DNA from: a bacterium
Lineage (GTDB): Bacteria; Hinthialibacterota; Hinthialibacteria; OLB16
Reading direction: 5' to 3'
DNA: 64,000 nucleotides
Assembly (NCBI GenBank): GCA_022072055.1
Contig: JAJVIK010000007.1
Coordinates: 62,001-126,000, forward strand
Shown: piece by piece, positions 1-64,000 of the stretch
Layout: the number at the start of each line of letters is the position of its first letter
Numbering within the stretch: the stretch's first letter is position 1
Position numbers and translations under genes: made by a program
Notes under the pieces: generated by a model
The model's database searches: none
The model's input: only the letters and a program-made list of their open reading frames with translations
Told to the model about the DNA's origin: nothing

Positions 1-286
1 GGTTCTCGCCCCCGAGGCGCTTCAGGTACGGCGCGAGATCCCGTAGGGTGAGCAACTGCACGACCTTGGGATAGGGCCTGGTGGGATCGAGATTGAGGTC
101 GCGGACCAGTTCCTGCTTGGCGCGGAAGAGGATCTCGAGTTTTTCATTGCACGCCAAACCGCGGCTCTCCTGGTACCGTCTTCCGAGCGCGGGGAAGAAG
201 ATCGCGAGGAGCAGCAGCCCGATGGCCGCGACCCACAGCCACCCGACCATGGAGAGAAGTTTTCGTCGATGCTCGAGCATGTCCAT
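1..286 (-). CDS. Pseudopilin-like membrane protein, C-terminus cut by window edge
   Basis: The reading frame opens at an ATG at 286 and runs off the left edge, giving 95 visible residues. After a short basic start (MDMLEHRRKLL) there is one hydrophobic segment (about residues 13-32). Then comes a stretch with a Cys and an NEKLEIL..AKQELVRDL pattern, and later a 'DLAPYLKRLGG' motif. That order (N-terminal helix, then 'AK..W/L', then 'dL.pYlk....GG') is what I know from short pseudopilin-like proteins common in planctomycete, Lentisphaerae and Omnitrophota-type genomes. The canonical prepilin peptidase motif (GFTLIE) is absent, so the pilin assignment is an inference. The asparagine synthetase gene ends 21 nt upstream on the same strand, so the two are probably co-transcribed. 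Confidence 0.5.
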   Translation of the reverse strand, partial: MDMLEHRRKLLSMVGWLWVAAIGLLLLAIFFPALGRRYQESRGLACNEKLEILFRAKQELVRDLNLDPTRPYPKVVQLLTLRDLAPYLKRLGGEN

Positions 287-307
287 TCGGCGCGTCTCCG
301 GCGGAGA

Positions 308-2209
308 CTATAACGCAAGGCGGTTTTCCCGTAACCAGAGATCCAAGACCAGGACCGCCCAAAGGTGATGGCCGACCCGGATGCGCCCGGCGCGGTGGGC
401 CTCGAAAACCCGCCGCAGTTCGCGCGGCGCAAAGATTGCCGAGACTCGGGAGCCTTCCGCCAAGGGGCCTTCCCGAAATCGTTCGGCCAGATCACGAGCC
501 ATCCAGCGGTGAACGGGGATCGCAAAGCCATGCTTATCACGCTGAAGCAGGCTCGGAGGAAACGGGTTTGGCGCGCGGCGCGCGATGGATCTCCGGACCA
601 ACCATTTGGTGATGCCCCCACTGATCTTGAGGGAGGGCGGGAAATGGGCGATCCGCTCGAACAGAATCGGATCGAGCCACGGAACCCGAACCTCCAGCGA
701 GTGGGCCATGGACATGGTGTCGACTTTCTCCAACAAGTCATGCGGGAGATAGAAGGCCACATCCGCGGCAAGGAGTTTTTCGTGGTCGCTTCCCTCGGTT
801 TCATTCGGAAAAGGGATCTCAAAGGGACCAAGCCGGTGTTCCGGGAGGAGCAACGAGTCCCAGAATCGACCGTTGGGGTCCAGATGACGCCAGCGAGAGT
901 GGAGCGCCCGCGCTGGCCGGAGGCAGTCCCGCAGCACCCGCCCACTCCGCGAAAGGATCGAAGTCGCGAAGGGCTCCCGCTCGTTCCATTCCCGTTTGGG
1001 AAGCCATCTGGAGAGACGCGATATCGGGTAATAGGGGTAGCCTCCCCAAAGCTCATCCCCGCCATCCCCGGAGAGCGCGACCTTGAGGCTTTTCCCGACC
1101 GCCCTGGAAATGGCCCAGGTCGGCCACGCTGAAGAGTCCGCGAAGGGCTGATTCATGGCGCGGATGATCGAGGGGAGGTCTTCCGAGGAAAGGGGACCCA
1201 AAAGGATCTCGTGGTGATCGGTTCCCAGGTTCCTCGCGAGCTCGCGAGCGGCATCGAGCTCCGAGTAGTCGCATTCACGAAATCCGACCGTAAACGTCGA
1301 GAGCCGGTTCCCCAGCTGCTCCGCGGCCTCCGCGACCAGATAAGAGGAATCCAAGCCTCCCGAAAGAAAAGCGCCGACGGGAACATCCGAGACCAAGTGG
1401 TAACGGACACTTTCCGGGAAGCATTCCTCAAACTCATCTTGCGCCTGCTTTAGCGAAATCTTCCGCTTGGGCAAGTAGCGGGGGGTCCAGTATGTCTCCA
1501 AGCGCGGCGGGCTTCCCGGCTCCCAGAGCAGCCTGGTGGCGGGAGGCAGAGCCTGGACATGCCGGAAAAAAGTCTCCGGCGCGGGTACACAGAGAGTGTC
1601 CAGGTACCAGCGAAGACCTCGCTGGTCCAGGCTCCAACCTTCCGGGGCAAGGAGCCCACGCCAAGGGGAGCTTCCCTGCTCCGCCCGGCTCTTTCCCCAC
1701 GCAAGGAGCATCTCGCGCAGCGCGGGCAGCGCGGAGGCGAAGGCAATCCCGGTTTCGTCCCCACACCAGAAGAGTGGTTTGATTCCGAAGCGGTCGCGCG
1801 CGAGATGAAGGCGAGAGGTGTGAGAGTCCCAGACCGCGAAGGCGAACATCCCCCGCAGGCCGAGCTCCCATTCCCACTCCCCACTTTCCGGGAGATGCGC
1901 GAGAACCTCCAGGTCGTTCCCGGACCGGAAGCTGTGACCGGCCTGAAGGAGACGTTTGCGGATTTCGGCGTGATTGTAGATTTCGCCGTTGCCGACCGCC
2001 ACCCAACGTCCGGACTCATTGGTCAGCGGGGGAGAGGGGCCTTCGGGATCGATGATCGCGAGGCGTCGCATGCCCAAGAGCGCGCCCGGTCTGCTCCAAA
2101 CACCGAGCGCGTCCGGGCCACGTGGGAACATGGCCGTGCTCGCGGCCTCGGCCACCGAATCGGGGATCGGCGTCCGCTCCGAAAGGAAGAGGCCGAAGAT
2201 TCCGCACAT
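308..2209 (-). CDS. asnB: Asparagine synthetase (glutamine-hydrolysing), AsnB family
   Basis: This 633-residue enzyme would transfer glutamine-derived ammonia to an ATP-activated carboxylate, classically aspartate to asparagine, in the cytoplasm. Directly visible are the N-terminal nucleophile Cys2 (MCGIFGLF), the glutaminase features NGEIYNH and RDRFGIKPL, and the C-terminal ATP-pyrophosphatase P-loop SGGLDSS near residue 288. The later motifs SGDGGDELWGGY and EVRVPWLD are also present. The length fits the family. The ATG at 2209 lies 9 nt after the topoisomerase stop, so both are likely in one transcript. Many AsnB paralogues in bacteria with exopolysaccharide loci amidate surface polymers instead of making free asparagine, and that alternative is open here. 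Confidence 0.93.
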   Translation of the reverse strand: MCGIFGLFLSERTPIPDSVAEAASTAMFPRGPDALGVWSRPGALLGMRRLAIIDPEGPSPPLTNESGRWVAVGNGEIYNHAEIRKRLLQAGHSFRSGNDLEVLAHLPESGEWEWELGLRGMFAFAVWDSHTSRLHLARDRFGIKPLFWCGDETGIAFASALPALREMLLAWGKSRAEQGSSPWRGLLAPEGWSLDQRGLRWYLDTLCVPAPETFFRHVQALPPATRLLWEPGSPPRLETYWTPRYLPKRKISLKQAQDEFEECFPESVRYHLVSDVPVGAFLSGGLDSSYLVAEAAEQLGNRLSTFTVGFRECDYSELDAARELARNLGTDHHEILLGPLSSEDLPSIIRAMNQPFADSSAWPTWAISRAVGKSLKVALSGDGGDELWGGYPYYPISRLSRWLPKREWNEREPFATSILSRSGRVLRDCLRPARALHSRWRHLDPNGRFWDSLLLPEHRLGPFEIPFPNETEGSDHEKLLAADVAFYLPHDLLEKVDTMSMAHSLEVRVPWLDPILFERIAHFPPSLKISGGITKWLVRRSIARRAPNPFPPSLLQRDKHGFAIPVHRWMARDLAERFREGPLAEGSRVSAIFAPRELRRVFEAHRAGRIRVGHHLWAVLVLDLWLRENRLAL

Positions 2210-2218
2210 GGGAGAGGA

Positions 2219-4870
<2,652 letters not shown>

Positions 4871-5076
4871 CCAGGTTTTCTCCAAAAAAGGGAACTTTGG
4901 GTTTTTATTTCAAGGGCTTCGGGGCGAGTGACATCACGACTCGGGAGAAACCGCTCAAAAGTTGTGATACCGGAACGAGGCCGTTTTGTCCACAGGGAAG
5001 GGTTTCGGCCGATGCCGGGAGGAGGGTGGAACCCTTGCGTAAGGGGCATCCTTCTCCATAATCGGTGAGAAACCCC

Positions 5077-7233
5077 ATGCCCGGACTCGCCACGCTTTTC
5101 GCGCTCTTGGCCACTTTCGCGGTGGCGACCCTTTTCAGCCCCCGGTTCTTTACCCGCCCGCTTTCAGGCGGGAGAAGGTTTTGGCTGGCGGTTCTACAAT
5201 GGCTGCCACTCCTGGCGCTCGCTGTCCTCCTGCTCGATCCGGCCCGAGTGACCCGGTTCAGCGAGACTCGGGAGCGCGTGATCGCCTTGGTGGTGGATGA
5301 CTCCCCGAGCATGGGGGGACCGGATGGAGGATCCGGGGCTTCTCGGGTGGAGGCCGCGCGAGCATGGAGCGAGGAGGTGGTCGAGGAGTGGAGCGCTGGC
5401 GGCCATAGCGGGGATGTGGTGAGATACAACCTGGACGAGCTGATCCCCTCCGGACGGTCCGGTTCTGACATGGCCGAGGGGCTGCTCGCGGTCACACGCC
5501 GTCACTCGCGCGAGGAACTGGCTGGGATTGTGTGGGTTTCAGATGGGCGGGATCGGAGTCTCCAGTCGCCGCTTGAAGTCGCGCGAAAGTTGGGGATTCC
5601 GATTCACACTGTCGGGATCGGCCCCGAGAGCGAACCCGAATCGATTCGCGGGCGCTGGCTGGAGGCGCCGGAAAGGGCCACGGTGGGAACCCCCTTCTTG
5701 GTCCGGTGGGGAATTGAAGCTCGGTCCTCCGAGGCGGTCCGAGCGGGACTTGTCATCCGGAGTGGCGGGCTGATGGCCGCCACCTCCGAACTGAATATCC
5801 AACCCCCGGAAACCCAGATCGAGGATTGGGAATCACTCACCCTTGAGCAAGGAGGTCGGCAAACCCTTTCGCTTGAGGTTCGCTCCCTGGAAAGCGGGGA
5901 GCTGTTGGCTTCCTCCACCACCGAGGTTCTGATTGAGGACACTCCGCCGACCCTGGTGGTTCTTGAGGGCGAACCTTCGCGCATGGTTCAGAGCCTTTCC
6001 CAGGCAGCCCTGGGGGATGGACGTTACCGGGTCGTTCGGTTCCAAGCGCTGCCTGAGGGGGGTGGAGTGGCATGGAGTCTTTTTCGACCGATCCCTTCCG
6101 GGCAATCCGTCGGGGAACACCCCTGGTCCATGGACCGCATGCTTCGGATGGAGGCGTCGGAGTGGGAGAAGAAATTCCCCGAACTGATCGCGGAGGCGGC
6201 GGTGGTGGTCTTGGGACGGGATCCCTTTCGGGGTCTTCCGGAGCGCTGGCGTGAGGAGCTTGTCCGTTTTGTGGATCAGAGCCGCGCGGGGGTCCTTGCC
6301 CTGCCGGGGTCGGAGTTGGGAGCCGAAGGTCTCGCCGAAGGGGGATTGAAGTCCCTGCTTGGCTGGATCGAAACGCGTCGTACCTCGCCCACAGCGGTGC
6401 GTGTCCGCTGCCCGGCGGAAAGCCGCTCCCATCCCGCGCTCGCGCCGATCTGGACTTTTCTCGACCGCGAATGGGAAATCGGTCCGGATTCTTACTTTCC
6501 CGAGGCCCCCTCCTTCTCGGAACCGCTGCTGGTGGACCGTGTGGGGAGAACCTTGACCTTTGAGACTCGCCTGGGACTCTCCCGCGCGGCGGCGGTTTCC
6601 CTTTCGGGAATCTGGACGCTGCCCGCCTTCTCCGGAAAGGGGAGCGATTCGGATGAGGCGCGCTTTGTGAACGGGTTCTGGATCGGACTATTGGATTCAC
6701 TCGCGCGATCCTCCGGTTATGGCGCGCCGAGCATCCACATCCGACCCGCTTCTCCCTCGGTGAGCCAGCCGATCGAGATCCTGGTGGAGGACCCTGGAAT
6801 CAACCCGGGATCGCAAGCGGGCGGGCTTGAGATTCGCCCCGATGGAGGGAATTGGGCCACCCTTCTCCTCCATCCCGATCCGAGCTGGCGGGGCATCGGG
6901 AAGGCCACCTGGATCCCGCGCGAAGTGGGCAATCATGAAATCCGTTACGCGAGCGGCGGGGCGATCCTCGCGCTTTCGGTCACCGCCAGGCCCCCGGAGG
7001 ACGACGACTACACCCTCAACGCGAGGTTCCTTGAATCCTTGGCCGAAGCCGGAGGCGGAAGGTATTTCCCCTTCGAGGGTCGCCATGAAGCCCTGGCGGA
7101 CTTCGACACCTCCTCCTTCGAAGTCCCCAAAGAAGGGAGAGTCCCGATGCGTCATGACGCCTGGATCGGCGCGGCGCTCGCGCTGCTCTTCTGTGTCGGG
7201 TGGGGGACCCGGAGGCTCTTGTCGCTGCCGTGA
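5077..7233 (+). CDS. Membrane protein with von Willebrand factor A domain
   Basis: This 718-residue protein has two N-terminal membrane helices (about residues 5-22 and 36-55). They are followed by a VWA domain with a metal-ion-dependent adhesion motif DDSPS and a 'IVWVSDGRD' strand, then a long beta-rich extracytoplasmic region. A C-terminal membrane helix ends at RRLLSLP. The architecture resembles BatA-like proteins and the VWA/GATase-like proteins of planctomycetes. The exact role is unknown. Start choice: ATG 5077 is preceded by GGTGAG at a 7-nt spacing; a GTG at 5065 is also in frame. The stop codon overlaps the GTG of the next gene (GTGA), so the two are translationally coupled. Confidence 0.8.
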   Translation: MPGLATLFALLATFAVATLFSPRFFTRPLSGGRRFWLAVLQWLPLLALAVLLLDPARVTRFSETRERVIALVVDDSPSMGGPDGGSGASRVEAARAWSEEVVEEWSAGGHSGDVVRYNLDELIPSGRSGSDMAEGLLAVTRRHSREELAGIVWVSDGRDRSLQSPLEVARKLGIPIHTVGIGPESEPESIRGRWLEAPERATVGTPFLVRWGIEARSSEAVRAGLVIRSGGLMAATSELNIQPPETQIEDWESLTLEQGGRQTLSLEVRSLESGELLASSTTEVLIEDTPPTLVVLEGEPSRMVQSLSQAALGDGRYRVVRFQALPEGGGVAWSLFRPIPSGQSVGEHPWSMDRMLRMEASEWEKKFPELIAEAAVVVLGRDPFRGLPERWREELVRFVDQSRAGVLALPGSELGAEGLAEGGLKSLLGWIETRRTSPTAVRVRCPAESRSHPALAPIWTFLDREWEIGPDSYFPEAPSFSEPLLVDRVGRTLTFETRLGLSRAAAVSLSGIWTLPAFSGKGSDSDEARFVNGFWIGLLDSLARSSGYGAPSIHIRPASPSVSQPIEILVEDPGINPGSQAGGLEIRPDGGNWATLLLHPDPSWRGIGKATWIPREVGNHEIRYASGGAILALSVTARPPEDDDYTLNARFLESLAEAGGGRYFPFEGRHEALADFDTSSFEVPKEGRVPMRHDAWIGAALALLFCVGWGTRRLLSLP

Positions 7234-9503
7234 GACGTGACCCACGGGCCACCCAGGCGAGACCCTCCACGCGGTTCCGTCCGGAGCCGCCGGCCTCGCC
7301 GCGATTGTGGCTGGAACTCCTGTTCTTCACTGAGCTGTTGCTGGTGGCGCTTGTCTTTCACTATCGCACCACCAGCTCCATCACCACCAAGGACTACTAC
7401 GCCGTCTATTTCGCGCTGGCGCTAGTCCCACTCTCGCTGGCGGTTCTTTGGATGGAGCGCGCGCGGATCCGCGTCCCCATCGGATTCTGGCTTCCGCTCG
7501 CGTTCCACATTGTCCTTGGGACCGCGCGAGTCTGGATGTCACCGTACGCGGAGCACTCCTGGGGATCCTGGAGGTTGTCGTTGAGCTGGATGGCGGCGGC
7601 GATTCCGAGCTTTGTGGTGGCGCGTCGGGTCGCCTCTGTCAGACGCTTGCTTGCCGTTTTCACCTTCGCGGTCTGGGTGGTCTGCTGCTATGCCCTCATG
7701 CAGTGGATCGCCTATACCCTTGAAGCCTTTGTGGGGTGGGGCGAGGAGCTCGATCCGGTGCGCTGGCCGTGGCGGGACACCCCGCTGATCGGGAAGCTGT
7801 TTCTGGCGATGGAAACCGATTGGAGCTACTTCCGCTGGGAGCGTTTTCCCGGCTGGGGGAAGTTTCCCGGGGTTTGCTCGACCTTTGGAAATCCCACCTT
7901 CCTTGCCGGGTTCCTGGTGATCCTTGTTCCGCTCTATGGCGCGCTCGCGCTTTCCGGCCATTTTTCCGGGCGCGCGCGGGCAATCTGTTGGACCACATTG
8001 GCGCTTGTGGCGGCGGCCATGGGAACCACTTTCAGCAAAGGGGCGCTGCTCGGGGCCTTGGGGGGAGTGGGAACTCTGCTCTTGTTCCTCGCGTGGGGAC
8101 CGGAGGGGGGCCTCGCGGAATCTCGACGAAGACTGGTTCGGATCCTCGCGCCGGTTCCGATCTTCCTGGCGCTCTTCTCGCTTGGGGTGACTTTTTTCTT
8201 CGCCTACACAGCAAGTCCCGATCTGCGTCAGGACCTCGGCTCGGTTCGCAACCGGGCGATTGTGTATTCCTGCACGCTCGACCTGATCCGCGACAATCTC
8301 CTGTTGGGAGTGACGCCCGGGAATTTCGTGATCCGGTTTCCGGACTACTTGGAGGGAGCGCTGGCGGAGGAATACGGCTGGATCGAGGCCCCCGAGGAAA
8401 AGGTCCTTGAGCATGTCCACAACGAGTTCCTGGAGGTGTGGGCGGACCTGGGGATCCTCGGTTTGGGGGGGATTCTCGCGGCGCTGGTGGGTTGGATGCG
8501 CTGGTGTTGGCGGGGCTGGCGGATGTCGAAGGGAAGCGCGATGGGGTGGGCGCTCGCGGGGCTGGCGTCCGGGGTGGTGGCCGCACTGTTTGAGAACCTC
8601 GCCTCGGTGAGCCTTCGCTGGACCCCCAGCGCCTGGATGGTGTGGGCCTTTATCGGGGCGGCCGCCGGACTCGCGGCTTCATCACCCGCGATTCCGCCTT
8701 CACTGCCTCCAACCTCCGGATTGGGGCGGCGGTTCGGGGTCGTGGGTGTTTCGCTGGTCTTGGCGGCGGCGCTGTTCGCTCCCTCGGCGCGCCGGTATTC
8801 GGCGGACTGGCGGTTTGTCAATGGACGGGCCGCGGCGGCGCTTAAAACAGGGGATGCGCGCGCGGAACTCTCACGCTGCCTTGAGCTCGACCCCACCCAC
8901 GCCCAGGCCCATTACATTCTCGCGGGGCAGCTTTTCGCGGCGGAGGATTATCGCGGCGCGATTGAGCACTTTCAGCGGGTCCGAGAATTGCGGGGGGATG
9001 TGGTGGTGCTCGCGGAAAACATGGCCACCGCCTATTTCAAGCTCTCCACCACTCTCGAGAAAGACTTCGAGCGCCAGGAGGCGCTGATGGAGGCGATTGG
9101 GTTGTTCGAGGAGAGCTTGGTCCGTCACCCAAGCTTCCCGCGTCTTGAGGACTATCTCGCGCGCGCCTATCACCGCGCGGGCTTGGAGCGTCTGGCCGAT
9201 GTACACCGAAGGAGGGCTATCGATCTGTACGAGCGCTGGTTCAAATCACCAGCCAGCCATCCTCGGCCAGAATACGCTCTCGATCTGGCCAAGAACTATT
9301 TGATGGTGGGTGAGCATGAAAAGGCCTTCTGGGTTCTACGGAACGCCCGGCGCTGGGAGGGGCCCATGGACAAGATCCAACCTGTCCTGGCCTCGCTTGT
9401 CGAGGCGGCGCCGAATTACCGCGAGGTCTGGGACCGCGAGGAAAACAAACTGGAGGCGGAGCGAGTGCGCTCGGCTACATCGAGCGCGACGATCCGGCCT
9501 TGA
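7230..9503 (+). CDS. O-antigen ligase/polymerase-like protein with C-terminal TPRs
   Basis: This protein of about 757 residues has roughly a dozen predicted membrane helices over residues 20-530. It contains the Wzy_C/O-antigen-ligase pattern: FGNPTFLAGFL, FSKGA, and HNEFLEVWADLGILG, the last being the loop conserved in this superfamily. It ends with tetratricopeptide-like helices (ELDPTHAQAHYILAGQLFAAEDY and after). Family members join or polymerise undecaprenyl-linked glycans at the periplasmic face; substrate is unknown. GTG 7230 overlaps the previous stop by 4 nt; a GTG at 7200 is an alternative. Pairing with a VWA protein is unusual, and a second Wzy-like protein lies at 17.9-19.3 kb. 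Confidence 0.8.
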   Translation: MRRDPRATQARPSTRFRPEPPASPRLWLELLFFTELLLVALVFHYRTTSSITTKDYYAVYFALALVPLSLAVLWMERARIRVPIGFWLPLAFHIVLGTARVWMSPYAEHSWGSWRLSLSWMAAAIPSFVVARRVASVRRLLAVFTFAVWVVCCYALMQWIAYTLEAFVGWGEELDPVRWPWRDTPLIGKLFLAMETDWSYFRWERFPGWGKFPGVCSTFGNPTFLAGFLVILVPLYGALALSGHFSGRARAICWTTLALVAAAMGTTFSKGALLGALGGVGTLLLFLAWGPEGGLAESRRRLVRILAPVPIFLALFSLGVTFFFAYTASPDLRQDLGSVRNRAIVYSCTLDLIRDNLLLGVTPGNFVIRFPDYLEGALAEEYGWIEAPEEKVLEHVHNEFLEVWADLGILGLGGILAALVGWMRWCWRGWRMSKGSAMGWALAGLASGVVAALFENLASVSLRWTPSAWMVWAFIGAAAGLAASSPAIPPSLPPTSGLGRRFGVVGVSLVLAAALFAPSARRYSADWRFVNGRAAAALKTGDARAELSRCLELDPTHAQAHYILAGQLFAAEDYRGAIEHFQRVRELRGDVVVLAENMATAYFKLSTTLEKDFERQEALMEAIGLFEESLVRHPSFPRLEDYLARAYHRAGLERLADVHRRRAIDLYERWFKSPASHPRPEYALDLAKNYLMVGEHEKAFWVLRNARRWEGPMDKIQPVLASLVEAAPNYREVWDREENKLEAERVRSATSSATIRP

Positions 9504-10065
9504 ACCCCTCGAGCATGTCGCGAGTCAAGATCGCCTTTTCCTCGCTGTCCGGACGGGAGAGTTCGAGGGCCCCATCGCCGAGTTGATTCACCCGGCCGAC
9601 AGTCTGGCCGTCAACATCCCGGATCTCGAATTTTCCACTTGCGGTCTTGACCACGCGCCGGGACTCGACCGTTTCGCCGTTCCGAATCATGTCGATCCGG
9701 ACTTCGTTGCCGCTTTCATTTGGAGTCATCACCACCTGGCTGCCATCCGGGCTCTCGAGCGTTTGTTTGGCGGTCATCGGGTTCTGGTCGGTCCAGAACT
9801 CGATCAGATTGAGTATCACGAAATCGATGAGGACCGCCGCCGAATAGACAAAGAGGAATCCCAGGACCCAGGTCACAAGGCTTTGAACGAACTTGTTGTC
9901 GCTGACATCGCCGTTGAATTCATACACGGCCTTGGTGAGCGCGAACTCGCCATAGCAGCCCATGAGCGGGATAACGGGAATCAGCAACAGAGCGAACAGG
10001 AGACAAAGGCGGCTGCGGCGCAGCCAACGGTCGAAGGAAAACGGCGCGGCTTTGGGTTGGGTCAT
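9475..10065 (-). CDS. DUF3332 family protein, probable lipoprotein or membrane protein
   Basis: This 196-residue protein has an N-terminal helix ending in a lipobox-like 'PLMGCYG', followed by FALTKAVYEFN. A second hydrophobic segment (VLGFLFVYSAAVLIDFVILN) leads into IEFWTDQNP. This order of motifs is that of DUF3332 proteins as I know them; their function is not established. The C-terminal half is soluble and beta-rich. ATG 10065 has a strong Shine-Dalgarno (GGAGGGG). The last 29 nt overlap tail-to-tail with the O-antigen-ligase-like gene on the other strand, so the two transcripts would be complementary at their 3' ends. Confidence 0.7.
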   Translation of the reverse strand: MTQPKAAPFSFDRWLRRSRLCLLFALLLIPVIPLMGCYGEFALTKAVYEFNGDVSDNKFVQSLVTWVLGFLFVYSAAVLIDFVILNLIEFWTDQNPMTAKQTLESPDGSQVVMTPNESGNEVRIDMIRNGETVESRRVVKTASGKFEIRDVDGQTVGRVNQLGDGALELSRPDSEEKAILTRDMLEGFKAGSSRSM

Positions 10066-10315
10066 GGCTCCCCTCCATACGAGAAAAACAAGGCTCCGAC
10101 CGGAGCGAGCAACACGCAAAGGCTAGACTTCGGGTGAAAAAAATCAAGCGGGTGAGTGGAACGGACGCGGGGGATCCGCGTGTGGGCTCCATCCCTTGGT
10201 CCAACGCGCTCCTTATCACCGGGGATTTGAGATCCTACGAGGAGTGGCGTCAATCTGGAGATCCGAGGTAAAATCCGACGTGACCTCCGCGAGCGTGGGA
10301 GAAAGGAAGGGGAAA

Positions 10316-10516
10316 ATGCGGAACCTGATTTACACGATCCTTTTTGAGTTCTTCAAGGACGAGGAGTCCGAGGGATACAGTGTTGTTGTTCCGGCTTTAC
10401 CGGAGATCATCACTTGGGGGCGCACATTGGATGAGGCAAGAAGAAACGCTGTTGAGGCCATCCAGTGCCACGTCGAAGGCCTATTGAAGGATGGTGACCC
10501 GATTCCTTCCAACTGA
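10316..10516 (+). CDS. HicB-like protein without a HicA partner, possibly C-terminally truncated
   Basis: This 66-residue protein has the compact HicB/UPF0150 core: Y/F-rich first strand, 'EGYSVVVPALPE', then the helix 'GRTLDEARRNAVEAI'. HicB proteins are antitoxins or transcriptional repressors. No hicA gene lies on either side: convergent genes are 250 nt upstream and 46 nt downstream. ATG 10316 has AAGGAAGGGG upstream. The protein ends abruptly at 'DPIPSN', while the +1 frame continues 'PTEDEFKRLL', which would fit an extended HicB tail. A single-base insertion near 10508 could therefore have truncated it. Confidence 0.65.
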   Translation: MRNLIYTILFEFFKDEESEGYSVVVPALPEIITWGRTLDEARRNAVEAIQCHVEGLLKDGDPIPSN

Positions 10517-10561
10517 GGATGAGTTCAAGCGACTCCTCCAAGATTCCCGCAACCGGACGAA

Positions 10562-11449
10562 TCAACGCGGCTCGCTCTCCCCCATCCTCACCTCCACATC
10601 CATCCCTTCCTCCAGCCCCCAGGCCTCTTTCAGGTTCCCCTGGTTGAGCGCGAGCGCGAGGCAACCATCGCTCGCGAAGTAGGCGAGCGGTTGGCCCTTG
10701 GCGACATGCCCGAACGAGACGACCAGCGGCAGCGGAACCTCCCGGTCCACCATCCGAACGAGGAGAGTCTTCACGGATTTCGCGCCGATCGCCTGGAGGT
10801 TCTCGCGGGTGATGTCGGTCCACACATTGCCGTATGGAAGGTCGGTCCGGACATAATGGCCGATCACCTTCTTCTCAGCCGGGATCACCTTGGCGCGAAG
10901 CGGTTCGACTCGGACGATCCCCTCGAGCGGCATCGGTCGCCCGACACGCTCCAAATCTCCATGACCCGTGGCGAGGAGGGCGCCCGCGGGGCTGAACAAA
11001 TCGCGTCCATCAAAGGTCCCGGGAGTCCAGCTCGAGTTGACCCGGGTGGGTTCCAGGATATAAGCCGCCGCGACACCCTGATCCTCCATCACCGACGAGA
11101 GCAGCCCGTTGTTCGGAGCGACATAGAAGAAACCCTTGCCGGTCTTGATCGCCAGTCCGGAGCGTTCGGTGCCCACCCCCGGGTCGACCACGGCCACGAA
11201 CACGGTCCCTTTGGGAAAGACCTCGGTCCCCCGTAACATGAGGCCCGCGAGACGGACATCAAAGGGGGTCCCGGCATGGCAGAGATCCACCACCTCGATG
11301 TCCGAGCTGACGGCGAGGATGGCGCCATGGCATAGACCCACCGCTTCGTTCTCCAATCCGAAGTCGGTGAGCAGGGCCACCACCGGTCTTGCCGGAGTGG
11401 GAATGGCCATCCACAGGAGAAGCATCGCGAGGGCGGTCTTGTATTTCAT
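10562..11449 (-). CDS. Secreted SAM hydrolase/fluorinase-family (DUF62) protein
   Basis: This 295-residue protein starts with a signal peptide (MKYKTALAMLLLWMAIPTPA). It then shows the DUF62 hallmarks LLTDFG, FPKGTVF, VDPGVGTER, VAPNNGLLS and TFDGRDLFSP. Family members hydrolyse S-adenosylmethionine to adenosine and methionine, or halogenate it. In the characterised hydrolases I recall an Asp-Arg-His triad; here Asp and Arg are present (VDPGVGTER) but the expected His of TFHGRD is Asp. Export is odd because SAM is cytoplasmic. The ATG overlaps the upstream DUF2723 stop by 4 nt (ATGA), so it belongs to the GlyRS-DUF2723 transcript. Confidence 0.8.
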   Translation of the reverse strand: MKYKTALAMLLLWMAIPTPARPVVALLTDFGLENEAVGLCHGAILAVSSDIEVVDLCHAGTPFDVRLAGLMLRGTEVFPKGTVFVAVVDPGVGTERSGLAIKTGKGFFYVAPNNGLLSSVMEDQGVAAAYILEPTRVNSSWTPGTFDGRDLFSPAGALLATGHGDLERVGRPMPLEGIVRVEPLRAKVIPAEKKVIGHYVRTDLPYGNVWTDITRENLQAIGAKSVKTLLVRMVDREVPLPLVVSFGHVAKGQPLAYFASDGCLALALNQGNLKEAWGLEEGMDVEVRMGESEPR

Positions 11450-13260
11450 GGGTTCCTTCCGTGCGCCTTTACTTTCGAGGGGTCATATCGAACATGGTAG
11501 AGCCTCCCAGAGGGAAGCGGCATCCCATCCAGGGGCGCAAAGCTCTCGGTGGGGAGGGGAATATCGAGCACGCGCTCCCATTCGATCCCGCCGGGAACCA
11601 GTGGATCAAGCAAGGGGAAGGCGGCGGTCGTGAAAAGGGTACGGTCCCCCAGTTCCGGAAGAAAAGTCTCCGCGAGGATCCGCGCGCCAGCGCGCCAGTC
11701 CTCGAAATAGGCGCGTCCCTCCACGCGCAGGATCCCTGGAGGTCCACTCTTCCGCCGGCCGCGCGAGGCTCGTTGCTCCTCGGCGAACTCCTTCCAGGAT
11801 AGGTCTCGAACCCGGACCGAGTCGGTTCCCTGGAGGGAGGCTTCAATGACTCTGGGCCGGATCCCCTCGCGCTCAAGAGTGGAGGCATACCACGGGGCGG
11901 TGAAGAACCCTTCCGCGAGGACCGCCACGCTCCGAGCTCGGCGCGCGACCTCATGCTCATACGCCAGCGGGAAATAGACATAGTCGATGGGCGCGCCGAA
12001 ATGCTCCGGAATCACCAGGAGAACAGCGTTCGGGGGAAGCTGGTCGAGCGTTCGGCGAGCAAACCGCGATGGGAGCTCCGCGACCGAGCCCGTGGGGCGC
12101 GGAAACCGGACCCACTGATAGCCGGGCCAGAGGACCAGCGCGAAAACCGACAGCCACCCCAGAAGCCGCCGGCGGTCTCCAACCCATTCGAGGGCCATCC
12201 CCATTCCCCACGCGAGCGCCAAGGCCGCCGGGAGACAAGGAAAGATATGAAAGGCGCGCGAGTCTCCGACATGGTATTGCGCGAAGAAGACCACCACCGG
12301 AAGCCAGGCGAGAAGTCCCGCCAGGGCGGAAAGCGGGTTCCACCGAAGCGCCGCCAGAAACCCGACCGGCGCGAACGCGAGCAGTGGGCCCCACTCGCGC
12401 CAGAGGCTCCGCGCGAGTTCCAGAACACGCTCCCCGGAGGCCATGAGGGGATGGGGGCCTTGGCCGGATTCGTGGCTGACCGACCGGTTGATCCGGATAA
12501 GGGTCTGGTCCGTGCGAAATTGGGTGGCTGAAAAGACCTTCCAGAGGTTTTCGAGCGTGGAGGGGTTCTCCCAGTTCAACGGAGGATTCCCATGCGCGCG
12601 CGAATAGAGCAGCGTGTATGGAAGGACTACCGCGAAAAGGAAGACCGCGACCGCCGTGAACAACGCGCGAGACCGGGAGGGGAGTCGCCGAACCCCGGAC
12701 AGCAACCACAACGCCAGGCCAGGCAGCATCAGGGACAGGATGCGATGGTGGCCCACCGCGAGCCCGGCAAGCAGTCCGATGGAGCACAGACCTTTTGCGG
12801 AGGGTTGCGCGAGAAACACGGCGGATGCCATCAGTGTCGCCCCGAACAGGCCCAGGGAGAGGGTGTAGACCTCCGCGATCAGGGAGGGTTCCCAGACCCA
12901 TCCGGAAAGCGCGAAGGAAACAATCCCGATCCTCCACCCGATGCTCCGCCAGAAGTCCTGTGACCGAGAGGGGTCAAGACGGAGGAGGAAACCAATCCCG
13001 ATAAGCGCGGACACGGCCGAGAAGAAATGTCCCCTCCACGCGATCGAGCCGAGAGGGATTCGGAGGAAGATCTCCGAGAGGGCGAGATAGAGGGGATAAC
13101 CGGTCGGATGGGGGACCCCCTCGCGCCATGCCGCGGTCAGCAGCTCCGGCTCATCTCCCCACCAGAGCAGCGGATAGATGCTTGCGCAATAGACAAGCGC
13201 AAGGGCGGAGAGGATCAGGGTGTCCACATGTCGGAACGCATGGTTGGGGTCCCGATCCAT
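11446..13260 (-). CDS. DUF2723-type multi-pass membrane protein, possible glycosyltransferase
   Basis: This 604-residue protein has about ten or more predicted membrane helices in its first 400 residues and a soluble C-terminal domain. The N-terminus shows the pattern WWGDEPELLTAAW, then HPTGYPLYLALSEIF. That matches DUF2723/TMEM260-like proteins, related to GT-C protein O-mannosyltransferases, which use polyprenyl-linked sugars at the membrane. The acidic pair in the first loop (DEPE) is in the position expected of the GT-C catalytic acid. The substrate is unknown. It starts 9 nt downstream of glyS and is coupled to the next gene. Confidence 0.75.
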   Translation of the reverse strand: MDRDPNHAFRHVDTLILSALALVYCASIYPLLWWGDEPELLTAAWREGVPHPTGYPLYLALSEIFLRIPLGSIAWRGHFFSAVSALIGIGFLLRLDPSRSQDFWRSIGWRIGIVSFALSGWVWEPSLIAEVYTLSLGLFGATLMASAVFLAQPSAKGLCSIGLLAGLAVGHHRILSLMLPGLALWLLSGVRRLPSRSRALFTAVAVFLFAVVLPYTLLYSRAHGNPPLNWENPSTLENLWKVFSATQFRTDQTLIRINRSVSHESGQGPHPLMASGERVLELARSLWREWGPLLAFAPVGFLAALRWNPLSALAGLLAWLPVVVFFAQYHVGDSRAFHIFPCLPAALALAWGMGMALEWVGDRRRLLGWLSVFALVLWPGYQWVRFPRPTGSVAELPSRFARRTLDQLPPNAVLLVIPEHFGAPIDYVYFPLAYEHEVARRARSVAVLAEGFFTAPWYASTLEREGIRPRVIEASLQGTDSVRVRDLSWKEFAEEQRASRGRRKSGPPGILRVEGRAYFEDWRAGARILAETFLPELGDRTLFTTAAFPLLDPLVPGGIEWERVLDIPLPTESFAPLDGMPLPSGRLYHVRYDPSKVKAHGRNP

Positions 13261-13269
13261 GAGCCGCCT

Positions 13270-14766
13270 TTACCACTCCTTAACCTTCTTTCGCAGGACC
13301 TCGGAAACTCGGTCGAGGGCGACTCGATCCTGCTGCATCGTGTCGCGGTGGCGGATGGTCACCGCCTGGTCGTTCAGCGAGTCGAAATCGAAGGTGATGC
13401 AGAACGGAGTCCCAACCTCATCCTGACGGCGATAGCGCTTGCCGATGCTGCCGGTGACATCGAAATCGGTGCGAAACCCATCGGCGCGGAGTTCGGCCTC
13501 CAGACGTTTCGAAGGTTCGATCAGCTCGTTCTTTTTTGATAGCGGGAAGACCCCCACGGAGGTCGGGGCGATGTTGGGGTGAAAGCGCAGCACGGTGCGG
13601 GTTTCGCGTTTGTGCCCCTCGCCCTCCTCCTCGACCTCGGCATAGGCCGCGCAGAGCGCCATGAGCACCGAGCGGTCCACCCCGGCGGAGGTTTCGATCA
13701 CTTTGGGCACAAAGCTCACGTTGGTTTCCGGATCCCGGTAGCTCATGTCCTTGCCGGAATGTTTGGCGTGCTGCGACAGATCGAAATCGCCGCGATTGTG
13801 GACCCCCTCGATCTCCTGCCAGCCCATCGGGAAGAGGAAAGTCACATCCGCCGCCGCTTTGGCGTAATGGGCGAGCTTGTCGGGCGGATGCGGGAGCCAG
13901 CGCAGGCTTTCCTTGGGGATCCCGAGCACCTCGGTGTAGTAGTTGAAGCGCACCTCGCGCCAATGTTCGTACCACTTGTCATCCTCATCGCGCGGGATGA
14001 AGTACTGCATCTCCATCTGCTCGAATTCGCGCGAACGGAAAATGAACGCCTTGGTCACAATCTCGTTGCGGAAGGCTTTCCCGATCTGCGCGATGCCGAA
14101 GGGGACGCGCATGCGGGTGGTCTGCTGGACATTGCGGAAGTTGACAAAGATGGCCTGGGCGGTTTCCGGACGGAGGTAGACCACGCTCGCGGTTTCCTCC
14201 ACCGCGCCGACATGGGTTTTGAACATCAGGTTGAACTGGCGCGGCTTGGTGAGGGTTCCCGGCTCGCTCGCGTCGGGACCCAGGACCCGCGCGTATTCGT
14301 GTTCGGGAATCTCCGGAAGGGGGAACACCGAGTAATCCTCGACCGAGGTCCCTTTGGCCTGCTTCTTGATCTTGGCCAGGGCCGGGTCAGGGTTGTCTTC
14401 CATGAAGGCAAACAGGGGGAGGTCGGTTCGGCTGGGGTGGCGGTAGACCAGGAGTTGGTCGAAGCGGTAGCGGTTTTTTGATTCCTTGCAGTCCACAAGC
14501 GGATCATGAAACCCGGAGACATGTCCGCTGGCGACCCAGACCTCCGGGTGCATGAGGATCGAGCCATCCATCCCGACCACATCCTCCCGGGCGCGGACCA
14601 TGAAGTCCCACCAGCAGGTCTTGATGTTCTGCTTGAGTTCGACTCCCAGGGGACCGTAGTCCCAGCAGGCCCCCAGTCCGCCGTAGATCTCGCTCGACTG
14701 AAAGATGAACCCGCGCCGCTTGCACAGGGAGACAATCTGGTCCAGGGTGACTTTCGTGGCTTCCAT
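13270..14766 (-). CDS. glyS: Glycyl-tRNA synthetase, single-chain (alpha2) type
   Basis: This 498-residue class II aminoacyl-tRNA synthetase charges tRNA-Gly with glycine. The N-terminus (LDQIVSLCKRRGFIFQSSEIYGG) and 'WDYGPLGVELKQN' are hallmarks of the single-chain GlyRS, not the bacterial alpha2beta2 form. The class II motifs are visible: RPETAQ in motif 1/2, 'GKAFRNEI' as motif 2, and 'SAGVDRSVLMAL' as motif 3. The C-terminus has the anticodon-binding alpha/beta domain (IAPTSVGVFPL). ATG 14766 has AAGGACGG at a suitable spacing, and a longer in-frame extension upstream lacks family similarity. It heads the glyS-DUF2723-DUF62 transcript. Confidence 0.94.
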   Translation of the reverse strand: MEATKVTLDQIVSLCKRRGFIFQSSEIYGGLGACWDYGPLGVELKQNIKTCWWDFMVRAREDVVGMDGSILMHPEVWVASGHVSGFHDPLVDCKESKNRYRFDQLLVYRHPSRTDLPLFAFMEDNPDPALAKIKKQAKGTSVEDYSVFPLPEIPEHEYARVLGPDASEPGTLTKPRQFNLMFKTHVGAVEETASVVYLRPETAQAIFVNFRNVQQTTRMRVPFGIAQIGKAFRNEIVTKAFIFRSREFEQMEMQYFIPRDEDDKWYEHWREVRFNYYTEVLGIPKESLRWLPHPPDKLAHYAKAAADVTFLFPMGWQEIEGVHNRGDFDLSQHAKHSGKDMSYRDPETNVSFVPKVIETSAGVDRSVLMALCAAYAEVEEEGEGHKRETRTVLRFHPNIAPTSVGVFPLSKKNELIEPSKRLEAELRADGFRTDFDVTGSIGKRYRRQDEVGTPFCITFDFDSLNDQAVTIRHRDTMQQDRVALDRVSEVLRKKVKEW

Positions 14767-14892
14767 CAACAAACCGTCCTTCACTAAGAGGCTGAAACAG
14801 GAAGGGAACTCTAGCAGGATGGGCCGCGCGGGGGTACGGGAGTGGAGCCGGCGGCCCCGCACTTCTTGATCTTCCCCGATGACAATCCGTTA

Positions 14893-15092
14893 CTACCCCT
14901 CGACGACAATTGCATCGCCCACCCTGATCGTTCCATTGGTCGGCACATTGGCCCTGAGCCCTCCGCGATTCTTGAGCGCGGCCAGGATCTTCTTCCCGGT
15001 GAGTTCCTCAAGGCGCGCGCTTCCGCCACCGAGATGGGGAGGAGCGAGGATCGCTCGGAGATGAAGATGCCGATGACGCTGCCGGGGGTCAT
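14893..15092 (-). pseudogene. Frameshifted MOSC-domain-like remnant
   Basis: The gap of about 485 nt between glyS and the cNMP-binding gene holds no intact gene. On the minus strand an ATG at 15092 opens MTPGSVIGIFISER in one frame. A second frame continues to a stop at 14893 with EELTGKKILAALKNRGGL, then RANVPTNGTIRVGDAIVVEG (two adjacent pieces of one stretch). The last segment has the 'LrA.V..gGtIrVGD.I' closing pattern of MOSC-type domains, and 'VIGIFIS' resembles their opening strand. Both parts together are about 65 residues, shorter than a full MOSC domain of about 130. I read this as a decayed gene with at least one frameshift near 15040. A sequencing error in a short real gene is possible. 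Confidence 0.4.
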
Positions 15093-15251
15093 GGGGATGT
15101 GGTTTACTCTATCCGCCGAACGAGTTTGTCTCAAGCCCGCTTTCATGCCCAACTAGACCACCCCGAATTCCTCCGGCACCCGGGTGTATCCTGCCCATCC
15201 GGGAGTCGGCAAGTCGCAGGCTCAGGAACAGCCCGGAAGGAGGGAGCGCGC

Positions 15252-15728
15252 ATGGAAACCGCGATGGAGGCCCTGAAACAACTTCCCCTGCTCGCTTTCC
15301 CGCCCGGCGCCACCATCCTTGAGCAGGGGGGCGGAGAAGGCCGAGTCTATTTCCTCGCGGAAGGCACCGTGGAGGTCCTCAAGGACCATGTCCCCATCGC
15401 CGAAGTCTCCGATCCGGGGGCGGTGTTTGGGGAGATGGCGGTCCTGCTCAAGATCCCGCACACGGCCACGGTCCGCGCGGTGTCCGAATCCCGGCTGCAT
15501 GTGATCGAGGAGCCGGAGGAATTCCTCAAACGCTTTCCCGAAACAGCCCTTTATGTGGCGCGGATCCTGGCGAAGCGCTTGGATTCGTTGAATCGTTATC
15601 TGGTGGATGTGAAGTCGCAGTTCAAGGAATACGATGATCATATTCATCTCGTGGATGAGGTGCTCGAATCGATGATGGCTCGTCATCCACGCGAGATCAC
15701 GCGCCGTGACCCTGGGGAGTACGATTAG
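15252..15728 (+). CDS. Stand-alone cyclic-nucleotide-binding (CRP-like) domain protein
   Basis: This 158-residue protein contains one cNMP-binding beta-roll. Visible are 'FPPGATILEQGGGEGRVYFLAEGTVEV', split by short loops, then 'GAVFGEMAVLLKIPHTATVRA', the phosphate-binding-cassette region, and a helix 'LYVARILAKRL'. The GEMA and 'R.A' residues that hold the nucleotide are retained. There is no helix-turn-helix, so it is not a DNA-binding CRP; the remaining 40 residues form a helical tail. Such single-domain proteins usually act as sensory subunits. ATG 15252 has GGAAGGAGG upstream. Its stop overlaps the convergent phosphoesterase gene by 4 nt. Confidence 0.82.
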   Translation: METAMEALKQLPLLAFPPGATILEQGGGEGRVYFLAEGTVEVLKDHVPIAEVSDPGAVFGEMAVLLKIPHTATVRAVSESRLHVIEEPEEFLKRFPETALYVARILAKRLDSLNRYLVDVKSQFKEYDDHIHLVDEVLESMMARHPREITRRDPGEYD

Positions 15729-16468
15729 CGCGCCTTGAAGTCCAAATCCAACATCAAGTCCACGGTCTCCACCCCGGTAACCGATTCCCATTGGGCGGTC
15801 ATGCGCTCCAGATCGACCACAATGGAAGCGGGCAGCGGGGCCATTTGCCGCCCCGCGTTGAAGACCCAGGTTGAACCGACGCGATCCACCCAGCGGCCCC
15901 CTTCCGCGAACGGGGAGTTGTGGATGTGCCCGGAGAAGGCGAGATCGGGCTTGTATTTTCCAAGGCATTCCAGAAAGAACGAATCCCCTGCATCCTTGGA
16001 GCCGGTCCAACTCACCGGAGTTTCGGTCGGAGGGGCATGGTGGACCCAGAGCCAGCGTCGCCTGGGTTTGGCCTGCTCCGAATCCAGGAAAGCCACCATC
16101 TCCTGGCGGGTCACCGGACCATCCCACCAGGGACAAACCGAAATCAGGTCCCCGTTGAGGTGCAGGCTATCCCCATCGACATGGAGGTTGTCGCGCCTGG
16201 CCTTTTTGAGCCACTCGCAAATGTACTCTCCCGCCGAGTTTTTCTTGTCCCCATCGTGGTTTCCCGAACAAACAATGACCGGAACCTTCTCCCGCAGCTT
16301 GGTCAGGTACTTTTCAACCACCAGAATCTGAGTGTCCAGGTCGGCGTGACCGGCCACATCCAGGAGATCCCCCGCGATGACAATCAGATCGTGGCCATCG
16401 GTCTGAGCGACCAGCCAATCGAATTGCCTCAGGCTGTAGTGGAGGTCCGAAACAATCAGGATTCTCAT
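15725..16468 (-). CDS. Metallophosphoesterase (calcineurin-like)
   Basis: This 247-residue protein has all the metal-binding motifs of the calcineurin-like phosphoesterase fold in order: SDLHY at the start, IAGDLLD, SGNHDGD, HHAPPTE and SGHIHNSP. These residues bind a two-metal centre that hydrolyses phosphomono- or diesters. No signal peptide is present, so it should be cytoplasmic. The substrate cannot be told from sequence. It lies 116 nt downstream of the phzF-like gene and may be in the same transcript. Confidence 0.88.
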   Translation of the reverse strand: MRILIVSDLHYSLRQFDWLVAQTDGHDLIVIAGDLLDVAGHADLDTQILVVEKYLTKLREKVPVIVCSGNHDGDKKNSAGEYICEWLKKARRDNLHVDGDSLHLNGDLISVCPWWDGPVTRQEMVAFLDSEQAKPRRRWLWVHHAPPTETPVSWTGSKDAGDSFFLECLGKYKPDLAFSGHIHNSPFAEGGRWVDRVGSTWVFNAGRQMAPLPASIVVDLERMTAQWESVTGVETVDLMLDLDFKAR

Positions 16469-16584
16469 GAGGGATCCATGGGGTCCGGATGGGGGATGAG
16501 CGGATAGGCCGCCAATTTACGAAAGGGAGAGTACCAACGGGTCGGGGGCAAGTAAAACGGAAATTCAGTGGGGCGCGGGGTTTA

Positions 16585-17388
16585 TCAAGCCGGGGCAACC
16601 ACCTCCCCACGGAGGATGGTGACCGCCTGGCCGATGAGAAGGACCCTGTTTCGGACAAAGCCGACCTTGACCACTCCTCCGCGCGCCGAGGCTTGATAGG
16701 CCACGAAGCGACTCTTGTTCAAGCGCGCCTTCCAATAGGGTCCGAGGCAACAGTGCGCCGAGCCTGTCACCGGGTCCTCGGGAATACCGGCCCTCGGCCC
16801 GAAGAACCGTGAAACAAAATCAAAGCCGGGAGTGGTCGCCCGGCCGGTCACGATCACATGACCGTCCCATTTCGCGATTCGACTGATGTCCGGACTGAGC
16901 TCGCGAACCCGGGTCTCATCGGCGAGCTCGAAGAGGTAACCGATACGCCCGCGAAAGACATAAAGCGGCACGACCCCAAGGGCTTCTTTCGTGTCGGCCG
17001 GTGGGCCTACCGGGATTGGAGTATCGGCGGGGAAATTGAGTTCGATCCACTCCCCGCGTCGAGTGGCGGTCAGACGTCCGCCGCGTGTGAAGAACACCGC
17101 GCGCTCTTCCGGCGCGAGGGTTCCGGACTCCCAGAGGACATGCGCCGAGGCCAGGGTGGCGTGTCCGCAAAGGTCCACTTCGACCGTGGGGGTGAACCAT
17201 CGCAGGGAAAAGCCATCGGGGCGCTTTTCGATAAAGGCGGTCTCGGAGAGATTCAGATCGCGCGCAAGGGATTGCATCCACCGAGGATCAGCGGGGGAGG
17301 ACAGGAGGCAGACAGCCGCCGGGTTGCCCTCAAAGGGATGCGTGGCGAAGGCATCGACGTGGTGGATCGGGATGCGACGACGAGTCAC
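16585..17388 (-). CDS. PhzF-family isomerase
   Basis: This 267-residue protein belongs to the PhzF/epimerase-racemase family with its diaminopimelate-epimerase-like double fold. Visible are VDAFATHPFEGNPAAVC at the N-terminus, the ETAF motif that carries the catalytic Glu, the strongly conserved 'DLCGHATLASA', and later 'GIPEDPVTGSAHC'. Outside phenazine clusters these proteins are isomerases of unknown substrate, and there is no phenazine locus here. The start is a GTG at 17388 with no obvious Shine-Dalgarno. It follows the small zinc-ribbon gene by 27 nt. Confidence 0.88.
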   Translation of the reverse strand: MTRRRIPIHHVDAFATHPFEGNPAAVCLLSSPADPRWMQSLARDLNLSETAFIEKRPDGFSLRWFTPTVEVDLCGHATLASAHVLWESGTLAPEERAVFFTRGGRLTATRRGEWIELNFPADTPIPVGPPADTKEALGVVPLYVFRGRIGYLFELADETRVRELSPDISRIAKWDGHVIVTGRATTPGFDFVSRFFGPRAGIPEDPVTGSAHCCLGPYWKARLNKSRFVAYQASARGGVVKVGFVRNRVLLIGQAVTILRGEVVAPA

Positions 17389-17415
17389 GCGAGTTGAGAA
17401 GCAGGATTACAGGAA

Positions 17416-17649
17416 TTACCCCGCCGCGCCCGATTCGATCTTGGAAGCGCGGACCAGGAGCCCATGATGGGCTTCTTCATGGTGACACCGGTCCATCTCT
17501 CGGGCGAGCTGGCCCGAGCACTCCTCACAGATGCCGGGTTCGGATTTGATCCCCCGTAGCGGTCGCGGAATGCGAATCCTGCCCCACAGGTAATGGTGGC
17601 CACACCAACGGCATCGAATGGCGCGGCGAGAAGCGCTTAACAGCCCCAT
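17416..17649 (-). CDS. Small zinc-ribbon-like protein
   Basis: This 77-residue protein has two Cys pairs, CRWCG (about residues 13-16) and CEEC (about 41-44). They are separated by a basic proline-containing loop and followed by a His-rich helix (RCHHEEAHHG). The spacing suggests a zinc ribbon. It has a very good Shine-Dalgarno (GGAGGGAG, 8 nt before ATG 17649), which supports it being real. No family is recognised. It leads the phzF-phosphoesterase group and lies just after two hairpins that follow the exopolysaccharide operon. Confidence 0.6.
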   Translation of the reverse strand: MGLLSASRRAIRCRWCGHHYLWGRIRIPRPLRGIKSEPGICEECSGQLAREMDRCHHEEAHHGLLVRASKIESGAAG

Positions 17650-17708
17650 CGTTTCTCCCTCCAGTTGAACACTTTTCCCCTAGCCCGTTCAACCATCAGA
17701 AACGAGGT

Positions 17709-17737
17709 CCCTCCTTGGCCTTATCGGCCCCGGAGGG
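17709..17737 (-). terminator. Strong hairpin, possible terminator of the exopolysaccharide operon
   Basis: The arms CCCTCC-GGCC and GGCC-GGAGGG pair around a 5-nt loop with one 2x2 internal mismatch. The hairpin lies about 120 nt after the last gene of the minus-strand exopolysaccharide operon and about 60 nt before the next gene. The minus strand continues with a weakly U-rich stretch and has no classical U tract, so the terminator role is an inference. Confidence 0.4.
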
Positions 17738-17783
17738 GTGAAGCTTTAACTGGAACGCTTTCCCTATTCTCCCCCATCGATCA

Positions 17784-17800
17784 GCCCCCGGTGTCGGGGG
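17784..17800 (-). terminator. GC-rich hairpin after the exopolysaccharide operon
   Basis: A perfect stem (CCCCCG/CGGGGG) with a short loop lies about 55 nt downstream of the last exopolysaccharide gene. No U tract follows, so it may protect the 3' end or help Rho-type termination together with the larger hairpin at 17709-17737. Confidence 0.3.
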
Positions 17801-17855
17801 ACCCATCCGCCGGACCCGCGGACAACGACAGGCGCGTATACTACACCACCTTGAG

Positions 17856-19319
17856 CTAGGCGTCCACCTGTCTCCAAGGCAGATCCGGCTGCCACACGAC
17901 CCTCGATTCCGACCGCGCTCCGACCACCCCCTCGCGGTTCTGGCGCTCCTCCAGGTACCACCACATCAGGATTCCGGTGAGGAACCAGAAGGGTTCCATG
18001 ATCCGGACCACATAGAAGGTGATTGTCCCCACCGAATGGATCAGGATGCCGATGAAACAGGCGATGTACCCCACGGTGAAGCCCTTGACCACCCAATCCT
18101 CGGTGTTCGCACGAAGCCACACCGCGGTCTTGAAGACCTTCCAAAGGAGCCAAGAGAAAAGCGACACCCCCACCAGCCCGATCTCCACCAGAAAACGCGC
18201 GAACTGGCTGTCCAGAATGTTCCCGCGAGTCACCCCCCAGCCGAGGAAGAAGTAGTACACATCGTATGTCCAGGTGTACAGGACCTTGCGCCAGATATCG
18301 ATGCGCTCGTAGGTCGAGGAGTCCACGGTGATCGTTTCTCCCACGAACGGTATCGCCACCGGGAGCTCGACCACCTCGCCGCGCGGACTGGAGAATGTGT
18401 AGTTGACTCGATCCATCACCTGCTGAGGAAGGAGTGATTGGTGGAGCAGCGCGAAGAGCGCGATCCCAAGCCACAACCACTTCGAGCGAGTCAGAATTCC
18501 AAGCACCACCAGCATACCCGCAAGGCCGAGAAACGAGGCGCGGGAGAGGGTGAAAAGGAGCGCCGAAAACGCCAGCCCCGAGACCCCCAGCAGAACCAGG
18601 CGCATCGATGGATGCGGGCAGTAAACCGCGAGCGGCAACCCGAGGGCGATGAGGGTGATGAGGTACCCGCCGAAGGTGTTCGGTTCGGGTCGCCCGCCCT
18701 CGAAGGGGGCGGTGATTCGGTAAACCTCCCCGACTTGGGTGAGGCCATAGACGCTGACCACCACGCCCACCGCCAGAAACAAGCCGAGAAAGAACAGAAT
18801 CTGCTTGTCGTCCTCAATGAAATGGACCGCGAAGAAGAAGATCAGGAAGAACTGGATCAGCTTGGCGACATAGAAGATCGCGAGGGTCGGATCGATCCAC
18901 CCCAGGGCGATGCCGCCCATGGTTGAGACCAGGACCGAGAGCGAGAAGAGCAGGATCGGCATGTTGAGCGGAGTGCTCTTCCAGGGCGCGCCCATGAGGA
19001 CCCTGCGCACGACCCACGCCATCGCCAGGGAGAGGATCAGGAGGTCCTCGGCGCGGATGGTGATGGCGCGTCTTCCGGCCTGTCCCACCTCGGTCTCCGG
19101 CGAGAAAAGCATCCCCACGATCAAAATGCCAAGGCCGAGGTCGATTCGAACCAGGCTCACCAGGAACACAATCACCGCGAACGAAACCAGGACCGCGAGG
19201 TTTTTTTCCCATTCCCCGAAGAGGTAGAACATCATCCCCATCAAGGAGAGAACAATCAGCACATTCCCCAGGGCGTGGAACTCGAAGCGAAGGATGGAAA
19301 GCGTGGTTTTAACGCCCAT
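17856..19319 (-). CDS. O-antigen ligase/polymerase-like (Wzy) membrane protein
   Basis: This 487-residue protein has about twelve predicted membrane helices. It carries the superfamily signature RPEPNTFGGYL before the periplasmic loop and 'LFTLSRASFLGL' after it. Its place at the end of an ATPase-TPR-Wza-Wzc operon makes polymerisation of the exported polysaccharide the likely role. It starts 18 nt after the Wzc-like gene. Glycosyltransferases and a flippase are not in this window, so the locus is incomplete here or split. Confidence 0.82.
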   Translation of the reverse strand: MGVKTTLSILRFEFHALGNVLIVLSLMGMMFYLFGEWEKNLAVLVSFAVIVFLVSLVRIDLGLGILIVGMLFSPETEVGQAGRRAITIRAEDLLILSLAMAWVVRRVLMGAPWKSTPLNMPILLFSLSVLVSTMGGIALGWIDPTLAIFYVAKLIQFFLIFFFAVHFIEDDKQILFFLGLFLAVGVVVSVYGLTQVGEVYRITAPFEGGRPEPNTFGGYLITLIALGLPLAVYCPHPSMRLVLLGVSGLAFSALLFTLSRASFLGLAGMLVVLGILTRSKWLWLGIALFALLHQSLLPQQVMDRVNYTFSSPRGEVVELPVAIPFVGETITVDSSTYERIDIWRKVLYTWTYDVYYFFLGWGVTRGNILDSQFARFLVEIGLVGVSLFSWLLWKVFKTAVWLRANTEDWVVKGFTVGYIACFIGILIHSVGTITFYVVRIMEPFWFLTGILMWWYLEERQNREGVVGARSESRVVWQPDLPWRQVDA

Positions 19320-19337
19320 GGGACATTCTCAGCCGGT

Positions 19338-21491
19338 TTATCTCGATGCGCGGCGGTCCGCCGAATCTCCGTGGTAGTAATAGTAGTAGTAATAAGCCGA
19401 GCCGTAGCGCTTCACCTGATTGAACACAACCCCCACGAAGTTGGAGCCGACATTGTGCATGATCTCAATCGCCTGCTGGATGTAGTGGCGCGGGGTCTTG
19501 TAGGCCTTGACCACTAGAAGCACTCCATCCACCAGCGATCCCATGATCGCGGAGTCGGTGACCGCCAGCACCGAGGACATGTCGAAGAGGACCCGGTCGT
19601 GAGCATGGGAGAAGTCGTCCACCAGCTCTCGCATCTGGGGGGAGCTGAGGATTTCCGAGGGGTTCACAATCATGTCCCCGGCGGTCAGGACCCAGAGGTT
19701 GGGCATGTCGGTTTCCTGAACGGCCTCCCGCCAGGAGACCTCACCCATCAGGACATTGGAGAGGCCCGGCGAGCGCTCCAGGTCCATGTGGCGGTGGAGC
19801 GCCGGGCGGCGCAGGTCACAGTCCACGAGCAGGATCTTTTCCCCCTTTTGCGCGAAGGTCACCGCCAAATTGGTCATGATCGCGGTCTTCCCCTCGCTGG
19901 GTCGGGTGCTGGTGACCAGCAAGGTCTTGAGGTGCTTCTCGATCCCCTTGAACTCGACCTGGGTGCGCAGGGTGCGGAAGGACTCCATGGTCTGACGGCC
20001 CATTTCAAACTCCGGGAGGACCGCGCGGAAGGGGCGTCGGCGGATTTCCTTGAGCGCGGGAATCGCCGACAACAGCGGCAACCCCAGCCATCGTCGGACA
20101 TCCTGTTCGGTCTTGATCGAGGTGTCGTTGTAATCGAGGAAGAAAGCAAACACGACCCCCACGAGCAGGCCGAAGATGGTCCAGACCGAGAAATGCCGAG
20201 CCAGATCGGAGCGCGAGACCAGCTCCGGCCTGCGGATTCTGCCGACCACCTCGGAATACCCTCCTTCCTCGCGGTCCATCTCGATCGAAAGGTCGAGGTC
20301 CACCAGGCGGTCATGGAAGTTCTGCCGCAGGCGACGGAAATGTTCCATCTCGGAATCGAGCCGGGCGAGCTCCTGCTGGAAGGTGGCGACCGAGCGGGCC
20401 TCCCGCACGGAGGCATCGAGCATCTGCTCCAGCGCGACCTCCTGACGCTCCAAGCCCGCGAGGGAGAGTTCCAGGCTCATCGCCTCTTGGGCGTGGAGCT
20501 GATAGCGGTCGAACTCGGAGGCCGACTCGAGTCCGCGCCCGACGACCTCCCTCATCTTCTCGTTCAGGGTCTGGCGCGTGAGGGCGATTTCCTCCGAGAC
20601 CGCGCGCACGCCGGGATGGGCCGGGAGATAATCCCGCATGAGCAAGGTCCGCTGGAATTCCAGGTCCACCAGCTTCGAGGTGAGGCGTTTGACCAGTTCG
20701 CTTGAGGTGTCGAGGTCGGTCATTTCGACCGGTTGGGTTTTCGCCAATCGCTCACGGTATTCCTCGAGATTGGCCGCGGCGATTTCGCGTTTCAGGTGGG
20801 TGTCGGCCAGCATCTTCTCGGTTTGCTGGAGGGCATCCCCCCCGAAGGTGTGGGCGTTGGCGCTTCCGCGCAGCATCCAGACCCTCTGGGTCAGCTCCCG
20901 CTCACGCTCCTGGAAGTCATCGACCTTGCGTCGAATGAAACTGCGAATCTTGCCATATTTCCGGTTCACCCTCGATTTGTTGGTCTTGGAAAAGATTTGC
21001 GGGACCATCTCCGAGAGCGTGGCGACCTGCTCCTCGGTTCCGCCGGTGAAGGTGAGGGAAAGTGTCTGGTTGGCGTCATCCTTCTTGATGCTGAGGCTCT
21101 TGTGAATCTCGGCGGCGGCCGTGTCCAGTCCCAGGTCCACGCCCGGCCAGATTCGCCGCGCCCCCTGCTTGCGAGCCTGCTCCATCTGACGAAGGATGAC
21201 GCGCTCCGCCACCAGTTCATGAAATTCGGTGGAGGAAAGAAACTTGACCTGGGCATCCAGGCTGCGCTCTTGACCCAGGACATTGGTGACATCCTTGAAG
21301 AGGGCGTCGCGCGAGGTCGGAGGGGCAATCCGCACGGTGACCGTGGATTGGTACTTGGCGGGGCTGGGGCGATAGCTGAACACCGCCCAGCCCAGGGAAA
21401 GGGCGAGCGAAAGGGCGACAATGAACCATTGCCGCACTAACACCAAGAGATAATCCCAGAGTGTCAAACCACCCTGATCGTTGATCGCCAT
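19338..21491 (-). CDS. Polysaccharide co-polymerase / BY-type tyrosine kinase (Wzc-like)
   Basis: This 717-residue protein has two membrane helices (about residues 23-42 and 436-455) flanking a coiled-coil periplasmic region, as in Wzz/Wzc chain-length regulators. A cytoplasmic BY-kinase domain follows. Walker A is 'RPSEGKTAIMTNLA' near residue 530, Walker A' is 'LLVDCDLRRP', and the Walker B position reads 'VLFDMSS'. The C-terminus has a run of seven consecutive tyrosines (SAYYYYYYYHG), the expected autophosphorylation cluster. It controls polymer length and export with the Wza-like and Wzy-like products beside it. The start is 32 nt downstream of the Wza-like stop. Confidence 0.9.
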   Translation of the reverse strand: MAINDQGGLTLWDYLLVLVRQWFIVALSLALSLGWAVFSYRPSPAKYQSTVTVRIAPPTSRDALFKDVTNVLGQERSLDAQVKFLSSTEFHELVAERVILRQMEQARKQGARRIWPGVDLGLDTAAAEIHKSLSIKKDDANQTLSLTFTGGTEEQVATLSEMVPQIFSKTNKSRVNRKYGKIRSFIRRKVDDFQERERELTQRVWMLRGSANAHTFGGDALQQTEKMLADTHLKREIAAANLEEYRERLAKTQPVEMTDLDTSSELVKRLTSKLVDLEFQRTLLMRDYLPAHPGVRAVSEEIALTRQTLNEKMREVVGRGLESASEFDRYQLHAQEAMSLELSLAGLERQEVALEQMLDASVREARSVATFQQELARLDSEMEHFRRLRQNFHDRLVDLDLSIEMDREEGGYSEVVGRIRRPELVSRSDLARHFSVWTIFGLLVGVVFAFFLDYNDTSIKTEQDVRRWLGLPLLSAIPALKEIRRRPFRAVLPEFEMGRQTMESFRTLRTQVEFKGIEKHLKTLLVTSTRPSEGKTAIMTNLAVTFAQKGEKILLVDCDLRRPALHRHMDLERSPGLSNVLMGEVSWREAVQETDMPNLWVLTAGDMIVNPSEILSSPQMRELVDDFSHAHDRVLFDMSSVLAVTDSAIMGSLVDGVLLVVKAYKTPRHYIQQAIEIMHNVGSNFVGVVFNQVKRYGSAYYYYYYYHGDSADRRASR

Positions 21492-21522
21492 GCCGTGTGC
21501 GCCCCCCTCCGGCGCGGGCTTC

Positions 21523-22596
21523 TTAATCCCGGTCGATATCTCTCAAGGTCCAGTGGTCGCGCATCTCCTCGAAGTCCTCGGTCACATGACGCGCCCCGCG
21601 AATCACCTCGACAAAGTCGAACCACTTCGAAAGCAGGTTTCTTGGGATGTAGATGGTGTCGCCGGGATGGATCACCGGCAGAAGCTCGACCTTCTTCTTG
21701 GCCAGGACCTCCTTCAGGTTGACCCGCAGCGCCTCCGGGTTTTGCGGGTCCCCTCGGAGGATCTGAATCTTGGCGAAATCGGAGAAGCGGATCAGTCCAC
21801 CGGCCATTGCAATCGCCTCGGTGAGCAGGATCGGCTGACCGATTTCATAGACCCCCTGCTCGCTCACCTCGCCGTAGATCGCGAAGTTGCCCGCGCGGTG
21901 CCCCGGCACGATCACCGTGTCCCCGGGTTTGAGAATTCCAAGGGAGAGTTTGCCCTCACTCCAGCGCGAAAGATCGACCCGCTGCATGGAGCCATCATCG
22001 CTGACCACGGTGACATTGGCCAGGTCGGGAAACAGTCCGATCTCGCGTCCGTTGTACCCGCGCTGAGTGACTCCGTCGATTCCGCCCGCGCGCACGATGA
22101 GTTGAAAGGGATTGACCGGTTCTCGCAGGAAATAGACCCCCGGAGTGGGGACCGCCCCGACGATGTACACCGAATAGGTCCCCACGCTCCCCCCGCCCGC
22201 GACCACTTGGTCTGCCCGGACCCGCTCGGGTTCGAGCAATTCCACGGTGATTTCCGGACGTCGGAGATAGCCTCCCAGGATGGTCTCGAGTTCCTTCTGG
22301 AGGCTGTCGGCGGTGCGCCCACTGGCTTGCACGGAGCCCACCAGGGGAAACTCGAGCGTGCCCGAGGGGGTGACTGTGTAGATGTCGCTGAGTTGCGGCT
22401 CGCGCTTGACCTGGATGTCGAGGCGATCAAAGGGTTGGATCACCCCGCCGGAGGCGGGGCGGCCGGAACTGGTTGCTTCGTTCGGGTCGGCCTGCCCAAG
22501 ACTGGGAGCCGCCAAGGCGAGGAGGCACACGGCGAGAATCCCGTGGACCGCGCGCGCCGGCGACCGATGACGATGGCTTGCGGTTTCCGAGGTCAT
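21523..22596 (-). CDS. Polysaccharide export outer-membrane protein (Wza-like)
   Basis: This 357-residue protein has a signal peptide (cleavage probably near 'APSLGQA'; no lipobox Cys). It is followed by a Poly_export domain (IQPFDRLDIQVKREPQLS, then SGTLEFPLVGSV) and two SLBB-type repeats (YSVYIVGAVPTPGVYFL, FAIYGEVSEQGVYEI). It would form the outer-membrane exit for the capsule or exopolysaccharide. Its ATG overlaps the stop of the TPR gene by 4 nt, so they are coupled. The lack of an acylated Cys is unusual for true Wza but common in SLBB export proteins. Confidence 0.88.
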   Translation of the reverse strand: MTSETASHRHRSPARAVHGILAVCLLALAAPSLGQADPNEATSSGRPASGGVIQPFDRLDIQVKREPQLSDIYTVTPSGTLEFPLVGSVQASGRTADSLQKELETILGGYLRRPEITVELLEPERVRADQVVAGGGSVGTYSVYIVGAVPTPGVYFLREPVNPFQLIVRAGGIDGVTQRGYNGREIGLFPDLANVTVVSDDGSMQRVDLSRWSEGKLSLGILKPGDTVIVPGHRAGNFAIYGEVSEQGVYEIGQPILLTEAIAMAGGLIRFSDFAKIQILRGDPQNPEALRVNLKEVLAKKKVELLPVIHPGDTIYIPRNLLSKWFDFVEVIRGARHVTEDFEEMRDHWTLRDIDRD

Positions 22597-23879
22597 GGCT
22601 TGCTCCCCTCTCCAAGGTCGCCTTCAAGGAGTTCGGGCCGGATCAGATCGATCCCTTCTCCGGAGGGGCCACGGATTTCCTGGAGCGCGGTTTCAGCGGC
22701 GGCCCGATCCTTGGCCGAAGCGAGCTCGTTTTGCCTGACCAACTCAAAGAATTCACGAGCCTGAACCGGGTCCATCAGACGGTCCTTGTGGATTCGAGCA
22801 ATGGCCAGGTTCTCAACCCCTTCCTCGAGATATTTCTGGTTATCGCGCGCGGTCATCAGGAGCTCGATGGCGCGGCGTGGATCCTCCGCCTCAAGGATCG
22901 CCGCGAGGCGTCGGTGCGCTTCACCCAAGGTGATCGCGGGATGGTGCTTGTATTCCGGAGCCTCAACCAGGGTCACCAACTCGTTTTCGGCCATCCTGAA
23001 GCGTTCCTCGGCTGTTCCCGGGGCCCCCTCCGCGGTGGTGGCAAGCAACTCGGCTCGAGCCAGAATCGCCTCCACGGCGTATCCCCGGTTCTCGGTTTGG
23101 TCGCCCCCAATCACCTCGTCGTAGAACTTCATGGCCGCGTTCCAGCTCTCCGGTTTTCCCGTTTGGAGGAAGACTTGTTCGCTCACCCCGCCTTGGAGCA
23201 GCGCCAGGCGCGCGCGTTGATGCTCCGGCAAGCCCCCGGGGACCTTACGCGCCAGCGAGTAATACTCATTGGCGGCCTGGTAGTTCCCGGCTTCGTGCGC
23301 CTCGGCGGCGCGGGCAAGCAGCGCGGAGATTCCCTCGCGCTGAATTCGTTCGTAGTAATAGATCGCTCCGCCGACTCCGGCCGCCAGGAGCGCCAGTCCC
23401 AGCCCCTTGAGAAGGAACCCAATCCGGCGCATCGAAAGCAGGCGACTCCCGCGTCGACGCTTTCCGCGCTTGCCTTCCCCCGCAAGGTCCGAGGCCTTCC
23501 GAATGGCGGGTCTTGGCGCGGGGCGAGCCGCGGTCCCATCCGGAGTCTTCGGGGATGGCGCGGATTCCCTCGGGGCGGGAGCTCGGGGCGCGCGCCAGTC
23601 CGCCCGGATTGAGACATCGAGGTTTTCGGGTTCATCCCGAATGACCCCGGCCCCTTTTCGAAGGGCCGCGTCCATCAATTCCTGAATCGCCCGCTCGTCA
23701 ACCTCCTCCGCTTGGGACCCTCCGCCCTCTTCCGCCCGCTTGCCGGCGGATGGCGTGGCCGTCTCGGGGTCCTGGATCGGCAAGGTCCCATCCTGTTCCT
23801 GGAACTTGCTGTAGTAGTCGGTTTCGTGGAATTCGGAGGCCCCCTGATCCTCCGGCCCACCCTTTGGTCCCGCCATCAT
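22593..23879 (-). CDS. Single-pass membrane protein with TPR-like periplasmic domain
   Basis: This 428-residue protein starts with about 150 residues of low-complexity Ala/Pro/Glu-rich and then Lys/Arg-rich sequence (GKRGKRRRGSRLL). One membrane helix follows (about 158-175), then about 250 residues of alpha-helical repeats resembling TPRs (AHEAGNYQAANEYYSLARKV and similar). The topology implies a cytoplasmic disordered tail and a periplasmic repeat domain. Its position between the ATPase and the Wza-like gene suggests a scaffold for the export machinery. I know no named family for it. Confidence 0.7.
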   Translation of the reverse strand: MMAGPKGGPEDQGASEFHETDYYSKFQEQDGTLPIQDPETATPSAGKRAEEGGGSQAEEVDERAIQELMDAALRKGAGVIRDEPENLDVSIRADWRAPRAPAPRESAPSPKTPDGTAARPAPRPAIRKASDLAGEGKRGKRRRGSRLLSMRRIGFLLKGLGLALLAAGVGGAIYYYERIQREGISALLARAAEAHEAGNYQAANEYYSLARKVPGGLPEHQRARLALLQGGVSEQVFLQTGKPESWNAAMKFYDEVIGGDQTENRGYAVEAILARAELLATTAEGAPGTAEERFRMAENELVTLVEAPEYKHHPAITLGEAHRRLAAILEAEDPRRAIELLMTARDNQKYLEEGVENLAIARIHKDRLMDPVQAREFFELVRQNELASAKDRAAAETALQEIRGPSGEGIDLIRPELLEGDLGEGSKP

Positions 23880-23907
23880 GAAGAGCCGCTCCCCCTGGCG
23901 CCCACTC

Positions 23908-24780
23908 CTAGCGCGCCGCCAACAGCTTCTCCGGGGTCATCAGCCCCTTGGCCATGGTGTGGTTGATGGCGTAGAGCACGACCGAGTTCGGGATCCGCTC
24001 CCGTCCGATACGGTGCGCGATCATCATGCTGTTGCGGCAGATCGTGACCACCTCGCGCGGGATGCCGTCACTGTATTGGAAGATGGTCCGATAGGCGTCA
24101 TCCTCAAAGACATCCGAGTCTTCTTCCCTTCCCGCCTTGGCGAGGCGGTAGCGGATCATTGCCTTCATGTCCTCGAAGGACATCGGTTTGAGCTGGAAGG
24201 CGTTGTTGACCCGCTGAAGGAAATTGGGGTGCCCCTGGAGGAGCGGAATCAGCTCGAGTTGTCCGAAAAGCACCAGGTTGAGGAGCTTGTTCTGGGGGGT
24301 TTCGAGGTTCTGCAGCAGGCGCAGAAGCTCGATATGCTCGCGCTTTTCGAGGTTTTGCGCGTCATCAATGATCAGCGTGTTGATCTTGTTGCGGCTCTCA
24401 TAGAGGAACCGGTTGAACACGCTCTGATAGTGCTGCAGGGAGGAGCCGCGCGGGACCGAGATCCGGAACTGTTCGCAGATGGTCTCCATCAGGCAGTGAC
24501 TGGTCCAGGCCGGGTTGGGCGAGGCGACAATCGCGGTTTGATAGAGCTGGTTGCGACGGGAGATGTGCGCGAGCAGGGCGCGCATCAGGGAGGTCTTCCC
24601 GGTCCCATAGTTTCCAAGGATGACCACGATCCCATAGCGAGCGTCAATGGAGCGCTTGAGACCGTAGATGCAGCGTTCGTAATCGATGGTGAAATAGAAA
24701 AGTTCCGGATCGGCCGTGGGCGCGAACGGATCGCGACTCAGCCGGAAGAAGCCCAGCGTGGGCGCGAGCGAATCGAACAT
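23908..24780 (-). CDS. ExeA-like AAA ATPase of the exopolysaccharide operon
   Basis: This 290-residue protein has Walker A (GNYGTGKTS, residues 56-64), Walker B (NTLIIDDAQN near residue 137) and the sensor-like 'LVLFGQLEL'. That is the pattern of the ExeA/GspA-like AAA ATPases. The short N-terminus with 'FFRLSRDPFAPTADPEL' is typical. It lacks the peptidoglycan-binding domain of ExeA and resembles the ATPases found in exosortase/EPS clusters. It is the first gene of the operon, with AGGAGG about 13 nt before ATG 24780 and a promoter 42-80 nt upstream. Confidence 0.85.
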   Translation of the reverse strand: MFDSLAPTLGFFRLSRDPFAPTADPELFYFTIDYERCIYGLKRSIDARYGIVVILGNYGTGKTSLMRALLAHISRRNQLYQTAIVASPNPAWTSHCLMETICEQFRISVPRGSSLQHYQSVFNRFLYESRNKINTLIIDDAQNLEKREHIELLRLLQNLETPQNKLLNLVLFGQLELIPLLQGHPNFLQRVNNAFQLKPMSFEDMKAMIRYRLAKAGREEDSDVFEDDAYRTIFQYSDGIPREVVTICRNSMMIAHRIGRERIPNSVVLYAINHTMAKGLMTPEKLLAAR

Positions 24781-24828
24781 GACTCCATCCCCCCTCCTGA
24801 ATGTCCGGAGACATTCCCCCTGGGGAGA

Positions 24829-24857
24829 TTTATCGGTCTTTTTGAGGATAAAGTCAA
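24829..24857 (-). promoter_or_regulatory. Sigma70-type promoter of the exopolysaccharide operon
   Basis: On the minus strand, TTGACT (24857-24852) and GATAAA (24834-24829) are separated by exactly 17 nt in a locally AT-rich stretch. Transcription would start near 24822, giving a 5' leader of about 42 nt with a Shine-Dalgarno before the ATPase gene. The -35 box matches the consensus in 5 of 6 positions and the -10 box in 4 of 6. Confidence 0.6.
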
Positions 24858-25013
24858 GAATCTTTTTTAAGGCGATAATCGTAACTAATGAGTATTCAGT
24901 GGGTTAAGATAGTCTGACCGCTCACGTGGCCCCCACTAAAGGAGATAGAGTGCCTCGAGGTCCTGGAGTATCGTGAGTCCCAAGGGACGTGAACCAAACA
25001 GGGAGGTGTGCTG

Positions 25014-26585
25014 ATGCAACGACGTCAACTCCTCAAGGGCGCCACCGGATGCGCGTTTGGAATGCTGGGGACCTCGGGGGAATTGCATGCTCGCGGCTGG
25101 AGCGCGACTCCCAGTCGCTCCCCCAACATCCTCTTCGCCATCGCGGATGATTGGTCCTGGCCCTACGCCTCCATCGCGGGTCAGAAGGCGATCCAAACCC
25201 CCGCTTTTGACCGAGTGGCGCGCGAGGGGTGCTTGTTCACCAACGCCTTTGTCTCGGCCCCGCAGTGCTCTCCCAATCGCGCCTCGCTGCTCACCGGGCG
25301 ATACATCTGGCAACTCGAGGAGGCGGGAACTCATGGCAGCATCTTCCCCGCGAAGTTCACCGTGTTTCCGGACCTGCTCGAATCCACGGGCTACCATGTC
25401 GGCTACACCGGCAAGGCGTGGGGACCGGGAGACTGGAAGGCCGCCGGGCGGAAGCGCAACCCGGTGGGGCCGGAATTCAATCAAGCCAAGTTTGAATCGG
25501 TTCCGGCGGATGGGATCGGGAGGATCGACTACGCCGCGAACTTCGAGAACTTTCTCGGCGAGCGAGAGAAGGGTGTCCCCTTTTCGTTCTGGTTCGGATG
25601 CCAGGAGCCGCACCGCAAGTACGAGGAAGGCTCCGGCGCGCGCGCGGGTAAGCGGATCGAGGACGTGGTCCCACCCGCGTTCTTGCCCGATGACCCAATT
25701 GTCCGCAACGACCTTCTTGATTACTTCATCGAGATTGAGTGGTTTGACTCCCAGCTCGGGAAGATGCTCAAGCGACTGGAGGCGATGGGGGAGTTGGACA
25801 ACACCCTGGTGGTGGTCACCAGCGACAATGGGATGCCGTTCCCGCGCGCCAAGGCCAACCTGTATGACGCCGGAACGCATGTCCCGCTGGCCATGCGCTG
25901 GCCGGCCGCGTTTAAGCCGGGAGAGAAGCGGGACTCGCCGGGAAGCTTCGTCGATCTCGCTCCGACTTTCCTCGCGGCCGCCGGACTCGACCCCTCGAAC
26001 GATTGCGGAATGGAGGGACGGAGCCTGTTGGACTCCCAAACTCCACCGAAGCGTCACCTGGAGGGGCTGGGCGAGTATGTTCTCATGGGCCGTGAGCGGC
26101 ATTCGCACGCGCGCTTCGACAACCTCGGCTATCCCGCGCGCGCGATCCGAACCGCATCCCATCTGTTCATCTCCAATTTGAAGGAGGACCGCTGGCCTGC
26201 GGGCGACCCGGAGGGGTATCACGATATTGATGACTCCCCCACCAAGCGGCTCCTGGTTGGGAACAAGGACAAGCAAGCGACCCTCTTCGAGCTCGCCTGC
26301 GGGAAACGTCCACGCGCGGAACTGTATGACCTCGCGAGCGATCCCGAATGCCTTAAGAATCTCGCGGAGGATCCGAAACACGCGGATCTTCGTCACACGC
26401 TGTCGATGACGCTCAACAATGCTCTTGAACTCCAAGGGGACCCGCGAACATCCGGCCGAGGGGAGATCTTCGACAGCTATCCAAGGATGGGAGTCACACG
26501 ACCCGAACTGGGGGGCTTTTCCGAGCAGGGGGCCTACAATCCGAAATACTGGCCGGGGGATGCATCCACCGTTCCGCGGCTCTGA
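25014..26585 (+). CDS. Secreted sulfatase, Cys-type (S1 family)
   Basis: This 523-residue protein has a TAT-like leader (MQRRQLLKGATG). The S1 sulfatase domain begins at NILFAIADDWSW (metal-binding Asp pair). The formylglycine motif CSPNRASLLTG has Cys85 as the residue to be oxidised by a sulfatase-modifying enzyme. The metal site is completed by 'VTSDNG'. It would cleave sulfate esters or N-sulfates from glycans in the periplasm; overall it looks closest to heparan N-sulfatase-like members, which is a weak inference. ATG 25014 has GGGAGG at 7 nt. A second sulfatase follows 28 nt later. Confidence 0.9.
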   Translation: MQRRQLLKGATGCAFGMLGTSGELHARGWSATPSRSPNILFAIADDWSWPYASIAGQKAIQTPAFDRVAREGCLFTNAFVSAPQCSPNRASLLTGRYIWQLEEAGTHGSIFPAKFTVFPDLLESTGYHVGYTGKAWGPGDWKAAGRKRNPVGPEFNQAKFESVPADGIGRIDYAANFENFLGEREKGVPFSFWFGCQEPHRKYEEGSGARAGKRIEDVVPPAFLPDDPIVRNDLLDYFIEIEWFDSQLGKMLKRLEAMGELDNTLVVVTSDNGMPFPRAKANLYDAGTHVPLAMRWPAAFKPGEKRDSPGSFVDLAPTFLAAAGLDPSNDCGMEGRSLLDSQTPPKRHLEGLGEYVLMGRERHSHARFDNLGYPARAIRTASHLFISNLKEDRWPAGDPEGYHDIDDSPTKRLLVGNKDKQATLFELACGKRPRAELYDLASDPECLKNLAEDPKHADLRHTLSMTLNNALELQGDPRTSGRGEIFDSYPRMGVTRPELGGFSEQGAYNPKYWPGDASTVPRL

Positions 26586-26613
26586 GTCGGCGAAAGGCCA
26601 TGAACGCAATCTG

Positions 26614-28026
26614 ATGGAAAATCATCGAAAGGCAAGACGGAGTTTCCTTCAAAGCGCCGGACTGGGAATCGCGGGGATGGCGTTGCCTCGCGCTCCCTGG
26701 GCCGCGTTGGCGGAGGCAAGGCCGCAACCGCCCAATATCGTCTTCATCCTGGCCGATGATCTCGGATATGGCGACCTGGGTTGCTACGGCCAACAGCGGA
26801 TTCTCACGCCTCAAATTGACCGCATGGCCGAGGAGGGCGCGCGCTTCACGCAGGTGTACGCGGGCGCTCCGGTCTCCGCTCCATCGCGCTGCTGCCTGAT
26901 GACGGGGCTCCACAACGGACACGGCCGGATCCGGGACAACATTCCTCACGGCATCTATCTCCAGCCGGATGACCTGACCGTGGCCGAGGTCTTGAAGAAG
27001 GCGGGCTACCGGACCGGAATGATCGGGAAGTGGAGCCTGGGGGTTCCGGGCACTTGGGGGCTGCCGGGATATCAGGGGTTCGACACCTTCTATGGTCACT
27101 TGGATCAGGATCAGGCCCATTTCTACTATCCCGATCACCTCTGGGAGAACGATGAAGCGGTTCTGCTTCGGGGAAATCGCGGAGAGAAACGCGGTCAATA
27201 CACCCATGATCTCTTCACCGAGCGAGCCCTTAAGTTCATTGAAAGCAACAAACACAAGCCATTCTTCCTGTATCTGGGCTACACAATCCCACACTGGTCT
27301 GATTTCGATGGGAACACTCCGGAATCGCTGATCGTTCCCAGCGATCAACCTTATTCCGACCGGGATTGGCCCCAGGTCGAAAAGAATTACGCGGCGATGG
27401 TGACCCGAATGGACACCGATGTGGGGAAGATACTGGACTTACTCAAGCGATTGGGGATCGAGGAGAATACGCTGGTGTTTTTCAGCAGTGACAACGGGCC
27501 CGCCGATGGCCATCTCCATGATCCCGACTTTTTCGACAGCAATGGCCCCCTTCGCGGCGTGAAACGGGACCTGTACGAGGGCGGGATTCGTGTCCCGATG
27601 ATTGCGCGCTGGCCGGGAAGAACGCCAAGCGGGCAAGTCAACGACATGCCCTGGGCATTTTGGGATATCCTTCCCACTCTGGCGGAGGCGGCCGGGCTTC
27701 CACCCCCCAGAGGGATTGATGGGGTGTCGGTCCTTCCCACGCTTCTGGGGGAGAAGCAAGACAATCCTCACGCCTCCTTCTATTGGGATTACGGCCATGC
27801 TCGCGACGAGTTCCTCCAAGCCGCGCGCTTGGGGAATTGGAAGGGAGTGTGCAATGGCCTCGGAAAAAAGATCGAGCTCTATGACCTCAGCGCAGACATC
27901 GGTGAAACCACCGACATCGCGGAAGCCCATCCGGAGATTGTCCGGCAAGTCGAGGAACTGATGCGACGGGAGTACACCCCTTCGCCGGACTATCCCCTGA
28001 AGACCGGGACGGAAGAAGCCCGATAG
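26614..28026 (+). CDS. Secreted arylsulfatase-like protein, Ser-type
   Basis: This 470-residue S1 sulfatase has a TAT-like leader (RRSFLQSAGLGIAG). The metal-binding start is NIVFILADDLGYGDLGCYG and the later metal motif is 'FFSSDNGPADG'. At the formylglycine position the sequence is SAPSRCCLMTG, so Ser88 takes the place of Cys. Ser-type sulfatases are activated by the radical-SAM enzyme anSME in families I know, and no anSME gene is in the window. ATG 26614 has only a weak Shine-Dalgarno; the gene is 28 nt after the first sulfatase, so coupling is likely. Confidence 0.88.
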   Translation: MENHRKARRSFLQSAGLGIAGMALPRAPWAALAEARPQPPNIVFILADDLGYGDLGCYGQQRILTPQIDRMAEEGARFTQVYAGAPVSAPSRCCLMTGLHNGHGRIRDNIPHGIYLQPDDLTVAEVLKKAGYRTGMIGKWSLGVPGTWGLPGYQGFDTFYGHLDQDQAHFYYPDHLWENDEAVLLRGNRGEKRGQYTHDLFTERALKFIESNKHKPFFLYLGYTIPHWSDFDGNTPESLIVPSDQPYSDRDWPQVEKNYAAMVTRMDTDVGKILDLLKRLGIEENTLVFFSSDNGPADGHLHDPDFFDSNGPLRGVKRDLYEGGIRVPMIARWPGRTPSGQVNDMPWAFWDILPTLAEAAGLPPPRGIDGVSVLPTLLGEKQDNPHASFYWDYGHARDEFLQAARLGNWKGVCNGLGKKIELYDLSADIGETTDIAEAHPEIVRQVEELMRREYTPSPDYPLKTGTEEAR

Positions 28027-28053
28027 AGCGAATAACGTTGTCTTTAGCAACTT

Positions 28054-28119
28054 GGAGGGCCACGCTCAGCCGCGGCCGGACATAAGCGGGCGTGGGACGC
28101 GACGGCGCGCGTCCCTCCA
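28054..28119. repeat. Dispersed palindromic repeat, copy 1
   Basis: This intergenic segment has two parts: a GGCC-type hairpin (GGGCCACGCTC, then GCGGCC) and a second hairpin with arms GGGACGCG and CGCGTCCC. The same arrangement, in the same order and ending in CGCGTCCCTCCA, recurs at 54635-54693. It lies between the second sulfatase and the convergent peptidase gene. Confidence 0.55.
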
Positions 28120-28145
28120 TGTGCCCCAGCCACGGGAAATCTGCT

Positions 28146-29867
28146 CTAAACGCCGACCGCATCTCTGAGCTTTGCCCTAAGCGGCGCCAGAGTCTCCCGG
28201 TCGAAGGCGAAACGCAGGCCCGCCGCCGAGAAGAGCTCGGGCAACGGACGGCTTCCGCCCAGCGCGAGCGCGTGACGATACCCCGCTAAGGCCGCTTCGC
28301 GATCCTCCAGCGACTTCAGCCAGAGCTGTAGCGCCCCGATCTGCGCGATGCCGTATTCGATGTAATACAACGGGCAGGTGAAGGGGTGGAGTTGACGGTG
28401 CCAGAGGACCTCGCACGATTCTTCGTACCCGCTCCAATCCACGGGCTGAGAGAACCTTTGTCGAATTGAAAGCCAAGCCTCGGCGCGCTCTTCGTGGGTG
28501 TGGCGCGGGTGGAGATAGACCCAATGCTGGAAGGCATCGATGGTGGCAATCCAGGGGAGGACCTCGATGGTTCGTTCGATCTGCATGCGACGCGACCGGG
28601 CGGCGTCCTCGGAGGAATAAAACTCCTCGATGTGGGGCATGGCCAGGAGCTCCATGCTCATGGAGGCCACCTCGCAGAATTCAATCGGAGCGGACCGATA
28701 GACGACCAGCGGCTCCTCTCGACAGGCAAAGGCATGAAAGGCGTGCCCGCCCTCATGAAGCAGCGTTTCCAAATCCCGGTCCGTGCCGACCGCGTTCATG
28801 AAGATGAACGGCAAGCGGAGTTCCTCAAGGGTTGATTGATAGCCGCCCGGCGCCTTTCCCTTGCGGCTGTCGAGGTCAAGCAAGCCCCCCGTGCGCATCC
28901 GCTCAAACTGTTCGCCAAGCGCCGGATGAATCCGGTGAAAGATGCGCGCGCAACCCTCCTCCAAACGCGCGGCTGTCTCAAAGGGCCGCAAGGGCGGCAG
29001 TCCCTTGGGATCCACCTGAAGATCCCAGGGACGAAGCGAATCCAACCCCAGGTCCTGTTTCCTCCGTTCCGCCAGCTCGGAAAGCAGCGGAACAATCTCG
29101 GCCTCGACCGCCTCCTGGAACGCGATGCAATCATCCGGCGTGTAATCGAAGCGACCGAGCGCCTGGTGCTGGTAATCCCGATAGTTTCCATATCCCGCGT
29201 TGCACGCCATCCGATGACGGATGGCGATCATGTTGTCGAAGATCTCTTCCAGCGCCTCGCGATCGGCCAGGTAACGTTCGCTCATCTTTTCCCAAGCTTC
29301 TTGGCGGACCGTGCGGTCGGTCTCCTCCAGGTATCGGCGCATCTGCGGGAGGGTTCGTTCCTCGCCCCGGAACTGGACTGTCATTGCGCCGCAGATTTTC
29401 TGGTATTGCTGGCGGAGTTTCTCATCCTCGGTCTGCAGGGGAACGTTGTTCTCGCGGAAGAGCTTCACCTCGTTTTCGATCGCTCTGAGGAACACCGAAT
29501 ACCTTTCGCCATCGCCGGAAATCAGGCCTCGGGCGGCAAGCGCCTTGCGGTTGAGTCGATCCCAGACAGGCTTGAGGCGCGGCTCAATCTTCTCGATAAA
29601 CTCCAGGTACCGTCGCTCGTGGCTCTCATCGTCGGTGTGGCAGGTCATGGCGATGTAACGCCGCGAGCCTTCCTCCCAGATCACCGCCTGAAGCTCTGAG
29701 AGGTCAAGCAGCCAGCGTTCGAAACCCGGTGAGTCCCCGAGGGGGCGCTCCTCGAGTTGAGCGAGCAACGGGGCAATTTGATCCCAATCGCCGAGGTCGC
29801 TGTCTTTGGGAACAAAGGCGCGCGGGAATTCCTCCGATCCGCGCTGAGCAAGAAAACCCAGGGACAT
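28146..29867 (-). CDS. M3-family oligoendopeptidase (PepF-like)
   Basis: This 573-residue zinc peptidase has the M3 motif HEGGHAFH (HExxH, near residue 370). The distal metal ligand region is 'SAPIEFCEVASMSMELL'. Family members degrade oligopeptides in the cytoplasm. No signal peptide is present. The length is close to the usual 560-600 residues. ATG 29867 is preceded by AAAGGA. Immediately upstream on the same strand is the sterol-desaturase-like gene (stop 53 nt away). Confidence 0.93.
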   Translation of the reverse strand: MSLGFLAQRGSEEFPRAFVPKDSDLGDWDQIAPLLAQLEERPLGDSPGFERWLLDLSELQAVIWEEGSRRYIAMTCHTDDESHERRYLEFIEKIEPRLKPVWDRLNRKALAARGLISGDGERYSVFLRAIENEVKLFRENNVPLQTEDEKLRQQYQKICGAMTVQFRGEERTLPQMRRYLEETDRTVRQEAWEKMSERYLADREALEEIFDNMIAIRHRMACNAGYGNYRDYQHQALGRFDYTPDDCIAFQEAVEAEIVPLLSELAERRKQDLGLDSLRPWDLQVDPKGLPPLRPFETAARLEEGCARIFHRIHPALGEQFERMRTGGLLDLDSRKGKAPGGYQSTLEELRLPFIFMNAVGTDRDLETLLHEGGHAFHAFACREEPLVVYRSAPIEFCEVASMSMELLAMPHIEEFYSSEDAARSRRMQIERTIEVLPWIATIDAFQHWVYLHPRHTHEERAEAWLSIRQRFSQPVDWSGYEESCEVLWHRQLHPFTCPLYYIEYGIAQIGALQLWLKSLEDREAALAGYRHALALGGSRPLPELFSAAGLRFAFDRETLAPLRAKLRDAVGV

Positions 29868-29920
29868 AAGTTTGATCCTTTATCTGTCGAGGGCGAGATG
29901 GGCCGCGTGGGCGGGGCCAT

Positions 29921-30736
29921 TCATGAGGGATGGCCGCTCCCATGGCGGTAAGTCTTGATCGGGTAGATCAGCTGCATCGGGAGAGCATCCGGAAAATCAT
30001 CCTCCCACGCAAGCCCAAGCCGTTCGGGGAAGATGTCCGGCGGTTGATGAGCTGTCCCGAAGACCCAATCCCACAGGCTCAAATTGAGGCCGAAGTTGCG
30101 GTTTGTTGGGCCACAATCCGGGTGGGTGTGATGCCAAAGATGCATGCGCGGGTTGTTGAAGAAGTAGCCCAGCGGGCCGATGTCCACCGCGAGGTTGGAG
30201 TGGTTGAAATACCCCATCGCGAGGGTGAACAGCCCGAACCAGAAAAGCACTTCGGGGCGGACATCCAGGAAAGCAAACGGCGCGAAGAGCAGGGTCCGAT
30301 AGATCAGCCCCTCCATCCAGTGGAATTTCATGTGCCCGATCCAATCCATCTCGGTGATGCTGTGGTGGGTCTTGTGGAAGTTCCACAGGAAGGGGACTCG
30401 ATGGAGCAGGTTGTGGATGCACCACTGCAGGAAATCGATTCCGAAAAACACCACGGCGAACTGACCCCAGAATGTCCATTCCGAAACCAGTCCGAGCGAG
30501 ACCAGACGGGACAGCCCGACAGTCTCGAGACCGAGGTCGAGCAGATAAACCAGTGAGGGCGAAACCGAGGCCACCAGAACCCCGATCAGATGACCGTTGA
30601 GGATCAGATAGAAAAGGTCCGCGACCAGGTTCTTGCGCCACACCCGCTGTTCCCGCCGCCAAGGGCGCAGGCGCTCGAGAAGGGCGAAGAGGATCGAAAG
30701 GACAATCAAGCCGGAGAGGAAAGAGAAGGGAGCCAT
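29921..30736 (-). CDS. Sterol desaturase / fatty acid hydroxylase superfamily protein
   Basis: This 271-residue membrane protein has four or more hydrophobic segments. It carries the three histidine clusters of the superfamily: HNLLHR, HKTHHS, and 'HLWHHTH', with a further 'FNHSN' between. These bind a di-iron centre that hydroxylates or desaturates lipids using oxygen. The substrate is unknown. It lies upstream of the oligopeptidase gene. Confidence 0.9.
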   Translation of the reverse strand: MAPFSFLSGLIVLSILFALLERLRPWRREQRVWRKNLVADLFYLILNGHLIGVLVASVSPSLVYLLDLGLETVGLSRLVSLGLVSEWTFWGQFAVVFFGIDFLQWCIHNLLHRVPFLWNFHKTHHSITEMDWIGHMKFHWMEGLIYRTLLFAPFAFLDVRPEVLFWFGLFTLAMGYFNHSNLAVDIGPLGYFFNNPRMHLWHHTHPDCGPTNRNFGLNLSLWDWVFGTAHQPPDIFPERLGLAWEDDFPDALPMQLIYPIKTYRHGSGHPS

Positions 30737-30792
30737 GCTTTACTGCTTCAGGGGGAATGGATAACTCATTTTGCGATGGTCCGCGCGGATGG

Positions 30793-30810
30793 AACGCCTC
30801 CTGAGGCGTT
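30793..30810. repeat. Short palindrome at the end of the SNase-like gene
   Basis: The sequence AACGCCTC-CT-GAGGCGTT forms an 8-bp stem that overlaps the stop codon of the SNase-like gene (30809-30811). No U tract follows on the minus strand, so it may be a dispersed palindrome instead of a terminator. Confidence 0.4.
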
Positions 30811-31768
30811 ACTTGAGATACCCCTTTTTCCTCAAGTTCTCCTGTAACTCTTCTTTCTCCTGCCTTGTCATTCTGAGCTTCTGATACCCATTGGCGGTCG
30901 GCGTGATTTTGAAGGCTCCGCTCAACCCCCCCCGAGAACCATCCTGTGCCCGCCCCCTTGAACCATTCATGAAGTCTTCCTGATCTACGGTAAAGAAGAA
31001 CTGAAGTGCGCCTCCAGACCGCAAAGGACCTTGACGAGGTATGATCTTGTTGGTCCTCGGCAGATTCGCATGGGGGACGCCCACGGTGGACGTGGAGGAA
31101 TTTGGGTAAAACGATCCTCGCCTCGGTGGCGGCGCGCCTGTAGACGGACGTTCATTCTGTTTTTCACGTAAGGCTTCAACTCTGCCTTCACGATAATCGT
31201 CGGGTGTTAGATCAGAGGTCCACCGGCTTTCATGGGGTTTCTTCTCCACGGTCTTGGTCTCACTAACCGCTATCGGCGCGGATTTTCTGAAGACCCAAGG
31301 TTCAACCGGCTTTTCCTGAGACCAGAGTCCCACGGCACCGGCGCGCGCCTCCTGCTCAATTACCGCAAGCTCTTTGTCCTTTGAGTAAGGCAAAACCCAA
31401 GCCAGTCCGTTTCTCGCAAGTTCGGCGCTCAGGTGAATATCATCCTCAAGGAGTATGTCAACTAATTCAACTTTATTGGTGTCCATGGATCTGACATCCA
31501 TGCGAACCAATCCTTTAGATACGGCGGCGCGGACAAAATCCCTGGCGTCCGCGCAGAAGGGTTGGTCGGGTCCCGGAGCATCCAGTCCGTACAATCGCAC
31601 CAGCTTTGGAGGCTTGCCATCCCGGCTTACATAGATTTCATCTCCGCTAGTAACCTCCGTGACTTGCACGGGGACCGGTTCCCCCTGACTCCCCGATTGG
31701 AGGGCCAAGATGGAGGCGAAAGCCCAGTGTGCTATCCGGAATCTGGTTCCCTTCTCCCTTGAACACAT
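30809..31768 (-). CDS. Secreted SNase-fold protein lacking catalytic residues
   Basis: This 319-residue protein has a likely N-terminal signal (hydrophobic AHWAFASILALQSG) and a staphylococcal-nuclease-like domain. The barrel strands are seen as VTSGDEIYV and VRLYGLDAP, then 'ELARNGLAWVLPY' and GLWSQ. In active nucleases the strand reads DAPE and a later loop DKYGR, giving Glu43 and Arg87. Here they read DAPG and 'DTNKV', so both catalytic residues appear lost, while Asp40 and Arg35 remain. The last 120 residues are low-complexity and then a charged helix. ATG 31768 was chosen for the signal peptide; ATG 31843 is in frame upstream. Confidence 0.7.
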   Translation of the reverse strand: MCSREKGTRFRIAHWAFASILALQSGSQGEPVPVQVTEVTSGDEIYVSRDGKPPKLVRLYGLDAPGPDQPFCADARDFVRAAVSKGLVRMDVRSMDTNKVELVDILLEDDIHLSAELARNGLAWVLPYSKDKELAVIEQEARAGAVGLWSQEKPVEPWVFRKSAPIAVSETKTVEKKPHESRWTSDLTPDDYREGRVEALREKQNERPSTGAPPPRRGSFYPNSSTSTVGVPHANLPRTNKIIPRQGPLRSGGALQFFFTVDQEDFMNGSRGRAQDGSRGGLSGAFKITPTANGYQKLRMTRQEKEELQENLRKKGYLK

Positions 31769-31847
31769 GTCCAAGTCCCAAGTCCATCCGATCGATCTGA
31801 AGGAAAGTTTACCAGCCTCTAATCGATGATGGAATCCCCGCATTTGG

Positions 31848-32045
31848 TTAGCGCTTCAGGGGTGGTGGGACATGCAGTTGGCGACAGATTGCGCGCGCCA
31901 GAAAGTCGTCAATCTCCACATGGCGAGGAATCGTGGACTGGCGACTCCTATCCGAGAGGTTCACATACCGAGAATGTTTTCCGCCTTCCCTCAGAAGATA
32001 GCAGCCGTGCGTCTCAATATGGCGAATCAGCTCTTGACGCTTCAC
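31848..32045 (-). CDS. hicA: HicA-like mRNA interferase toxin
   Basis: This 65-residue protein has the small dsRBD-like HicA fold: KRQELIRHIETHGCYLLREGGKHSRYVN, split here into 'ELIRHIETHGC' and 'REGGKHSRY', with the catalytic His in GGKHS, then 'STIPRHVEIDD'. HicA toxins cleave mRNA when freed from HicB. The GTG start at 32045 overlaps the hicB stop (GTGA), so hicB precedes hicA and the two are coupled. hicB upstream of hicA is the reverse of the more frequent order. Confidence 0.88.
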   Translation of the reverse strand: MKRQELIRHIETHGCYLLREGGKHSRYVNLSDRSRQSTIPRHVEIDDFLARAICRQLHVPPPLKR

Positions 32046-32251
32046 ACCTCGATCTCTTCCTGAATGATGCTCTCGGAGGAAAACGGAATGTCCTCCCAAT
32101 CCACGGGCTCCTCCATGGCGGCTATGGCATCCTTGAGATTCTCTCTGGCCTCCTCAAGCGTCCGACCTTGAGTCAGGGCGCCGGGGACATCATCGGTCCA
32201 TGCCACCCACCACTCATCCCGGTGCAGGAACTGTGCGCGGATCGTTCGCAT
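32042..32251 (-). CDS. hicB: HicB-like antitoxin
   Basis: This 69-residue protein has the HicB core: MRTIRAQFLHRDEWWVAW, then 'DVPGALTQGRTLEEARENL', and a short acidic C-terminal tail. It would neutralise the HicA product encoded immediately downstream and probably autoregulate. It lacks a separate DNA-binding domain, so it belongs to the short form. ATG 32251 is preceded by GGAGG and AAGG. Confidence 0.85.
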   Translation of the reverse strand: MRTIRAQFLHRDEWWVAWTDDVPGALTQGRTLEEARENLKDAIAAMEEPVDWEDIPFSSESIIQEEIEV

Positions 32252-32354
32252 GCGTCCTTGTCCTCCTCGCTGTTTCGCGGTCTGATAGCATCCTTCCACA
32301 TTATGCCCCCCCTCCTACCGCCGACACAACCGACACATTCGGACCCGTCTCCGC

Positions 32355-33002
32355 TCACAACCCCTTGAGCCACTCGCTCACCTTCGCCATATCCTCCTTG
32401 AAGAACAACGAACCCGGCACCACGACCTCCGCCCCGGCCTCCGCCAGCGGCGGCACGGTCTCCCAGCGAATTGCGCCATCGGCCTGGATCTTGAAGTGAT
32501 GGCCGCGGTCCTCGCGCAGGCGAACCAGATCGCGAATCTTCTCAAACGCCACCGGGGCCACGGCCTGAACCCCCTTGATCCCCGACTCGGTCCCAATCAC
32601 GGTCACCACATTCAGCTTTCCGAGATGCTCCTCGATCAGGGAAACCGGCTGCTCCAGGGAAATCGACAGGCCCACTCCCAGACCGCGGCCTGAAATCTCC
32701 CGGATCAGCGCGCCCACATTCTCGGTGGAGTCCGGATAGAAGATAAAGGAATTCGCTCCCGCCGCGGTGAAGGGACCGACCCACTTTTCCGGTTCGTAAG
32801 TGATCAAATGGACTTCGAAGGGCTTTGCGGTCTTGGGACGCAAGGCCGCCACCAGGTCCGGAAAGAACAGCAGATTCGCGGCATAACGCCCATCGCAGAC
32901 ATCGATGTGATACATGTCCGCGAACGGGTCCGCGCGGGCAATCTCCGACTCGAAGTTTGCCATGTCCGCCGACCACAGCGACACCGATGCGAGCACGCTC
33001 AT
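32355..33002 (-). CDS. Ribulose-phosphate 3-epimerase family protein
   Basis: This 215-residue TIM-barrel protein begins 'VLASVSLWSADMANF'. It has HIDVCDGRYAANLLFFPDL, corresponding to the metal-binding 'HiDvMDG.fvpn' of Rpe, then 'EVHLI', and a phosphate-binding end 'ADGAIRWETVPPLAEAGAE'. It would interconvert ketopentose or ketohexose phosphates. The Met-to-Cys change in the HIDVMDG motif and the context with Gfo/Idh and a sugar isomerase suggest a specialised substrate, perhaps not the pentose-phosphate pathway. The ATG overlaps the hydrolase stop by 4 nt. Confidence 0.85.
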   Translation of the reverse strand: MSVLASVSLWSADMANFESEIARADPFADMYHIDVCDGRYAANLLFFPDLVAALRPKTAKPFEVHLITYEPEKWVGPFTAAGANSFIFYPDSTENVGALIREISGRGLGVGLSISLEQPVSLIEEHLGKLNVVTVIGTESGIKGVQAVAPVAFEKIRDLVRLREDRGHHFKIQADGAIRWETVPPLAEAGAEVVVPGSLFFKEDMAKVSEWLKGL

Positions 33003-33814
33003 GCTCCTACCTCCCCCTCGATCTCTTCAAGCAGTTTCTGAAAATGCATCCGGAATCCCGCGCGGTGGGCATCCATGTCACTCTTGGCGGGAATCATCGC
33101 CAGACGAGCGTTGGGCAGCCTGCGGGCCCATTCCTCCGCCATCGCGATCGGATGGGTGGCGTCCGGCTCGTTCCCCACCACCAGCGCGGGCATGGTGAGG
33201 GCCTCGACCTCGCTCCAGGAGGTAATCGGACAGGATCGTGTCATGCGGGCGAGACGCTCTCGCCGCTCATGGGCTTTGGGTTTGGCGAGCTGTCCCTCCA
33301 ACCCCTCCATGAGCTCCGCTGAAAGGTCTCGAAAGGGGGCGAACTCGGGTAGGGACCGGCACCGGCTCATGTCGCCATCCGGTCCGGCTTTTTCCAAGAG
33401 TTGGGTGACCTGGGGAAGCCACTTGAGGTTTTCGGGAGTGGGTTGATCGACCCAAGCGGGACGCACCAAGACCAGCGCTCGGACTCGTTCCGGCCGGCGC
33501 ACGGCGAAGGCGGTGGAAATCCCCGCGCCCATGGAGATGCCTCCAACGACTGTCTGTTTCATTCCCACGTGGTCGAGCAGCGCGCCAAGGTCCTCGGCCA
33601 ACTGGGCGAAGCTGAACTTCTCCGGGGGTCCCACCGGTTCGGTCTCGCCATGCCCCCGACAATCCCAGAAAAGAACTCGATGGCCCGCGACTTCGCCCAT
33701 CAAGTCCTTGGTTTGAAGCATGTCTCCGCCAAGGCCATGCGTGAAGACAATCCCCGGACCCTCGCCGATGGTCTCAAAGTGAAAGCGGATGCCGTCGTGA
33801 TCGAAAAGCGCCAT
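32999..33814 (-). CDS. Alpha/beta hydrolase
   Basis: This 271-residue protein has the alpha/beta hydrolase fold with oxyanion loop HGLGGD, the nucleophile elbow GISMGAG, and 'DCRGHGETEP' before it. The later acid (NEPDATHP) and His ('MDAHR') of the triad are visible. It resembles enol-lactonase or hydrolase-type esterases. In this operon it may open a sugar lactone produced by the Gfo/Idh oxidoreductase, which is an inference. It is 3 nt downstream of the sugar isomerase gene. Confidence 0.85.
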   Translation of the reverse strand: MALFDHDGIRFHFETIGEGPGIVFTHGLGGDMLQTKDLMGEVAGHRVLFWDCRGHGETEPVGPPEKFSFAQLAEDLGALLDHVGMKQTVVGGISMGAGISTAFAVRRPERVRALVLVRPAWVDQPTPENLKWLPQVTQLLEKAGPDGDMSRCRSLPEFAPFRDLSAELMEGLEGQLAKPKAHERRERLARMTRSCPITSWSEVEALTMPALVVGNEPDATHPIAMAEEWARRLPNARLAMIPAKSDMDAHRAGFRMHFQKLLEEIEGEVGA

Positions 33815-33817
33815 GCT

Positions 33818-34645
33818 TTACCTGTCCAAGAGCGCGCGGACATAGGCCACGCTCCCCGGAACCTCCTCCTCGGTCAAGTTGTGCAGAAGAACCGGGCCAT
33901 TGAAGCCGGAAGCGTGGGCCAGGTCGAGATAGAACGGGAAATCCAGCGAGCCTTTTCCGGCGGCCTGAGTCTGACCATCCGCGGCGGGGAAATCCTTGGC
34001 GTGAAGCATTGAGATGCTCGATCCGAGCAGATCAAATGCCTCCTCAAGGACCTCCCGCTGCCGCGCGAGGGTTTCCCGGCGCAGGAGGTTGGCTCCATCC
34101 AGCACGATTCGCAATCGGGGCGATTTCATTTCATCGAGCAGGGCGCGCGCCTTTCGCGCGGAGTCGATGACATTGGCGGTTTCGGGCTCGATGCCGAGGT
34201 CCACCCCGGCACCCTCCGCCGCTTCGGTCAAAACCTCGAGTGTTGTGAGGAGATCCTTCCAGGCTTCGGGGGTCGCATTGTCCGGATGGGCGCGCCACAT
34301 GTTGTCCGGGTCGCGTGTCCCAGTGCAGAGGGTCACCGCACTCGTTCCCAGGTGGCGACAGGCGCGAATCAGTCGGCTGCACCGGGAGGTTTCCTCGGCG
34401 CGCCGCTTAAGATCCGGATGGATGGCGTTGAAGGTCCCGGATATGGCGACTATCTTCAACCCATGCGCCTCAAAGGCGGAGCGGACCTCGGAACAGGTTC
34501 CTTCCGGGACCGTCTCCGGAAGACTCTTCATTCCAGCACAGGCCAGGTTGAACTGGACCGTCTGAAGGCCGGCCTTGGAAATCGCCTGGAGGACTTCATC
34601 CAGCGTGGGGCGAACAAAAGTCCGAGCGAAAATCCCCAGCCTCAT
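33818..34645 (-). CDS. Sugar phosphate isomerase/epimerase (xylose-isomerase-like TIM barrel)
   Basis: This 275-residue protein shows the TIM-barrel pattern of the AP-endonuclease-2 family: MRLGIFARTF at the start, 'LQTVQFNLACAG', 'GVDLGIEPE', and 'MLHAKDFP' near the end. Metal-binding Glu and Asp/His residues are in place. It probably isomerises or epimerises the keto-sugar product of the neighbouring Gfo/Idh enzyme. Its ATG overlaps the Gfo/Idh stop (ATGA). Confidence 0.85.
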   Translation of the reverse strand: MRLGIFARTFVRPTLDEVLQAISKAGLQTVQFNLACAGMKSLPETVPEGTCSEVRSAFEAHGLKIVAISGTFNAIHPDLKRRAEETSRCSRLIRACRHLGTSAVTLCTGTRDPDNMWRAHPDNATPEAWKDLLTTLEVLTEAAEGAGVDLGIEPETANVIDSARKARALLDEMKSPRLRIVLDGANLLRRETLARQREVLEEAFDLLGSSISMLHAKDFPAADGQTQAAGKGSLDFPFYLDLAHASGFNGPVLLHNLTEEEVPGSVAYVRALLDR

Positions 34646-35727
34646 CGGGAAGCATCCGTGGGTCGAACGGTGGGCGGGATTTCAATTCTCTCCCCGGATG
34701 TGACGGAGCGCTCGACCGCCTCAATGATCCGAACCACGGCCAGACCGTCGTACACATCCGGACTGGGTGGAAGGTCCTCGCGGACCGCGCGGGCAAAGGC
34801 TTCGAGCTGGTTCTTGAAGGGGTTGCTGTGTTCGCCGAGGGGTGTGGTGGAAAGCGCTCCGGAAGCATCGAAGGCGCGCACCATGCTGGGGCGGTGATAG
34901 AATGGGATGAATGTCTCCACATGCACGCTGCCCCCCGCGCCATGCACGATATACCCCTCGGACCAGCCTTCGTTGACCTTGACCGAAAGCTCAAAGTTCC
35001 CCACCCCTCCATCCGCGAATTCCAGAACGCCATGCCAGGAGAAACGCTCATCGAGCCGCGCGAGTTTCGCGGTGACCGCGCGAATCGGCCCCGCGAGGAA
35101 GAGCAGGTTGTCGAACAGATGGGCGCTGTGAGTCCAGAGACTGTACCTCTGACGGTCCCCCTTGGGGTCCACCCTCGGACGAACCGAATGGGCGCTATTG
35201 AGCAGCGGCGGCAGCAAGGTTTCTTGGATCGCGGGGCGGAAGGAAGTGTCGCGATACCATCCGCTCACCGAGAATACCGGGCCGAGCCGATCACGGATGA
35301 ATTCATGCGCGTACGCAATGCCTGGATCATGCCGCTTCATGCAGCCAACCTGAAGCTTCAGCCCGGTCTCCCGGACCGCGCGGACAAGGGCCTCGCAGTC
35401 GACGGAGTTGTCGCTCAAGGGTTTTTCCACGAGGACATGCTTTCCGGCCTGGAGCGCCTCCAGCGCCAGCGGGACATGAAAAGGGTCCGGAGCGGCGATC
35501 AGAACCGCGTCGACTTCGGAGTCGCCCAAGAGTTCCTCATAACGGGTGTATAGGCGTTGAACGCCATTGCGCCGCCCGATGGTCTGGAGGAGGTCCTCGG
35601 CGCCGTCACAGATCGCCGCGAGACGAACGCCTCGCGCCTTCGCCAGCGCGGGCAGGTGCGCGAACTGAGAAATGGCTCCGCATCCGAGGAGCCCGATTCG
35701 TAGGGTGTCGTTGGGGCAACCGCTCAA
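34642..35727 (-). CDS. Gfo/Idh/MocA-family oxidoreductase
   Basis: This 361-residue protein has an N-terminal Rossmann fold (RIGLLGCGAISQFAH), the loop 'VLIAAPDPFHVPLALEALQAGKHVLVEKPL' with the signature EKPL, and a C-terminal GFO_IDH_MocA domain. It would oxidise a sugar or inositol using NAD(P). It is the first gene of a four-gene operon with coupled starts. The start is a TTG at 35727, with GGAG 9 nt upstream; no ATG precedes the Rossmann motif. Confidence 0.87.
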   Translation of the reverse strand: MSGCPNDTLRIGLLGCGAISQFAHLPALAKARGVRLAAICDGAEDLLQTIGRRNGVQRLYTRYEELLGDSEVDAVLIAAPDPFHVPLALEALQAGKHVLVEKPLSDNSVDCEALVRAVRETGLKLQVGCMKRHDPGIAYAHEFIRDRLGPVFSVSGWYRDTSFRPAIQETLLPPLLNSAHSVRPRVDPKGDRQRYSLWTHSAHLFDNLLFLAGPIRAVTAKLARLDERFSWHGVLEFADGGVGNFELSVKVNEGWSEGYIVHGAGGSVHVETFIPFYHRPSMVRAFDASGALSTTPLGEHSNPFKNQLEAFARAVREDLPPSPDVYDGLAVVRIIEAVERSVTSGERIEIPPTVRPTDASR

Positions 35728-35814
35728 GGGATGATTTCTCCGGCCAGGAATGGCCTGGACAATACGATAGCGGACCGGGCGGACCTTTGCGAGACTTTCC
35801 CTAGGAGGAGACTG

Positions 35815-36201
35815 TTGACGAGCATTGACCGACCGTCCAGCCTGAGAATAGATCCGAACATTGAACTAATGGCCTTCAACCCAGATCTCCCACTTGACCT
35901 GAAGTCGGCGGGTTGGAAAGTGAAGATTCGAGACAAGGAGCGGTTGGAGGAACCCCACATCACGAACCTTAAGGAACCTGAATCTTCGTGGAGACTTTCC
36001 CTCCTATCCAAGGAATTCCTGCATCCCGGAGGCAATTGGAGCGAAATTGATGGAGGGGTGAGACACGCCGGGGAGCATAACTGGATGAGCCTGATCAAGG
36101 AATGGAACCGCACATACCCGGGAAACCCTGATCGTTGGTGTCGCCTACGATGCTCCAGGCCAATCCCTCTGGGTTATTCGTGGCGACTCTCGCCGATTTA
36201 G
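35815..36201 (+). CDS. Uncharacterised small protein, first gene of a two-gene cassette
   Basis: This protein of about 128 residues is not recognised with certainty. The core reads 'GWKVKIRDKERLEEPHIT', 'SWRLSLLSKEFLHPGGNW', then 'LIKEWNRTYPGNP'. I remember similar small proteins beside a second ORF like the one that follows, without a known function. The TTG start at 35815 has an excellent Shine-Dalgarno (GGAGGA, 5-nt spacing); ATG 35869 is an alternative with none. The last dozen or so residues after 'YPGNP' look like read-through of the second gene in another frame, so the natural stop may have been lost. Confidence 0.55.
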   Translation: MTSIDRPSSLRIDPNIELMAFNPDLPLDLKSAGWKVKIRDKERLEEPHITNLKEPESSWRLSLLSKEFLHPGGNWSEIDGGVRHAGEHNWMSLIKEWNRTYPGNPDRWCRLRCSRPIPLGYSWRLSPI

Positions 36202-36349
36202 GGTGCCGATGTCATTCTTCGAACCATCTGGGATGGCAAGTCCTGACCCCGCGCGCCTCTCCGTCGAGGATTTTGGGCACACGGTCAAGATGGGAGAATA
36301 CGAAGCCGCTTCGGATGCAATTCTCCACGCCGCTGTTGGGGCGGACTAA
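36128..36349 (+). CDS. Uncharacterised small protein, second gene of the cassette, no canonical start
   Basis: The frame open from 36095 to the stop at 36347-36349 encodes a coherent protein: LIVGVAYDAPGQSLWVIRG, 'FRVPMSFFEPSGMA', 'SVEDFGHTVKMGEYEAASDAIL'. The closing 'D.G.TvK.GEYEA..DAIL' motif is strongly structured, so I believe it is or was a gene. There is no ATG, GTG or TTG before the conserved part. CTG 36128 (GGGA 7 nt upstream) is the best start, or it is produced by frameshift from the first gene, or it is decayed. It overlaps the convergent Uma2 gene by 4 nt. Confidence 0.45.
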   Translation: MIVGVAYDAPGQSLWVIRGDSRRFRVPMSFFEPSGMASPDPARLSVEDFGHTVKMGEYEAASDAILHAAVGAD

Positions 36350-36900
36350 GGTTTGGCGAAGAGCGCCTTGAGGTCCACTTCAAGACCTTCCGCAAGACCC
36401 TCCCCCATCGCAACCTCATCCCCCTCCACCCTCACACGACGCCCATCCTTGTGGATAAACTCCAGGGAGCGTTTCTCCGGATCGACGATCCAGACTTGCT
36501 CGCTTCCCGCTTGGAAATACTTCGCGGTCTTGTAGGCAATCTCGGCGGGCGTGTTCGAGGGGGAAAGGACTTCCACCGCCACCTCCGGCGCGAACTCAAG
36601 CCAGGGACTTTCGGACTCAGGGCGGCGACGAAATAAACTTGCATCCGGGGAAAGGAGGATGTCCGGGCGACGCTCGATTAGAAATCCTTCATTGTCGCCG
36701 CCCATGTCCAGTCCGTGCCGCTTCCCGCAGAATTCACTGAGGAGCAGGTGGAGGCGAAGGGCCACTCGATTGTGGAATCTCCCGGCGGGCGTCATGGTCA
36801 CCAGTTCCCCCTCGATAATCTCCACGAATTTTTCGGGCATCCCCGGCGCGAGGAGGTCCTCCGCTCGAAAAGCTCCGTACGGTTGAGTCTGGACCGGCAT
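36346..36900 (-). CDS. Uma2-family (DUF820) endonuclease-fold protein
   Basis: This 184-residue protein has the Uma2 pattern: 'YEIIEGELV.MTPAGRFHNRV'-like N-terminus, 'DILLSPDASLF' with the catalytic Asp, then 'FAPEVAVEVLSPSNT', containing the Glu and V of the PD-(D/E)xK fold. It ends 'AKYFQAGSEQVWIVDPEKRSLEF'. Uma2 proteins are very numerous in some phyla; a role in DNA cleavage or mobile-element biology is suspected but not established. It overlaps the convergent cassette ORF by 4 nt. Confidence 0.85.
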   Translation of the reverse strand: MPVQTQPYGAFRAEDLLAPGMPEKFVEIIEGELVTMTPAGRFHNRVALRLHLLLSEFCGKRHGLDMGGDNEGFLIERRPDILLSPDASLFRRRPESESPWLEFAPEVAVEVLSPSNTPAEIAYKTAKYFQAGSEQVWIVDPEKRSLEFIHKDGRRVRVEGDEVAMGEGLAEGLEVDLKALFAKP

Positions 36901-37107
36901 GACGCTCCCTCCCTTGCGCGAACGCCAATAGCATAGCCGGACTGAATGCCGGCTCGCAATGGAGGCATCTGGCCAAACTCGAAATCGTGGCTAAGATGAG
37001 TTCTTACAGACACCCCCGGGGGTCGCGCCCTGGAAGGCTCAGGGGCTCGGGTACTCGCGTCTCTTGAGGGGCGGCACGCGTCTTGGGAAGAGTGAAAGGA
37101 CAGCACC

Positions 37108-37584
37108 ATGAAACCAACCGACCTGTTCAAACCGCCAAAACTCACGGGAAGGGTCTCCGCCGGCCTTCTGATCCTGAGAGTCCTGATCGGTTTTGCCTTC
37201 ATGAACCACGGTTTTGGGAAGATTCAGAATCCGTTCGGGTGGATGGGGCCAGACTCCAGCGTTCCCGGACTTTTTCAGGCGCTTGCGGCCCTATCGGAGT
37301 TCGGGGGCGGCTTGGCTTGGATTTTGGGCTTGCTGACTCCGCTCGCGTCCTTGGGCATTGCCTCCACGATGATTGTGGCGACCTGCTTGCACGCGTTCGT
37401 GTTCGGGGATCCCTTTGTGGCCGGCGGGCCCGGACAAGGCTCCTATGAACCGGCCTCCGTGTATCTTGCCTTCGCCATCTTCCTCCTGCTCGCCGGGCCG
37501 GGAAGTTTTTCCCTGGATCGGGTCGTTTTCGGTGAAAAAGGGGCGGACGTGGATCAAGGTCGGGCGTGGTCGAGCTCGAATTGA
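37108..37584 (+). CDS. DoxX-family membrane protein
   Basis: This 158-residue protein has four hydrophobic segments with the DoxX landmarks 'LRVLIGFAFMNHGFGKI', 'ALSEFGGGLAWILGLLTPLAS' and 'GPGSFSLDRVV'. DoxX proteins sit in the inner membrane; roles in redox or thiosulfate metabolism are reported for some members only. ATG 37108 has AAAGGA at 6 nt. The 3' end overlaps the convergent protease gene by 31 nt. Confidence 0.85.
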   Translation: MKPTDLFKPPKLTGRVSAGLLILRVLIGFAFMNHGFGKIQNPFGWMGPDSSVPGLFQALAALSEFGGGLAWILGLLTPLASLGIASTMIVATCLHAFVFGDPFVAGGPGQGSYEPASVYLAFAIFLLLAGPGSFSLDRVVFGEKGADVDQGRAWSSSN

Positions 37585-37970
37585 AGACGCGCTCCATGGA
37601 AACTGACATCAAACTGCTGGAAGAAATTCACCTGTCCGAGGAGCAGGGGGACATCGTCAGATTCGCTCCATGCAAAGATCAGCGGGACCGGTTCCATCGC
37701 GGCGATATGAGCTTCAACGATTAATGCCCGTGCATCATGCGCCGCGAGATTCCCCGTCAACCTGACCGAGGGGCTTTGAGTTTTCCAGTCCGCCCCCAGT
37801 CGGATGCCAAGGCTATAGGGCATTACGTTCACTGTTGCGCCGGAGTCGAGAAGTCCATGAGTGGACACGGGATTCGCTGTGGCGAGACACAATTCCAAGG
37901 GGAGCAGCGGAGCGAGGAAGGTCTCTCCCGATGTCCCGAAGAGCGGGAGGTACGGAAAGCGGATGGGCAT
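37554..37970 (-). CDS. Retropepsin-like aspartyl protease
   Basis: This 138-residue protein carries the single-lobe aspartic-protease motif DSGAT at residues 42-46 (GLLDSGATVNVMPYS). It ends with the hydrophobic 'VPLLLGQVNFFQQFDVSF', like the 'ILG...l..f' flank of retropepsins. Such single-lobe enzymes act as dimers. It has no signal peptide. It is the second gene of a two-gene unit with the 69-residue ORF, 3 nt apart. This pairing recurs in other phyla as far as I know, but has no assigned function. Confidence 0.75.
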   Translation of the reverse strand: MPIRFPYLPLFGTSGETFLAPLLPLELCLATANPVSTHGLLDSGATVNVMPYSLGIRLGADWKTQSPSVRLTGNLAAHDARALIVEAHIAAMEPVPLIFAWSESDDVPLLLGQVNFFQQFDVSFHGARLQFELDHARP

Positions 37971-37973
37971 GGT

Positions 37974-38183
37974 TTATCGCCCGCCCGACATCCGCTCCAG
38001 ATGTTGAGTCAGGACCGACGCGGCATCCAGCGCGTCGTGAGGAGACCAAACCGGATAGGATTTCCCATCCTCCAAGGCAGCGGTCTCCTCCCGCTCGAGA
38101 TCGACTGAAAGAAACTGGAGGGCTCGAAACTTGTCCGAACGCGGCAATCCATGGAGCACGGGCAACAAATCTGTCAGGTTCAT
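37974..38183 (-). CDS. Small helical protein paired with the retropepsin-like protease
   Basis: This 69-residue protein begins MNLTDLLPVLHGLPRSDKF, contains 'RALQFLSVDLERE', and has a central 'SYPVWSPHDALDAA' motif before a C-terminal helix. It is not an assigned family. It lies 3 nt upstream of the protease gene on the same strand, so they form one transcript. Size and pairing recall antitoxin or adaptor proteins, which is an inference. The gene may be leaderless (see the promoter entry at 38192-38221). Confidence 0.55.
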   Translation of the reverse strand: MNLTDLLPVLHGLPRSDKFRALQFLSVDLEREETAALEDGKSYPVWSPHDALDAASVLTQHLERMSGGR

Positions 38184-38191
38184 GATAGTGC

Positions 38192-38221
38192 ATTGTACGA
38201 GGAGCGATGCTTACATTGCAA
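38192..38221 (-). promoter_or_regulatory. Candidate promoter giving a leaderless transcript for the protease cassette
   Basis: On the minus strand, TTGCAA (38221-38216) and TACAAT (38197-38192) are 18 nt apart. The -10 box ends only 8 nt before ATG 38183, so transcription would begin at or next to the start codon. TACAAT matches the consensus in 5 of 6 positions. No Shine-Dalgarno is visible for this gene. Confidence 0.4.
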
Positions 38222-38319
38222 CTCGCGTGTGATGGATTTCTTAGAGTGTAGATGCACCGTTGATGGAGGTGATGGCCTCCCTGGATGGTGGATCCATTAA
38301 TTGTGGAAAGGAGTCATTC

Positions 38320-39435
38320 ATGAGTTCGGTTCGATTGTTGGTTGGCACCAAGAAGGGGGCCTTTATCCTCACATCCGATGGCAAACGCGAGAACTGGAAG
38401 GTGGATGGCCCCTTGTTCGCGGGTTGGGAGATTTACCACATGAAGGGATCCGCCGCGGATCCCAACCGGATTTACGCCTCCCAATCCAGCGGTTGGTTCG
38501 GGCAAGTGATCCAGCGTTCGAATGACGGCGGGAAGACTTGGGAGCCGGTCGGGAACAAGTTTGCGTATGAAGGCGAGGTCGGAACCCACTTGTGGTACGA
38601 TGGGACCCAGCATCCGTGGGAGTTCAAGCGAATCTGGCATCTGGAACCCTCGCTCGGCGATCCCGACACGGTTTACGCCGGGGCGGAGGATGCCGCGCTG
38701 TTTCGCAGCAAGGATGGCGGCCAGAACTGGGAGGAACTCCCCGGCTTGCGCGCCGCCAAGGGCCACCTCTGGCAACCCGGCGCGGGCGGGATGGGCTTGC
38801 ACACCATCCTCCTTGATCCCTCCGACTCGGACCGCATCTATATCGCCATCTCCGCCGCGGGCGCCTTCCGGACCGATGATGGCGGCAAGACCTGGGTCCC
38901 GATCAATCAAGGACTCAAGTCCCCTTTCGAGATTCCCGATCCGGACGCCGAGGTGGGCCATTGTGTTCACCGCATCGCCATGCACCCCTCGCGCCCGGAT
39001 GTGCTCTTCATGCAGAAACACTGGGATGTCCTGCGCAGCGACAACGCGGGAGGAATGTGGAACGAGGTCAGCGGGGACCTGCCCACCGACTTCGGATTCC
39101 CGATCGATGTGCACGCCCATGAACCCGAGACCATCTATGTGGTTCCGATCAAGAGCGACTCCGAGCACTACCCGCCCGAGGGCAAGTTGCGGGTGTATCG
39201 CAGCAAGTCGGGCGGGAACGAATGGGAGCCGCTCGCCAAGGGCCTGCCGCAAAGCGACTGCTATGTGAATGTGCTGCGCGACGCGATGGCGGTGGACAAC
39301 CTGGATTCCTGCGGCGTGTATTTCGGCACCACCGGCGGGCAGGTGTATGGCTCCTCGAACGGCGGCGACAGTTGGGCCCCGATTGTCCGGGACCTCCCCA
39401 AGGTTCTGTCGGTTGAGGTCCAGACCCTCGCATGA
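38320..39435 (+). CDS. BNR/sialidase-like beta-propeller protein
   Basis: This 371-residue protein has at least six Asp-box-like repeats: [40 protein letters not shown] and SNGGDSW. These mark the blades of a sialidase or sortilin-type propeller. There is no signal peptide and no sialidase FRIP catalytic motif seen, so enzymatic activity is unclear. ATG 38320 has GGAAAGGAG at 6 nt. The stop overlaps the next gene's ATG (ATGA), so the pair is coupled. Confidence 0.8.
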
Positions 39436-39728
39436 TTCGCGTGGTGCTCCCGACCAACCTGAAGGTGTTGGCGCGCCTGGAGGGAGAGGTAGAGCTGGAG
39501 GTGGAGGGGGCGGCGACCCAGCGCGCCGTGCTGGACGCCCTCGAGGCGCGCTATCCGATGCTCGCGGGCACCATCCGCGATCATGTCACCCGGAAGCGCC
39601 GCCCCTTTATCCGCTTCTTCGCGTGCGAGGAAGACCTTTCCAACGAATCCCCGGACACTCCGCTACCGGAGGCGGTGGCGAGCGGAAGGGAGCCGTATCT
39701 GATCGTGGGGGCGATGGCAGGCGGGTAG
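39432..39728 (+). CDS. MoaD/ThiS-family sulfur-carrier-like protein
   Basis: This 98-residue ubiquitin-fold protein starts '[21 protein letters not shown]'. It ends in GAMAGG, with the C-terminal Gly-Gly that in MoaD/ThiS is adenylated and thiocarboxylated. It is longer than classical MoaD (about 80 residues) and has an internal insertion. No MoaE, MoeB or ThiG is nearby, so the acceptor is unknown. Coupling to the BNR protein suggests they function together. Confidence 0.8.
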
Positions 39729-39776
39729 GGCGGGCATCCCCTTCCCCGTCTTCCGCCCGATTCCCTATGATGCCTT

Positions 39777-42700
39777 ATGCCTGTCCCCGAGGAACTGGTC
39801 CAACTGACCGAGCGTTTCGCGGAAAACCTCGACGCCTACCGGTCGGGTCTCTACAAGGAGGCCCAGTTGCGCCAGGAGTTTCTGGACCCCTTCTTCAAAC
39901 TCCTCGGCTGGGATGTGGACAATGTCGAGGGGAGCGCCGAGGCCTACAAGGATGTGATCCATGAGGACTCGATCAAGGTCGGCGGCGGCACCGAGGCCCC
40001 GGATTACTGCTTCCGAATCGGCGGGACCCGCAAGTTCTTCGTGGAGGCCAAGAAGCCCTCGGTGTATGTGAAGGAGGAAATCCCTCCCGCCTTCCAACTG
40101 CGTCGTTACGCCTGGTCGGCCAAGCTCCCCCTCTCGATCCTCACCGATTTCGAGGAGTTCGCGGTCTACGACTGCCGGATCAAACCGGTCAAGACAGACA
40201 AGGCCTCCACCGCGCGGATCTTCTACTGCACCTTCCGCGAATACCCAGAGCACTGGGACTGGATTGCCTCGATCTTCACCAAGGAGGCAATCCGCAAGGG
40301 GTCCTTCGACCGCTTCGCCGAGTCCACCAAGGCCAAGCGCGGAACCGCCGAGGTGGACCGGGCGTTTCTCGATGAGATCGAGGGATGGCGGGAGCAGCTC
40401 GCCCGGAACCTGCTGCATCGTAATCCTGGGCTTTCGCAACGCGACCTGAACTTCGCGGTCCAGAAGATCATCGACCGGATCGTGTTCCTGCGCATCTGCG
40501 AGGATCGAGGGATCGAGCCTTACGGCAGGCTCCGTGCGTTCGCCGAAGGGGTTGGGGTCTACGAACGGTTGGGAGTGGCCTTCCATGAGGCCGATGAGCG
40601 TTACAACTCGGGACTGTTCCACTTTCGGCGTGAAAAAGAGCGTAATGAGCCGCCCGATGAACTCACCCCACGACTCCGGGTGGATGACAAGATCCTCAAG
40701 GAGATCCTGAGAAGCCTCTATTACCCCGAAAGCCCCTATGAGTTTTCGGTCCTGCCGGTGGACATCCTTGGACAGGTGTACGAACAGTTCCTGGGCAAGG
40801 TGATTGTCCTTAAGTCGCCCACACGCGCGGAGGTGGAGGAGAAGCCGGAGGTGCGCAAGGCCGGCGGGGTCTTTTACACGCCGACCTATATTGTCGATTA
40901 CATTGTCAAGCACACGCTCGGTCCGTTCTTGGAGGGAAGAGGACCAGAAGACATTCGCGCCGGCGCGCTCCGGGTTCTCGATCCCGCGTGTGGTTCGGGC
41001 TCCTTCTTGTTGGGGGCCTACCAATACCTGCTGGATTGGCATCGGGACTGGTACAATGCCAATGGTCCGGAGAAGTGGTCGCGTGGCAAGAATCCAAGGT
41101 TGGTGCAGACCGGATCCCTCGCTCCTCGGGCCGCGGCTCGCGGGGAGTCGCGAGAGAACGGCTGGCGCCTGACCCTTCCCGAAAGAAAGCGCATCCTCCT
41201 GGACCATATCTTCGGCGTGGATATCGATCCACAAGCCGTGGAGGTGACCAAGCTCTCGCTGCTCATCAAGGTGGTCGAGGGGGAGACCGGGGAGAGCTTG
41301 GAGAACCAGCGCACGATCTACCATGAGCGCGCTCTTCCGGATCTCGGCGCGAACATCAAGTGCGGCAATTCGCTGATCGGCCCGGACATCTATCGCGGCC
41401 GGCAGATGGAGATGTTTGACGAGGAGGAGCTTTATCGGATCAATGCGTTCGATTGGAGGCGGGAGTTTCCTATGGTGTTCGGCTCGACTTCCTCCCACTC
41501 CCTCCCCTGGTCGTCAAGTCGAGATTCCCTTGCCCCCTCCCACTCCCTCCCCCGGTCGGGGGAGGGTTGGGGTGGGGGCTTCCACGCGGTCATCGGAAAT
41601 CCGCCATACATCCGCATCCAATCCCTTCAAGAGAACCGACCCCACGAGGCGGCGTATTACAGGGAACGATTCCGCGCCGGGGGCAAGGGGAACTTCGATA
41701 TTTATGTTCTGTTCGTGGAACACGGACTGGACCTTCTGAATGAGACTGGTCGGCTCGGCTTCATCCTGCCGCACAAGTTCTTCAACGCGAAATACGGCGC
41801 GCCGCTACGAGCCATAATCGCCGAGGGGAAGCATCTGTCACACGTCGTCCATTTCGGGGACCAGCAGGTTTTCAAGGGGCCGACGACCTATACGTGTCTG
41901 CTGTTTCTTGAAAAGCGGGGCGCCACCGAGTGTCACATAGTTCGAGTGAGTAGTCTTATGGATTGGCTGGATCGTAAACCGGCTGTCGAAGGAAATGTTC
42001 CGGCGCGCCTCATCTCCGCGGCGGAGTGGTCGTTTCCAGTCGGAAACGGACGGCGACTCCTGGAGCGCCTCAGCAAATTCCCCGTGAAGTTGTCGGACGC
42101 CACCACGCGGATCTTCCAGGGGATCAAGACAAGCTCGGACAAGGTTTATGTTGTTGAGGAGGTTTCGAGACGTGGAAGGCAGGTTCAAGTCCACTCTCGA
42201 GAAACCGATTCCAAGTACTGGCTGGAGAAAGCCCTCCTCCACCCCTTGATCAAGGGTGGCGACAGCAAACGATACGCCCTTTCACGCACAAAACTCCTGA
42301 TTCTGTTCCCTTATGCGCCAAGCACGGAAGCGAAGATGACCCTTATCTCAAGGGAAGTCATGGAAAAGAAATATCCGCACGCTTGGGAATACCTCCTCGC
42401 AAACAGAAAAGTCCTTCGCGACCGCGAGCGCGGGAGGATGCGCGTTCGGGACTGGCATGGCTATATATACCCCAAGGCCCTCGATATCATGCATCATCCG
42501 AAGATATTCACCCCGGACATCGCTGCTCGGGCATCCTTTTCGCTCGACCCCACCGGCGAGGTGTTCTTCTTGGGTGGAGTCGCGGGGGGATACGGAATTC
42601 TACCAAGACCAGAGTTCAATCAGTACTATCTCCTCGGGCTTCTCAACAGCCGTGTGCTGGAGTGGGTCATTCGGAGGACAACGACCCAGATGAGGGGCGG

Positions 42701-42974
42701 GTATTACAGTTACGAGTCGCGCTTTATACGAAATCTCCCCATCCGCCCGATCGATTTCTCCGACAAGAAGGACAGGGCCCGCCACGAACGAATGGTCTCC
42801 CTCGTGGAGCGCATGCTCGATCTGCACAAGCGGCTGCCCGAGGCGAAAACCGATCATGCGAAAACCCTGCTCCAGCGCCAGATCGAGGCCACCGACACCG
42901 AGATCGACGAGCTGGTGTACGACCTTTACGAGCTTACCCCAGAGGAAATCCGCATCATCGAGGAGGGCTTTTAA
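39777..42974 (+). CDS. Single-chain Type IIG restriction-modification enzyme (Eco57I-like)
   Basis: This 1065-residue protein joins an N-terminal PD-(D/E)xK nuclease (D76, E90 and K92, from 'APDYCF' and 'FFVEAKKP') to an N6-adenine methyltransferase. The methyltransferase has motif I DPACGSGSF near 405 and motif IV NPPY (608-611). A C-terminal specificity region with TaqI-like features ends in a helical bundle. It would both cut and methylate a specific DNA site. Between about residues 568 and 602 there is an in-frame low-complexity insert made of a palindromic repeat (see 41487-41581). No separate specificity subunit or methylase is adjacent. Confidence 0.9.
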   Translation: MPVPEELVQLTERFAENLDAYRSGLYKEAQLRQEFLDPFFKLLGWDVDNVEGSAEAYKDVIHEDSIKVGGGTEAPDYCFRIGGTRKFFVEAKKPSVYVKEEIPPAFQLRRYAWSAKLPLSILTDFEEFAVYDCRIKPVKTDKASTARIFYCTFREYPEHWDWIASIFTKEAIRKGSFDRFAESTKAKRGTAEVDRAFLDEIEGWREQLARNLLHRNPGLSQRDLNFAVQKIIDRIVFLRICEDRGIEPYGRLRAFAEGVGVYERLGVAFHEADERYNSGLFHFRREKERNEPPDELTPRLRVDDKILKEILRSLYYPESPYEFSVLPVDILGQVYEQFLGKVIVLKSPTRAEVEEKPEVRKAGGVFYTPTYIVDYIVKHTLGPFLEGRGPEDIRAGALRVLDPACGSGSFLLGAYQYLLDWHRDWYNANGPEKWSRGKNPRLVQTGSLAPRAAARGESRENGWRLTLPERKRILLDHIFGVDIDPQAVEVTKLSLLIKVVEGETGESLENQRTIYHERALPDLGANIKCGNSLIGPDIYRGRQMEMFDEEELYRINAFDWRREFPMVFGSTSSHSLPWSSSRDSLAPSHSLPRSGEGWGGGFHAVIGNPPYIRIQSLQENRPHEAAYYRERFRAGGKGNFDIYVLFVEHGLDLLNETGRLGFILPHKFFNAKYGAPLRAIIAEGKHLSHVVHFGDQQVFKGPTTYTCLLFLEKRGATECHIVRVSSLMDWLDRKPAVEGNVPARLISAAEWSFPVGNGRRLLERLSKFPVKLSDATTRIFQGIKTSSDKVYVVEEVSRRGRQVQVHSRETDSKYWLEKALLHPLIKGGDSKRYALSRTKLLILFPYAPSTEAKMTLISREVMEKKYPHAWEYLLANRKVLRDRERGRMRVRDWHGYIYPKALDIMHHPKIFTPDIAARASFSLDPTGEVFFLGGVAGGYGILPRPEFNQYYLLGLLNSRVLEWVIRRTTTQMRGGYYSYESRFIRNLPIRPIDFSDKKDRARHERMVSLVERMLDLHKRLPEAKTDHAKTLLQRQIEATDTEIDELVYDLYELTPEEIRIIEEGF
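41487..41581. repeat. In-frame palindromic repeat inside the Type IIG gene
   Basis: Two similar units (each with CTCCCACTCCCTCCCC followed by a GGTCG block) lie in tandem. The second contains a perfect 9-bp stem, CCCTCCCCC and GGGGGAGGG at 41545-41566, with a 4-nt loop. They encode a Ser/Pro/Gly-rich segment just before the NPPY motif, out of character with the flanks, so this looks like insertion of a mobile intergenic-type repeat that kept the frame. Confidence 0.6.
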
Positions 42975-43125
42975 GCGCTCCCAGGCGGGGCATCCGGCCC
43001 CTTGCCTGTCCTCCCTCCCGGATTTCCGGCCCCGGACTCGCTCCCATCCCCCACCCTGTTCATCCCCCGCCCATCTGTGATACTAAACGCGGACTTTTCC
43101 CGAGGAACCCAGCAAGTCGAGGCCC

Positions 43126-44922
43126 ATGGACCAAACTCTCAAACGCAACTTTTCAATCATCGCCCACATCGATCACGGCAAATCGACCCTCGCGGACCGG
43201 ATTCTCGAGATCACCCGCGCCCTTTCCGAGCGCGAGATGCGCGAGCAGGTTCTCGACTCCATGGACCTGGAGCGCGAGCGGGGGATCACCATCAAGGCCC
43301 AGGCCGCGCGGCTTTCATTCCAGTCCGCGGATGGGCGCACCTACGCCCTCAATTTGATCGACACCCCCGGCCATGTGGACTTCCACTATGAGGTCTCCCG
43401 CTCGTTGGCGGCCTGCGAGGGCGCTGTGCTGGTGGTGGACGCCGCCCAAGGGGTCGAGGCGCAAACCATCGCCAACCTCTACAAAGCGGTCAACGAGGGG
43501 CTCACGATCATCCCCGTCTTAAACAAGATCGACCTCCCCAGCGCCGATGTCGAGGCGGTCAAGGGGCAGGTGCTGGACCTTCTCGGCTGCGAGGAGAGCG
43601 AGATTCTGGCGGTGAGCGCCAAGGATGGCACCGGGGTCTCCGAGGTCCTTGAGGCGGTGGTCCGGCGGGTCCCGCCACCCTCGGGCGGCGAGGGTGTTGC
43701 CCTGCGCGCGCTCGTGGTCGATTCGGTTTACAACATCTACCGCGGGGTGGTGGCCTATGTCCGGGTGGTGGATGGAGAGATTGTCGAGGGCGGGAAAATC
43801 CGCCTGATGGCCACCGAACAGGAGCATGAAGTCCTGGAGGTCGGGGTCTTCACCCCCAAGATGGTCCGCACGGGCAAGCTCGAGACCGGGGATGTGGGTT
43901 ATGTGATCGCCAACATCAAAACGGTCGCGGACCTGCAAGTGGGCGACACCATGACCGACGCCCGAAATTCCGCGCGGGAGATGTTGCCCGGCTACCAGCC
44001 CGTGCTGCCCGTGGTGTTCTGCGGCCTGTTCCCGGTGGAGTCACACCAATACGAGGAGCTCCGCGACGCCCTTGAGAAGCTCCATCTCAACGATTCGGCG
44101 TTCCAATACGAGCCGGAGACCAGCGCCGCGCTCGGTTTCGGGTTCCGTTGCGGGTTTCTCGGCACGCTCCACATGGAGATCGTGCAAGAGCGATTGGAGC
44201 GCGAGTATGACCTTTCACTGGTGGTCACCGCGCCCAACGTGGTCTACGAGTTGGTCCTGACCAACGGCGAGACGATCCATATCGACAACCCGGCGCAATT
44301 GCCGCATCCGAGCAAGATCGAGGAGTTCCGCGAGCCGTTCATCCACGCCACGATTCTCACCGATCAGGATTCGGTGGGTGGAATTCTCAAAATCTGCTCG
44401 GACCGACGCGGGGAGACGCGCGGCATGGAATACCTCCCCGGGAATCGCGTGATCCTGCGGTATGACTTGCCGCTCGCGGAGGTGGTTCTCGATTTCCATG
44501 ACAAGCTCAAGTCGGTCTCGCGCGGTTACGCCTCCTACGACTATGAGTTGATCGGGTTCCGTCCCGGGGCGCTTGTGAAGCTGGACATCCTGGTGAACGG
44601 CGAGCCGGTGGACGCCCTTTCCCTGATTGTCCACCAGGAGAAGGCGTATAACCGGGGCAAGGCGCTGGTGGAGAAGCTGCGCGAGGTGGTTCCCCGTCAG
44701 CTCTTTGATGTCGCCATCCAGGCGGCCATCGGGACCAAGATCATCGCGCGGGAGAATGTCCGGGCGCTGCGGAAGAATGTGACCGCCAAGTGCTATGGCG
44801 GCGACATCACCCGTAAGCGCAAACTCCTGCAACGCCAGCGCGAGGGAAAACGTCGGATGAAGCAGGTGGGGAATGTGGAGCTCCCGCAGGATGCGTTCCT
44901 CGCGGTGTTGAACGTGGATTAG
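43126..44922 (+). CDS. lepA: Elongation factor 4 (LepA) GTPase
   Basis: This 598-residue translational GTPase has G1 'AHIDHGKST' (residues 13-21), G3 DTPGHVDF, and G4 NKIDLP. The LepA-specific C-terminal domain contains '[20 protein letters not shown]' and '[21 protein letters not shown]'. It binds the ribosome and favours back-translocation or recovery from stalled states. The length is typical. It stands alone on the plus strand, convergent with the LptD-like gene (12-nt gap, in which a weak CGTGG/CCACG pair could form a small hairpin). Confidence 0.96.
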
Positions 44923-44934
44923 GCCGAACCCACG

Positions 44935-47370
44935 CTAACCCCCGGCGGCCAGACCTCCCGCTTCCTCGTCCGACTTCAGTCCCGGAACGCCTTGAACGCC
45001 CTTGGGGGTTTTGAGGGTGAGCGAGAAATAGGCCCCGATGCTGCGGTCCTTGGTTTCCCGGCGCGACTCGCGTACGCCCACATCCAGAATCCAGTCGTGG
45101 AAATCCCTTCCGAGCACAAAGCGCCGCTGACGGGTGATGCTATCGTTGATGTCGTAGAACTCGGAATAGGAGAGGCGGTAGCGGGAGGAGAGCGCGAGGT
45201 CGGCGGTGACCGTCACCTCCTGCTCGGCCTCCTTCACCGATTCGTTGACTCGGAACTCGGAATAGGCGGTGGTGAGCGCGAGCGGTTCGGTGGGACGCCA
45301 GGTCACCGCGTTGCGGAATGAGCGCACAAAGCTGCCATTGGGCTCATACTCCAGGTAGGAGGTGAAGCCGAGCCACTCGAACGGGTTCACGAAAAGCTCG
45401 CCGAAGACGGTGGCGAACTCTTCCTCGCCGCGGTCGGTTTCCGTGAAGTCCAAGGCGGTGGAGAGAGACGCCACCACGACATCGCGAACATTTCCCCCAG
45501 CCTTGCGTGTTTGGTAACGGGTTTCCAGGCGGAACTCAAACCCGAAGAATTCGTCCCGGATGCTGTCCACCTCATCGATCACCGGCCACCCTGGGATTCG
45601 GTTGTCCGCCAGCCTCGGGTCGCGCGAGCGGATGATGGGGTCGGTCAGAGCGGGGAGCCCGACGGGGTCCTCGCTGTCGGGGTGGATGTCCTCGATGTCC
45701 TTGGTCGGAAGCCTCCCGACCAGGCCGATTCCCGGTTCGAGGAGCAAGCGGCGTTCGATGCCCGCGGCGGGGTCATCAAAGCGCATGGCGCGCCGGGTGG
45801 TGAACTCCACGCCGCCCGAAAGAATCCCGCGCAGCAGGGAGTCGTATTCCTCATCGAGCTCCGCGCGGAGGTGGTCCCCGCGGACAGTCTCAACCCTCAG
45901 GTTGCGCTCGGCGTTGCTGTAGGCGGTCCCATCAAGAGACAGAAAAGGAATCAGCGTGAAGGTCTCAAAGACCAACGGGCGGTTGACCTCGCCGGAGATA
46001 TTGGCGCGCTGGAAATCCTGCTTGGTTTCCAATTCGTAAACCCCGGTGTCGCCGGGCGCGACAGGGATATTGGCTCGGTCCACGCGCTCTGAGCGGTCCA
46101 CATTGACTGTCTGACGGCTGGCATAGTTCCCCGCGGAAAAGCGGAATCGATGGTAGAAGTCGGTTCCCGTGATCGGACGGCGTTTGGAGTCATAGACCAC
46201 TTCATCGCGCTCATCCTCCTGGAATTCAAGGACATTGAAGTCCTGGAGTCTGTGCTTGGTGATGAGTCGGAAGTTGCTGTTGGTCCGTGTGCGCGCGAGA
46301 TTGAGGAACGGATAGCGGTCGTTGGTCAGGTCCTCGCGGGAGAAGCCTCGGATCAGCTCCTCGGCATCATAGTCTTCATCGAAGTCGGGATCCGAAAGGA
46401 CTTTACCCTTGCCGGTGAGGGTCCATTCCTGATTGAAGCGCTGGAAGTGCTGAAAGGCGACCTTGCTTCGGGAGCCTTCCGTGTCCTCCTTGGCGTTCTG
46501 GTTTTCGTCGAAGTTGTCTTTTTGGTCGATGAAGTATCCGTGGATGTAGCTCGGGGCTTCTTTCTGATTGAGGTAGTTCCAACGCCCGCCCACTCCAACC
46601 CCCTGCTTCGAGAAGTAGTCGGCGTAGAGGGTCCCGCGCAGGAGGGGGTGAATGACCTTGTTGTAGTGGAAGTGGAAGCGGTTCAACCAGGTGAACCCCT
46701 TGTTGCTGTCCACTCCGGCCTGAATGACTTGAGCGTAAGGCTCTTTGCGAAGGGAGCGGGTGAGGTACGGAAAATAGAAGATCGGAACCCGGATCACCCG
46801 ATAGAGCGCGCCATAGAGCCACACGCGCGCCTCCGGAACCACGCGGAAGAAATCCGCCTCCAGGTGGTAGTGCGGGATGGCGTATTCGCAGGCGGTGATG
46901 GTCCCATCCAGGATCTCGTAGCTGTACGCCTGCTCGACCCCCGCTTTGTCGCGGATATCGATCTCGCGGATTTCGATCTTGCCTCCGGAGACATGAATCT
47001 CGTTGTTACGCATGTTGGCGTTGGTGAGAATTCCCCGGCGGGCGTCGAGGTTGTATTCGAGATGCTCGCCGAGGAGGAGCTGCGGGCCGACCGTGGCGCG
47101 GACATTCCCGAACGCCGTGATCTGGGCGGAGAGCTCATCGTAGGTGATGCGGTCGGCCATGAAGCTCGCATCCCCGTAAAGGATGGTCGGGCGGACATCC
47201 CCCACGCGCGAGAGGGTGAGGACATTGTAGTCCTTCCCGGCGACCGTGGTGCGTTCGATGTCGAGGGGGACCGGGGAACCGATGGTGAACGGCAACGCCT
47301 GGGCCATTGCGCAGACCACCAGACCCGCCACTCCACATGCAAGCGCGCCCCACCACCCGCGGAAAGTCAT
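44935..47370 (-). CDS. lptD: LptD/OstA-like outer-membrane LPS-assembly protein
   Basis: This 811-residue protein has a signal peptide (about 1-26) and an OstA-like beta-jellyroll ('ASFMADRITYDELSAQITAFGNV', 'EYNLDARRGILTNANM'). It continues into an outer-membrane barrel of alternating strands with many aromatic girdle residues. It would insert LPS into the outer leaflet. No LptE or other Lpt gene is in the window. There is no Shine-Dalgarno before ATG 47370. It is the last gene of a long minus-strand run that includes asp23, amaP and accC. Confidence 0.82.
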   Translation of the reverse strand: MTFRGWWGALACGVAGLVVCAMAQALPFTIGSPVPLDIERTTVAGKDYNVLTLSRVGDVRPTILYGDASFMADRITYDELSAQITAFGNVRATVGPQLLLGEHLEYNLDARRGILTNANMRNNEIHVSGGKIEIREIDIRDKAGVEQAYSYEILDGTITACEYAIPHYHLEADFFRVVPEARVWLYGALYRVIRVPIFYFPYLTRSLRKEPYAQVIQAGVDSNKGFTWLNRFHFHYNKVIHPLLRGTLYADYFSKQGVGVGGRWNYLNQKEAPSYIHGYFIDQKDNFDENQNAKEDTEGSRSKVAFQHFQRFNQEWTLTGKGKVLSDPDFDEDYDAEELIRGFSREDLTNDRYPFLNLARTRTNSNFRLITKHRLQDFNVLEFQEDERDEVVYDSKRRPITGTDFYHRFRFSAGNYASRQTVNVDRSERVDRANIPVAPGDTGVYELETKQDFQRANISGEVNRPLVFETFTLIPFLSLDGTAYSNAERNLRVETVRGDHLRAELDEEYDSLLRGILSGGVEFTTRRAMRFDDPAAGIERRLLLEPGIGLVGRLPTKDIEDIHPDSEDPVGLPALTDPIIRSRDPRLADNRIPGWPVIDEVDSIRDEFFGFEFRLETRYQTRKAGGNVRDVVVASLSTALDFTETDRGEEEFATVFGELFVNPFEWLGFTSYLEYEPNGSFVRSFRNAVTWRPTEPLALTTAYSEFRVNESVKEAEQEVTVTADLALSSRYRLSYSEFYDINDSITRQRRFVLGRDFHDWILDVGVRESRRETKDRSIGAYFSLTLKTPKGVQGVPGLKSDEEAGGLAAGG

Positions 47371-47376
47371 GACACT

Positions 47377-47405
47377 AAGGTAGAATCGACCGTGAAGCCG
47401 GTCAA
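47377..47405 (-). promoter_or_regulatory. Candidate promoter for lptD
   Basis: On the minus strand, TTGACC (47405-47400) is followed 17 nt later by TACCTT (47382-47377). The -35 box is a good match and the -10 box poor (3 of 6). If used, transcription would begin at or next to the ATG of lptD at 47370, giving a leaderless message, consistent with the missing Shine-Dalgarno. Confidence 0.3.
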
Positions 47406-47444
47406 GTTAAGCTGCGGAAAATCCAAGAATTGGGACCGATTGTT

Positions 47445-48311
47445 TCAGTCCCTGGGATCTTCCTCTTCGTCGTCCAAATCTTCCTCGTCGCCTTCCTCCT
47501 CCTCAACCTCGTCGGAGAAATCCTCCTCTTCCTCTTCGGATTCCGCGCCGTCCTCCTCCTCTTCCTCGTCCTCATCCTCCTGAGGAGTGGAGAGAACTCG
47601 GGTGACAAAGGCGGCCAAGGGACTGTGGGAGACAAACCGGTCACGCCCCTCGGAGCGTCGCCTGAGATAGGCTTCATGGTCCTCCAGGATCAGATGCGCG
47701 GCCTCTTCCTGGCCCCACTCCCGGAGAATGGCGGCGAGGGTCGCGCGCTTACGTCCGCGCCACTCCGCGAAGAGCGCGCGGTACTCCTCGGGTGTTTCGG
47801 GGTCTTCCGGGTCCCAATAGTCGCGTTCGCCCTTTCCGGCGGCCTCGCGCATGGACTTGAACTTGTCGCGGTATTCGATATCAAAGATGCGGTCGAGTTT
47901 GTCCTCGGCCAGGGTTTCGACTCCGCTGGCGAAGAGGTAGAAGAGCTCGTCCGCGGTGGGGGTTTCGATCTTGCCCTGAGCGAGGGCTTGCTGGAGCTCC
48001 TTACAGGTGCGCAAGAACTCCTGAAGATTGGGGAATTCCGGGGGGAAATTCTTCAGCAGGGCTTCCGCGCGCGCGGCAAGGCTCACGGGTCGGCGGGGAC
48101 CTCCGCGCCCGCGTCGACGGCGTCGGGAAGGCTCGCCACCCCTCGAGGGTTGGGGGGGCCGAGCGACACGCGGGGCGGCGCCCTTGGGAGTGGCCGGGAC
48201 GGGGCGACCTCCCTTGGCCGGCTGAGCGCCCTGCTGGGAGCGCCGCGCCTGCGGCTGCCCGCCGGCCTGCTGACCTCCACCCGGGCCGCGTCGACGGCGT
48301 TTTCTAGCCAT
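47445..48311 (-). CDS. Hypothetical protein with basic N-terminus and acidic tail
   Basis: This 288-residue protein is not recognised. The first 90 residues are Arg/Lys/Gly/Pro-rich (MARKRRRRGPGGG...) and look nucleic-acid-binding. The middle (about 95-230) is a helical domain with 'EFLRTCKELQQALAQGK' and 'DYWDPEDPETPEEYRALF'. The last 40 residues are almost only Glu and Asp, encoded by a purine-rich run. A Shine-Dalgarno (GGGAG, about 8 nt) supports ATG 48311. It lies between amaP (57 nt) and lptD (74 nt). Confidence 0.65.
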   Translation of the reverse strand: MARKRRRRGPGGGQQAGGQPQARRSQQGAQPAKGGRPVPATPKGAAPRVARPPQPSRGGEPSRRRRRGRGGPRRPVSLAARAEALLKNFPPEFPNLQEFLRTCKELQQALAQGKIETPTADELFYLFASGVETLAEDKLDRIFDIEYRDKFKSMREAAGKGERDYWDPEDPETPEEYRALFAEWRGRKRATLAAILREWGQEEAAHLILEDHEAYLRRRSEGRDRFVSHSPLAAFVTRVLSTPQEDEDEEEEEDGAESEEEEEDFSDEVEEEEGDEEDLDDEEEDPRD

Positions 48312-48368
48312 GTGAAATCTCCCGCTCCGAACGCGAGGCGCGCGCAAGGGTTGGCTTGGCGCGCATCA

Positions 48369-49031
48369 TCAGGATTGCCCGGGTCGCCTCTGGTCGCCCT
48401 GATTGGAAACCAGGGCCACCGCTCCCCGCTCGCTTCGTTTGGGTGAAGCCAAAAGCAGCGGGCGCGTGTCGGGCAGAACTCGTTTCACGGCCAGATGGAT
48501 TCCCTCGACCTCTCGGACTCCCAAGGTCTCTTTGAGCTCATTTTCGAGAACCGATTGGAGGCGCTCCTCAAGGATCGGGAGCGGAGCCTCGTTGGTCAGG
48601 ATTGCCTCGACACGAAGCGTCCAACCGACGGCGCCTCTCTCGAACCGGATTCTGACCGAATCCACGCCGGCGACTCGCACCGACTCGCGCTCAAGATAAT
48701 CGACTATCGCCTCGGAGGATATCCGGACCTCGCCGCGCTCGGTCCGCTGAACCACTTCCTCGCTCTGTTGTTCGGAGGCGCGAGGGCCCCAGCCCGCCAG
48801 CAGTCCCGTTGAAATCAGGAGCGCGCCGATCCCTCCAGCCAGGAGGCGGAGGACCCAGCCCGCGGAATCAAGACCGGAAAGCATGGAGAGCGAGCTCAGG
48901 CCCTGGCTCCAGCCGAAAGCGGCCGCGATACAGGAAACTCCCAGGAGAAAGATCACGCCCAGACAGACTGCGGCGGCTATGACGGTGATCGAGACGGGTG
49001 ATCGAAACCGGAGCGGCGACGGACGGTTCAA
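48369..49031 (-). CDS. amaP: AmaP-like membrane anchor of the Asp23 system
   Basis: This 220-residue protein has two N-terminal membrane helices (about 14-40 and 58-80) followed by a cytoplasmic domain rich in Arg and Glu. The pattern 'GEVRISSEAIVDYLERESVRVAGVDSVRIRF' is typical of AmaP, which tethers Asp23/Gls24 proteins to the membrane. The start is TTG 49031, overlapping the Asp23 stop (TTGA). Function as an anchor is known from Gram-positive bacteria; here it occurs with an LptD-type outer membrane. Confidence 0.72.
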   Translation of the reverse strand: MNRPSPLRFRSPVSITVIAAAVCLGVIFLLGVSCIAAAFGWSQGLSSLSMLSGLDSAGWVLRLLAGGIGALLISTGLLAGWGPRASEQQSEEVVQRTERGEVRISSEAIVDYLERESVRVAGVDSVRIRFERGAVGWTLRVEAILTNEAPLPILEERLQSVLENELKETLGVREVEGIHLAVKRVLPDTRPLLLASPKRSERGAVALVSNQGDQRRPGQS

Positions 49032-49459
49032 GAACCGGCCTCCCTTCGGTCCTCGATCTGAAGGGTCCGAGGCTCGCCCGGTCCAGGCAGCGCGGTGGGT
49101 GGAGTGGGGCGGAAGACCCCATCGATCTTGATATCCACACGGGCCACCTTGAGACCCGTGGAGGCCTCGATCCGCCGGACCACTTTTTCCTGGAACAGAG
49201 CCGCCGAGGTGCGGATCGAGGGACCGTACCGAACCATCAGGCGGGTCTCGACCAACACCTGGCCTTCGGGGTTGAAATCCACATGGATATACCGATCCAC
49301 CCCTTTGCGGTTGACTTGCTCAACCGGTTCGCTCGGAACCGGGCCGTTAGGGAGGACAAAGACATCCGACAGGCCGAGCTCGGGGAGCACGCACAAGCGG
49401 GTGACAATCGAGGGATCGATGTAGATCCGGCCCAGTTCGCTTTCAAAAAAACCTTTCAT
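49028..49459 (-). CDS. Asp23/Gls24-family envelope stress protein
   Basis: This 143-residue protein has the Asp23 domain order: 'LGRIYIDPSIVTRL', 'VLVETRLMVRYGPSIRTSAALFQEKVVRRIEASTGLKVARVDIKIDGV' (seen as its three consecutive parts). The Gln-Glu-x-Val helix followed by 'tGl.v..V.i.I.GV' is the family signature. It would coat the membrane through AmaP. The ATG overlaps the accC stop by one base (TGATG); a GTG is one codon upstream. Confidence 0.82.
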   Translation of the reverse strand: MKGFFESELGRIYIDPSIVTRLCVLPELGLSDVFVLPNGPVPSEPVEQVNRKGVDRYIHVDFNPEGQVLVETRLMVRYGPSIRTSAALFQEKVVRRIEASTGLKVARVDIKIDGVFRPTPPTALPGPGEPRTLQIEDRREAGS

Positions 49460-50841
49460 CACGCGGCCTCTCCAGGGGAGTATGCCCTATCCGTGGAGAA
49501 TTGCGCAAGAATCTCCTCCACATATCCGGTGTGAACCCGCCCTTCGGTGAAAATCGGATGGTTCATGATCCGCTGGTGGAAGGGGATGGTGGTCCGGACC
49601 CCCTCGATCACGAATTCGTCGAGGGCGCGGCGCATGCGAATGATGGCCTCGGGGCGTGTGGGGGCATGGACAATCAGCTTGGCGATCAGGGAATCGTAAT
49701 TGGGGGGAATGCGGTATCCGGTGTAGGCGTGCGAATCAACCCGGACCCCAAATCCTCCGGGGGCGTGGTAGGTCTCCAATCGTCCGGGATGGGGTGAGAA
49801 GTTGTTGGCCGGGTCCTCGGCGTTGATCCGGCACTCGATGGCATGCCCCTGTTGAAGGATGTCTTTCTGGCGCGGACGCAAGGTCTCACCGGCGGCTATG
49901 CGAATCTGCTCGGCCACCAGGTCCACGCCGGTCACCATTTCGGTCACCGGATGCTCGACCTGAATACGGGTGTTCATCTCCAGGAAATAGAAGTCGCCGG
50001 AGGGGGCGAGGAGGAACTCCACGGTCCCTGCGCTCTGATATCCCACCGCTTTGGCGCAGCGCACCGCGGCCTCGCACAGGCGTCGTTGGACCTTGGTCGG
50101 AACCTGCGGCGCGGGGGACTCCTCGACCAGCTTCTGGTATCGGCGCTGGGAGGAGCAGTCGCGCTCGCCGAGGTGGATGATGTTGCCCTTCTGGTCGCCG
50201 AGCACCTGGACCTCGACATGGCGCCCCTTTTCAACGTACTTCTCGACATACACCTCGCTGGACTTGAAGGCCACCTTGGCCTCGCTGGAAGCCGTGGTGA
50301 AGGCCTTGGCGAGGGCGGCCTCGGTGTGGGCAATCCGCATCCCTCGTCCCCCGCCGCCGCCCGAGGCCTTCAGGATGACCGGGTAACCGATCAGGCGCGC
50401 GGCGGCTCGGGCCTCTTCCATGGAGTTCACGGGTCCATCCCCGCCGGGAAGAACCGGGACCCCGGCTTGCTTGGCGATGGCGCGCGAGGTGAGTTTGTCC
50501 CCCATCTTGGAGATCACGCTCGGATCGGGCCCGATGAAGCGGAGATTGCAGGATTCACAGACCTCCGCGAAGTGGGCGTTCTCGGCCAGGAAGCCGTAAC
50601 CGGGATGGATCGCCTCGGCGTCCGTGATCTCGGCGGCGGCGATGATTCGGGGGACCGCCAAATAGCTCTCGGAGGCGGGAGCCGGGCCGATGCAGATGTG
50701 TTCATCCGCGAAGCGCACATGCAGGCTGTCTCGGTCGGTTTCGGAATACACCGCGACCGTGCGGATGCCGAGCTCCCGGCAGGCGCGGATCACTCGGAGC
50801 GCGATTTCGCCCCGATTGGCGATCAGAATCTTTTCAAACAT
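49459..50841 (-). CDS. accC: Biotin carboxylase subunit of acetyl-CoA carboxylase
   Basis: This 460-residue ATP-grasp enzyme carboxylates biotin on the BCCP. Landmarks are '[17 protein letters not shown]' at the N-terminus, '[11 protein letters not shown]', the ATP-binding glycine-rich '[12 protein letters not shown]', '[12 protein letters not shown]', and '[16 protein letters not shown]'. No accB is adjacent; instead it precedes the Asp23-AmaP pair. The galT gene ends 3 nt upstream, so the whole set is one transcript. Confidence 0.95.
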
Positions 50842-50844
50842 GGT

Positions 50845-51900
50845 TCAAGCTCCCGCCACGCGCGCCGGTTCCCCGGCGCGCGGCCGGGGAACCTCCCAGG
50901 AGGCGGCCCGCAGGTAACGGCAGGCCTCCTCGGGCGGCGTCGGATTGATGAAAAAGCCGCTGCCCCACTCGAATCCCGCCACCGTGGTGAGGGTCGGGAT
51001 GATCTCGATGTGCCAATGGTAATAGGCCAAGCCGGGGTTCCTCGGTGGGGCGACATGCAGCATGAAGTTAAAGGGGGGATCATCCAGGGCGTTCCAGATT
51101 CTGCCAAGGGTCCGTCTCAAGATATCCGCCAGGTCATCGCTCTCGCTCCTTGCGAGGGTGTCGAAGTGGCTGGCGTGGAAACGAGGCAGTATCCAGGTTT
51201 CGAAGGGAAAACGCGAGGCGTAAGGGTTCATCGCCACAAAGTGGCTGGACTCCTCCACCACGCGAAGCGGTTTACGCTCTTCCTGGCCGATCATGTCGCA
51301 GAACACACAGCGGTCCTTGTATTCGTGGTAGTTCTCCGCGCCGCGCAGCTCCTCGCGCACACGGATCGGGATGATCGGGGTGGCGATCAACTGGGTGTGC
51401 GGATGCTCCAGGGAGGCTCCCGCCGCGGGTCCGTGGTTCTTGAAGATCAGGACATACCCGACGCGCGGGTCGCGCGAGTGCTCCTCGATCCGGCTCCGGT
51501 ATGCCCACAGCACCTCGCGCATGTGGGCCTTGGTCAGGGAGGCGAGCGGAGCCTGATGCTCGGCGGTCTCGATAATCACCTCATGGGCCCCCACGCCGTG
51601 GATCAGGTCATACATGCCCTCCGCGCGGCGTGTGACCTCCCCCTCGCTCACCAACGCGGGGTATTTGTTGGGAACCACTCGGACCCACCAATCCTCGGCC
51701 AGCGGTCCGCCGCCGGAGGGGCTGAAGCGGTAAACCTCGCCGGGGGTCATGGATTCGTTTCCGGGGCAGAACGGGCAGATTCCCGGACGGCTCTCGCCGC
51801 GGAGGGTCGAATACTCCTTGGGTCGCTTGTTGCGTTCGGTGGCGATGATCACCCACCGGCCCGTGATCGGGTCCTTGCGGAGCTCGGACACTTCGCTCAC
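50845..51900 (-). CDS. galT: Galactose-1-phosphate uridylyltransferase
   Basis: This 351-residue HIT-superfamily enzyme exchanges UMP between UDP-glucose and galactose-1-phosphate. It has the zinc-ligand motif CPFCPG and 'WWVRVVPNKYPAL'. The active-site motif HPHTQ (near residue 167) contains the nucleophilic His. The C-terminal half repeats the fold. The start is GTG 51900 with GGGGAG 6 nt upstream. No galE or galK is close. The stop is 3 nt before accC. Confidence 0.94.
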   Translation of the reverse strand: MSEVSELRKDPITGRWVIIATERNKRPKEYSTLRGESRPGICPFCPGNESMTPGEVYRFSPSGGGPLAEDWWVRVVPNKYPALVSEGEVTRRAEGMYDLIHGVGAHEVIIETAEHQAPLASLTKAHMREVLWAYRSRIEEHSRDPRVGYVLIFKNHGPAAGASLEHPHTQLIATPIIPIRVREELRGAENYHEYKDRCVFCDMIGQEERKPLRVVEESSHFVAMNPYASRFPFETWILPRFHASHFDTLARSESDDLADILRRTLGRIWNALDDPPFNFMLHVAPPRNPGLAYYHWHIEIIPTLTTVAGFEWGSGFFINPTPPEEACRYLRAASWEVPRPRAGEPARVAGA

Positions 51901-51912
51901 TCAGCTCCCCGG

Positions 51913-53649
<1,737 letters not shown>

Positions 53650-53798
53650 GATCGGTCCTCTTTTCGGATCTCTGGTGATTGGGAGTGAAAATGGACGGGA
53701 CTGGGGGGAAAGTCAAGCGGATTGGGGGTTCGACGAGGGTCTGTCACCTCGGCTAGGATGTGGTACAGTGGAGCTCAAGCTGCGAAGGGAGAGGAACC

Positions 53799-54605
53799 AT
53801 GCAGTCACTTTCACGAAGAGAGTTTGTTGCTTCAACGCTGGTTGGGGTTTCGACCCTTGCCACAGTCGGTGGCCGTTCCTGGGGCGCGGGCCCCGGCTGG
53901 GTGATGGGGTGTCAGAGCTACAGCTTCCGGAAGTTCAGTTTCGAGGACTCGATCAAGAACCTCAAGGAGCTCGGTCTTGAACACATGGAATTTTGCGCGG
54001 TGCACTTCCTTACCGGAGCCGCGCGCGAGGGACTCTCCAAGGTCAAGGCGACCATCGAGGCGGCCAAGATCCGGGTTCCCTGCTATGGCGTGGAGGGCTT
54101 CAGCGCGGATGTCGAGGCCAACCGGCGCAAGTTCGAGTTCGGCAAATACATGGGCATCGGGATCCTCACCGCCGACCCCGAACCGGAATCCTTCGACAAC
54201 CTGGAGAAGCTCTGCGAGGAATACAAGATCAAGGTCGCGATCCACAATCATGGCCCCAAGGCGCGCTATGACAAGGTGAGCGACACGCTTAAGGCGGTGG
54301 AGGGAAAGAGCGCGATGATCGGGGCGTGCGTGGACACTGGCCATGTCATCCGCTCGGGGGAGAAGCCGCACGAGGTCATTCGCGCCCTCGGCGCAAGGGT
54401 TCACTCCCTGCACCTCAAGGACTGGCGGCACGGCGGCGAGGAACAGATCCTCGGTGAGGGGGACATGGACCTCAGCGAGGTTGCCAAGGCTCTCAGAGAG
54501 CTCCAATTCACCGGACCGATCATGATGGAATATGAGAACAGCCCGGAGAATCCGCTCCCCGACATGAAGAAGGGGCTGGCCAATTGGCTGGCGGCTTCGG
54601 CGTAG
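53799..54605 (+). CDS. Secreted (TAT) sugar phosphate isomerase/epimerase-like protein
   Basis: This 268-residue TIM-barrel protein has a TAT-type leader (SRREFVASTLVGVSTL) and then the xylose-isomerase-like pattern 'ELGLEHMEFCAVHF', 'VAIHNHGP', 'ACVDTGHVIRSG', 'SLHLKDWR' and 'MMEYENS'. These hold a divalent metal. Exported members are frequent in planctomycetes; the substrate is presumably an oligosaccharide-derived sugar, which is an inference. ATG 53799 has GGGAGAGG. A second family member lies at 33.8-34.6 kb. Confidence 0.85.
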   Translation: MQSLSRREFVASTLVGVSTLATVGGRSWGAGPGWVMGCQSYSFRKFSFEDSIKNLKELGLEHMEFCAVHFLTGAAREGLSKVKATIEAAKIRVPCYGVEGFSADVEANRRKFEFGKYMGIGILTADPEPESFDNLEKLCEEYKIKVAIHNHGPKARYDKVSDTLKAVEGKSAMIGACVDTGHVIRSGEKPHEVIRALGARVHSLHLKDWRHGGEEQILGEGDMDLSEVAKALRELQFTGPIMMEYENSPENPLPDMKKGLANWLAASA

Positions 54606-54634
54606 GTCGGGCATCGTTGGAGTTCGAGGAGTCG

Positions 54635-54693
54635 AAGGGCCGCGCTCGAGCGTGGCCCGGTGGCAAATGGACGCGACAGAGCGCGTCCCTCCA
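54635..54693. repeat. Dispersed palindromic repeat, copy 2
   Basis: It has the same two-part layout as the segment at 28054-28119: a hairpin with arms GGGCCGCGCTC and GAGCGTGGCCC (perfect but for one G-U type pair), then GGACGCG with CGCGTCC, closing in CCCTCCA. It lies between the isomerase and thioesterase genes and ends 22 nt before the thioesterase start. Confidence 0.55.
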
Positions 54694-54715
54694 AACTCCC
54701 GGAGGGGTTGGTTGC

Positions 54716-55252
54716 ATGTCCCATCCAAACACCAATGGAAAGCGTAAGGGCTTGCCTCACTCCAAGGGCTGCTTTGTCTGCGGAGAGGACAACCCCGATG
54801 GCTTTCGGGGCAAGTTCGAGCTCGATGAACGGAACCATGTCCGGTTCCATTTCATTCCCCGCCAAACCATGCAGGGCTATGGCACGGTGATGCACGGCGG
54901 GCTTCAGGCGACCATCCTCGACGAAACCATGGGGTGGGCCACCGCCGTGGCCAGCGGACGCATGACTGTGCTCGCGGAGATCAATGTGCGCTATTTGCTG
55001 AGGACCCCCATCGGCGAGGAGCTGATCGCGGAAGCCTGGGCCACCGAGGTGAAGAAACGCTTGGTCAAAGCCGAGGCGGTCATCCGTGACAAGGAGGGCG
55101 TGATCTACGCTCGCGCGCACGGAAAGTTCACCCCCCTCTCCGAGGAGGAGACCCGGTATGTGGACAGCCACCTGATCTACCACGAGGGGGACCTGAGGAT
55201 CTTCGACCACCTGAGCGCGGTGGAGGGGCCGGTTCACAAGGTTCCGATCTGA
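54716..55252 (+). CDS. Hotdog-fold thioesterase
   Basis: This 178-residue protein has the PaaI/4HBT hotdog signature 'MHGGLQATILDETMGWATA', with the catalytic acidic residue in DETM, preceded by 'KGCFVCGEDNPDGF', a Cys pair typical of one thioesterase subgroup. It would hydrolyse acyl-CoA thioesters. ATG 54716 has GGAGGGG 8 nt upstream, so the longer upstream extension is not used. It begins a run of closely spaced plus-strand genes. Confidence 0.85.
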   Translation: MSHPNTNGKRKGLPHSKGCFVCGEDNPDGFRGKFELDERNHVRFHFIPRQTMQGYGTVMHGGLQATILDETMGWATAVASGRMTVLAEINVRYLLRTPIGEELIAEAWATEVKKRLVKAEAVIRDKEGVIYARAHGKFTPLSEEETRYVDSHLIYHEGDLRIFDHLSAVEGPVHKVPI

Positions 55253-55266
55253 GCATGGGGAGAGCG

Positions 55267-55641
55267 ATGAACCGCGAGGGGATTCTCCTCATCGCCCACG
55301 GGAGCCGCGAGGAGATCGCCAACCGCGAGTTGGTCGAGATGGCGGAGCGGCTCTCCCGACGTTTTGGGGACCGCGAGGTGGTCGCCTGTTTCCTGGAGAT
55401 CGCCAGTCCCTCGATCCCCGAAGGATTCCGGATGGCCGTGGAGCGGGGCTGCCGCGAGCTGTGCGCGGTGCCGTTCTTCCTTGCCACCGGCGCGCACGTG
55501 GGCCAGGATATCCCTCGGATCCTCGCGGAGTGCCGCGCCGACCATCCGGAGGTCGGGGTCCGCATCACGGCGGCGGTGGGACCGGATCCCCGTCTGGATG
55601 ACATCGCCGTGGCGCGAATCGAGAGTGATCCGCGGTCTTAA
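55267..55641 (+). CDS. CbiX/SirB-type sirohydrochlorin chelatase
   Basis: This 124-residue protein is the single-domain form: 'GILLIAHGSREEIANREL' with the first metal-binding His, 'VVACFLEIASPSIPEG', 'VPFFLATGAHVGQDIPRIL' with the second His, and 'VRITAAVGPDP'. Such proteins insert cobalt or iron into sirohydrochlorin for cobalamin or siroheme. No other tetrapyrrole gene is near. ATG 55267 (GGGGAG, 4-nt spacing) is preferred over ATG 55255. Confidence 0.87.
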   Translation: MNREGILLIAHGSREEIANRELVEMAERLSRRFGDREVVACFLEIASPSIPEGFRMAVERGCRELCAVPFFLATGAHVGQDIPRILAECRADHPEVGVRITAAVGPDPRLDDIAVARIESDPRS

Positions 55642-55663
55642 TCCGGGTTCGGGAGGGAACAAG

Positions 55664-56026
55664 ATGACCATCGCGGCATCCCCCAAGGAGAAATGGCTGC
55701 TCAAGAAGGCCGGCGACCGTGAGGAGTTCCGCAGCGTGTGCGGGTTCCGGCGGAATGTGCTCACCGCGCTGGACGAGACTCGGATGTCGATATCGCATTT
55801 GCGCATCCACGAATCCCGCGAGCATTACCACAAGGTCCTCGAAGAGGTTTACTTTGTCCTCAAGGGCGAGGGGGCGATCTGGTTGGACGGAGAAAGGCTC
55901 CCGCTCTCGGAAGGAGATGCCGTCGTGGTCCGTCCCGGAGTCCGCCACCATTCCGAGGGGGAAATCGAGGTCCTGATCATCTGTTCGCCCCCCTATGAGG
56001 ACAGCGACGTTTATTTCGATGAGTGA
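55664..56026 (+). CDS. Cupin-domain protein
   Basis: This 120-residue protein has both cupin motifs: 'HYHKVLEEVYFVLKGEGAIWLDGE' (first His and Glu ligands) and 'AVVVRPGVRHHSEG' with the third His. The single double-stranded beta-helix suggests a small enzyme or binding protein for a sugar or metabolite. GGGAGG precedes ATG 55664. The downstream methyltransferase start lies inside its 3' end (8-nt overlap). Confidence 0.85.
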   Translation: MTIAASPKEKWLLKKAGDREEFRSVCGFRRNVLTALDETRMSISHLRIHESREHYHKVLEEVYFVLKGEGAIWLDGERLPLSEGDAVVVRPGVRHHSEGEIEVLIICSPPYEDSDVYFDE

Positions 56027-56786
56027 GGGGCCCGAGAATCAAGGCATTTACACCGGTTTCGCCCGCGGATACGACCGGGTGATGCGGGATGTGGATTACC
56101 CGAAGTGGGCCCAACACATTCTTTCCCTGATCCGTGATTTCCGGTTTGCCGGAAAGAGACTCCTGAATCTCGCCTGCGGCACCGGCAACATGGAGGTCTA
56201 CTGGGCCGCCAAGGGTTTTCAGGTCACCGGGATAGACCGCTCGGAGGAGATGGTCGAAATGGCGCGCGCGAAACTCCCGCGCGGCTGCCGGGTCCGCTTT
56301 GGGATCGGCGACATGCGGACTTTCGACCTCGGTGAAACCTTCGACTTGGCGCTGTGCCTGTACGACTCGCTGAATTATCTCACCCGTGCAAGGGAAGTGC
56401 AGGACTGCTTTCGGCGGGTTCACTCGCATCTCAAGGCGGGCGGGGGCTTCATCTTCGATGTGGCCACCGAAACCAACATCCTCGAAAACTTCACCCAGTC
56501 CACCTACGCCGAGAATTTCGAGGATTTCGCCTACATCTGGGACAACGAATACAACATGCGGACCAAGATCTGCCGGAGCGATTTTCATTTCTTCTATCGA
56601 GTTGGAAGATCGAGCCGGTTCGAGCGCTTTTCGGAGACTCACTACCAGAAGATCTACGCCACGCGAGATCTGATTCGCTGGCTTGAAGATGCCGGGTTCG
56701 AGTGTCTCGCGGTCTATGATGGGATCTCGCGCGACTATCCGGACACCGCCGCGGAACGCATTCATTTCGTGGCCCGGAGAATCTGA
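56019..56786 (+). CDS. SAM-dependent methyltransferase, class I
   Basis: This 255-residue protein has motif I 'LLNLACGTGNMEVYWAAKG', motif II-like 'VTGIDRSEEMVEMARAKL', and motif IV-like 'DLALCLYDSLNYL'. The acceptor is unknown. The closest general type is the small-molecule methyltransferase with 'YD' before the fold (FARGYDRVM). ATG 56019 overlaps the cupin stop; ATG 55995 is an in-frame alternative. Confidence 0.85.
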   Translation: MSEGPENQGIYTGFARGYDRVMRDVDYPKWAQHILSLIRDFRFAGKRLLNLACGTGNMEVYWAAKGFQVTGIDRSEEMVEMARAKLPRGCRVRFGIGDMRTFDLGETFDLALCLYDSLNYLTRAREVQDCFRRVHSHLKAGGGFIFDVATETNILENFTQSTYAENFEDFAYIWDNEYNMRTKICRSDFHFFYRVGRSSRFERFSETHYQKIYATRDLIRWLEDAGFECLAVYDGISRDYPDTAAERIHFVARRI

Positions 56787-56795
56787 GGGAAGCCG

Positions 56796-58145
56796 ATGGC
56801 GATGGTCCTGCGCTGGTTCGCGCCCGCGGCCCTTTTCGTGTTGCTCTTGGGGCTGCTGCTCTCCGCGCGCGACCAGCGCCGTCAGGCCTGGGTGGAGCTC
56901 GAAAAGACCTTGGAGGCCACCCTGCTGCTCGAAGCCAACGCGCGCGCGATCTGGCTTTCCGAGCGCCTCGACCCCTTCTATCCGGCGTGGCGCGAGGAGC
57001 CGGAGCCGCTCTTGCCGGACCTCTCCGGCGCAGGCTGGTTGCTCCTCGATTCCAGCGGGGAGGTTGCCCTCCACTTTCAGACCCGGCAAGTTCTGTACGC
57101 CGATCCCCCTTCGGCCACTCGCGAGGTGGATTGGAAACCGGACCGTGACTATTTCCTCAGCGCGCTTGCCGGAGAGGAGAGCGTGGCCCCGGCGCGGACC
57201 GGTGGAAGGCGCCTGGTGAAGACGGTTTTCACTCCGGTCTCGGTCAAGAGCGAGTCGATCAGCACACGCTGGGTGCTTGTCGGACAGGTGGGGCCGGGAA
57301 GCGGCGGGGACAGCTATTTCGCGAACCTGCTTAAATCGCAGAGACGGTTCTGGTCCACCGCCCTACCGATCAGCGTGGCGGGCATACTCCTGCTGGTCCT
57401 GTTGCTCCGTCGGCTCGCGGTGACCTACCGGCTGGAACAATCGCTGCGCGAGGCGGAGGAGTCGATGGAGCTCGAATCGCTGACCTCGACCCTCGCGCAT
57501 GAGCTCCGCAACCCCCTGTCCATCATTCAAAGCTGCGCGGAGATTGTGGGGAAACGGGAGAAGCTCACCCCCGATGGGCGCGAACTGATCGAGGATCTAT
57601 TGAGCGAGGTGCGCCGAACGCAGGATGTGCTCTCCCGCCACCTTCACCCGGAGCGCGGCGACTTGGAGGAGGTCGAGAATCTTCCGGATTTCTGTCGCCG
57701 GTTCTGGCAGAAGCGTCAAGCCCTGCTCCAGACTCAATCGATCCGGCTAGCCACGGACATCCCGGATTCTCCGGTTTCGGTCCGCGCGGTCCCCGATCAG
57801 CTGGAAAAGATTCTGGACAACCTGTTGCGAAACTCGATCGAGGCGCTACCGGGCGGGGGGGAGGTTCGTTTTACCCTGGTGGACCGGGGGGCCAGGGCGG
57901 AACTTGTGTTCCAGGACAATGGCCCCGGTCTGCGGATTGCGTCGTTCTTTTCGAGGGAAGGATGGAAATACGGCAGTTCCAAGCCAAGGGGGAAGGGAGT
58001 CGGCCTGCGCTTGGCGCGAAAGTGGGTCTCCAAATGGGGCGGAAGGCTCCGCGCCGGAAACCGGAGACGTGGGATTCTCGGACGAATCGAAGGGGCCGAG
58101 ATTCGGATCGCCTTGGCGCGCACGGGGAAGTTTCAGGCGGATTGA
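56796..58145 (+). CDS. Sensor histidine kinase, orphan
   Basis: This 449-residue protein has an N-terminal membrane helix, a periplasmic sensor region of about 150 residues, and a second helix near residues 190-210. The HisKA box 'LAHELRNPLS' has the phospho-accepting His235. The HATPase domain has N-box 'LLRNSIEA', G1 'DNGPGL' and a G2 'GKGVGLRLA'. No response regulator gene is adjacent. GAGGGAAG lies 5 nt before ATG 56796. Confidence 0.88.
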   Translation: MAMVLRWFAPAALFVLLLGLLLSARDQRRQAWVELEKTLEATLLLEANARAIWLSERLDPFYPAWREEPEPLLPDLSGAGWLLLDSSGEVALHFQTRQVLYADPPSATREVDWKPDRDYFLSALAGEESVAPARTGGRRLVKTVFTPVSVKSESISTRWVLVGQVGPGSGGDSYFANLLKSQRRFWSTALPISVAGILLLVLLLRRLAVTYRLEQSLREAEESMELESLTSTLAHELRNPLSIIQSCAEIVGKREKLTPDGRELIEDLLSEVRRTQDVLSRHLHPERGDLEEVENLPDFCRRFWQKRQALLQTQSIRLATDIPDSPVSVRAVPDQLEKILDNLLRNSIEALPGGGEVRFTLVDRGARAELVFQDNGPGLRIASFFSREGWKYGSSKPRGKGVGLRLARKWVSKWGGRLRAGNRRRGILGRIEGAEIRIALARTGKFQAD

Positions 58146-58341
58146 TCCGGAGCGACCGGCTCTCGCTCTCGCGCGCGCCGGGCATCCGCCCGAGGGGCGA
58201 GGAACCGCGCCCCTTCCAGCGAACAGGGCGGGACCTTGCCGCCCCTCCTTCCAGAGGATATGTCCCTTCGGGTATGGTTCTCCTGTTTCGGCGGCCAAGC
58301 TTTGCCCGCCGATCCATCCCGCCCAGGAGGTCTGTGACCCC

Positions 58342-58572
58342 ATGCCCGACACGCGGCAAAAAGCCCCATTTGTGATGAATATGAAGGCCGGAACCTATGC
58401 TTGGTGTCGTTGCGGACAATCGAACCGACAACCCTACTGCGATGGGTCCCATCGCGGGACCGGCAAGACCCCCATCGTGGTCGAGATCGAAGAGGACCGC
58501 GAGGTGGCTTGGTGTGGGTGTAAGGAGTCCGGGGACGCTCCGTTTTGCGATGGCTCCCACGAGCGTCTCTAG
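58342..58572 (+). CDS. Dual CDGSH iron-sulfur domain protein
   Basis: This 76-residue protein has two CDGSH-type motifs, 'CRCGQSNRQPYCDGSH' and 'CGCKESGDAPFCDGSH', each providing three Cys and one His for a [2Fe-2S] cluster. Proteins of this size are mitoNEET-like tandem domains (MiNT class). Electron transfer or cluster transfer are the likely roles. AGGAGG lies 11 nt upstream of ATG 58342. The 196-nt gap upstream shows no further gene. Confidence 0.9.
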   Translation: MPDTRQKAPFVMNMKAGTYAWCRCGQSNRQPYCDGSHRGTGKTPIVVEIEEDREVAWCGCKESGDAPFCDGSHERL

Positions 58573-58649
58573 TCGTAGGATCATCCGAGTCTTTTCAAAC
58601 CCTTTGATCCCAGCGGGCGGGATTCAAAAGTCCCGCGCCGGAATGCGTT

Positions 58650-59534
58650 ATGTTGCCTAAAGAACTGATCAAGAAAATCCGTCGGATCGAAATCCGGACC
58701 AACCGTCTGGTCAACGATGTCCTCGGAGGCGAATACCATTCGGTCTTCAAGGGGCGCGGGATGGAGTTCGATGAGGTCCGTGAGTACCAGATCGGCGATG
58801 ATGTCCGCGCGATTGACTGGAATGTGACCGCGCGAACCGGTGTCCCGCATGTCAAGCGCTTTGTGGAGGAGCGCGAGCTCACAGTCATCCTCCTGGTGGA
58901 TGCCTCCAGCTCTTCCCAGTTTGGAACCACCACCGCCATGAAGGGGGAAATCGCCGCCGAGATCTGCGCTTTACTGGCGTTTTCCGCGATCAAGAACAAC
59001 GACCGGGTCGGGTTGATTATCTTCACCGACAAGATCGAGCTCTATGTTCCACCGAAAAAGGGGAAGTCCCATGTGCTCCGCCTGATCCGCGACATGCTCT
59101 ATTTCAAGGCCGGCGGAAAGGGCACCGATCTCTCGGGCGCTCTCCAGTTTCTCCAGCGGGTCCAGAAGCGCAAGGCGGTGGTGTTCCTGGTGTCGGACTT
59201 TCTCACCGAGGAAGACACCAAGAAGCCGCTGGCCATCGCCAACCAGCGTCACGATGTCATCACCATCACCCTCACCGATCCGCGCGAGGTGGATCTTCCC
59301 CCCATCGGCATCCTGGAATTCGAGGACGCCGAGACCGGGGCGGAGATCGTGATTGACACCTCGGATCCGGAGGTCCGACGGCTCTTCGCCCGCTACGCCC
59401 AGGTCGAGGCCGAGGCGCGCTCGAAAACCTTTCGGTCGCTGTCCATCGACACCATCGGAGTGGACACCGGCAGGGACTATGTTCTTCCGCTGATCAACTT
59501 CTTCAAGCGCCGCGCCAAGGAGATGTCTCGATGA
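58650..59534 (+). CDS. DUF58 protein, first gene of the Bat operon
   Basis: This 294-residue protein has the DUF58 signature: 'GGEYHSVFKGRGMEFDEVREYQIGDDVRAIDWNVTART' (in its consecutive pieces), 'LVDASSSSQFG' (VWA-like DxSxS), and 'VFLVSDFL'. In Bat operons DUF58 sits next to a MoxR ATPase, which is absent here. It overlaps the following gene by 4 nt. A MoxR gene elsewhere in the genome would be expected. No strong Shine-Dalgarno is visible. Confidence 0.9.
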   Translation: MLPKELIKKIRRIEIRTNRLVNDVLGGEYHSVFKGRGMEFDEVREYQIGDDVRAIDWNVTARTGVPHVKRFVEERELTVILLVDASSSSQFGTTTAMKGEIAAEICALLAFSAIKNNDRVGLIIFTDKIELYVPPKKGKSHVLRLIRDMLYFKAGGKGTDLSGALQFLQRVQKRKAVVFLVSDFLTEEDTKKPLAIANQRHDVITITLTDPREVDLPPIGILEFEDAETGAEIVIDTSDPEVRRLFARYAQVEAEARSKTFRSLSIDTIGVDTGRDYVLPLINFFKRRAKEMSR

Positions 59535-60835
59535 AGCGCCAGGATGTTCTGCTTTGGGTGGTTTTGATTCTCCTGGTTGTCATCTTGGGGAAAGTCATGT
59601 CAGCGGATCGAGGGCCGCGCGAAAGCCAATTGACCCAATCGGACCGACAGCGCGACTACGCCGCCGCGCTCAAGGCCAACCAGCTCTACACACAAGCCGC
59701 GGAGGCCTACGACGCGTATGTCGCGGTCGGCGCGCTGCCCGACTCGGAGAAGGCCAAGATTGATTTCAACACGGGGGAAATGCTGCTCGACCAGGTGGGG
59801 GACATTGAGAGGGCGCTCGCGCACTTCGTGCGCGTGACCGATCTCTACGACGGAGTGGACCCAGCCCTGCTCAAGGAGGCGCGAAAGCACGCCGCCGAGT
59901 GTCTGGAAAAGCTCGGTCGCGCGGGCGCCGCGGAACGTCAACTGGTGGAATCCGCGCGCCTCAAGAGCCCCACCTCCTCGGAGGAGGCGCTCGTGGAGGA
60001 AAAGGACATCCTCGCGAGCATCGGCGCGCGGGTCCGTATCACCCGCACCGATTTTGAGCAGGCCTGGAAGGATCTTCCGGCGCAAGTCCGCGAGCAGCAG
60101 TTTCCAGGCAACGAAGGGCGCGAGAAATTCCTACAGGAGCTGCTCTCGATGCGCTTGTTCGCCGAAGCGGCGCGGCGCAAGGGGCTGGACCGCGACCCCG
60201 ATTTTCGCCGCCGGTTGCGCGACTTCGAGGACAGCTTCCTGATGTCCAAGCTCTTCGAGGAGGAAGTCTCCGCGAAGGTCACGCTCCCCGATTCCGATTT
60301 GAAACTCTATTACGAGGCCCATCGCGAGCACTACAGCGACCCGGAAAGCGTGGAGGTGGCGCACATTCAGACCGCGGACGCCTCCGGGTGTCTCGCGGCC
60401 AAGGCGGCGATCGAGGCCGGCTCCTCCTTCGAGCAGGCCGCCAAGGCTTTCTCTCTCGATGCGCGGACCAGAGAGAACGGCGGACGGCTTGGGAAGATCG
60501 CCAAGGCGCGAGTTCCCGGCGAGCGCGACAAGCCGTTCGATCCGTTCGATGTTCCGGTCCCCGGTTTGGGCAGAGAGCGCTCGCTTGTGGAGGCGGCCTT
60601 CGCCCTGACCGAAATCGGCGCGACCACCGGACCGATCCGGAGCGAGCGCGGCCATCACTTGATCCGGCTCCTCGCGCGCGAAGACATCAAGCAAAAGACT
60701 CTGGAGGAATGCCGCCCGCAGGTGGAGGCCGAGCTCCGCGCCGAGCGCGAGCGCGAGCGAAGAACCGCGCTGGTGGCGGATCTGATGAAGGCGCACGATG
60801 TCAAGGTTTATCTGAAGAGGCTGGCGGAGCCATGA
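59531..60835 (+). CDS. Membrane-anchored parvulin-type peptidyl-prolyl isomerase in the Bat operon
   Basis: This 434-residue protein has an N-terminal signal-anchor (VLLWVVLILLVVILGKVM) and a TPR-like helical region (about 40-150). A SurA-N-like helical region (160-260) follows, then a PpiC/parvulin domain (about 275-390, with 'VEVAHIQTADASGC' and 'GHHLIRLL'). It would act on proteins outside the cytoplasmic membrane. A foldase within a DUF58-BatD-BatA-BatB run is unusual. The ATG overlaps the DUF58 stop by 4 nt, and the stop overlaps the BatD-like ATG. Confidence 0.82.
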   Translation: MKRQDVLLWVVLILLVVILGKVMSADRGPRESQLTQSDRQRDYAAALKANQLYTQAAEAYDAYVAVGALPDSEKAKIDFNTGEMLLDQVGDIERALAHFVRVTDLYDGVDPALLKEARKHAAECLEKLGRAGAAERQLVESARLKSPTSSEEALVEEKDILASIGARVRITRTDFEQAWKDLPAQVREQQFPGNEGREKFLQELLSMRLFAEAARRKGLDRDPDFRRRLRDFEDSFLMSKLFEEEVSAKVTLPDSDLKLYYEAHREHYSDPESVEVAHIQTADASGCLAAKAAIEAGSSFEQAAKAFSLDARTRENGGRLGKIAKARVPGERDKPFDPFDVPVPGLGRERSLVEAAFALTEIGATTGPIRSERGHHLIRLLAREDIKQKTLEECRPQVEAELRAERERERRTALVADLMKAHDVKVYLKRLAEP

Positions 60836-61893
60836 GATTCCCAGGCCTCCTCAAACTTGGTCTGCGTGGACGCTCAGCGGAGTGCAACTCCGCGTGGATG
60901 CTCCTCCTTATGATCCTCCTTCCCCTGCCCCTTGCCGCCGAGGATTTGCCGCCCGCCTCGGTCGAGGCGCAGGTGGATCGGACCGAGATCACCATCGGCG
61001 ATCCGATCCATTACCGACTGGAGATCGAATACGCGAATGGCGTGGAGGTCAAGAAACCCGCGTGGAATGAGGGCCTCGAAAGCTTCCAGATTCTTGATTT
61101 CGAGCGCGGCGAACCGACCAAGACCGGGGAGCGATGGAGGGTGGCGGACGATTACACCCTCTCCACCTTCACGCCGGAGGACTATGTCATCCCCCCGATC
61201 CGAGTTCCGGTTCAACTCCCCTCCGGAGCCACGGAGGTCCTGGAGACCCAACCGATTGAAATCAAGGTCAAGAGCATCCTGCCCGAGGACGAAAGCGCGC
61301 TGGAGCTGAGGGACATCAAGCCCCCCATCTCGGTCTTCTCGGGGATCCTGACCGGACGGGTGATCGGCGCGGCCTTCGCCGCGCTGGCCATCGCGGGTCT
61401 GCTCTATGCCCTTTGGCGGCGAAGACATCGTGGCGAGACTCCGGCTCCGATGGTCCCGCCGCGACCGGAGCACGAGGTCGCGCTCGCGCGCATCGCCGCG
61501 CTGCGCGCCGCCCTCGCGGAGCTGGACCACGCCCCCGATCAGGGGGAATGCAAGGTCTATGGGATCGAGCTCTCCGCGATTCTCCGGGAATACCTGGAAC
61601 GTCGTTTCTCGATCCTTGCCCTGGAGGCCACCACGGATGAAATCCGCGAGCTGCTTCCGACCCTTTTCCTGCCGCCGCCGCCGTTGGCGCGCGATCCCGA
61701 GCGGCGAGGGTGCGAGGCGCGGATCCTCGTCATCCTGGAGGAAACCGACCTCCTCAAGTTCGCCAAGCGGACACTCCCACTGGAGCGTCTCCATCACCTC
61801 CTGGAACTTGCGGAGGCGGTGATCGACGCCACGCGGCGAGAGGAAGCGGTCGGCTCCGAATCGACCGAGGAAAGGGAGCGGGAGGTCGCTTAG
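60832..61893 (+). CDS. BatD-like membrane protein
   Basis: This 353-residue protein has a signal-type N-terminus and an immunoglobulin-like beta-domain ('VDRTEITIGDPIHYRLEIEY', 'DYVIPPIRVPV'). A membrane helix follows (about 185-205), then a cytoplasmic helical region with 'ILREYLERRF'. This is the BatD/DUF4381-like arrangement seen in Bat operons. The encoded N-terminus contains a palindrome at 60877-60893 (7-bp arms), so an internal ATG at 60898 might be the functional start. It is 3 nt from batA. Confidence 0.75.
   Translation: MRFPGLLKLGLRGRSAECNSAWMLLLMILLPLPLAAEDLPPASVEAQVDRTEITIGDPIHYRLEIEYANGVEVKKPAWNEGLESFQILDFERGEPTKTGERWRVADDYTLSTFTPEDYVIPPIRVPVQLPSGATEVLETQPIEIKVKSILPEDESALELRDIKPPISVFSGILTGRVIGAAFAALAIAGLLYALWRRRHRGETPAPMVPPRPEHEVALARIAALRAALAELDHAPDQGECKVYGIELSAILREYLERRFSILALEATTDEIRELLPTLFLPPPPLARDPERRGCEARILVILEETDLLKFAKRTLPLERLHHLLELAEAVIDATRREEAVGSESTEEREREVA
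60877..60893. repeat. Palindrome in the signal-peptide codons of the BatD-like gene
   Basis: GCGGAGT-GCA-ACTCCGC is a perfect 7-bp stem with a 3-nt loop. It lies between two in-frame start codons (60832 and 60898) of the BatD-like gene. Palindromes of this kind also occur at 30793-30810 and in the Type IIG gene. Confidence 0.4.
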
Positions 61894-61896
61894 CCG

Positions 61897-62907
61897 ATGC
61901 GATTCGCCGACCCGTTCTTCCTGCTCTTGCTGCTGCTGCTTCCGCCGCTGGCGTCGTGGAAGGAGTGGCTTCGTCGGCGGAGACGCGGCGCGCTGCGCTT
62001 CTCGGACCTCGCTCGCTTTCGGCGTATCCGACCCTCGGTCTCGCTGCATCTGCGCCACTCGGTCACCGCGCTGCGCTTTCTCGGCCTGGCCCTGCTGATC
62101 ATCGCCGCGGCCCGCCCCCAGACCTCGGAGTCGATTTTCGAGAACGACTACACCGAGGGCGTGGACATCCTGATCGCGCTGGACTGTTCGGGCAGCATGC
62201 AGGCCATGGATCTCGACTTCAAGAAGCGCAGCCGTCTCGATGTCGGAAAGGACCTCACCGCCGATTTCATCAAGAAGCGGACCAACGACCGCATCGGGCT
62301 GGTGGTGTTCGCCGGAGACGCTTACACCCAGTGCCCGATGACCCTCGATTACGGGGTGCTGTTGGAGGTCCTCAAGGGGGTCACCCTCACGATGGGGGGC
62401 ACCATCGAGGATGGAACCGCCATCGGGCTCGCCGCCGCGCGCTGCCTCAAGCGCCTGGAGAACTCGCAAACCAAGAGCAAGGTGGTGGTGCTGCTCACCG
62501 ATGGGATGAACAACGCGGGCGAGATCGACCCGCTTCAGGCCGCCAACATCGCCAAGATTCAAAAGATCAAGTTATACACAATCGGAACGGGCAGCCGCTC
62601 CGGCTCCGCTCCCGTGTATGTCGAACACCCGCTCTTCGGGGGGCGTTGGGAGAACATCGCGGTGGACCTGGATGAGGAGACCCTCTCCAAGATGGCCGAG
62701 ATGACCGGGGGGAAGTATTTTCGCGCCGGCGACCAGCAAGAGCTTAAGAAGATTTTCGACGAGATCGACCGCCTGGAGCGGACCGAATTCGAGGACCTGG
62801 GCGAGCACCGCTACCGGGAGCTGTTCGCGCTCTTCGCGGGGTTGGCGATGCTGAGCTTCCTGTTGGAGCTCGCCCTCGGCCAGACCCTCTACAGGGTGCT
62901 GCCATGA
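61897..62907 (+). CDS. batA: BatA-like VWA membrane protein
   Basis: This 336-residue protein has two N-terminal helices (MRFADPFFLLLLLLLPPL, then 'FLGLALLIIAAARPQ'). Its VWA domain has MIDAS 'DCSGSM' and 'GLVVFAGDAYTQCPMTLD', and a C-terminal helix (FALFAGLAMLSFLLEL). Bat proteins sit at the inner membrane and help with oxidative or other envelope stress in some bacteria. The 4-nt overlap with batB indicates coupling. Confidence 0.92.
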   Translation: MRFADPFFLLLLLLLPPLASWKEWLRRRRRGALRFSDLARFRRIRPSVSLHLRHSVTALRFLGLALLIIAAARPQTSESIFENDYTEGVDILIALDCSGSMQAMDLDFKKRSRLDVGKDLTADFIKKRTNDRIGLVVFAGDAYTQCPMTLDYGVLLEVLKGVTLTMGGTIEDGTAIGLAAARCLKRLENSQTKSKVVVLLTDGMNNAGEIDPLQAANIAKIQKIKLYTIGTGSRSGSAPVYVEHPLFGGRWENIAVDLDEETLSKMAEMTGGKYFRAGDQQELKKIFDEIDRLERTEFEDLGEHRYRELFALFAGLAMLSFLLELALGQTLYRVLP

Positions 62908-63926
62908 GGTGGGGCGCTCCGAACCTGGTGCTGTTGCTCTTGCTGATTCCCGCGCTCGCGCTGTTTCTCCGGGCGCGCTGGAAGGCTCGCCTCGCGGCCC
63001 TTGACCTGTTCGGGAACCCGGTGCTGGTCGCCAAGCTCACCGACAGCATCGACCGCTCCAAGCAGATCGGAAAGCTCACCCTGATCGTCGTCGGCCTCCT
63101 GTTTCTGGTTCTCGCCCTGCTCCGTCCGCAGTTCGGAGTGAAAACCCGCCCGGTTCACCGTCTCGGACAGGACATCGTGATCGCCCTCGACCTCTCCAAG
63201 AGCATGCTCGCGGAGGATTTTATCCCGAATCGGCTGAGCAAGGCCAAACAGGAGATCAAGAGCCTGATGCGCCTCCTGGAGGGGGACCGGGTGGGATTGG
63301 TGGTCTTCGCCGGTGAGGCCCAGGTGCTCTGTCCGCTGACCCTCGATTATGGCGCCGCCGCGCTGTTCCTCGATGAGGTCGACACCGGCTGGCTCCCGAC
63401 ACCCGGAACGGACTTGGCGCACGCCATCGAGGTCGGCTCGCGTTGTTTCGTGGCCGAGGAGCAGAAACACAAGAACCTGATCCTGATCACCGACGGCGAG
63501 GGGCATGAGGGGGACCCGGTCAAGGTGGCCGAGGAGGTCGCCAAGCAGGGGGTCACGATCTATGCCATCGGCATCGGGCGGCCCGAGGGGGTCCCGATCC
63601 CGGATGTGGACGCGCAAGGCCGCAAGACCTACAAGAAGGATGACAGCGGGAATATCGTGACCACCAAACTGGACATCGACACGCTCCAGCAGGTGGCGGC
63701 CAAGACCGGGGGGCGCTGGCATCAGGCCACCGGCGGGCAACTGGAGCTCAACGAGATTTACGAGGAGATCCGCGAGCAGGAGGACAAGGAGCTGGAGTCG
63801 AGCGTGACCACGATCTACGAGGACCGTTTCCAGATACCGCTGCTGATCGGACTGGTGTTGTTCCTGATCGAGCCGTGCCTGTCCGACCGCCGCAAACGCC
63901 GTGAATTCGAGGCTGCCGAAGGATGA
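62904..63926 (+). CDS. batB: BatB-like VWA membrane protein
   Basis: This 340-residue protein parallels BatA: two N-terminal helices, the 'FLVLALLRPQFG' joint, MIDAS 'DLSKSM', 'VGLVVFAGEAQVLCPLTLDY', 'LITDGEGHEGD', and a C-terminal helix. It probably pairs with BatA. The ATG overlaps the BatA stop and the stop overlaps the next ATG. Confidence 0.92.
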   Translation: MRWGAPNLVLLLLLIPALALFLRARWKARLAALDLFGNPVLVAKLTDSIDRSKQIGKLTLIVVGLLFLVLALLRPQFGVKTRPVHRLGQDIVIALDLSKSMLAEDFIPNRLSKAKQEIKSLMRLLEGDRVGLVVFAGEAQVLCPLTLDYGAAALFLDEVDTGWLPTPGTDLAHAIEVGSRCFVAEEQKHKNLILITDGEGHEGDPVKVAEEVAKQGVTIYAIGIGRPEGVPIPDVDAQGRKTYKKDDSGNIVTTKLDIDTLQQVAAKTGGRWHQATGGQLELNEIYEEIREQEDKELESSVTTIYEDRFQIPLLIGLVLFLIEPCLSDRRKRREFEAAEG

Positions 63927-64000
63927 ACCGCGCGCGCCGGATGGTCTTGTTCCTGTGGCTCGTGGGCGCGACCCTGGAGGGTCCCGCGGCCAACCCCTTT
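63923..64000 (+). CDS. Start of the next Bat-operon gene, cut by window edge
   Basis: An ATG at 63923 overlaps the batB stop (ATGA) and opens MNRARRMVLFLWLVGATLEG, a signal-peptide-like start, until the window ends. In Bat operons the next gene is often the TPR protein BatC. This is an expectation from gene order, not seen in the sequence. Confidence 0.55.
   Translation, partial: MNRARRMVLFLWLVGATLEGPAANPF

Follow-up and report, generated by a model that had tools for sequence, protein, structure and literature searches.

Organization of the locus

Two small open reading frames, frame 1 (35815-36201) and frame 2 (36128-36349), lie head-to-tail on the plus strand of the 64-kb stretch of DNA that was analysed here (the window). 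Homology to related loci divides this region into the following features:

35728..35868, no strand assigned: intergenic region 5′ of gene 1, in which the operator/promoter-like inverted repeat of the relatives is absent
35815..35868, plus strand: upstream in-frame extension from a TTG, unseen in relatives and probably outside gene 1
35869..36129, plus strand: gene 1 core of 87 codons with an ATG start, toxin-like and a distant DUF4160 relative according to the family profile and an hhalign comparison with DUF4160
36130..36201, plus strand: continuation of the gene 1 frame beyond the homologous end (DRWCRLRC..SPI, then stop), non-homologous
36128..36349, plus strand: gene 2 fragment comprising only the DUF2442-like middle domain, with homology from about 36128 to 36328
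36346..36900, minus strand: Uma2 family gene, a convergent neighbour outside the module that directly abuts gene 2

An earlier note on this DNA had described two coherent coding frames, and this description was borne out. Both frames are open, and in a profile search of the window frames gene 1 and gene 2 matched the profiles of their relatives with E=1.3e-32 and E=5e-22, respectively, while the next-best frame gave E>4. The GC contents at the three codon positions are 0.55/0.41/0.65 for gene 1 and 0.68/0.49/0.59 for gene 2, and differences from the relatives are in excess at third positions, as in coding DNA. Judged by composition and homology, both frames are genuine coding sequence. The stretch 36130..36201 has values of 0.52/0.70/0.52, unlike coding DNA.

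The strong Shine-Dalgarno sequence which the same note had assigned to gene 1 is present as AGGAGGA, but it precedes TTG 35815 and not the homologous start, which is ATG 35869 according to the family start M-[AP]-[FYI]; the 18-residue extension that would result from TTG 35815 is unseen in relatives. The gene 1 core retains 11 of 11 family-invariant columns (W16, K17, K19, E24, P29, H30, W41, R42, L45, W79 and N86 in window numbering) and deviates at 2 of 19 near-invariant positions; it carries an R46 to L exchange and a one-residue insertion near residue 33. The gene 2 piece deviates at 3 of 15 conserved positions, two of them in a diverged tail at the end of the domain. Since conserved residues are largely intact in both frames, any loss of function would be recent.

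The junction between the genes is damaged. Homology of gene 1 stops at 36129 (..GNP) and homology of gene 2 begins at 36128 in the +1 frame, a TGA lies one base out of the gene 1 frame, and the latter extends 23 codons past its homologous end before a stop is reached. Alignment of the relatives with 36128, which had been proposed as a check, revealed a stop/start overlap or a close junction at this point. The statement that gene 2 lacks any ATG, GTG or TTG is correct for the region before and across the first third of the conserved domain, but GTG 36203 and later ATGs exist; no standard start codon occurs before 36203, and use of these later codons would cut the domain. The stop codon of gene 2 (TAA, 36347-36349) overlaps that of the Uma2 gene. 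The N-terminal and helix-turn-helix (HTH) parts by which gene 2 is extended in relatives were absent throughout the 64-kb window in a profile search, and the window copy does not possess both genes with start and stop codons together with a complete antitoxin.

Relatives in other genomes

The first clear relative was found by a search of 386 genomes in G286 (locus L009), where the homologue is 45-48% identical to the gene 1 core. The gene behind it encodes 297 aa; the frame 2 sequence makes up the middle of this protein, and a Cro/C1-type HTH comes after it. Two further relatives (L011 and L012) came from the phylum of G286. An alignment of four sequences was then used for one scan of approximately 85,000 species-level genomes, which yielded 26 loci (L013-L038), all of them metagenome-assembled. 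These belong mostly to Planctomycetota, Myxococcota/'Deltaproteobacteria' and Chloroflexota, and additionally to Rokuibacteriota, Gemmatimonas and others; L024 and L029 apparently represent L011 and L012 again, given their identical sequences. The earlier note had named a lack of homologues in any genome as evidence against coding frames, and had asked whether homologues are adjacent genes: 26 related loci exist, and wherever gene 2 is readable it is located directly downstream of gene 1.

Both genes were found in the same two genomes among the 386 broadly drawn ones; the family is therefore rare and its genes travel together. Divergence of gene 1 and gene 2 is correlated across 22 loci (mirror correlation, r=0.64, p=2e-4); for the window row alone the value is uninformative (r=-0.16). 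One IMG/VR contig classed as viral (IMGVR_UViG_3300043425_001282, L099/L100) carries the pair together with the operator-like repeat, which suggests mobility. A search of 72,556 plasmid records, for which three relatives served as queries, detected no family member, and no further copy was present in the 14 genomes of the phylum to which the window belongs; four weak matches there (L003-L006, E 0.009-0.07) were judged to be due to chance. The genes around the relatives are varied and often of housekeeping type. In L013, which is among the closest gene 1 relatives, a DUF790 gene (2667-3923) lies immediately 5′ of the pair.

Intact gene 1 encodes about 87-107 aa and has the core GWKVKIRDKERLEPPHVTI..WR..LR...FLD...L...WD.MYP.NPV. 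An overlap of 4-32 nt with gene 2, most commonly of 4 or 8 nt, is present in 17 of the 24 pairs, and in the non-overlapping pairs gene 2 mostly starts at most 20 nt from gene 1. Intact gene 2 encodes approximately 257-297 aa in three domains, namely an N-terminal alpha/beta domain, a mostly beta DUF2442-like domain of approximately 70 aa that contains D.GQT..G.YEA..DAILY, and a Cro/C1-type HTH. All 24 gene 2 proteins scanned matched HTH_3, and the AlphaFold2 model of gene 2 from L013 has a mean pLDDT of 91.

Conserved inverted repeat upstream of gene 1

An inverted repeat with the consensus AATGTCCY-N22/23-RGGACATWT lies 5′ of gene 1 with a score of at least 12/14 in 20 of 27 relatives, a score that only 0.08% of 2534 random segments from the same loci reached. 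The motif was first spotted as an inverted repeat, without use of its sequence. TTGAC occurs within the spacer in about half of the relatives, and the right half-site falls at the position expected for the -10 element. The IMG/VR locus, which was left out of motif discovery, has the repeat as well, differing at one position of the left hexamer (GTGTCC). Due to its absence from 25 classical DUF4160 loci with a partner lacking an HTH (maximum score 11), the repeat is tied to the HTH-bearing variant. From this arrangement we infer that the HTH of gene 2 would bind the inverted repeat, so that the pair would repress itself.

In the window the repeat is absent from 35728..35868, where the best score is 10/14, a value that 26% of random segments attain. 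At C5:20233, outside the window, the host genome has a perfect match to the operator pattern; this was dismissed as chance, as it lies inside a coding frame of 422 codons.

Relationship to DUF4160-DUF2442 pairs and other known systems

The window proteins gave no family match in Pfam, NCBIfam, PADLOC (including its defence models) or PHROGs and no meaningful match to solved structures; viral contigs, plasmids and phages searched with the single window proteins gave no matches either. For the model of gene 1 (pLDDT 88), Foldseek against PDB and BFVD returned nothing at E<=0.001, so that structure matches lend no support to a toxin fold. The best PDB matches of the gene 2 model (pLDDT 91) span only the HTH and leave out its N-terminal domain.

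The EPPH motif and the L...W C-terminus of gene 1 are reminiscent of DUF4160, and the second protein is reminiscent of DUF2442. Profiles of both families were built from other genomes and compared with hhalign. In these pairwise comparisons, which are made without a database background, gene 1 matched DUF4160 with a probability of 92% (pairwise E 5.5e-7) and the middle domain of gene 2 matched DUF2442 with a probability of 82% (pairwise E 1.1e-5); swapped pairings gave at most 1% and column shuffles at most 2.3%. In single-sequence scans the Pfam cut-offs for DUF4160 and DUF2442 were missed; for DUF4160 there was no match for the window protein, and three of the 24 members gave weak matches, the best with E 0.05. 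Membership of the two Pfam families is therefore not claimed. Across 61 genomes, the gene after DUF4160 was DUF2442 in 52 of 57 cases, the same order as here. Gene 1 and gene 2 would thus be distant relatives, on sequence grounds, of an experimentally supported kind of toxin-antitoxin (TA) pair in which the toxin comes first.

Two such pairs have been studied. In DhiTA of Dickeya dadantii, DhiT inhibits growth and DhiTA does not, and DhiA acts as a repressor on its own promoter, the toxin serving as co-repressor (PMC8198452). The persistence enhancing module (PEM) of Thermus plasmids consists of a DUF4160 protein of 87 aa and a DUF2442 protein of 92 aa and stabilises plasmids; a plasmid without the second ORF yielded no transformants (PMC12724237). 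The passages of both papers that deal with the tested pairs give no toxin target. The present family shares with DhiTA two small genes with the toxin-like one first, a short overlap and, at the profile level, distant homology of both proteins. DhiA and DhiTA repress the promoter of their own operon; for the present family, autoregulation is predicted from the operator-like repeat and the HTH. Unlike DhiTA, intact relatives have a three-domain second protein with a C-terminal HTH and a conserved operator-like repeat; furthermore, the similarity lies under Pfam thresholds, toxicity is postulated by analogy, and the window copy is broken. PEM has the identical order and domain pair and a gene 1 of similar size, but is plasmid-borne and has a one-domain second protein.

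A DUF2442-type N-terminal domain joined to an HTH is presumably found in NE0471 of Nitrosomonas europaea (PDB 2AUW); compared with this presumed layout, the present family has one more N-terminal domain. The fold matches listed for the gene 2 model did not include 2AUW. NE0471 is listed as an HTH protein in PMC9410881. Like antitoxins of the HigA/HipB type, gene 2 has a Cro/C1-fold HTH repressor domain that would autoregulate a TA operon, but in the present family this HTH is joined to a DUF2442-like domain, and gene 1 showed no relation to the toxins of HigA/HipB-type systems in the searches made.

Interpretation and alternative explanations

By homology to DhiTA and PEM, intact gene 1 would encode a DUF4160-like putative toxin and intact gene 2 a putative antitoxin that also acts as repressor. 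The DUF2442-like domain of gene 2 may bind and neutralise the gene 1 product, while the C-terminal HTH would bind AATGTCCY-N22/23-RGGACATWT, which spans the promoter, and thereby cause autorepression. On balance, it is rather likely that the intact relatives form a new TA family with a DUF4160-like toxin, a three-domain antitoxin-repressor whose N-terminal domain is new, and its own conserved operator, in several phyla, of which the window holds a decayed copy. The window itself probably contains a remnant, with little or no function left, of a type II TA-like operon of this undescribed, DhiTA-like family. The module is damaged and most probably dead: it has lost its operator, the N-terminal and HTH domains, the stop/start junction and any usable start of gene 2. 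A functional antitoxin is therefore not expected, in which case gene 1 would have to be inactive or silent as well. The earlier suggestion of a TA-like module in early decay agrees with the gene order, the overlap, the DUF4160/DUF2442 homology and the HTH of the relatives, but with the operator and two of three antitoxin domains lost, decay may have gone beyond 'early'.

The ends of the retained gene 2 piece lie close to the domain borders, a precision not required of a random remnant, and this speaks against a remnant. The locus might instead be a real one-domain variant laid out like the classical DUF4160-DUF2442 pairs, its junction being explained by a recent one-nucleotide loss, a misassembly or a CTG start. 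Such a variant would account for gene 2 homology that begins and ends near the borders of the DUF2442-like domain, for gene 1 homology that ends where that of gene 2 begins with a TGA one base off frame (the pattern of a damaged overlap), and for the retained coding signature. It is nevertheless considered unlikely: all relatives with a readable gene 2 have three domains, no one-domain relative was present among the 386 genomes, the operator is missing too, and two of the three changes at conserved gene 2 positions are in the tail that diverges at the domain end. Because the data contain three-domain relatives only, an origin from a three-domain operon via larger deletions is favoured. An assembly error at the junction is possible, as one genome is concerned, but it would leave the missing operator and HTH unexplained.

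Intact pairs could also consist of a regulator (gene 2) and a small partner or sensor (gene 1), self-regulated via the same operator and not acting as a TA system. The two proteins correspond, in matching order, to the components of a TA kind with experimental support, occurrence is patchy, and two loci combine a frameshifted gene with an intact partner, gene 1 being the broken one both times, all of which makes a pure regulator improbable. In its favour are the self-contained, HTH repressor-like nature of gene 2 with its extra N-terminal domain, the varied and often housekeeping neighbours of the relatives, and the fact that toxicity of the subfamily is argued by analogy. Programmed frameshifting at 36127, by which gene 1 and gene 2 would be fused into one protein, was rejected as very improbable; the reading frame does move by +1 from the first to the second frame precisely where the homology changes over, but the zero frame at the shift point (AAC CCT GAT) has neither a stop codon nor a slippery P-site pairing, and relatives have separate, mostly overlapping genes with standard starts. 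Chance similarity between non-coding frames, for which the lack of library family matches for the window proteins could be cited, has a practically negligible probability in view of E-values of 1e-32 and 5e-22, the third-position bias and a pairing conserved in distant phyla, and is refuted by the relatives.

The intact family is apparently a hitherto undescribed and presumably self-regulating variant of DhiTA, in which toxicity is proposed by analogy. DhiTA-type modules are little studied, and a rare yet widespread variant whose antitoxin has its own repressor domain and a defined operator would offer a clean system for the study of neutralisation and autoregulation. Annotation could name a pair that at present matches no library model except for the HTH, and the window copy may serve as an example of TA decay.

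Decay in other copies and genomic neighbourhood

Gene 1 is disrupted by frame breaks next to a readable gene 2 in L029/L012 and in L037, and in L038 it is truncated just 5′ of gene 2. Another decayed copy is L034 (1250-2413), where most of gene 2 is missing and gene 1 is fused to what is left of the HTH. Loss of the toxin before the antitoxin is the pattern that would be expected of TA systems, but the numbers are small, and three of these loci come from one assembly project.

The host genome (G000) contains four DUF4160 genes, two of which (C2:50958-51143 and C31:5748-5969) had no DUF2442 partner found adjacent; these are possibly solitary toxins or genes with undetected partners. The remnant is flanked at distances of up to a few kb, to both sides, by accessory genes of the window, namely HicA-like, HicB-like and Uma2 genes, the PDC-M52A/B pair and the gene of a type IIG restriction enzyme. 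At 31848-32299 on the minus strand a HicA-like toxin gene (PF07927) overlaps a HicB/UPF0150-like antitoxin gene. Two small adjacent genes at 37554-38183 on the minus strand match the PADLOC candidates PDC-M52A (E 1e-7) and PDC-M52B (E 6e-38), and a type IIG restriction enzyme-methyltransferase (PADLOC E 4e-254) is encoded on the plus strand at 39777-42974, about 3.4 kb 3′ of the remnant.
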